DNA of 27,404 nucleotides, taken from positions 1 through 27,404 of IMG/VR virus record IMGVR_UViG_3300027963_000280. One strand, written 5' to 3'. The stretch's first letter is position 1, and each line of letters begins with the position of its first letter. A program made the translations under genes and the position numbers. This document shows positions 1 to 27,404 of the stretch, piece after piece. The notes under the pieces were generated by a model. It was not told where the DNA came from and ran no database searches. It worked only from the letters and a program-made list of their open reading frames with translations. This DNA comes from a virus.

Positions 1-1
1 A

Positions 2-1618
2 AGCGGTACTTGGACTACTTTTTCTACAGCATCTGGTATTGCAACATCAGCAAGTGTAACTGGGCTAACAGGAGGCGGAATTTCTTATAATTTTAGAATA
101 CTTCCTTATACAGGAGCCTCTGCTACAGGCTATTACGGAAACTATTCCAATACAGCAACCGCATCCACATACGCGGGAAATCCTTACACCTTTAATTTTG
201 GAAATACTATATACATCGGAACAAATGGATACATATCTTTTGATTATGGCAGAGATAACTATGATATTGGGTTAGTTTTAGGTAGAGCACTCTCTATGCT
301 TACAGCAGATTTAGTTCAAGATAACTTAAGCGTTGCTGCCTCTGGTTCTATGCAATACATTTTTTGGAGGGGCCGTAGATTTGGTAGCCCAAATACAGCA
401 GAAATTAGATTAGAAATACAAATACCAGATGCAGGTGGTTATGCTTATATTGAATACACCTTTACAACAGCAGTTAGCCCAAGAATTAGTTCTACTATAA
501 GTACTGATATTGGATACTATGTCGATGGAGTCGGTCCTACAGGCGGGTATAGCAATATATCTTCTGGTGTTTTTACTACGCAACAAGTATTAATATATTT
601 TGGATTTGGCACTGCTTTTGGTCCTGGATCTGGGATTTTTTCTTCTCAAGGGATTAGTTGGGCAGGTTGGATACCACTTGACACTGTAACTAGTGGCGGT
701 CTTGATGATGGATATTACGCACTTACAACAGTCAAAGGCGAAAAACCTTCAGCACCCACATCTGTAACTAACTCTGCAATTACTGGAACCTCTGCAACCG
801 TGTCTTGGTCTTCTCCTTCTAGTTCAGGTGGATCTAAGATATTAAGTTATGACTGGTCTACAGATCAATCAAACTGGACAAATACGGGATTAACTACCTC
901 TGCATCTGTCACTGGTCTTTCTAGGGGCACGGAGTATACGGTTTATATTAGAGCAAGAAATCATTTTTTTACTGGAACTAGTTATGGGAGTACGACCTTC
1001 ACAACTACTGCGGCTGTTATTCCTACGGTTACTGACGTCACTGCTAGTTCAATAACTTCTAGTGGCGCAACAATTTCTTGGACATCAACTAATCAATCAT
1101 CTTATAGTCTCTCTGGAGTTGGGCCCTCGGCGTTAACTGGAACTACTGCTACATCTAGAGCGGTAGGAGGACTGTCTTCAAGCACTTCATATACTGCAGG
1201 AGTTACAATTACATCTTCTACAGGTGATACTGCTAGCAGTTCAGTAACGTTTACCACATCCGCTCCACCACCAACACCAAACATATCCTCAATTGCATTG
1301 AGAAATGGTGGAGGATCAACAGCTAGCCCTACTAGTCCTAGAATGTCCGCTACAATCACAAGCACTGGCGCAGCATCAATTAGTTATATTCTATATACTG
1401 GAACAACTACAGCAACGGGAACAGTTGCAGCTAGCGGAACTGTTTCCACAAGTGGATCAGTAACTATTACTACAAACATAGGTGCATTTAACAATTATTA
1501 TGATATATATGCAACGCCATATTCTGGAGCTTCTGCAACGGGAACTGCTGGAACCACAAGATATGCGGGACCAAAAAGAAATACAACAACTGCTACTACA
1601 ACTACAACAAATTACTAA
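2..1618 (+). CDS. Fibronectin type III-rich tail fiber/adhesin, C-terminal 538 residues (5' end outside window)
   Basis: The frame is open from base 2 with no stop, so the first in-window ATG (296) is internal and the N-terminus lies upstream of the window. Seen in order: an FN3-like end; a segment around bases 185-520 with an IYIGTNGYISF motif of the nidogen-like/beta-sandwich kind; two FN3-type modules (bases about 750-1005, starting PSAPTSVTNSAITGTSATVSW, and 1020-1260); a further beta-rich repeat (about 1270-1550); and a Thr-rich tail ending in NY. FN3 modules are common on phage tail fibers, where they bind or space carbohydrate-recognition parts. The beta-rich, Ser/Thr/Gly-rich composition fits a virion surface protein. 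It lies on the opposite strand from the main fiber array. The role is inferred; an extracellular host-derived adhesin is less likely given the phage context. Confidence 0.72.
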   Translation, partial: SGTWTTFSTASGIATSASVTGLTGGGISYNFRILPYTGASATGYYGNYSNTATASTYAGNPYTFNFGNTIYIGTNGYISFDYGRDNYDIGLVLGRALSMLTADLVQDNLSVAASGSMQYIFWRGRRFGSPNTAEIRLEIQIPDAGGYAYIEYTFTTAVSPRISSTISTDIGYYVDGVGPTGGYSNISSGVFTTQQVLIYFGFGTAFGPGSGIFSSQGISWAGWIPLDTVTSGGLDDGYYALTTVKGEKPSAPTSVTNSAITGTSATVSWSSPSSSGGSKILSYDWSTDQSNWTNTGLTTSASVTGLSRGTEYTVYIRARNHFFTGTSYGSTTFTTTAAVIPTVTDVTASSITSSGATISWTSTNQSSYSLSGVGPSALTGTTATSRAVGGLSSSTSYTAGVTITSSTGDTASSSVTFTTSAPPPTPNISSIALRNGGGSTASPTSPRMSATITSTGAASISYILYTGTTTATGTVAASGTVSTSGSVTITTNIGAFNNYYDIYATPYSGASATGTAGTTRYAGPKRNTTTATTTTTNY

Positions 1619-1645
1619 TGCATAATAAATTAAATATGGAGACAA

Positions 1646-1867
1646 ATGTTATCAAAAAATGATAAGATAGACATTATTAATAACAAAATATCAAACTTAG
1701 AGATTTCTATATCAGTACTTAATGAAGAAATTGAGATTTTTAAAAAAATAGATCCAGTAGATCAAGAAACTATAGATGGCTACCTTGGAGATATAGACTT
1801 AAAAAGGAGAAATATTTTGATTATAAAAGAACTATTACACGAATTAAATTCAGGCATTGACCAATAA
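1646..1867 (+). CDS. Small coiled-coil protein, paralog 1 of 4 (73 aa)
   Basis: Function unknown. The start is supported by GGAG about 7 bases before the ATG. The protein begins MLSKNDKIDIINNKISNLE, is nearly all charged and aliphatic residues, and has heptad-like spacing (I, L, I, L) with no Gly or Cys core, so one helical hairpin or coiled coil is expected. Its opening pattern, a lysine-rich patch followed by I-I-N-x-x-I-x-x-L, is shared with the next three genes, marking a tandem paralog family. It follows the fiber gene directly, with 27 bases between. It may be virion-associated or an early protein binding a host partner; neither is shown by sequence. Confidence 0.7.
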   Translation: MLSKNDKIDIINNKISNLEISISVLNEEIEIFKKIDPVDQETIDGYLGDIDLKRRNILIIKELLHELNSGIDQ

Positions 1868-1906
1868 TGCTTAATAATAATAATATAATACAAGAGGAGA
1901 GCAAAA

Positions 1907-2134
1907 ATGACAACTGAATTAACTAAAGAAGAAAAAGCACAAATAATTAATTCTCGTATCCGCAATTTGGAGCAGGGTAGATATAGTCTTGAAATTGATA
2001 TTATTCAAGAAAATGCTAAGCAAAATCCATCTTCCGAAATAGTCAGTCTGATTGATACAAAAAAAGATGAAATCTCTGCTCAAATCGCGGTATTAAGCTC
2101 AGAATTGGCGCAGGTCAATTTATTAAAAGAGTAG
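1907..2134 (+). CDS. Small coiled-coil protein, paralog 2 of 4 (75 aa)
   Basis: Function unknown. A clear ribosome site (GAGGAG about 8 bases upstream) sets the ATG. The N-terminus MTTELTKEEKAQIINSRIRN aligns with the third copy (MTIELSKEEKVSIINQHIKT) and less closely with the first and fourth. After this charged helix comes a second helix with a heptad pattern ending in LSSELAQVNLLKE. The stop codon lies inside the left arm of the inverted repeat at 2131-2191. No membrane segment, signal peptide or cysteine is present, so a cytoplasmic or virion-internal helical protein is likely. Confidence 0.72.
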   Translation: MTTELTKEEKAQIINSRIRNLEQGRYSLEIDIIQENAKQNPSSEIVSLIDTKKDEISAQIAVLSSELAQVNLLKE

Positions 2135-2191
2135 GGGCTATAGACACAGATAATTTAGCAACCTTGGGTAGTCAGGTTAATAAGCCCCTAC
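2131..2191 (+). other. Long-looped inverted repeat with nested stem (structured RNA or terminator candidate)
   Basis: A perfect 9-bp pair, GTAGGGGCT (2131-2139) with AGCCCCTAC (2183-2191), encloses about 43 bases. Inside is a second stem, AACCT (2160-2164) with AGGTT (2174-2178), and a 9-base loop. No U-tract follows, so it is not a classic intrinsic terminator. It sits between paralogs 2 and 3 and just before an extended -10 element. It could be a transcript 3' end, a processing site or a protein-binding RNA; it does not resemble a tRNA. Confidence 0.45.
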
Positions 2192-2193
2192 CC

Positions 2194-2202
2194 TGATATA
2201 AT
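2194..2202 (+). promoter_or_regulatory. Extended -10 promoter for coiled-coil paralogs 3 and 4
   Basis: TGATATAAT has both the TGn extension and a perfect TATAAT hexamer at 2197-2202. No good -35 is seen at 16-18 bases, as is usual for extended -10 promoters. A start near 2209 leaves a short leader containing AAGGA before the ATG at 2241. Confidence 0.55.
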
Positions 2203-2240
2203 AAGAACCTATACTACGTAGAACTAAGGAAATGGAAAAA

Positions 2241-2459
2241 ATGACAATAGAACTAAGTAAAGAAGAAAAAGTAAGTATCATAAATCAGCACATCAAAACT
2301 TTGAAGTATAACAAGTATGATTACCAAATATCTATAAAAGAAGAAGAGGCTGCAGAAACACCTTCTACTTCTAGAGTAGACTCACTTAATGCAAAAATAG
2401 CAGAGGTTGATGCAAAAGTTACAGCTTTAAGTGCTGAAATAGCAGCATTAAACTCATAA
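2241..2459 (+). CDS. Small coiled-coil protein, paralog 3 of 4 (72 aa)
   Basis: Function unknown. Two in-frame ATGs exist, at 2232 and 2241. The second is preferred because AAGGA (2226-2230) lies about 10 bases before it but almost touches the first, and because it aligns with the N-terminus of paralog 2. The sequence opens MTIELSKEEKVSIINQHIKT and ends in an Ala-rich heptad helix (KVTALSAEIAALNS). It is probably transcribed from the extended -10 element just upstream, so it may be expressed at a different time from paralogs 1 and 2. The following gene starts 9 bases after its stop. Confidence 0.7.
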   Translation: MTIELSKEEKVSIINQHIKTLKYNKYDYQISIKEEEAAETPSTSRVDSLNAKIAEVDAKVTALSAEIAALNS

Positions 2460-2468
2460 GGTTTTATC

Positions 2469-2693
2469 GTGGTATCAACTGAGGTAACAAAACAAGAAAA
2501 ACTTGATTTAGTTGCTTCTCGTATACGTAACCATAAAATTAATAAATTTAACTCTGAACTTTTTATTATAGAAGAAGAAGCTAGTTTAGCCCCTACGGAA
2601 TCAGATATAGCCTCTGCAAGAGCCTCTATACTTTCATCAGAGTCTCAGATAGCGGCTTTAGAAGAAACATACTCTGTCATCCAAGCAGAGTAA
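2469..2693 (+). CDS. Small coiled-coil protein, paralog 4 of 4 (74 aa)
   Basis: Function unknown. GTG is used as start, with AAGG about 7 bases upstream. The N-terminus MVSTEVTKQEKLDLVASRIRN retains the family pattern (T/K-x-E-K, then R-I-R-N as in paralog 2). The second half (residues about 40-74) is another heptad helix rich in Ala, Ser and Glu. It follows paralog 3 by 9 bases, so the two are almost certainly co-transcribed. Divergence between copies is high at residue level while length stays at 72-75 aa, suggesting old duplications held by selection rather than a recent copying error. Confidence 0.68.
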   Translation: MVSTEVTKQEKLDLVASRIRNHKINKFNSELFIIEEEASLAPTESDIASARASILSSESQIAALEETYSVIQAE

Positions 2694-2717
2694 AACAAAA
2701 AGAGAAAGACAAACGAC

Positions 2718-2882
2718 ATGAGCGAGTTTAAGACAAAGCAAGAGTTAATGATTATTGCCCTACAGCAACGTATTGGTGAACTTACTGCAAATTATGAAGG
2801 ACAGATTGCCTCCCTTCGTGCTGATTTAACTCAACTGATGGAGATAGCAAAGATTTCTGAAACTGAAACTAAAGAAACATAA
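2718..2882 (+). CDS. Short coiled-coil protein (54 aa), translationally coupled to next gene
   Basis: The frame encodes MSEFKTKQELMIIALQQRIG and continues as one amphipathic helix to residue 54. The stop TAA overlaps the next ATG (TAATG at 2880-2884), which supports real translation and coupling. It is shorter than the four upstream paralogs and does not share their opening pattern, although its size range and helical character match. The repeated Gln/Leu/Ile heptads suggest self-association. Function unknown. An AG-rich tract (2697-2709) upstream could serve as a ribosome site. Confidence 0.62.
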   Translation: MSEFKTKQELMIIALQQRIGELTANYEGQIASLRADLTQLMEIAKISETETKET

Positions 2883-3352
2883 TGTTTGAGGTAAAAGATA
2901 GTTCTAGAACTTTACAGTTTAATGGGACACTACTGAGCAAATCTTCCTCTTGGCGCAAAGGCTCTGTTAGATGGATTGAGTTTGCTCTTTATAAAACTGA
3001 AAATGGTTCTTATGTACTATCTCGTATTGGAGTCTCTTTAATTTATCACGGAGCAACCTGTGAAAAAGTAGAGCGATATAATTTAGTTGACGAGTTCACC
3101 GACAACCTTGAAGATGATGCCATTCCTTGTGAAGAGTGCTCTCCTAATAGATCTTTGCCTATTATTTTCCCAGAAAAGTACCGCTACTGGGCTCAGGTAA
3201 GTGATAACCCTCAGCCAGTATTAGATGCACTTTACAAATATAACGAGAATGGGGCAAGATACCTCACCTACGTTGCTCAAAAACTCCTAGACATTGCCGC
3301 TAAGAATGACGAGAATATAGATCTTATCTATAGAGTAGAGACAATTCCATAA
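2882..3352 (+). CDS. Conserved-looking phage protein of unknown function (156 aa)
   Basis: The start overlaps the stop of the 54-aa gene. The protein opens with a beta-rich half (residues about 1-65) containing WIEFALYKTENGSY and a VSLIYH segment, followed by an acidic stretch and a CEEC pair near residues 83-86, then an alpha-rich half with RYLTYVAQKLLDIAAKN. Cys60 together with the CxxC might bind a metal, but too few ligands are visible to claim this. It stands immediately before DNA polymerase (37-base gap) in the same direction, so it probably belongs to the early/replication transcript. No function can be named from sequence alone. Confidence 0.7.
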   Translation: MFEVKDSSRTLQFNGTLLSKSSSWRKGSVRWIEFALYKTENGSYVLSRIGVSLIYHGATCEKVERYNLVDEFTDNLEDDAIPCEECSPNRSLPIIFPEKYRYWAQVSDNPQPVLDALYKYNENGARYLTYVAQKLLDIAAKNDENIDLIYRVETIP

Positions 3353-3389
3353 AAAAGAACTAAACTAAACCAAAACGACAGAAGGATAA

Positions 3390-5210
3390 ATGACAAACGG
3401 ACTAGATGGAATTCAAGTAAGCCTTGTTGACTCTGTAGAAAAGGCAAACGAATTTATTTCTTGGTTAGGTCAGCGCCGTCCTCATGATGCAATTGCAATC
3501 GACACTGAGACGGGGGAAAAACTAGGTTCACCTAGAGATCATGCTTTATCTCCTTGGCATGGTGATCTTCGTTTGGTTCAAGTTGGTGATGGTATGCACG
3601 GCTGGTCTATTCCTTGGGCAGAGTGGTCTGGAGTTTTTTATGAAGCAATGAATAAATTTGATGGACCTATTGTGTGCCACAATATTGCATTTGAAGCAAG
3701 ATGGTTTGCAATTAAATCTAATTGGGAAATACCTTGGCATCGAGCACATGACACAATGATTATGGCTCACCTAATTGATCCTCTAGGCCCTGGTGGATTA
3801 AAACCTTTATCAGCAAGACTTGTAGATGGTCATGCTGCCCACCTTCAAGATAAGTTAGATGTTGACCTAGCAAAAAATGGTTGGACTTGGGGAACTGTTC
3901 CTACAAACTTTGAGCCTTACTGGTCTTATGGTGCACTCGATACTATTTTAACAATGCGTCTGTGGGAAAAGTTTTACGAGAAATGCGGTCCTAATCAGCC
4001 TTATTACAAAGCCTATGAGATTGAGATGGCTGCTAGAAAGATAGTTACTCGTATGGAGATAAACGGAGCAAGAGTTGATTTAGAGTATTCAAAACGTAAG
4101 TACGAAGAACTCATTGACTACACGGAGTCAGTAAAAGATTGGGCTACTAAAACCTACGCTGGAACTAGCATCACTAGCAATATTCAACTAGTTAGATTAT
4201 TTGAAAAACTTGGCGCAGAGATAACTGAAACTACTCCTTCTGGTCAAAAGTCTGCAAGTAAAGATCAACTTCACCTGCTAACTATTCAAGGCAATGATGA
4301 GGTTAAAAATCTTGCCGAAACAATTTTAAAACAGCGTAAAGCAGATAAACTAGCAAATACCTACTTCCTTAACTTCTTAAACAAATCAATTGATGGCATT
4401 GTTCATCCTTCTGTAAAGACTTTAGGTGCTCGTACATCTCGCATGTCTATCACCGACCCAGCGCTACAAACTCTGCCAAAGGGAGATGACACTGTTCGCA
4501 GAGCATTTATACCTAAAGATAAAGATCACGTAATTATTACCTCTGACCTTGACCAAGTTGAGTTTCGTATGTTTGCTTCTTTATCTAAAGATCCTAATTT
4601 AATTAATCTTTTTAATCGCGCTGATGCAACTGGTTCAGATCCCTTTACTGAAATTGGTCGTGAGGTTTATCAAGAACCAGATATGACTCGTGCAGATAAA
4701 AGACGTAACCTAATTAAGGGAATGGTTTATGGTCGTCTTTATGGTGCTGGCGTTGCTAAACAAGCACTCACCGCTGGAGTTCTAGAGTCTCAAATGAAAT
4801 CTGTATCAGATGCTTTTGACAAGCGTTACCCAGGAATGATTAAGTTTCAAAGAGATATTGAAAATCTTGGTGCTCGTAGAGAAAGGGATGAAGGTCAGGG
4901 TTACATTTACACTTGGACTGGTCGTAAGATTCCTTGCGATGAAGGACGTGTCTACACGCTGATTAATTACTTAATCCAAGGTGGGGCTGCCGAAATATTT
5001 AAAAGTAATCTAATAAAACTTGATCAAGCAGACTTGACCGAGTACCTTATCGTCCCTGTACATGATGAAATTGTTTTACAAGCACCAAGGGATGAAGCAG
5101 AAGAAGTAAAGAAAGTAGTTCAAGAATGTATGACAACTACTGAAGGTTGGGATGTTCCACTAACTGCTGGAATAGATGGTCCACTAGAGAACTGGGGACA
5201 AAAGTACTGA
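3390..5210 (+). CDS. polA: Family A DNA polymerase with 3'-5' exonuclease domain
   Basis: This is the replicative polymerase of the phage. Exonuclease domain (about 1-200): motif I DTE at 38-40, motif II HNIAFE at 97-102 (Glu where Asp is usual), motif III YxxxD at Y180/D184. Polymerase domain: motif A D386-x-D-Q-V-E391-F-R393; motif B R439-xxx-K443-xxx-Y447-G-xx-Y451-G; motif C HDE at 558-560. No 5' nuclease domain is present, as in T7-type enzymes, and the length (606 aa) fits. The residue matching E. coli Phe762 is Tyr447, as in T7 polymerase. AGAAGGA precedes the ATG at a good distance. The stop overlaps the ATG of the resolvase gene, so the two are coupled. Confidence 0.96.
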   Translation: MTNGLDGIQVSLVDSVEKANEFISWLGQRRPHDAIAIDTETGEKLGSPRDHALSPWHGDLRLVQVGDGMHGWSIPWAEWSGVFYEAMNKFDGPIVCHNIAFEARWFAIKSNWEIPWHRAHDTMIMAHLIDPLGPGGLKPLSARLVDGHAAHLQDKLDVDLAKNGWTWGTVPTNFEPYWSYGALDTILTMRLWEKFYEKCGPNQPYYKAYEIEMAARKIVTRMEINGARVDLEYSKRKYEELIDYTESVKDWATKTYAGTSITSNIQLVRLFEKLGAEITETTPSGQKSASKDQLHLLTIQGNDEVKNLAETILKQRKADKLANTYFLNFLNKSIDGIVHPSVKTLGARTSRMSITDPALQTLPKGDDTVRRAFIPKDKDHVIITSDLDQVEFRMFASLSKDPNLINLFNRADATGSDPFTEIGREVYQEPDMTRADKRRNLIKGMVYGRLYGAGVAKQALTAGVLESQMKSVSDAFDKRYPGMIKFQRDIENLGARRERDEGQGYIYTWTGRKIPCDEGRVYTLINYLIQGGAAEIFKSNLIKLDQADLTEYLIVPVHDEIVLQAPRDEAEEVKKVVQECMTTTEGWDVPLTAGIDGPLENWGQKY

Positions 5211-5689
5211 TGAAATATATAGTTTCTGTAGATCCTGGTAAGGCAACAGGAGTTTGTTTAGTTGAGTGGTCTGGCTTGCCAGAAGAGGCTCCAGTAGTAA
5301 AAATGTCAGCAGAGGTTGACCCAGAAACATTTGCTTCTTGGATAGACACGGCTATGTCTATTGCTTTTTCCTCGGCTGCCTCCTACGATAATGTTTTGGT
5401 GGTTTGTGAGCGATTTGTTATTACTGCTCAGACGGTGAGAAACTCGCAAGCGCCATTTAGCCTTGAACAGATAGGGGTTTTAAAGCATATGTGTCGAACT
5501 AAGGAATATGACCCTGAAAAAATCATTTTTCAGTCCCCTGTAGATGCTAAGACAATGTTTCCTAATGATGCTTTAAAGAAGTTAGGCACTTGGCATAAAG
5601 GCGGAGAAGGCCATGCAAATGACGCTATACGACACGCCCTTTTAAAGTTGGTTAAGAGCGGTTGGAAGCCATTAGTTCTGTTAAAATAG
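5210..5689 (+). CDS. RuvC-like Holliday junction resolvase (159 aa)
   Basis: The start chosen is the ATG at 5210, overlapping the polymerase stop (TGATG); the frame stays open upstream but that part lies inside the polymerase. The RNase H-fold signature is clear: IVSVDPGKATG with D8 on strand 1, VVCERFV with E67, and a C-terminal HANDAIRHALL with D138 and H135. These acidic residues would hold the two metal ions that cleave branched DNA. Phages use such enzymes to resolve recombination intermediates and trim branches before packaging. The neighbours, polymerase and helicase, fit. It is a RuvC-superfamily member rather than a proven orthologue of bacterial ruvC. Confidence 0.88.
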   Translation: MKYIVSVDPGKATGVCLVEWSGLPEEAPVVKMSAEVDPETFASWIDTAMSIAFSSAASYDNVLVVCERFVITAQTVRNSQAPFSLEQIGVLKHMCRTKEYDPEKIIFQSPVDAKTMFPNDALKKLGTWHKGGEGHANDAIRHALLKLVKSGWKPLVLLK

Positions 5690-5690
5690 G

Positions 5691-5732
5691 TATGGACAGA
5701 AAAAAATAATCTAAAAACTATTTCAGTCCATA
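5691..5732 (+). repeat. Imperfect inverted repeat between resolvase and helicase genes
   Basis: TATGGAC (5691-5697) pairs with GTCCATA (5726-5732). After one A-A mismatch, GAAA pairs with TTTC, giving an 11-bp interrupted stem with an A-rich loop of about 18 bases. No U-tract follows, so it may be a regulatory or mRNA-stability hairpin rather than a terminator. It fills most of the 61-base gap. Confidence 0.35.
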
Positions 5733-5750
5733 TATAAGTAAGGGGTCAAA

Positions 5751-7550
5751 GTGGCAGTATCTGTAGATATAGATGCCCAAGGCGAACACATCCTTATAAG
5801 TGCTGACTGGCGCTACAAAGAACTCTGTAAAAGCCTCCCAGGAGCCTCCTGGAGCGCTTCTGAGCAGGTTTGGAGAGTCCCCCTAAGTTGGACAACCTGT
5901 TTAGCCTTACGCTCCACTTTCCGCAGTGATTTAGAGATAAAGCCTACTTTAGGCGCTTGGGCAGCCAATCAATTAGAGACAAGAATTACCCCAGCCAATA
6001 ATTTAAGAGAGTTAGAGACCTATGAAGGCGATGAGGTGCTATTCCCTCATCAAAGAGCAGGAGTTGCCTTCCTAGCAACCGCTAAAAGAGCCCTTCTAGC
6101 CGATGAACCTGGCTTAGGAAAGACTGCTCAGGCTATTAGAGCCCTAAAAGAGTTAAACGATAGAGGAGAAGAGGTTTTTCCTATTCTTATTGTCTGCCCT
6201 AACACTTTAAAGAATAACTGGGCAAGAGAGTTTGCTAGATGGTGGCCAGATGTAACTACTCAAGTTATTAAAGGATCTGCTGTTCAACGCAAAAAACAAT
6301 TTGAACAACCAGCGCAAATTTTTATTATCAACTGGGAATCTTTACGGTCTCATTCAAGACTTTCTCCTTATGGATCTATCTCTTTAACAAGATGCCGTGC
6401 TTGCGGTGGTCAAGATGAAAAGATTAGCGAGAATCGTTGCGAAGTACATTTAAGAGAGTTAAACAACTTTAAATTTAAAGCAGTAGTTGCAGATGAGATT
6501 CATAGAAGTAAAGATCCCAAGTCAAAACAATCTCGTGCTCTTTGGTCTGCCTCTGGCACTTCTGAGATTCGCTTTGCACTAACTGGAACACCTATTGCTA
6601 ACAATGTTGTAGATCTTTGGTCAATACTTCACTGGATATCTCCAAAGGACTGGCCTAGCAAGACAAAATGGATTGATCGAATGGTTGATGTAATGCTTAA
6701 TGCTTTTGGTGGAATGATGGTTCTAGGAGTTAAGCCTCAGATGCAGGACGAGTTTTATAAGAGCGTAAATCCATACATGAGACGCATGCTTAAAAAGGTT
6801 GTGCTACCAAACCTGCCTCCAGTTCTAAAAGAGCGTAGAGATGTAGAGATGTCTACTAAACAGAAAAAAGCCTACGAGCAGATGAGAGACTTAATGATCT
6901 CTGAACTTGAGTCTGGGGATACTCTTGCAGCACCTAGCGTTCTAACTCAAACAATAAGACTTCTTCAGTTTGCTAGTTCTTATGCAACTATTGCCACCAA
7001 TGAAGTAACTGGTGAGCCTAGAGCAGTGCTCGATGCTCCTTCATGCAAAATTGATGCTTTGATGGATGATATTGAAAACGGAGACTTTGGAGATGACTCT
7101 GTAGCGGTAAGCGCCGTCTCTAAACAACTTATTAATCTACTGAGCGCTGAGTTAACAAAGAAAAAAATTTCTCACGGGTTAATTACAGGCGATCAAGATG
7201 AAGATGAACGTCAGAAGGCTATTGACGATTTTCAGTCTGGAGCAATAAAATGGATTCTGTTTACAGCTCAAGCGGGAGGAGTTGGAATTACACTAACTTC
7301 TGCTCGTCGTCTGATAATGCTTCAAAGACCTTGGTCTTTAGTTGATTACAAGCAAGTATTAGATCGCGTACACAGAATTGGAAGCGAAATACATGACTCT
7401 ATAGTAATTACCGACTATGTTACGGAAGGAACTATAGAAGAGAGAGTTATCCAAGTTTTAGAAACTAAAGCCGATAACTTTGAACAAATTGTTAAAGATA
7501 AAGATCAACTTCTAAAACTACTACAAGATGATAAGACAGGAAACCTATGA
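5751..7550 (+). CDS. SNF2-family DNA helicase/translocase with zinc-finger insertion
   Basis: GTG start with AAGGGG about 5 bases upstream. Superfamily 2 motifs are all present: Q-like FPHQ at 98-101; motif I DEPGLGKT at 118-125; motif II DEIH at 248-251; motif III LTGTP at 277-281; motif V AQAGGVGITLTSA at 506-518; motif VI QVLDRVHRIGS at 535-545. The first 60 residues (KSLPGASWSASEQVWRVP) resemble the HARP-type DNA-binding module of SMARCAL1-like enzymes. Between motifs I and II, C215-xx-C218 and C230-xx-H233 form a likely zinc finger. Such proteins remodel forks or drive annealing using ATP. The end overlaps the nuclease gene by ATGA. Confidence 0.92.
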   Translation: MAVSVDIDAQGEHILISADWRYKELCKSLPGASWSASEQVWRVPLSWTTCLALRSTFRSDLEIKPTLGAWAANQLETRITPANNLRELETYEGDEVLFPHQRAGVAFLATAKRALLADEPGLGKTAQAIRALKELNDRGEEVFPILIVCPNTLKNNWAREFARWWPDVTTQVIKGSAVQRKKQFEQPAQIFIINWESLRSHSRLSPYGSISLTRCRACGGQDEKISENRCEVHLRELNNFKFKAVVADEIHRSKDPKSKQSRALWSASGTSEIRFALTGTPIANNVVDLWSILHWISPKDWPSKTKWIDRMVDVMLNAFGGMMVLGVKPQMQDEFYKSVNPYMRRMLKKVVLPNLPPVLKERRDVEMSTKQKKAYEQMRDLMISELESGDTLAAPSVLTQTIRLLQFASSYATIATNEVTGEPRAVLDAPSCKIDALMDDIENGDFGDDSVAVSAVSKQLINLLSAELTKKKISHGLITGDQDEDERQKAIDDFQSGAIKWILFTAQAGGVGITLTSARRLIMLQRPWSLVDYKQVLDRVHRIGSEIHDSIVITDYVTEGTIEERVIQVLETKADNFEQIVKDKDQLLKLLQDDKTGNL

Positions 7551-8473
7551 GTGGAGTCATAAGACTATCTAACTCGGAAATACAGACATTTAAAGATTGT
7601 CGTCGTCGTTGGTGGCTAACTTACTACCGTGCATTGAAACCTAAGCATCAAGATATGACTGGTCCACTTGCTATGGGAAGTAGAATCCACGCCGCTCTAG
7701 ATGCTCACTATGCGAAGGGTGTTCCTCTACTAACTGCGCACTCTGAATTAATTGAACAAGATAAACAACTTTTACTACAAGATTTTAGAGATGTATCTAA
7801 CCTTGAAACAGAAGGAGAGTTAGGTCGCATCATGCTCGAAGGTTATGAGCAATGGGTAGAAGAGAATGGTATTGATGCAGAACTTGAGATGATTTCAACT
7901 GAAGAAACAATTATTGCTCCATTGTTTAATGGTGAAGTAGAACTTCAAGGAAAACTTGATATGCGTGTTCGTCGCAAAGCCGATGGCGTAAGAATGTTCC
8001 GTGACTTTAAAACTGTAGGAGGCTCTTTGTCTGAGTTTGCAAATATGGCTCACATGAATGAGCAAGTTATGACATACATGCTTTTAGAGTCTACTAAGAC
8101 AGATGAGAAAGAAAGAAGTGAAGGCGGAATATTTACTCTTCTTAAAAAAGTTCGCAGAACTGCGGCTGCTAAACCTCCGTTTTATGATCAAGTAGAGATT
8201 CGCCATAACATATTTACTTTACGTTCCTTCTGGAATAGAATTCACGGAACGATTACAGATTTAATGAGAGTAAGACAGGCGTTAGATGCTGGTGAGAGCC
8301 ATGCGTTTAATGCTTATCCAAAACCAAGTCGTGACTGTAAATGGAAATGCCAATTTTTTACTATCTGCCCAATGTTTGACGACGGAAGCGCCGCTGAACA
8401 AGCACTTAGTGAAATGTATGAGGAGACTGATCCTTATGCATATTACGACACAGACAAAAAAGGAGGCGAGTGA
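7547..8473 (+). CDS. Cas4/RecB-like PD-(D/E)XK exonuclease with 4-Cys iron-sulfur cluster
   Basis: Starts within the stop of the helicase gene (ATGA). Nuclease motifs: G44-xxx-H48 (GSRIHAAL), D138 in GKLDMRV, D153-F-K155 in RDFKTVG, and Q173-xxx-Y177 (motif QxxxY). Cys18 in the first helix and C264, C268, C274 near the C-terminus match the iron-sulfur staple of Cas4/AddB-type nucleases. The family resects DNA ends 5' to 3' or processes recombination substrates. Position next to a Sak4-like ATPase and a single-strand binding protein indicates end resection for phage recombination. No cas genes or CRISPR repeats are nearby, so CRISPR adaptation is unlikely. Confidence 0.9.
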   Translation: MSGVIRLSNSEIQTFKDCRRRWWLTYYRALKPKHQDMTGPLAMGSRIHAALDAHYAKGVPLLTAHSELIEQDKQLLLQDFRDVSNLETEGELGRIMLEGYEQWVEENGIDAELEMISTEETIIAPLFNGEVELQGKLDMRVRRKADGVRMFRDFKTVGGSLSEFANMAHMNEQVMTYMLLESTKTDEKERSEGGIFTLLKKVRRTAAAKPPFYDQVEIRHNIFTLRSFWNRIHGTITDLMRVRQALDAGESHAFNAYPKPSRDCKWKCQFFTICPMFDDGSAAEQALSEMYEETDPYAYYDTDKKGGE

Positions 8474-8476
8474 CGT

Positions 8477-9256
8477 ATGAGTGAGATCCAACGCTCTCTT
8501 ACGGTTATGGTGTACGGAGAAAGCAAGGTAGGTAAATCTACTTTTGCTGTAACTGCTCCATACCCACGACTCATGCTTGACGTCGAGGGTGGGCACCGAT
8601 TCCTACCTATCGTTGTTAAGTATTGGGATCCTCTTCGCGAGGAACCACCAATCGCTGATGGAACTTGGGACACTGTTGTAGTTACAGTTCGTGACTATGA
8701 CACTGTTATTAAGGTTTATCAGTGGTTACAACTTGGAAAGCATCAGTTCAAGAGTTTAATTATTGACTCAATATCTGAACTGCAAGTTAAATGTATGGAT
8801 AGCATCGCAGGCACAGAACAAATGAAGATGCAACAGTGGGGCGAACTTCTTCGTCACATGGGTGGGCTTCTTCGTGATCTTCGCGATCTAACTATGCATG
8901 CTACAAATCCTCTTGAAGCAGTTGTACTAACTGCTATGTCAAGAACAAGCCAGGATGGAAGACACCGTCCGTATCTACAAGGTCAACTAGCAATTCAAGC
9001 ACCATATTTTTACGACATTCTTGGTGCGTTGACAGTAGAGCAAATGGCAAATCCAGATCCACTACAGCCTCCTTATAAAGTAAGGCGTATGTATGTGGAA
9101 AGAACAAACGATTATGAGGCTGGCGAGCGAGTACAAGGTCGTCTAGGTTCTATAGTCGAGCAAGACAAGTTATCAATTGAAGTAATGCTTAATACCATTT
9201 TTGGAACTAAGCAAACTACTCAAGACAAAACCACTAAAGAAAAGAAAGAGGTATAA
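8477..9256 (+). CDS. Sak4-like RecA-fold ATPase (phage recombinase)
   Basis: A very strong ribosome site, AGGAGG, lies about 10 bases before the ATG; the previous stop is 3 bases upstream. Walker A GESKVGKST at 14-22, LDVEGG at 34-39, and Walker B LIID at 94-97 define the AAA_24/Sak4 type. At 259 aa it is of normal length for Sak4 proteins, which promote single-strand annealing together with a phage SSB. The SSB-like gene begins 4 bases after its stop, a pairing repeatedly seen in actinophages. The C-terminal Lys/Glu/Thr-rich tail is probably disordered. A DnaB-like or RecA-proper identity is less likely because the usual extra domains are missing. Confidence 0.88.
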   Translation: MSEIQRSLTVMVYGESKVGKSTFAVTAPYPRLMLDVEGGHRFLPIVVKYWDPLREEPPIADGTWDTVVVTVRDYDTVIKVYQWLQLGKHQFKSLIIDSISELQVKCMDSIAGTEQMKMQQWGELLRHMGGLLRDLRDLTMHATNPLEAVVLTAMSRTSQDGRHRPYLQGQLAIQAPYFYDILGALTVEQMANPDPLQPPYKVRRMYVERTNDYEAGERVQGRLGSIVEQDKLSIEVMLNTIFGTKQTTQDKTTKEKKEV

Positions 9257-9259
9257 CAA

Positions 9260-9775
9260 ATGAGTACTCTAAATTGGGGTGACCTCATCAAAGAAGCAGG
9301 CGAATCAGGTAATTATGATCCGCTTCCAGATGGTGATTATGATGTTGTAGTCGTAGAGGCTACGCATAAAATGACACAGAGTGGCAAAACAATGTTCTCT
9401 GTAAAAGCGCAAGTTGAAGGTGGCGCTCATAACAAGCGTCTTGTCTGGGACAACTTAGTTGTTTCTCCAGATAGTCCTGCTGCTCTTGGTATCTTTTTCA
9501 AGAAGATGCATGCTCTTGGTGTACCTCGTGATTACTTCTTACAGCAACCAGCGCCAACCAATGCTCAAATTGAGCAAATAATTTCTGGTAAGCGTTTCCG
9601 TGCTCAAGTTGGAACACGTACATGGAATGGTTCTAAGAAGAATGAAATCAAGAACTACTACCCAAATACTGCACAAACTTCTGCAGCATCCGCTCCAGTT
9701 GCTGCTGCACCAGCGCCAGCACCTGCTCCTGCACCAGCGCCAGCACCTGCTGCTGCTCCTGCTGCTCCGTTCTAA
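9260..9775 (+). CDS. DUF669-type single-stranded DNA-binding protein with Ala-Pro tail
   Basis: The N-terminal half (NWGDLIKEAGESGNYDPLPD, then a DYDVVVVEA strand and KTMFSVKAQVEGG) matches the DUF669 OB-like fold that serves as SSB in phages with Sak or Erf recombinases. The last 35 or so residues are an alternating Ala-Pro low-complexity arm ending in PF, resembling the flexible linker and tip of bacterial SSB proteins, though without the usual acidic residues. It is the last gene of the replication/recombination run and is followed by a long hairpin. The role is inferred from family and context: coating single strands and recruiting the Sak4-like ATPase. Confidence 0.85.
   Translation: MSTLNWGDLIKEAGESGNYDPLPDGDYDVVVVEATHKMTQSGKTMFSVKAQVEGGAHNKRLVWDNLVVSPDSPAALGIFFKKMHALGVPRDYFLQQPAPTNAQIEQIISGKRFRAQVGTRTWNGSKKNEIKNYYPNTAQTSAASAPVAAAPAPAPAPAPAPAPAAAPAAPF
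9707..9751 (+). repeat. Tandem repeat coding for the Ala-Pro arm
   Basis: A 21-base unit is present twice without a mismatch (9707-9727 and 9731-9751), with a 24-base period. It encodes alternating Ala-Pro. The in-frame period suggests slippage or unequal crossing can change arm length without breaking the frame. Confidence 0.8.
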
Positions 9776-9789
9776 ATAAAAAATAGAGT

Positions 9790-9838
9790 TTACTAGATGT
9801 TGTTGTTGTTCAGGGGAATTAACAACAACATCTAGTAA
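9790..9838. terminator. Perfect 18-bp stem hairpin ending the replication block
   Basis: TTACTAGATGTTGTTGTT (9790-9807) is the exact reverse complement of 9821-9838, with a 13-base loop. On the plus strand no U-tract follows; on the minus strand the stem would be followed shortly by a T-rich run (complement of 9776-9786). It lies between the SSB-like gene and a gene with its own ribosome site, so it probably marks a transcript end or protects the 3' end of the long replication mRNA. Confidence 0.55.
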
Positions 9839-9862
9839 CCATCTTAGATATAAGAGGTTTAT

Positions 9863-10873
9863 ATGAAGGTATTAATTACAGGATGCACAGCCTCTCATGC
9901 ATCCAAAAATACAAACGAAAAAGTTCCTTCATTTGCTGGAAATATTAATAATGCTTTAACTGAATTAGGTTTTGATGTTACTTGGGAAGATCCTTCAGTA
10001 ACTATGACTAAAGATTATTTATCTCAATATGACGCCATTTTGGTGGGTATCGCTAAGCCAACAGGTATTGCGTCCCACAGGGCATACGGCGCTTTATCTG
10101 TAATAAATCACGCTAGTGATCTAGGAACTCTTTCTCTCTTTATAGACACGATAGACCCTCACAAACTGTACTTTAGTTTAGGAGACATATACAGAAAACC
10201 AGAATCTTTCTTTGGCAGTTTCTACTCTAAAAAGCGAGAGTACAAATTAGCCTTAGAGCCTAAAAACTATAAAAACGTAATAGAGGGTGCTAGAAAACTT
10301 TATGGCGGTGCTTGGCCTAAAACAATTATTCCGTCCTACCCTTGGTCTACTGAAGAGGTAGTTACTAAATACATACCTAATATAAATAAAACAAAATTAT
10401 TCTTAGTTAACCCAGACGCTTACCTTCTAGAGATTAATAACCCAATACACAACTATGCTGACGGAAGTTATTGGTGCATAGATAATCCTAAGACCGATTG
10501 GTATCGTAAAGTGTCTCTTTCTCTATCTAACCCACAGGTTAACTACAGAGCAACTAAGTGGGAAGGCAATAAAGACATATTGACTAGAATATCTAGTTCA
10601 ATGGGAGTTTTAGTTTCAGTTTATAAATCTGGAAATCCTTGGTGGTTTCCGACTTTATCTCAAGCGCTTTACATAGGAGTACCTGCAATTACTGATTGGA
10701 GGTTAACTACGTATATGGGTCCAGAATGGTCAATGCTTCCAAACGCTATAGAGGAGATGAGCCCTATTGAAAGAGTGGAAGTATCTAAGAAACAGAAAGA
10801 GTCTTATATTCAAAATATACACTCATGGGAGAGTGTAAAAGAAAATATAGGAAACATACTGCTACAAAAGTAA
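9863..10873 (+). CDS. Putative GT-B-type glycosyltransferase (336 aa)
   Basis: AAGAGG sits 5 bases before the ATG. The N-terminus MKVLITGCTASHASK is a Rossmann-type first strand. Residues about 55-72 hold a second strand (YDAILVGIAKP), and residues about 247-282 carry GVLVSVYKSGNPWWFPTLSQ then ALYIGVPAITDW, the typical C-terminal donor-site helix and loop of GT-B enzymes. Overall length fits a compact GT-B. Substrate cannot be read from sequence. Three other sugar-transfer genes and an epimerase occur at 14760-18337, so the phage probably modifies virion or host-surface glycans or its DNA. Base-modifying use is possible, but no hydroxymethyl-pyrimidine pathway is visible here. Confidence 0.6.
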   Translation: MKVLITGCTASHASKNTNEKVPSFAGNINNALTELGFDVTWEDPSVTMTKDYLSQYDAILVGIAKPTGIASHRAYGALSVINHASDLGTLSLFIDTIDPHKLYFSLGDIYRKPESFFGSFYSKKREYKLALEPKNYKNVIEGARKLYGGAWPKTIIPSYPWSTEEVVTKYIPNINKTKLFLVNPDAYLLEINNPIHNYADGSYWCIDNPKTDWYRKVSLSLSNPQVNYRATKWEGNKDILTRISSSMGVLVSVYKSGNPWWFPTLSQALYIGVPAITDWRLTTYMGPEWSMLPNAIEEMSPIERVEVSKKQKESYIQNIHSWESVKENIGNILLQK

Positions 10874-10902
10874 TAAACAAACTAACTAGGAAAGGAACAA
10901 AA

Positions 10903-11334
10903 ATGGCTGATGTAGATATCGCCTGGGTAAAAGAGCAACTGACAAAAAACAAAACCAGAAGAATTGTTGGTGACTCTGTTCTAACTCTTCTCAAGTCTTG
11001 GGAAGATGTAAAGGAAAAGAATAAAGATCAAAAAGTTGACTACTCTAAAGATATTATTGCTATCTTTGCTAAGTTGTCATTGGGGCACGCTCTTGTAAAG
11101 GAAGAAAAGGGCGAGACTTGGGTTCAAGTAACTCCTGGCTCAATTGTTTTGGCAGATTACGTGCGAATAAAGTCTGATGCTTTTGATAATAAAAGCGGTA
11201 AAGACTTTAATGGAAGGAGAGGTCGGGTTGTAGGAATTCGTTATGGAGATATTATTATTAAAAGCGATGATAATAAAGCTCCTCTTTTAGAAGGAGTTCA
11301 CTTAAGACCAGATCAATTAGAGAAACGCTTGTAA
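10903..11334 (+). CDS. Unknown protein with KOW-like C-terminal domain (143 aa)
   Basis: The ATG at 10903 is chosen because GGAAAGGA precedes it at a proper distance; an upstream ATG in the same frame lies inside the glycosyltransferase gene. Residues 1-75 are helical and charged. Residues about 83-135 (LADYVRIKSDAF, NGRRGRVVGIRYGDIIIK, LRPDQLEKRL) look like a KOW/SH3-like small barrel of the type used to bind RNA or ribosomal/transcription partners. This could point to a factor acting on host transcription or translation, but that is inference. It begins a run of small genes extending to 13474. Confidence 0.7.
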   Translation: MADVDIAWVKEQLTKNKTRRIVGDSVLTLLKSWEDVKEKNKDQKVDYSKDIIAIFAKLSLGHALVKEEKGETWVQVTPGSIVLADYVRIKSDAFDNKSGKDFNGRRGRVVGIRYGDIIIKSDDNKAPLLEGVHLRPDQLEKRL

Positions 11335-11335
11335 C

Positions 11336-11554
11336 TTGAAAACAGTTACATATAAGTTCTCTGTAGTTGGGAATAATCATCAAGAGATTATCGACAATAT
11401 CAAAGAAGAAATATCTTTGTACCTTGCCATAACCTCTGATGACCCACTAAAATATGTTAATTATGAGGTGACTATTGACGGCACCTCTGATAAAAATCTT
11501 CCCAAAAAATACAATGCTCAAGTGATAGCGAGGATAAAAGATGACATCAGGTAA
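11336..11554 (+). CDS. Small protein of unknown function (72 aa)
   Basis: The frame starts at TTG (11336), one base after the previous stop, and ends 14 bases inside the next gene. No good ribosome site is seen, so translation probably depends on coupling. The sequence alternates strand-like and helix-like parts (TYKFSVVGNNHQEIIDNIKE, then VNYEVTIDG), compatible with a small alpha/beta fold. No catalytic motif or cysteine is seen. Tight packing and the absence of a competing frame support it as a real gene. Confidence 0.55.
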   Translation: MKTVTYKFSVVGNNHQEIIDNIKEEISLYLAITSDDPLKYVNYEVTIDGTSDKNLPKKYNAQVIARIKDDIR

Positions 11555-11867
11555 CGAAGAAAAACCAACAACTAATGAACCTACTACCTTACGAGTTGAA
11601 GCGCTACGGGAAGCCGCCAGAATTATTTCTGGGGAGCGCAACAAACAGTACGGAAATCCTGAAGACAATTTTGAACGAACAGCAAAAATTTGGTCTGTAA
11701 TTCTAGGTATTGAAATTACCAATGAAGATGTTGCAATGATGATGGTTGGTCTTAAAGTGGCTAGGTATGCTTCTAAGTCTGGATTTCAACCTGACACTTG
11801 GGTTGATATTGCTGGTTATGCTGCATGTGGTTATGAGGTCGGGAACTTGGAGAATAAACAAAAGTAA
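11541..11867 (+). CDS. DUF6378-like phage protein (108 aa)
   Basis: The N-terminal 20 residues are Thr/Glu/Pro-rich and likely disordered. The core contains ISGERNKQYGNPEDNFERTA, then DVAMMMVGLKVARYA and DIAGYAACGYE, the conserved pattern of a family common in phages of Actinobacteria and other bacteria and annotated as DUF6378. The mainly helical core with clustered Glu, Asp and Lys is somewhat reminiscent of MazG-like all-alpha proteins, but no pyrophosphatase motif can be confirmed. It overlaps the previous gene by 14 bases. Confidence 0.8.
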   Translation: MTSGNEEKPTTNEPTTLRVEALREAARIISGERNKQYGNPEDNFERTAKIWSVILGIEITNEDVAMMMVGLKVARYASKSGFQPDTWVDIAGYAACGYEVGNLENKQK

Positions 11868-11913
11868 TTTGTAAGTAAATAACCCGATAATTAAACTTTA
11901 AAAGGAGAGCCAA

Positions 11914-12192
11914 GTGTCTCGTGGACCATGGGAATTTGAAGAACCGTTATGCGCAGAAGTTGGTGTAGAGATATTTTATACTGATGATAAAGATGAAAAG
12001 AAAATTGATTCAATGAGTACATATGCTATGGCAAGCTCCATATGCAAACAATGTCCTCACAAAGCCGAGTGCGCTGACTGGGCTATTAGAAATGAACTGT
12101 TTGGTTTTTGGGGAGGACTAAGCCCTAAAGAAAGAACTAATATAAGAAAGCATAAAAGAATTCCTGTAAATATAGATTTAAAACAAATCTAG
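11914..12192 (+). CDS. WhiB-like iron-sulfur transcription factor (92 aa)
   Basis: GTG start with AAGGAG about 8 bases upstream. Four cysteines in the WhiB pattern, C13, C44-xx-C47 and C53, would hold a [4Fe-4S] cluster. The turn GFWGGLSPKER (residues 64-74) is the family's G[VI]WGG signature followed by a basic C-terminal patch (RKHKR). WhiB proteins bind the primary sigma factor domain 4 in Actinobacteria, and phage versions such as TM4 gp49 down-regulate host WhiB2. The insert between the first and second Cys is longer and more acidic than usual. This is strong evidence for an actinobacterial host. Confidence 0.93.
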   Translation: MSRGPWEFEEPLCAEVGVEIFYTDDKDEKKIDSMSTYAMASSICKQCPHKAECADWAIRNELFGFWGGLSPKERTNIRKHKRIPVNIDLKQI

Positions 12193-12193
12193 A

Positions 12194-12541
12194 ATGGGAA
12201 ATACAACTAGAATTGTCCTACTAGATACGCCTCAAGAAAGGCTATGTATGGAAGACAGTTCAATGGTTAGCCCTATGGCTCTTTGCGAGTTGTGCTGGAT
12301 GGAAGAGCATTCCAAGTGGGAGCCTCAGAGCGTCAATGAGGATGGCAACATCCTTGTAAAACTTGTTGGTGTAGATATGCCAACAATAATAAACACTGGC
12401 TCTGTAGACGTCTGCTGTATGTGTGGATCAGTAACTATTGCTGGAATATATGAGTTAAAGAAGCAAGAAGAAATATACTTTACCAATGATGAGTTTTCAA
12501 AGGATTTCGAGTTTAACTTTTACTCTACAGAAGACGAATAG
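12194..12541 (+). CDS. Probable zinc-binding protein with two Cys knuckles (115 aa)
   Basis: Begins one base after the WhiB-like stop, with no distinct ribosome site, suggesting coupling. C31-xx-C34 (CELCWMEEHS) and VCCMCGSVTIAGIYE (C74, C75, C77) are spaced like the two halves of a zinc ribbon. The segment between is beta-like, and the C-terminal 25 residues are acidic and aromatic. The gene lies between two WhiB-like genes, which hints at a regulatory or anti-host role, but no family name can be given with confidence. Confidence 0.68.
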   Translation: MGNTTRIVLLDTPQERLCMEDSSMVSPMALCELCWMEEHSKWEPQSVNEDGNILVKLVGVDMPTIINTGSVDVCCMCGSVTIAGIYELKKQEEIYFTNDEFSKDFEFNFYSTEDE

Positions 12542-12555
12542 TCTTTAAAAAATTA

Positions 12556-12894
12556 ATGAAAAAAGACACAAGACCTGGGGAAGAACTTTGGTGTGAGTGG
12601 AGTGGCTCTGGCTATAGTAAAAACAATCCTGACTCAACCGTTTATTACACTTTAGATCATGTAGATATGGATAACGATCTTGTTTCTAGAGCATTAGCGT
12701 CTGCTATTCAAAGAGATGGAGTTGCTGATTCTTTAGGAGATAGTTTTAAATTAATTGAAAATTGTCAAATAATTAGGGGCTGGTGTGGCATTCTAGAGGA
12801 AGAGTTTGAGTACGTAGTGTGCGACGAAAACTCTGAGACCGAGTATGGTGATATAGTCGAAAATATTGAATTAACTACATGGATAGAAATATAG
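12556..12894 (+). CDS. Acidic protein of unknown function (112 aa)
   Basis: Starts at ATG 12556, 14 bases after the previous stop. The preceding TTTAAAAAATTA is A+T-rich with no Shine-Dalgarno match. The protein is strongly acidic (many Asp and Glu), with WCEWSGSGYSKNN near the start and four scattered cysteines (13, 70, 77, 89) that do not form a clear CxxC. Predicted mixed alpha/beta. Acidic small phage proteins are sometimes DNA mimics, but there is no specific support for that here. Confidence 0.62.
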   Translation: MKKDTRPGEELWCEWSGSGYSKNNPDSTVYYTLDHVDMDNDLVSRALASAIQRDGVADSLGDSFKLIENCQIIRGWCGILEEEFEYVVCDENSETEYGDIVENIELTTWIEI

Positions 12895-12898
12895 TAAA

Positions 12899-12935
12899 TA
12901 TAGTGTTTTAGTCAGTAGATTTATAGTGCTTTAGT
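12899..12935 (+). repeat. Direct repeat upstream of second WhiB-like gene (operator candidate)
   Basis: TATAGTGTTTTAGT (12899-12912) recurs as TATAGTGCTTTAGT (12922-12935): 13 of 14 bases identical, start-to-start distance 23 bases, close to two helical turns. The second copy ends one base before the -10 box. This is the arrangement expected of a tandem activator or repressor site. Confidence 0.55.
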
Positions 12936-12936
12936 T

Positions 12937-12942
12937 TAAAAT
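12937..12942 (+). promoter_or_regulatory. Leaderless-type -10 box (TAAAAT) for WhiB/zinc-ribbon gene
   Basis: TAAAAT is followed by 7 bases and then the ATG at 12950, so the transcript would begin at or next to the start codon. No clear Shine-Dalgarno site is seen. TANNNT boxes at this distance mark leaderless promoters in Actinobacteria. Confidence 0.5.
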
Positions 12943-12949
12943 AGAGTGT

Positions 12950-13474
12950 ATGTGGAAACCAGCAGAAAGCCTCAGATGGCAGAGTGAAGCCTTATGCGCC
13001 AAACCATCAAATAAAAAATATTTAGACTGGTTTTTCTCTAAAGATTTTTCTGAAAAGTATGATGCTAAAAATTTATGTTTTTCATGCCCTGTAAGAAAAG
13101 ATTGTTTACAGTGGGCTCTAGAGCACAGACAAATTTGGGGAATATGGGGAGGCAAAGATGAAATTGAAATTCGCAGGACTCTTTCAGTTTCATATCTTGG
13201 AGAAGAGACTCGACGCCGTAGATATCCCAACTGTCCATTTTGTACCGCAAGACCTGGCAAACTAGAAACATCTATAGAGAAACTATCAACAACTGGAAGA
13301 TGGACTACAGCAAAGATTGTTACCTGTACCGAGTGTGGATTTGCTTGGAGAAGTAGAACTAGCGCCAACGCAGTAGAGGCATACAAGGCTGAGAAAATTG
13401 ATAAAGCAGCCAAGTTAGAGAAGAAAAAAGAGAAACTTAAGAAGAAAAACAAGCGTAAAAAAGCAGTTTCATAG
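12950..13474 (+). CDS. WhiB-like domain fused to a C-terminal zinc ribbon (174 aa)
   Basis: Residues 1-75 are WhiB-like: C16, C43-xx-C46, C52, and the turn WGIWGGKDE (63-71). Residues 90-135 add a second metal site, C95-xx-C98 and C126-xx-C129 (CPFC and CTECGFAWR), resembling a zinc ribbon of the transcription-factor or transposon type. The last 30 residues are a lysine-rich basic helix. At 174 aa it is about twice a normal WhiB. A fused zinc ribbon plus basic tail would give independent nucleic acid binding, so this may be a DNA-binding sigma partner. A direct repeat and a leaderless -10 box lie just upstream. Confidence 0.88.
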   Translation: MWKPAESLRWQSEALCAKPSNKKYLDWFFSKDFSEKYDAKNLCFSCPVRKDCLQWALEHRQIWGIWGGKDEIEIRRTLSVSYLGEETRRRRYPNCPFCTARPGKLETSIEKLSTTGRWTTAKIVTCTECGFAWRSRTSANAVEAYKAEKIDKAAKLEKKKEKLKKKNKRKKAVS

Positions 13475-13479
13475 CCTAC

Positions 13480-13508
13480 TTGCTATTTGCTAGCCTACCT
13501 ACTAGTAT
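13480..13508 (+). promoter_or_regulatory. Sigma-70-type promoter for the secreted protein gene
   Basis: TTGCTA (13480-13485) and TAGTAT (13503-13508) are separated by exactly 17 bases. Each matches the consensus hexamer at 4 of 6 places. A start near 13515 leaves a 28-base leader that contains AGGAG (13533-13537) before the ATG at 13543. Confidence 0.45.
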
Positions 13509-13542
13509 TGCCTCTCAAGAGACAAAATGACTAGGAGCAAGA

Positions 13543-14685
13543 ATGTTAAAGAATAAAGTACGTATATTAGGTTTAGCCACTGCGCTAACACTTATTGCCA
13601 GCCCAGCTTTTGCTGGATGGGTAGCAGACATAGATGCGCAAAGCACAGTATCTCGAATGAAGTCTGAAGATTTACTTCAGGTAAGAGCAGATGGTTACTT
13701 TGCAATCACTCTAGATGAAATTACATCTACACCTCAGATGTCAGGCTTAACACCTGCCCCAACTGCGAAAGCAAAGTATGCAGTTATTGTGGATGGTGTT
13801 GTTGATCGTATTGTTACTTGGGATGGGTACTCACCAAACCGTGTAATTGATTCATATGGAATTATTGTAAAACTTCCTGCTAATGCTGGCGTTAAATATG
13901 TTGATTCAAATGGTGTAACTCGCCTTAAGCCAATTACTCAAGGCTCGATAGTTTCAGTATATGTAGCACCTGACGTGAAGGTGACTCCTACATATGGGAT
14001 CACTCAACTATCTCCAGTGACACTTCCTACAGAGCCAACTGATCCTGTTGTGGCACAAGCAAATTCACCTGTAGTTACAACTCAGGTACTTAATGCGGAT
14101 AACTCAGTCGCAATGACTGTTGATGTTACTGGTATTCAAGACCTACCATCTACATCAGTTGTTTCTGTTTACACAGTTACTGATGGTCGCTCAACTACTT
14201 CAGTCGGGCTTGCGCAAGGTTCAAGCACAGTGACTATTAACAATCTTCCACAAGATCAGAACGTCACAGTTAAAACAGTAATTCGTGATACTTTGACAAA
14301 TACTGAGACTGTAATACTAAACCCAGTAGTTGCAACTGTTGCTTCTACTGCGCCAGCACCAACGCCAGCCAGAAGTGATACCACAGATAGAGCAACTATT
14401 ACTGCTCCATCTATTGCTTCTCGAGTTGTAGATGCCTCAGGTGCCCTGTCTGTGGCTATTGCAATGCCTGCGGTTCCAAACTTTGATGCAAGTAAATCTT
14501 GGGCAACTCTTATTGTCCGCGATAATAAGTCTGGATCAACTACTGCAATTGGAACAGATGGCTCTGCTCAGACTCTAAATGTTGGATCTCTTGGAGCAGG
14601 TCGTGATTACACCGTTTCAGTTGTAGTTAGAGATCTTGCTACGGGACAAGAGACCGTGATCAAAGGTGAGGGCATATCTAAGTAA
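13543..14685 (+). CDS. Secreted beta-sandwich (FN3-like) protein with signal peptide (380 aa)
   Basis: A textbook signal peptide: basic MLKNKVR, hydrophobic ILGLATALTLIAS, then SPAFA followed by GW, with cleavage expected after residue 24. Residues 75-145 hold a strand-rich domain (KYAVIVDGVVDRIVTWDGYS). Two similar Ig/FN3-like repeats follow, at about 175-262 and 288-374, each closing with a comparable R-D-x-x-T-x-x-E-T-V-I element. A Pro/Thr linker (265-280) separates them. No transmembrane anchor, LPXTG motif or catalytic motif is seen. It has its own promoter, ribosome site and terminator. Secretion from the infected cell suggests host-surface alteration, superinfection exclusion or adhesion; which one is unknown. 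Confidence 0.78.
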   Translation: MLKNKVRILGLATALTLIASPAFAGWVADIDAQSTVSRMKSEDLLQVRADGYFAITLDEITSTPQMSGLTPAPTAKAKYAVIVDGVVDRIVTWDGYSPNRVIDSYGIIVKLPANAGVKYVDSNGVTRLKPITQGSIVSVYVAPDVKVTPTYGITQLSPVTLPTEPTDPVVAQANSPVVTTQVLNADNSVAMTVDVTGIQDLPSTSVVSVYTVTDGRSTTSVGLAQGSSTVTINNLPQDQNVTVKTVIRDTLTNTETVILNPVVATVASTAPAPTPARSDTTDRATITAPSIASRVVDASGALSVAIAMPAVPNFDASKSWATLIVRDNKSGSTTAIGTDGSAQTLNVGSLGAGRDYTVSVVVRDLATGQETVIKGEGISK

Positions 14686-14699
14686 TACAACATCTAAAG

Positions 14700-14734
14700 T
14701 AGGGATCACTTGTAGAGAGTGATCCCTATTTTTT
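14700..14734 (+). terminator. Strong intrinsic terminator
   Basis: TAGGGATCACT (14700-14710) pairs perfectly with AGTGATCCCTA (14718-14728) around a 7-base loop, followed directly by six T residues. It ends the secreted-protein unit and shields the glycosyltransferase gene beyond. Confidence 0.93.
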
Positions 14735-14747
14735 ATGTATTCCGTGT

Positions 14748-14753
14748 TAAAAT
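14748..14753 (+). promoter_or_regulatory. Leaderless-type -10 box (TAAAAT) for glycosyltransferase gene
   Basis: TAAAAT ends 6 bases before the ATG at 14760, with TG two bases upstream of it. There is no room for, and no sign of, a Shine-Dalgarno site. The strong terminator just upstream means the gene needs its own promoter. Confidence 0.55.
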
Positions 14754-14759
14754 TAAATT

Positions 14760-15440
14760 ATGACTCGCTCAGTTATCTTAGTTCCATCTAGAACTAGGCC
14801 CAAAAGGTTTGTTAGAGCAGTAAATTCTCTAAGACAACACACAACTGTTTCAGACATAGTCGCTTGCTTAGATGAGGATGATCACGCTTTATATCCGAGG
14901 ATGCAGGGTATTAAGTATGAGATAGGACCTAAACCAGAGCAGTTGGGTGTTAATGAAAAACTAAATCGCATGGCAAATAAGTACATGGATGAGTATGACT
15001 ACATTCTTTGGGCAGCCGATGACACGACTGTTATGACACCCAAGTGGGATGAAAACCTTATTAATGCAATAAAAGATGTACCTATGGGCATCTCATACCC
15101 AGATGATCTGGCTCAAAGGGCTCTTTTACCCAGCAACGGAACTTGTTTTGATTCAAATATTGTAAAAACACTTGGATACCTAGCCCCTCCTGAGTTATTA
15201 CATCTATATATAGATAATTTTTGGAAACTACTGGGAGATGCTATGCAGACTCTTAGATACTGTCCTGAAGTTATCCTAGAACATCACCACTACGCTGTTC
15301 GTAAAGCACCTGTTGATGATTTATATGATGCAATAAACTCTCCTTGGATGTATGAGAGAGATAGAAATGCTTTGGCTAGATATAAAATGACAAATTTTCA
15401 GAGTGATATTACAAAACTAAAAGAGGCAATTAACAAATGA
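14760..15440 (+). CDS. GT-A-type glycosyltransferase-like protein (226 aa)
   Basis: The N-terminus SVILVPSRTRPKRFVRAVNS is the nucleotide-binding strand and helix of GT-A (family 2-like) enzymes. Acidic residues at ACLDEDDHA (35-43) and YILWAADDTTV (81-91, D87-D88) match the metal-binding DxD region. A later histidine-rich segment (VILEHHHYA) may be the catalytic-end loop. At 226 aa it is a minimal GT-A core. It is translated from a leaderless-type promoter and overlaps the epimerase gene by 4 bases (ATGA). The donor and acceptor are not predictable. Confidence 0.75.
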   Translation: MTRSVILVPSRTRPKRFVRAVNSLRQHTTVSDIVACLDEDDHALYPRMQGIKYEIGPKPEQLGVNEKLNRMANKYMDEYDYILWAADDTTVMTPKWDENLINAIKDVPMGISYPDDLAQRALLPSNGTCFDSNIVKTLGYLAPPELLHLYIDNFWKLLGDAMQTLRYCPEVILEHHHYAVRKAPVDDLYDAINSPWMYERDRNALARYKMTNFQSDITKLKEAINK

Positions 15441-16441
15441 AAGTATTAGTAACTGGTGTAGCAGGGTTTATGGGCAGTCATCTAGCAGATGCTTTTCTTG
15501 CTAAAGGCTATGATGTTATAGGAATAGATAATTTACTAGGTGGGTATGAAGAAAATGTGCCTTCAGGCGTTGATTTTTATAATATAGATTTAGATAATTT
15601 AGAACTAATCCAACCTCTTTTTGAAGATGTAAATTTAGTGGTTCATACTGCATGTACTGCCTATGAAGGTCTCTCTGTATTCTCTCCATCCCTAGTTGTT
15701 AGAAATACCATGCAAATAACTACAAACATAATGAGTGCTTGTGTAAAAACTAATGTTAAAAAAATTGTTCATCTATCTTCTATGGCAAGGTACGGCACTC
15801 AGGATGTAGTTCCCTTTGTTGAGTCAATGACCCCTAAGCCTCAGGATCCGTATGGAATTGCAAAATACGGGGCTGAACTTATGATTAAAAATATTGCAGA
15901 TACTCACGGGCTAAATTACGTAATACTGGTTCCACACAACATTATTGGCCCTAGACAAAAATTTGATGACCCCTACAGAAACGTAGCCTCAATTATGATA
16001 AATAGAATGCTTCAAGGTAAGCAACCTATTATCTATGGAAACGGCGAGCAAAAAAGATGTTTCTCATTTATGCAAGATGTCACTGACCCACTTATGATTG
16101 CATGTGAGACCGATGTTGCTGATGGGCGAATTGTTAATATTGGCCCAGATGAAGAGTTTGTTACTATAAATGAACTAGCCCAGAAACTATCAATAATTCT
16201 TGATTTTAAGTTAGAGCCAATTTATATGCCAGGAAGACCTCAGGAAGTTTTTCACGCTAACTGCTCAGCCAATCTTGCAAGAGAACTTTTGAACTATAAA
16301 ACTACTACCTCATTAGAGTCTGGATTAGTAGAACTAGTAAACTGGATTAAATCTAAGGGCGCTAGGGAGTTTAACTACCACCTACCTCTAGAGTTTGTTA
16401 CTGATAAAACTCCAAAAACATGGACAGACAGGCTTATGTAA
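15437..16441 (+). CDS. NAD-dependent sugar-nucleotide epimerase/dehydratase (extended SDR)
   Basis: Rossmann motif TGVAGFMGSHL with G7, G10 and G13, and D31 for the NAD ribose. Catalytic S114/S115 in HLSSMARYG and Y139-xxx-K143 in DPYGIAKYG are all present. HNIIGPRQ (residues about 167-174) and the later IYGNGEQKRCF segment are typical of the GalE/RfbB group. It would interconvert or dehydrate a nucleotide sugar for the adjoining transferases. Length (334 aa) is normal. The 3' end runs 8 bases into the convergent minus-strand glycosyltransferase gene, leaving no space for a terminator between them. Confidence 0.92.
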   Translation: MKVLVTGVAGFMGSHLADAFLAKGYDVIGIDNLLGGYEENVPSGVDFYNIDLDNLELIQPLFEDVNLVVHTACTAYEGLSVFSPSLVVRNTMQITTNIMSACVKTNVKKIVHLSSMARYGTQDVVPFVESMTPKPQDPYGIAKYGAELMIKNIADTHGLNYVILVPHNIIGPRQKFDDPYRNVASIMINRMLQGKQPIIYGNGEQKRCFSFMQDVTDPLMIACETDVADGRIVNIGPDEEFVTINELAQKLSIILDFKLEPIYMPGRPQEVFHANCSANLARELLNYKTTTSLESGLVELVNWIKSKGAREFNYHLPLEFVTDKTPKTWTDRLM

Positions 16442-17300
16442 AACTAGTAACAGATTTATATTTTTCTGTTCTATTTTTTTCATTTTTTAAATAATTAAAC
16501 CACCACCTAGAGGCCCCAAGATTCTCACTCAAGGTTAGAACTCCATATATAGTTCTGTTATCTAGGTACTGAGTAATTCCTTTATTTCTAGCAGAGTTAG
16601 AAAAAACCATATACTCCCAGCGGTCTGACTGCTCTAAATAGGTAAGTTCAGATAAATACTCTCTTTTAATCAGATAAGTGCAGTGAACGCACATGCATTC
16701 AATTAACCCTTTTACCTCTTGATTTAAAATTTTGTAGTAAAGGTCTTCTGCAATAATTGACCCGAAGTCATCTACTTTATCGTGATAGTTTGAGTAGTAC
16801 CTACTCATATGACCTTCTCTCTTAGCAGCCTCTACAGGAGTATCAGCGTTCTCTCCAAGAGCAACTGCATACCTTAAAAATGGAGCAACTATAGGTAAGT
16901 CTAGTTTTACTAACTCTTTAAGAGTTTCTGGGAATAAGAAGTTGTCTGTATCTACTACAAAATAATATTCACAATCTGTGAGCAAGGCTTGATTCATACT
17001 CTCTTGACGAATTTTTCCTAGAACCCTGAACCTTTCTCCATTCCAGAAATGAACATCGTACTGCTCTACCTTCTCTGGCACATCTTCGCTGTTATAGATT
17101 AATCCTTTATATTTATCCCCGTACTCCTTTACCCACTCTTCTAAAAGTTGTTTTGTGTTATCTGTGTTGTTATTAGTTCTGATGTAAATAAATATGTTTT
17201 CTTTAGGGTAATCCCAGTCGTTTAGACTTTCTAAAAATAGTGGAAGAACGGCTTCTTTTTGTTTTACAAGAAGGGCTAAGAATACGTTTGGCTGTGTCAT
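16434..17300 (-). CDS. GT-A glycosyltransferase with DTD motif (288 aa)
   Basis: An N-terminal strand (VFLALLVKQKE) with LFLESLNDWDYPKENIFIYI is typical of GT-A folds resembling the Anp1/PLOD glycosyltransferase groups. D117-T-D119 in YYFVVDTDNFLFPETL is the metal/nucleotide-sugar site. Later CVHCTYLIKREYL and a W-rich C-terminus follow. The start overlaps the stop of the upstream gene by one base (TAATG), so it is translationally coupled to it. Substrate unknown; it probably acts with the epimerase and the other transferases of the region on one glycan. Confidence 0.8.
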   Translation of the reverse strand: MTQPNVFLALLVKQKEAVLPLFLESLNDWDYPKENIFIYIRTNNNTDNTKQLLEEWVKEYGDKYKGLIYNSEDVPEKVEQYDVHFWNGERFRVLGKIRQESMNQALLTDCEYYFVVDTDNFLFPETLKELVKLDLPIVAPFLRYAVALGENADTPVEAAKREGHMSRYYSNYHDKVDDFGSIIAEDLYYKILNQEVKGLIECMCVHCTYLIKREYLSELTYLEQSDRWEYMVFSNSARNKGITQYLDNRTIYGVLTLSENLGASRWWFNYLKNEKNRTEKYKSVTSFT

Positions 17301-18337
17301 TAAATACCCTGCTTATAGAAAACCATATTGTTTATTAATCTAGTTTCACTTGGGTTTCCTTTAAGGGCTTTCTCCCCATACTCTACTGCTTTTTCTTTAT
17401 CTCCTAGATTGTGAGCAGATAAGGCTCTCATATCATCTAGCATCCAGTTCCATAGCGCTTCAGATGATAAATAATGTTTAGTTGGTTCACACTTAGCAAC
17501 TAACTTACAGGTCTCCCAGACGCCACCCCAGTCAGATTGTTCATAGTAACAACGTACTTTTTCATAATAAGCCTCACCGCATGGATCAATTGATATTGCT
17601 TTATCTGCCCAAGTATGTGCCTCTTCAAGTCTTCCTAAGTTTCTACATGCTTCAGATGCAAATCTACAAACTGCTGCACGCTCTATATACCAGTCTTTAC
17701 TAAAATCAGTAACCTTTTGAGCACTACTTATCACTAACTCCCACATTCTGTAATAGTAATACTCACGGCAAAGGTAGACCCAAATTCTATGGTCTTCGCC
17801 AAACTCTTTACTTGCTGCCACAAGCATTGTCATATACTGACCACGAGATTTTGTATTATCTGGCTTGTGATACATCTTGGTAGGAATAGTGCAACTCATT
17901 AAGGGAGTATCAAGGGAAGGAACAAATACTTCATGAATAGGATACTTCCAATAAATTCCATCTCTAGCGTGCAACCTAGCACCAAGCCAAGTATGACCAG
18001 TATCAAAATCACACCAGCCTTTATTAGCACCAGGTGCCCAGTGTTCTTTTACTTTTTTAAAAAAGTCTTCATCTACTGTTTCATCTAAATCTAAACTTAA
18101 ACATAAATCTATATCTGCTGGTAGTAGGCTCTGAGCAGTATTTCTTGCAACATCAAATCTCCAAGGCTTTACACTTATTTCATAGACAATAATGCCATTA
18201 CTTCTTAATATCTCAATCGTTTTGTCCGTAGATCCTGTGTCACATACCAATCTAAAATCTGCATCTTTAGTAGTATCTGCCCACCGCTGAGCGTGCTTCT
18301 CCTCATTTAGGGCAATAGCGTAGGCGGCAACTTTCAT
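17300..18337 (-). CDS. Family 2 glycosyltransferase with TPR-like C-terminal half (345 aa)
   Basis: The catalytic half (1-175) opens with YAIALNEEKHAQRW, then DTGSTDKT at 33-40 (GT2 signature) and LSLDLDE at 80-86 (D83 and D85 as DxD). HARDGIYWKYPIHEVFV is the usual downstream acceptor region of this subgroup. Residues about 185-340 form helical pairs with TPR-like features (RNLGRLEEAHTWADKAISID, and AHNLGDKEKAVEYGEKALKG). GT2-TPR proteins are common in cell-surface glycosylation. A TATAGT box six bases before the ATG suggests a leaderless transcript shared with the next gene. Confidence 0.88.
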   Translation of the reverse strand: MKVAAYAIALNEEKHAQRWADTTKDADFRLVCDTGSTDKTIEILRSNGIIVYEISVKPWRFDVARNTAQSLLPADIDLCLSLDLDETVDEDFFKKVKEHWAPGANKGWCDFDTGHTWLGARLHARDGIYWKYPIHEVFVPSLDTPLMSCTIPTKMYHKPDNTKSRGQYMTMLVAASKEFGEDHRIWVYLCREYYYYRMWELVISSAQKVTDFSKDWYIERAAVCRFASEACRNLGRLEEAHTWADKAISIDPCGEAYYEKVRCYYEQSDWGGVWETCKLVAKCEPTKHYLSSEALWNWMLDDMRALSAHNLGDKEKAVEYGEKALKGNPSETRLINNMVFYKQGI

Positions 18338-18343
18338 AATCTA

Positions 18344-18349
18344 ACTATA
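18344..18349 (-). promoter_or_regulatory. Leaderless-type -10 box (TATAGT) for the minus-strand glycosyltransferase pair
   Basis: On the minus strand TATAGT is followed by six bases and the ATG at 18337. No Shine-Dalgarno site precedes this ATG. The spacing matches that of the boxes at 12937 and 14748. Confidence 0.5.
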
Positions 18350-18371
18350 CCATTTCTGGCATATCTATCCT

Positions 18372-18566
18372 TTAATGGTAAAAGTGTGTCTTATTCTTAT
18401 TAAATCTTTGATCTGACCAGTAAAAGTACGGTTTAACTTTACGTTTATACACAGGTTTTCTGAACTTTAGATGTCTTAAAACACGAGGCAATATTTTCCT
18501 GCCCACTCTACTCTTTGAGCAGTAGAATGACTTACTAGAACGCCCTGTAGATCCGTGGTCGCTCAG
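18372..18566 (-). CDS. Candidate very basic 64-aa protein with CTG start
   Basis: Read on the minus strand, a perfect AGGAGG (18575-18580) is followed after 8 bases by CTG and an open frame of 64 codons ending in TAA. An in-frame TAG overlaps the AGGAGG, so no upstream start is possible and no ATG follows; the only other near-start is a GTG at codon 22 with no ribosome site. The product (SDHGSTGRSSKSFYCSKSRV, then K/R/Y/H-rich to the end) has about one third Lys, Arg or His and many Tyr and Phe, as in small nucleic-acid or ribosome-binding proteins. It fills the gap between the adhesin array and the glycosyltransferases. CTG initiation is rare, so the call is tentative. Confidence 0.42.
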   Translation of the reverse strand: MSDHGSTGRSSKSFYCSKSRVGRKILPRVLRHLKFRKPVYKRKVKPYFYWSDQRFNKNKTHFYH

Positions 18567-18600
18567 AGACTCTTCCTCCTAAGCCCTAGAGACTTTCTTC

Positions 18601-19119
18601 TTAAGCGTTAGATATTCCATATAGATAAGCGGTTGAGTATTGAGCAAAATTACCACTATTGGTAGTAAAAGACAGTGATGTTATTGCAGAAGTTTGTGTC
18701 CATAATCCCGTAGTAAATCCCAGATATGCAGTTGATGAGTTGTTTTCTTGAACGCTATCAATAGAAATAGATTTTTGATTAGAACTAGTATAATTTGGAA
18801 TATAAACAAAATGACTAGCAAAAGTATTAGCAGTACCGCTAGCAGTTGGGCTTTGACCTATGTATAGGGGTGTTTCACTAGGTACAAAAATTGAAGCGGA
18901 ACTTCCATCACCTCTTAAAACTTTGTCCTTAAATGAACTGGTATTACCATTTATAGAATTAAGCCAAGTTGTATCTTGCGCCCCACCAGTTGAAGTTAAA
19001 CGAGTAGAAAGAACTACGCATAAATCAGTATAAGTTTGAGGAATAGAAGTAAACTCTATTGAGGACGCGCCACCTGCGCCTACAGTTACTGGACTAATTA
19101 ATACATATGTATTTGCCAT
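18601..19119 (-). CDS. Tail-fiber tip/receptor-binding protein, shared C-terminal domain family (172 aa)
   Basis: Starts directly after the previous stop (no gap). The protein is almost entirely a Ser/Thr/Gly-rich beta fold. Family marks: SIPQTYTDLCVVLST (about 25-40), IPNYTSSNQKSISID (about 109-122), TSAITSLSF (about 144-152) and a closing TAYLYGISNA. The same marks occur in five other proteins of the array. No N-terminal attachment module is present, so this short form may bind a longer fiber or act as a separate tip. It is the last adhesin of the array; there is no small partner gene after it. Confidence 0.72.
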   Translation of the reverse strand: MANTYVLISPVTVGAGGASSIEFTSIPQTYTDLCVVLSTRLTSTGGAQDTTWLNSINGNTSSFKDKVLRGDGSSASIFVPSETPLYIGQSPTASGTANTFASHFVYIPNYTSSNQKSISIDSVQENNSSTAYLGFTTGLWTQTSAITSLSFTTNSGNFAQYSTAYLYGISNA

Positions 19120-19647
19120 CTATGCCGCCTTTATTCCGTAAATAGTTGCAGTTGTTCCTGCTCTAAAGTAATAAAGTGCATAACCTGTCCATATATCAAT
19201 TCTATTTACTGCGGCTGTGCTGCGCCACATGCCACCATAAAGCCCGACTTCGCCTATTTGACTACCAACATCGTAAGAATCAGAATCTCGACTTACATAA
19301 GACTTATATGTTGATGTATTTGCATAATTCATAATATGAATATAAGCAGTCGCTCTTTCAGTAGCGCTATTAGGCCAATAGTTTTGATAGCCGCCAATGT
19401 AAAGTTGATTAGTATTTACATCCCCCGTAGCAACTACTACTGTTCTGCCTACTACACCATTCCAACTATAATTAGTTCCAGTATTTTCATTATTAAAAAA
19501 CATTTTTGGAGAACTTGGACCATCAGTGTTTCCATTTAGGATAACAACAAGGTCAGTATATGTCGCTGGAATGCTACTGAATGTAAAAGTAGAAGTTGTA
19601 GCATTACTAACTGTAGATGTTCCTATTGGTTCGTATGTACTTGCCAT
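19120..19647 (-). CDS. Tail-fiber tip/receptor-binding protein, shared C-terminal domain family (175 aa)
   Basis: Its ATG overlaps the previous stop (TAATG) and GGGAG lies about 6 bases upstream. It has the family layout: FSSIPATYTDLVVILNGN near residues 23-40, HIMNYANTSTYKSYVS near 104-120, TAAVNRIDIW near 143-152, and a final ATIYGIKAA. It is closest in organization to its two neighbours (172 and 188 aa), all lacking the KGD/TGLKWATP stalk module of the longer members. The three genes probably arose by tandem duplication and then diverged for different surface targets. Function is inferred from phage context. Confidence 0.72.
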   Translation of the reverse strand: MASTYEPIGTSTVSNATTSTFTFSSIPATYTDLVVILNGNTDGPSSPKMFFNNENTGTNYSWNGVVGRTVVVATGDVNTNQLYIGGYQNYWPNSATERATAYIHIMNYANTSTYKSYVSRDSDSYDVGSQIGEVGLYGGMWRSTAAVNRIDIWTGYALYYFRAGTTATIYGIKAA

Positions 19648-20213
19648 TATGCTCCCTTAATTCCATAAAGCGCAAATTGCGTAGTTGTTGCAAATGAATT
19701 GGAGCAAGCCAACCTTATATTTGTTATTGCCGCAGTATTTAAAAATACACCTGACGCTACTGCTACGCCACTATATGTTTGATTGTTTGCATTAAAACTA
19801 TTTAATGATTTAAATGTAGTGTTTTTATTTGTGTTTGTGTAATCTAAAATATCTAATACTATTGCGCCACCATTTGCATTGGGTTCACCAGTACCTGCTG
19901 TTAAAAATCCACCTAAAGATAATGTCCAAGGGGCAACCTGTTGAGAAGCAATAGCACCACCATACCCATAAATCCAGTGTGTTGCGTATGAGTTTGTGGC
20001 ATAAACCTCATTAAAATTTACATAAAAGTTGTCAAGATTTGCCCCAGCACTATTTCTAGCAAACGCTCTTATTTGTAAATGCGTGTAGGTTTGTGGAATA
20101 TTAGTAAAGTTTAATACGCCTGATGAACCATTACCAGTAAGAGTTGCAATAGATTCAAACGAGCTAAAAGGTTTTCCTGCAAACTGAGAGGCTACCGTTC
20201 CTAATATTGGCAT
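19647..20213 (-). CDS. Tail-fiber tip/receptor-binding protein, shared C-terminal domain family (188 aa)
   Basis: GGAGG lies about 6 bases before the ATG. The first 20 residues (MPILGTVASQFAGKPFSSFE) are unlike those of the other copies and may be an attachment segment. The family domain follows: TNIPQTYTHLQIRAFARNSA, then LDILDYTNTNKNTTFKSLN, TAAITNIRLACS, and the final ALYGIKGA. The 48-base gap upstream (20214-20261) is larger than usual in this array and might hold a weak promoter, though none is convincing. No catalytic motif is seen; a carbohydrate-binding tip is the likely role. Confidence 0.72.
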   Translation of the reverse strand: MPILGTVASQFAGKPFSSFESIATLTGNGSSGVLNFTNIPQTYTHLQIRAFARNSAGANLDNFYVNFNEVYATNSYATHWIYGYGGAIASQQVAPWTLSLGGFLTAGTGEPNANGGAIVLDILDYTNTNKNTTFKSLNSFNANNQTYSGVAVASGVFLNTAAITNIRLACSNSFATTTQFALYGIKGA

Positions 20214-20261
20214 AGTAGCCTCCAGTCTTTAATACTTATCTTGCTTTGATGTAACAAAAAA

Positions 20262-20498
20262 CTAAATTACTAGTACAGCCGCTTCTGCCTCTGTTAGAGG
20301 AGTTCCAGCGATTAGCTTTGTTCTAGCAGATGCTTTTAATGCTGCTGTTGCAGCCTCTGCCGCTTCGCGCTCAGCCTGTGCAGTTGCATACGCTGCTGCA
20401 TCTGCCTCGCGTTGTGAAATTTCTTCAGCCGTCAACGGGATAATTTGTGTCTCTCCAGTTGAGCAATCTACTACTACCTTTGTTGGTGCTTCAGACAT
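20262..20498 (-). CDS. Small Ala/Glu-rich helical protein, divergent member of the adhesin-partner family (78 aa)
   Basis: The sequence begins MSEAPTKVVVDCSTGETQII, then a strand-turn-helix with EEISQREADAAAYATAQAE and an Ala-rich helix, closing with LTEAEAAVLVI. The layout (short beta N-terminus, polar helix, C-terminal acidic LT-x-x-E-A motif) matches the 70-72 aa genes at 20950, 21832 and 24655, although sequence identity is low. It starts 2 bases after the MAHFAE-type gene. Such small proteins next to fibers are often assembly chaperones or fiber-cap subunits, which is inference. Confidence 0.62.
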   Translation of the reverse strand: MSEAPTKVVVDCSTGETQIIPLTAEEISQREADAAAYATAQAEREAAEAATAALKASARTKLIAGTPLTEAEAAVLVI

Positions 20499-20500
20499 GT

Positions 20501-20869
20501 TTATGCTACCTCTATCCAGTTAGTTGTTTCTTCATCCCAACGATACATCTTGTCATCGGTTGGCATTGCAACGGGAGCTTCCCAATTACATGTTGCTTCA
20601 TCTAATACCCATGAAGCGTAAGGCTTTGGCGCAATGAACGCGTCTTTTACGGCGTCAAATGTATAACCAATTCCTGCATAATTCTTGCGATATGGTGTTC
20701 CACCTAAAGCGTGAACTCCACCTTGTGTGTTGTAGGAAGTCTTCTTCCAAGTCCCACCTAGACCTAAGTCATCGGCTAGATACTCTTGACCCCGACCTTC
20801 TTGAGCATCTGGAACAACAAGTACACGTACTACTGTATTGCTCTCATCTATTTCGGCAAAATGTGCCAT
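20501..20869 (-). CDS. MAHFAE-type virion/tail-associated protein (122 aa)
   Basis: AAGGAG about 9 bases before the ATG. Recognizable family seen in many aquatic phages: MAHFAEIDESNTVVRVLVV at the start, WKKTSYNTQGGVHALGG, the strongly kept KNYAGIGYTFDAVKDAFI and PKPYASWVLDEATC block, and a C-terminal MYRWDEETTNWIEV. The protein is beta-rich and usually sits among tail-fiber genes; its exact role is not established. A shorter homolog occurs at 25617-25922. An extended -10 promoter lies directly upstream, so it opens the last transcription segment of the array. Confidence 0.8.
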   Translation of the reverse strand: MAHFAEIDESNTVVRVLVVPDAQEGRGQEYLADDLGLGGTWKKTSYNTQGGVHALGGTPYRKNYAGIGYTFDAVKDAFIAPKPYASWVLDEATCNWEAPVAMPTDDKMYRWDEETTNWIEVA

Positions 20870-20897
20870 ATTTTTTTTCTCCTTATTTCTGATACTA

Positions 20898-20906
20898 ATT
20901 ATACCA
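20898..20906 (-). promoter_or_regulatory. Extended -10 promoter inside the adhesin array
   Basis: The minus strand reads TGGTATAAT: a TGn extension and a perfect TATAAT. The transcript would start near 20891, upstream of AAGGAG (20879-20884). No good -35 is visible. Confidence 0.55.
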
Positions 20907-20926
20907 CGCCTGATTAAAGTTCTCTT

Positions 20927-20948
20927 TAAAACAATCCCTCAAGATTGT
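20927..20948 (-). terminator. Weak intrinsic terminator after the 21168-20950 gene
   Basis: On the minus strand ACAATC and GATTGT (20943-20948 and 20931-20936) form a 6-bp stem with a 6-base loop, followed by TTT and an A-rich tract. Short and A+T-rich, it is probably leaky; together with the promoter beyond, it marks a boundary between transcript segments. Confidence 0.4.
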
Positions 20949-20949
20949 G

Positions 20950-21168
20950 CTATAAACCTAAAGCCCTTAAATCATCAGTAGTTAAACCGAGTGCGGCTAA
21001 CTTGCCTTCGGCAGTTGCTTTAGCCTGAGCCTTTGCTTCTGCCTCTGCTTGTGCAATTGCCTGTGCTGCTTGGTCTGCTTGATATTGAGCAAACTCAGCA
21101 TCATCCATCTCTCTATCAATGACCTCGTCAGTTTCAATGTTATGTATTCTTACTATTGGTTTTGTCAT
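20950..21168 (-). CDS. Small adhesin-partner family protein (72 aa)
   Basis: MTKPIVRIHNIETDEVIDRE opens the protein, followed by MDDAEFAQYQADQAAQA, an alternating Ala-Gln-Glu helix and a closing LTTDDLRALGL. It is near-identical in its middle part to the gene at 24655-24864 (shared D-A-E-F-A-Q-Y-Q-A-D-Q-A-A-Q-A), so the two are recent duplicates. It begins one base after the stop of the 220-aa adhesin. The helix could trimerize or bind the adhesin during folding. No known domain can be named with confidence. Confidence 0.7.
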   Translation of the reverse strand: MTKPIVRIHNIETDEVIDREMDDAEFAQYQADQAAQAIAQAEAEAKAQAKATAEGKLAALGLTTDDLRALGL

Positions 21169-21169
21169 A

Positions 21170-21832
21170 TTATTTCACCCCGTAAAGTAGGACTGTGCCT
21201 GTTGATAAATTCCCACCATCATTTGAAAATACAAGTGATGTTATTGCAGAAGTTGTTTGAATGCCACCAAAACATGTAAATGCTTGGTCGCTTGCACTAT
21301 TGCTTACATTGTAATAACCATATACCTGAAATGGTTTGTGTGCAGTTGTGCTTGTATAGTTGTTAATGGTGAAAGCAATGGCATTTGAAGCACTTGTGCG
21401 GTCTGGCGCTTCGCCACCCCCAGTGCTTATCATTAAATAAGAAGCGGTTGTGGATTGCCATGTTGGAGTCACTGCATTGCCAACATGTATATTAAATGAA
21501 GTAGTTGTAGAACCATTTGGTGCAATTCTATATTGACCATTTCCTGTTGCATTTGTCATACCTGTTACAATTCCAAACAAAGTATTGTATGAACCACTTA
21601 TTGATGAAATAGTTGTTGTTGCACCTGAAAGAGTTGTAGTTGATAATAAAGTCATACCACCAGCAGCAGGAGTTGCCCACTTCAAACCAGTAGCAGTAGT
21701 TGAATCAACTGTTAATACTTGGTCAGTGCTTCCTACCGCAAGAACACCAGAGTCATTAGTAGCACTACCTACAACTAGATCTCCCTTGGCTGCCGGTGCA
21801 ACTGCATTACTTGAGGCCTTAGTTATAGCCAT
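21170..21832 (-). CDS. Tail-fiber protein with stalk module and shared C-terminal domain (220 aa)
   Basis: AGGAGG lies about 6 bases before the ATG, which overlaps the previous stop (TAATG). The N-terminal module includes PAAKGDLVVGSATNDSGVLA and TGLKWATPAAGG (about 15-60), a beta repeat frequent in T4-like and cyanophage fibers. The C-terminal part has SISGSYNTLFGIVTG, FTINNYTSTTAHKPFQVYG, TTSAITSLVF and a final LLYGVK. The DNA around AITSLVF matches that of the 172-aa gene closely, implying recent exchange. A small partner gene follows after one base. Confidence 0.76.
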   Translation of the reverse strand: MAITKASSNAVAPAAKGDLVVGSATNDSGVLAVGSTDQVLTVDSTTATGLKWATPAAGGMTLLSTTTLSGATTTISSISGSYNTLFGIVTGMTNATGNGQYRIAPNGSTTTSFNIHVGNAVTPTWQSTTASYLMISTGGGEAPDRTSASNAIAFTINNYTSTTAHKPFQVYGYYNVSNSASDQAFTCFGGIQTTSAITSLVFSNDGGNLSTGTVLLYGVK

Positions 21833-22047
21833 TAGTTACCTCCTAGTAGTAGTTGTGCTTCCTCGGCAGTTAAACCAAGACGATCAAGAACTGCTTGTCG
21901 TGCAGTTGCTTTTGCTTGTGCTTCAACAGCAATTTGCGGATCTACATAACTTGCTAATTTGTAAGCATCAAATTCATCTTTGTTCATTGGCCGTTCAATT
22001 TCCTCACCAGTTAAAACATCAACAATTTTAATTATTGGATTTGTCAT
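21832..22047 (-). CDS. Small adhesin-partner family protein (71 aa)
   Basis: GGAGG precedes the ATG, which overlaps the stop of the 238-aa adhesin (TAATG). MTNPIIKIVDVLTGEEIERP is followed by MNKDEFDAYKLA, an Ala/Gln-rich helix and LTAEEAQLLLGGN. It keeps the layout of the 20950 and 24655 genes, namely a beta hairpin ending E-R-P/D-R-E then M-x-x-x-E-F-x-x-Y, but differs at most other residues. The position directly after an adhesin is the same. The overlapping start suggests the pair is made in fixed ratio. Confidence 0.7.
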   Translation of the reverse strand: MTNPIIKIVDVLTGEEIERPMNKDEFDAYKLASYVDPQIAVEAQAKATARQAVLDRLGLTAEEAQLLLGGN

Positions 22048-22763
22048 TATGAACCTCCATATAGGTAAGCAGTTCCACCAGAAAAAGTTCCACCAGTCAC
22101 AAAAATTTGAATGCTTGAAACAACGCTAGAACTTTTGAAAAATCCTTCTGTCCCTTGATACTCTGTTCCTCCAGAAGTTTTTGCAGTCCAAGCCCTTATT
22201 TTTTTATAGCCACTTTGTTGCGCTGAACTAATTTCAGCAAATCCAGCTTGTGTGCTACTTATATTGCCAATATCAAAAGCACCAATTGCTTCACGATAAC
22301 TTTGGGCCTGAAAAATAGTTGGGTATAAATATAAACCATCATAATTTGCAGCGGTTGTATTGCTATTTAATGTAATTCTTACATCCTGACCAGCTGATGA
22401 ACCTGTCCAATCTTGCAACCAAACAAAATAATTATTATTGGTTAATCCTGTCAAAGACACACTTGAACCAGTTAAAGAAGTTGTTGATAACAATGACCAA
22501 GAAACATTTCCACCAACAACAGGTGTTGCCCACTTTAAACCAGTAGCCTCAGCACTATCTGCCGTAAGGACTGTATTATTAGCACCTACTCCAAGACGAG
22601 CAGGGGTATCTGCTGCCGTAGCAGTAATCAGATCCCCTTTAGCATCTACTATTGTAGAAGCAATCTCACTATGACTGTGTGTACCAGTGCCTATCGGATA
22701 CCAAACAGCATCTGTTGAGTCATAAACATAACCTGGTCTAGGGGTATTACTAATTGTTGCCAT
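22047..22763 (-). CDS. Tail-fiber protein with stalk module and shared C-terminal domain (238 aa)
   Basis: AGGAGG lies 11 bases before the ATG, within the end of the 49-aa gene. N-terminus: MATISNTPRPGYVYDSTDAV then WYPIGTGTHSHSEI (a common fiber attachment segment), followed by VDAKGDLITATAADTPARLG and TGLKWATP (about 38-80). The C-terminal domain has SLTGLTNNNYFVWLQDW and an SSSVVSSIQIFV segment, and ends TAYLYGGS. It is one of three long members (220, 238, 249 aa) whose stalks are alike while the tips are divergent, as expected for host-range proteins. Confidence 0.76.
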   Translation of the reverse strand: MATISNTPRPGYVYDSTDAVWYPIGTGTHSHSEIASTIVDAKGDLITATAADTPARLGVGANNTVLTADSAEATGLKWATPVVGGNVSWSLLSTTSLTGSSVSLTGLTNNNYFVWLQDWTGSSAGQDVRITLNSNTTAANYDGLYLYPTIFQAQSYREAIGAFDIGNISSTQAGFAEISSAQQSGYKKIRAWTAKTSGGTEYQGTEGFFKSSSVVSSIQIFVTGGTFSGGTAYLYGGS

Positions 22764-22766
22764 TGG

Positions 22767-22916
22767 TTAGTTGCCTCCTAGTAGTTGTTGAGCAATCATT
22801 TCATCATAAGTTGATTTAAGCATTGAGGTAAATTGCTCGTTGCCGTGGTCAATAATGGCGTGTTCTCTTTCAACACCGTCTGATTCTAAAACTTTAATAA
22901 AAGATACATTATCCAT
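22767..22916 (-). CDS. Very small adhesin-partner-like protein (49 aa)
   Basis: Translation gives MDNVSFIKVLESDGVEREHA, then IIDHGNEQFTSMLKSTYDEM and IAQQLLGGN. The ATG lies two bases after the stop of the collagen-like fiber gene, with GGAG about 9 bases upstream inside that gene. It ends in LLGGN like the 71-aa partner and occupies the same position after an adhesin, but lacks the Ala/Gln helix. It could be a trimmed or independently acquired partner. Good ribosome site, tight packing and lack of any alternative frame support it. Confidence 0.62.
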   Translation of the reverse strand: MDNVSFIKVLESDGVEREHAIIDHGNEQFTSMLKSTYDEMIAQQLLGGN

Positions 22917-22918
22917 TT

Positions 22919-24517
22919 TTATAACTCCGCACTAAATCCGATGTAAGCCGATGCTGAATTGTTTGCGCCAAAATAGCCGATATTTCCAGCAGTCATACCA
23001 GACCCTGTTCCATATACATAAGCATTTTTTGTGCTAGTTGTTGCTGAGTCTAAAGTCACTGAACTCATTGCATAATGAGTATTATCCCATTTGCTAAAAG
23101 CCAAAGTCGAACTATCTATTGCTGTTGGAGCAATTCGCATTTCTATTGGAAAAGCAAATAAACCAGTTCCCGCTGTTGTACTTTGAGCGAAGGCCGAACT
23201 TGCAAAAGATGAATAAACACCAGTAGCCGTGTATCTGTTGTAATACCTTTGACAAGCGGCTAACTCGCCTTGAACAGTTCCTGTTGCAGTTTGGAAGGCT
23301 GTTGCTGTTGAACCTGCTTCTAGTTGCCAGCCAAAAGTATCTACTGTAAAAGTAGAGTTAATTGGATGGTAAACATCCATAGTCAAATATGAACCAGTAC
23401 CAACAGTTTTACCAGCAATAGATGGAACTGTAAAAGAATATGTAAATCGTTGCCAAGATGTTGTAACTGAAATACTTGATGCAACAGTTGTGCTTGTTTC
23501 AGAAGAACCGCCTGAACCAAAACGCTGACGAGCATAGATTGCAGGCAATGTTGTAGTTGATGAAGCCTTAGCCCAAAAACTAAATGTTACAGTTTGACCA
23601 GCAAATGTGTTTGCGTTTTCAATTCTTTGGCAAATGTAATTGTAACTTGCACCAGTTCCAGCAACGCTTTGATTGAATCGGAAAAAGTATGGGTATTCAT
23701 ATCCTGCAATATCTCCATATCCCATAGTCTGACGACTAAATGTACGAGTACCACCTGAACCATCGCCTATCCATAGGAATCGGTCAGCAGAAAATGTTTC
23801 TGACCCAGTTCCTGCTATAGAAGTACCTCTTTGCCATACACCAAAGTCACCATTAATGATTTTATTCTTACCAGCAAAGAAGTTTGTAGTTTGTGGAATA
23901 AAACCGCTGTTAACTTGAGCCTGTGTGTAAACATCTGCAATAGCAAGTACTGCACTACCAATTACCTCAATGATATCGCCCGTAAGAGTTGCATCAATTA
24001 AGGTGATAGATGTGCCATTTGTTGCCGTGTAATCATTGCCACGAGATAAAAGCGTACCGTTTCGGTATACCTGCTCATATCCTGCTGTATAACTTAAAGT
24101 AACTGAACTGTCATCTAATCCAGTTAATGATGTTGTACCACCAGTAGGAGCCTTTGACCATCGAACTACCGCTTGACCAACTACTGCTCCATCTGTGTCT
24201 ACCCAAATAACCCCGTCTACTGGACTTGCTGGTTCAGTAGTTTGTGCAAATGCCATTCCTGTTGGGCCAGTCTGACCCGTTACACCTGTATTGCCCTGTG
24301 CCCCTGTATTTCCAGTTGCACCTGTATTTCCATTAGCACCCGTTTGACCAGTAGGTCCTGTACTACCCGTTGCACCTGTAGCACCAGTTGCCCCTGTTGA
24401 ATAAGGAACAGTCGAACGAACGACCTCCCAGACAGTGCCATTCCACTTCCAAACACGGTTGCCAACTGTGTGGGTAGAGTTGACAGATGGCGAGTTAGGA
24501 AAATCTATTGCTGGCAT
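22919..24517 (-). CDS. Collagen-like tail fiber with C-terminal carbohydrate-binding region (532 aa)
   Basis: AGGAGG about 5 bases before the ATG and a promoter upstream. Domains in order: N-terminal [20 protein letters not shown] attachment segment (6-25) with WNGTVWEVV; a Gly-X-Thr collagen-like stalk (42-87, about 15 triplets); [18 protein letters not shown] (93-110); a beta linker with [19 protein letters not shown] (142-160); [16 protein letters not shown] at 218-233, the signature of a phage fiber beta-sandwich domain; and a C-terminal part with QRYYNRY. The longest gene of the array, it is likely the main fiber shaft and tip. Confidence 0.85.
24257..24394 (-). repeat. Collagen-like Gly-X-Y coding repeat
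   Basis: About 15 consecutive G-x-T/N/Q triplets in the 532-aa fiber, with Thr in most third positions. The DNA is repetitive (9-base and 18-base near-repeats), so copy number may vary by slippage. Collagen triplets give trimeric rigid stalks in phage fibers. Confidence 0.85.
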
Positions 24518-24539
24518 GGTTCCTCCTAGTTACCTACGT

Positions 24540-24545
24540 ATTATA
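24540..24545 (-). promoter_or_regulatory. -10 element (TATAAT) for the collagen-like fiber gene
   Basis: A perfect TATAAT on the minus strand lies 22 bases before the ATG at 24517, with AGGAGG between. No convincing -35 is seen (TATTAA at 17 bases). The rest of the 137-base gap (24518-24654) holds only A+T-rich DNA and a weak broken stem near 24620-24640. Confidence 0.5.
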
Positions 24546-24654
24546 GTGGGTAATTACCTGCGTTAATAGTTTAAAACTGATTTTTAATGCGCGATTTTAA
24601 AGGATTTATAGCCCTAGAAAGGGGTCTATCCATTATTACCGCGGTGCTCCTTAA

Positions 24655-24864
24655 TTAAGAAAGTAAAAGTTTTGCTTGTTCTTCTGTAATGCCTAGTTGT
24701 GCTAGTAGGGCTGCCTTAGCAGTTGCCTTTGCTTCTGCCTCTGCTTGTGCAGTTGCCTGTGCTGCCTGGTCTGCTTGATATTGAGCAAACTCAGCATCAT
24801 TCATTTCTCTATCAACAACTTCATTAGTTGCTTGATTGTGTATTCTTACCATTGGTTTAGCCAT
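24655..24864 (-). CDS. Small adhesin-partner family protein (69 aa)
   Basis: The ATG at 24864 is chosen because the protein then begins MAKPMVRIHNQATNEVVDRE, aligning with the 72-aa copy at 20950, and because GGAG lies about 9 bases upstream; a longer frame to 24903 would overlap the adhesin gene. The middle MNDAEFAQYQADQAAQA is shared almost exactly with that copy; the C-terminus LGITEEQAKLLLS differs. It follows the 249-aa adhesin by one base and ends the first segment of the array, before a new promoter. Confidence 0.72.
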   Translation of the reverse strand: MAKPMVRIHNQATNEVVDREMNDAEFAQYQADQAAQATAQAEAEAKATAKAALLAQLGITEEQAKLLLS

Positions 24865-24865
24865 A

Positions 24866-25615
24866 TTATTTAACTCCGTATATCTTAACAGTTCCAGCGG
24901 CAAATGTGCCAGAAGCGATTGAAAATACTAAAGAAGAAATTGCTGTATTGGTTACAACCGCACCTGCTGCCATAAATAATCCACTTTGTGCTGCAGTAAC
25001 ATTTCCATACCAACTAAAAGGCTTACTGCTTGTAGTATCTGCATAATTAGATATATTCAAATAAAGAGCAGAAGGTGTTGCCGAGGTGCTTGTTCCAATA
25101 TTAGGGCTTGTTATATTTGCGTAAGTAACACCATCTGCTGTACTAGCACCTGCCAACAAAAGACTTAGTCCAATAGAATTTGTTCCATTAGGTTTAATAA
25201 AAAATTGGTCTGCGCCTGTTGAATAAACATTAGATACTACTATAACAAGATTTGTGTAAGTTTGATTTATACTTGAGATTGTTGTGCTTGCACCACTTAG
25301 AGATGTTGTGCTAAGTAAAGTTATACCACCGCTTGAAGGCGTAGCCCACTCCAAACCTGTTGCCTGACCAGAGGCAGCAGTTAAGACTGTGCCGTTTGCA
25401 CCTACGGCTAATCTAGCAACAGTATCTGCAGCAGTAGCAGCGATGATGTCGCCTTTAGCATCTACAATAGTAGGGTTAATTGCTGATGCAGAACCTATCT
25501 TGCTATCAATCTGTGTCTGGATAGCAGAGGTAACACCATCTACATACCCTAACTCAGTTGCAGTTACAGCACTTAGTGCGGTACTTGCGTTTGCGAGGTC
25601 TCTTGCTTTACTCAT
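24866..25615 (-). CDS. Tail-fiber protein with stalk module and shared C-terminal domain (249 aa)
   Basis: GAGG lies about 8 bases before the ATG; the upstream stop is one base away. N-terminus MSKARDLANASTALSAVTAT and ELGYVDGVTSAIQTQIDSK (about 21-39) is a well-known fiber repeat of marine and freshwater phages. VDAKGDIIAATAADTVARLA and TGLEWATP (about 51-92) form the stalk module. The tip has SSINQTYTNLVIVVSN, LNISNYADTTSSKPFSWYG, NTAISSLVF and a final VKIYGVK. It is the most complete member, containing every module seen in the others. Confidence 0.78.
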   Translation of the reverse strand: MSKARDLANASTALSAVTATELGYVDGVTSAIQTQIDSKIGSASAINPTIVDAKGDIIAATAADTVARLAVGANGTVLTAASGQATGLEWATPSSGGITLLSTTSLSGASTTISSINQTYTNLVIVVSNVYSTGADQFFIKPNGTNSIGLSLLLAGASTADGVTYANITSPNIGTSTSATPSALYLNISNYADTTSSKPFSWYGNVTAAQSGLFMAAGAVVTNTAISSLVFSIASGTFAAGTVKIYGVK

Positions 25616-25616
25616 T

Positions 25617-25922
25617 TTATTCCTCTACTATGTGATCTGAATTACTACAAGTCCAACGACAAGTTGCCTCATCAAGTGTTACCTCTGGATGACAGTTTGG
25701 TTTAGGCGCGATAAAGGCATCTCTCTCGGCATCATAGGTATAACCGATACCTGCGTAGTTCTTGCGGATGTTGTTATTGTAAGATGTTCTCTTACACACC
25801 TGACCTCTGAAGTTTCCATACCAGGTCTCGGTACTTAATCCTTCAATAGTTTCAGTTTCATTAATACCTACTATAATTTCAGTAACGATATTATTATTAT
25901 CTAAGAACGCGTAATGTGCCAT
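25617..25922 (-). CDS. MAHYAF-type virion/tail-associated protein, short form (101 aa)
   Basis: The ATG at 25922 overlaps the stop of the Gly-rich gene (TAATG) and aligns with its homolog; a start at 25931 is possible but not favoured. MAHYAFLDNNNIVTEIIVG, CKRTSYNNNIRKNYAGIGYT, YDAERDAFIAPKPNC and LDEATCRWTC follow the 20501-20869 gene, but the C-terminal MYRWDE block is missing and extra cysteines appear. Its role among fiber genes is unknown; the family occurs widely in aquatic phages. Two copies in one array are worth noting. Confidence 0.78.
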   Translation of the reverse strand: MAHYAFLDNNNIVTEIIVGINETETIEGLSTETWYGNFRGQVCKRTSYNNNIRKNYAGIGYTYDAERDAFIAPKPNCHPEVTLDEATCRWTCSNSDHIVEE

Positions 25923-27097
25923 TATGCCCAACTCACATTTCCTGTGCCTGCTGTTATTGTTGTAACTTTATATGAACCATCTGTTGTAGTTGAACCAGTT
26001 AATCCAGCACCGATTGTAATTGTGCCACCAGAAGTAAGGTATCTAAGAATTACAATTCCTGCACCACCACTGCCACCATTACCACCGCCTGAACCACCAC
26101 CACCGCCTGAACCATTTGAACCAGATGATGACTCTGAACCATCAGTACCACCAATACCACCACCACCAGAACCACCAGCGCCAGAACTATTGTATGAACC
26201 ACCACCGCCACCTGCTCTTGTTACAGGAGTTCCAGTTACCATAGAAACTGATACACCAGCGCCACCAGAACCGCCAATTGCGCCTGCTTGAGTTGGTGCT
26301 CCACCAACCGCACCAGCACCGCCGCCGCCTGCTCCACCGCCACCGCTAGAACCGCCACCACCGTTAAAACCTTGAACTGGAGAGGCTGTTCTAGTACCAC
26401 CAGATTCACTTCCAGAAGCACTTCTTGCACCGCCACCAGAGCCGCCACTACCGCCAGTATAAAAACTACTATTAGTACCGCCAGCACCAAATCCGCCACC
26501 AGTTGAAGTTATAGTAGAAAATACAGAGTTGTTACCAGGACTGCCAGCACCAGCACTTGTTGCACCAGCACCACCACCACCAACTGTAACTGTGTAATTT
26601 GTGCTAAGTGCTGCAGAAAGCGCAGACTCTAATGTTCCACCACCGCCAGTATTAGTTACTGTGCAACGGAATCCACCCGCACCTCCGCCGCCTCCATAGT
26701 ATCTACCTCCGCCGCCTCCACCTGCAAGAACAAGGTAGTCAACACTTATAGTGGGAACATCAGTTGTAATTGAATTAGATGCAGCAGATAAAGGAGAATC
26801 ACCATTAGCATTAGTTGCTTTTACTGTAAATGTATATGAAGTATTACTAGCCAATCCAGAAACTGTTATTGGTGAACTACCTGTACCAGTAATAGAACTA
26901 GGAGTAGAAGTTGCGGTAAATGTAGAACCAGCAGCACCTAAAGTTGCAGCAGTGTAGGCAACAGTTGCTGTTGAACTACCAGTTTTAGTAGCCGCGCCAA
27001 TAGTAGGAGCCTCAGGTTTAGCAGCAGAAGTTGAGCCTCTACTTAATTTAAAACTATTTTTTATACTACTACCATCAGAAAATCTTTTTACTGCCAT
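25922..27097 (-). CDS. Glycine-rich adhesin with N-terminal FN3 domain (391 aa)
   Basis: Overlaps the previous gene by TAATG. Residues 1-25 are a basic, Ser-rich attachment segment (MAVKRFSDGSSIKNSFKLSR). Residues about 27-112 form an FN3 module with SGLASNTSYTFTVKATNANG. From residue about 118 to 350 the protein is extremely Gly-rich, with many GGGG runs broken by Ser, Ala, Tyr and Phe, as in the polyglycine-sandwich tips of some T-even-like adhesins; it ends VDYLVLAG-like at the front and GGAGIVILRY at the back, hallmarks of a Gly-rich domain family in phage tails. The likely role is receptor recognition. Confidence 0.8.
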   Translation of the reverse strand: MAVKRFSDGSSIKNSFKLSRGSTSAAKPEAPTIGAATKTGSSTATVAYTAATLGAAGSTFTATSTPSSITGTGSSPITVSGLASNTSYTFTVKATNANGDSPLSAASNSITTDVPTISVDYLVLAGGGGGGRYYGGGGGAGGFRCTVTNTGGGGTLESALSAALSTNYTVTVGGGGAGATSAGAGSPGNNSVFSTITSTGGGFGAGGTNSSFYTGGSGGSGGGARSASGSESGGTRTASPVQGFNGGGGSSGGGGAGGGGAGAVGGAPTQAGAIGGSGGAGVSVSMVTGTPVTRAGGGGGSYNSSGAGGSGGGGIGGTDGSESSSGSNGSGGGGGSGGGNGGSGGAGIVILRYLTSGGTITIGAGLTGSTTTDGSYKVTTITAGTGNVSWA

Positions 27098-27404
27098 TAG
27101 GCAATCTCACTTCCGTATGCATTAAATGCTAAAGTGGCTGTTGAAGCATACACTGTAACAACATCAGTTGTTGCTAGTGTAAGTCCAAGAGTTAATGTTG
27201 TTGTATCAGTTGCTCCTACAGTTACATCATAAGCAATATACATTGCGTTAGTCTGTACTGCACCAGCAGGTCTAACAGAAATACGAAATGTAGCAGCAGA
27301 ACCAGCAAGGTTTGCTACCGTGATAGTAGACACTACCGTTGAAGTACTTGCAGGTACTGTATATAAAGTTGTTGCTGTTATAGCACTTGGGTTGCTTTGA
27401 CCAA
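27097..27404 (-). CDS. Virion beta-sandwich protein, C-terminal 101 residues (5' end outside window)
   Basis: The frame is open to the window edge, so the GTG at 27333 is internal. Visible sequence begins GQSNPSAITATTLYTVPAST and continues through TFRISVRPAGAV and MYIAYDVTVGATDTTTLTLG to a final NAYGSEIA. This pattern (TLYTVP, FRISVRPAG, a D-T-x-x-x-L-T-L-G strand, F-x-x-x-G-S-E-I end) is frequent in phage structural proteins of the tail-tip region. The Gly-rich adhesin gene overlaps its stop. The true start cannot be assigned here. Confidence 0.75.
   Translation of the reverse strand, partial: GQSNPSAITATTLYTVPASTSTVVSTITVANLAGSAATFRISVRPAGAVQTNAMYIAYDVTVGATDTTTLTLGLTLATTDVVTVYASTATLAFNAYGSEIA

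Follow-up and report, generated by a model that had tools for sequence, protein, structure and literature searches.

The tandem microprotein genes described here are best read as an accessory set of the tail fibre, a reading to which we give a probability of about 0.6. The copy adjoining the fibre (A1) would be the cognate partner of the C-terminal tip domain of the fibre and would be exchanged together with the tip as one cassette, while the following copies (A2) and the next small gene (B) would form a more constant backbone with a more general action. The A proteins would be small helical-hairpin helpers of fibre assembly.

Five small genes behind a fibre gene

The window, that is, the whole stretch of DNA analyzed, is a virus record of 27,404 bases. 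Since its DNA polymerase I shares 75% identity with the enzyme of the Actinomycetia phage DSL-LC01 and the 156-aa product of the gene preceding the polymerase is 64% identical to another DSL-LC01 protein, the virus is considered an actinophage-like virus from freshwater.

The window begins inside a long fibre gene and contains its 3' part (positions 2–1618, + strand), an open frame of 538 codons that is already open at the window start; the first ATG of the listed ORF is at position 296, and the product contains an fn3 domain (Pfam, E 1.9e-13). Directly 3' of this gene stand gene 1 (1646–1867; 73 aa; A1-class and type II-like by its model scores), gene 2 (1907–2134; 75 aa; A2-class), gene 3 (2232–2459; 75 aa; A2-class), gene 4 (2469–2693; 74 aa; A2-class, with a GTG start) and gene 5 (2718–2882; 54 aa; B family), all on the + strand. 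The widest gap between copies (97 nt, 2135–2231) separates genes 2 and 3. The sequence-only reading of this DNA, which had described four consecutive similar microprotein genes with a 54-aa follower, is confirmed on this point.

The A and B families

With gene 2 as the query, genes 3 and 4 of the record are found at E 1e-13 and 1e-7, respectively. Gene 1 is the outlier: it scores 17–19 bits on models built without it, which 0 of 2000 shuffles reach, and 26.4 bits on a model of the type II A1 proteins of other phages (see below), where none of 1000 shuffles comes as high, the best giving 9.3. The A2 and A1 profiles, the latter including gene 1, are homologous with an hhalign probability of 96.8%. 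The likeness of the four genes is thus beyond chance, as had been proposed, and by these comparisons genes 1–4 of the window are one homologous family, here called A. AlphaFold predicts a two-helix hairpin for both gene 2 and gene 1 (pLDDT 95 and 93, respectively).

Genes 3–5 were compared with their counterparts in L014, a close relative of the window. Synonymous and non-synonymous changes number 15 and 6 in gene 3 (92% identity), 8.5 and 2.5 in gene 4 (96% identity), and 12 and 0 in gene 5. This pattern of codon changes demonstrates purifying selection on genes 3–5, and the predominance of synonymous changes supports their translation.

Genes 2, 3 and 4 are each nearer to copies in other phages than to their neighbours in the window; the nearest relatives of gene 2, for example, are the second copies in L064–L068 (53–59% identity). 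Recent tandem duplication in the window was therefore rejected.

No convincing family was found for the A genes in PHROGs or Pfam, and five A-class queries (window genes 3 and 2, the A2 of a second phage group, type I A1 and type II A1) had no match among 50,697 phage records. Searches of PDB sequences yielded only coiled coils, among them several designed ones, along with chance matches; Foldseek returned no match at E <= 0.001, either for the gene 2 hairpin against the PDB or for the gene 1 hairpin against BFVD. A search of the literature gave no recognised description of the A and B families, which does not prove their absence from print. A is a real tail-module microprotein family that is undescribed in the libraries and papers searched. 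The earlier statement that no described family could be recognised therefore stands for A in the libraries searched; gene 5 matches PHROG 10610 (E 1.1e-8).

The same PHROG, annotated as of unknown function, is matched by all 28 aligned B members (best E 6.3e-29). Gene 5 was also considered as a fifth member of A and rejected (hhalign probability against A 5.6%). B homologues occur in Streptomyces phages of the Stanwilliamsviridae directly 3' of a 6-kb minor tail protein gene: Yaboi gp67 and Daubenski gp63, both of PHROG 10610, are homologous to gene 5 and are encoded at the corresponding position, behind the last of the large minor tail proteins. Unlike the window, these two loci (L011 and L012) had no A gene in the search of their ORF sets.

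Distribution of the A genes

Profile and single-sequence searches identified A genes at 55 further loci in viral_contigs. B is present in 56/56 A-bearing loci, a count that comprises the window and near-identical contigs, and the gaps between A and B range from -62 to 30 nt when first-start ORFs are taken. There are one to three A copies in the other loci and four in the window. In most loci that reach far enough, A lies between a fibre-like gene and B; in some, an oxygenase gene and/or a small four-cysteine gene separates the fibre from A, and five loci (L032, L039, L044, L045 and L054) have a gene without resemblance to a fibre immediately before A. Ten longer records were searched whole: nine had matches to the A2 profile and the tenth had none, and the matches all fell at the fibre locus except for one weak match of 22 residues.

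The search of genome_contigs gave one locus, L112 (CAINGU010000031.1), on a contig of 110 kb assigned by binning to a cyanobacterium MAG, with the order fibre, A1-like, A2 and B found in other loci. It is probably a phage contig, and its presence in a MAG labelled as a cyanobacterium carries little information on the host. A second phage group (L084, L098, L100, L104 and L106) has the same tips and A1 types, a different A2 (A2') and, instead of B, a large protein after A2, which is Laminin-G-like in L084, the sole one scanned. In this group the A1–A2' pair stands between the fibre and the Laminin-G tail-like gene.

Many loci have fibres with FFPP-type or other ends and no A1. Where the A1 partner is lacking, the C-terminal region of the fibre often has long FFPP or PPYF repeats (L022, L026, L028, L029, L030, L033, L034, L038, L042 and L060), and the fibre of L037 has an APYHEP-like repeat there; these segments are strikingly aromatic and proline-rich. 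In loci without A1, a 2OG-Fe(II) oxygenase and/or a small DUF6171-type four-cysteine protein may be encoded between the fibre and A2, as at 4847–5425 and 5714–5947 of L017; the family assignments come from scanning the L017 proteins, and the oxygenase genes of L015 and L048 look like that of L017. Small genes like those of L017 were seen in L022, L038, L048, L052, L053, L055, L056 and L063. The oxygenase might modify the fibre.

Fibre tips and A1 types go together

The A1 genes fall into types, and the fibres preceding each type end differently: the C-terminal motif is W-x-P-[ST]-x-T-T-Y-[TV] for type I tips and S-x-W-A for type II tips. The pairing was first seen in eight loci and then put to the test. 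A search with type I A1 found three new contigs of two lineages, 3/3 with a type I tip; the same search with type II A1 gave no new contig. In the reverse direction, loci were sought by the tip alone, and the matching A1 followed immediately in 19/19 type I and 11/11 type II loci, seven of these 30 being in contigs that had served to build the A1 models.

The scoring models were built on A7 and A8 only. All 16 type I loci outside the models score 63–105 bits on type I and at most 25 on type II, four of them (L086, L087, L095 and L097) lying in contigs that contributed to the tip profile; all seven type II loci outside the models score 33–106 bits on type II and at most 19 on type I. The counts of 30, 16 and seven include near-identical contigs and correspond, by eye, to about eleven type I and five type II lineages. 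Two further weak matches to the type II tip were set aside: L111 was dropped from the type II list, its match being inside a long protein, and L110, whose fibre extends 8 aa further, was left out of the count. The type II and type I models give the first gene of L110 scores of 30 and 13, respectively.

The association is also quantitative. Over 26 distinct tip/A1/A2 sets, tip identity and A1 identity correlate when A2 is controlled for (partial Mantel r=0.66, p=0.0002), also within type I (0.33, p 0.0044) and type II (0.46, p 0.011); the correlation of tip and A2 given A1 is -0.02 overall, 0.17 within type I and -0.30 within type II. Among the 1081 pairs of 47 loci, which were hand-picked for a readable fibre end after removal of same-contig duplicates, 203 agree in tip as well as first gene and 818 in neither one; a further 41 have only a similar first gene and 19 only a similar tip. 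Nine of these 19 involve L034, whose fn3 tip is 36–45% identical to type I tips, has a different end and is followed by an A2-class first copy; the other ten are type II or II-like pairs with A1 similarity under the cut-off. The tip of L046 has a short, weak similarity to the tips of L064–L068, and its first gene is unrelated to theirs.

No relative of the window's own fibre tip was found in viral_contigs, and the tip scores a weak 6.3 bits on type II, reached by one of 1000 shuffles; for this reason, the tip/A1 pairing in the window rests on gene 1 and on the comparison with L014.

Boundaries of exchange

In 6/6 comparisons of loci with different tips, similarity at the DNA level restarts close to the 3' end of A1, and the single same-tip control shows continuous similarity across tip, A1, A2 and B. 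Because L077, L098 and L100 were each used twice, the six comparisons lack independence. In L074/L077 and L073/L077 the fibre body upstream is similar as well, so the loss is confined to the distal fibre and A1; L084/L100 are similar in the fibre start, and in the remaining three comparisons little or nothing upstream is comparable.

The window and L014 align by BLASTN with 83% identity up to position 1009 and with 95.4% identity from 2170, within the gap between genes 2 and 3. The stretch from 1010 to 2169 has no similarity except two short segments of 47 and 35 nt, and only the 47-nt segment falls in the distal fibre (tip) region (1010–1618, + strand). The differing block thus consists of the end of the fibre gene together with genes 1 and 2; unlike the blocks that end at A1 elsewhere, it contains gene 2 as well. 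The four copies of the window are probably the product of an imported cassette: a tip–A1–A2 segment would have landed upstream of a resident A2–A2–B set. A 9-bp perfect inverted repeat, noticed by eye at 2131–2191, overlaps the 3' end of gene 2 and lies at the margin of the block common to the window and L014.

Possible roles of the A and B proteins

A more specific form of the accessory-set reading, which we put forward tentatively and consider possible at best, is a combinatorial code of fibre assembly. Each exchangeable tip would travel with a dedicated hairpin A1 of 65–75 aa that recognises the very C-terminal end of the tip and fits into a less variable helical cap made of A2 and B, so that unrelated phages would swap receptor-binding tips along with the matching adaptor; the window, with tip–A1–A2 upstream of resident A2–A2–B, would be an imported cassette caught in place. 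If the accessory-set reading is true, unnamed small genes of freshwater phages would gain a function, and the prediction of A1 type from tip type would serve as a sequence rule by which receptor-binding tips and their exchange could be recognised in metagenomes. Very small tip-matched helpers would then also be a test case for the start of trimeric fibre folding.

The co-segregation of tip and A1 indicates coupling and not chaperone action, as a permanent subunit of the tip would give the same pattern. A1, perhaps with A2 and B, could be a small helical cap or adaptor that is matched to the tip and stays on the fibre end of the virion. We regard this as rather unlikely, yet it draws on the same pairing, breakpoints and predicted helical hairpins, and there is a precedent in Mu Tfa, which according to PMC7289586 remains on its fibre tip. 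Against it, no structural family was matched in PHROGs or Pfam, and the small size and tandem copies suit helpers somewhat better, which is a judgement. A hetero-oligomeric part of the virion, one of the two roles suggested from the sequence alone, is possible in the form of such a tip cap. The accompanying idea that the diverged copies have distinct partners holds in kind, for genes 2–4 have nearer relatives in other phages and the first copy co-varies with the tip; the most likely partner is the fibre of the phage itself.

After every exchange, similarity resumes within or close to the conserved beginning of A2, as homologous recombination would produce without any functional tie. A1 could therefore be a passenger that lies beside a hypervariable fibre end, has a function unrelated to the fibre and is carried along by recombination in A2. 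This is improbable in our view: the pairing is kept in different phage groups and even where tip identity is far under 100%, tip and A1 identity correlate within types, and 0/30 loci have a type I or type II tip apart from its A1.

Co-variation with the tip would likewise be expected of a protein acting on the receptor of that tip and preventing self-adsorption or superinfection, much as T5 Llp blocks T5's own receptor. Such a host modifier is very unlikely here, because the charged hairpins have no signal peptide or lipobox apparent by eye, A2 and B would be left unexplained, and homologous hairpins adjoin fibres of many kinds. The other role suggested from the sequence alone, that of anti-defence or anti-host proteins with a different host target each, fits small, diverged, tandem genes. 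It was rejected, given that A in most loci adjoins the fibre at one end of the tail module, that A1 co-segregates with fibre tips and that A copies are restricted to the fibre locus in nine of the ten longer records, bar the one weak match.

Comparison with known fibre chaperones

The preferred accessory-set reading, in which A1 would bind the tip physically and the A proteins may act as chaperones, possibly as trimers, has parallels in known systems, where the chaperone gene is often located behind that of the fibre and its product works on the distal part. The division between A1 and A2/B is best read as resembling that between T4 gp38 and gp57A, an analogy without homology to gp57A. T4 gp38 is encoded behind the fibre gene and acts on the distal end, and gp57A is a general fibre helper of 79 residues, according to PMC3004832; a tip-specific gene directly behind the fibre gene is what we propose for A1, and a small general helper for A2 and B. 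The differences are that A1 has about 65–75 aa and gp38 22.3 kDa, and that gp57A is encoded among genes 57B, 1 and 3 in T4 and A2/B right behind the fibre. Homology of A or B to gp57A was rejected (hhalign probability below 1%); A4, A5 and A6 gave 0.4, 0.3 and 0.1%, respectively, with the single gp57A sequence as the target.

Tfa-type proteins such as Pam3 gp25 and Mu Tfa are phage-encoded helpers of the phage's own fibre with a helical trimerisation part, and they bind the distal fibre; in PMC9608196, Pam3 gp25 is a fibre chaperone whose helical domain trimerises. As given there, gp25 binds the fibre by an N-terminal beta-sandwich, whereas the A models are bare helical hairpins. PMC10579305 and PMC7289586 describe the DUF4376 proteins gp27 of Alteromonas phage V22 and gp9 of A5 as transient chaperone caps that are common to distant phages along with their fibres. 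They are cognate chaperones encoded behind the fibre, as A1 would be; however, two such chaperones are given as 195 and 239 aa long, and they carry beta-hairpin tentacles. Moreover, the whole host-recognition module is shared in those phages, and here it is the tip with one or two microproteins.

Neither A nor B matched a family of any fibre chaperone in the libraries searched: the Tfa, gp38 and DUF4376 profiles of PHROGs and Pfam had no match to window proteins at E<=1, and none of these families is among the listed Pfam matches (25 of 45 families) of 28 B proteins. The Tfa/gp38/DUF4376-like placement directly behind the fibre, with co-variation with its distal domain, was found in related loci; for the window it comes from the L014 comparison only.

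A second fibre region

Another fibre region lies on the - strand of the window (20262–25615), with fibre-like genes at 21170–21832, 22047–22763, 22919–24517 and 24866–25615. Scanning gave no convincing family for the small genes of this region. Each fibre-like gene is followed by one of these small genes (49–82 aa), three of which have similar openings, and the clearest family among the fibre-like genes is that of 22919–24517 (tail fibre, collagen).
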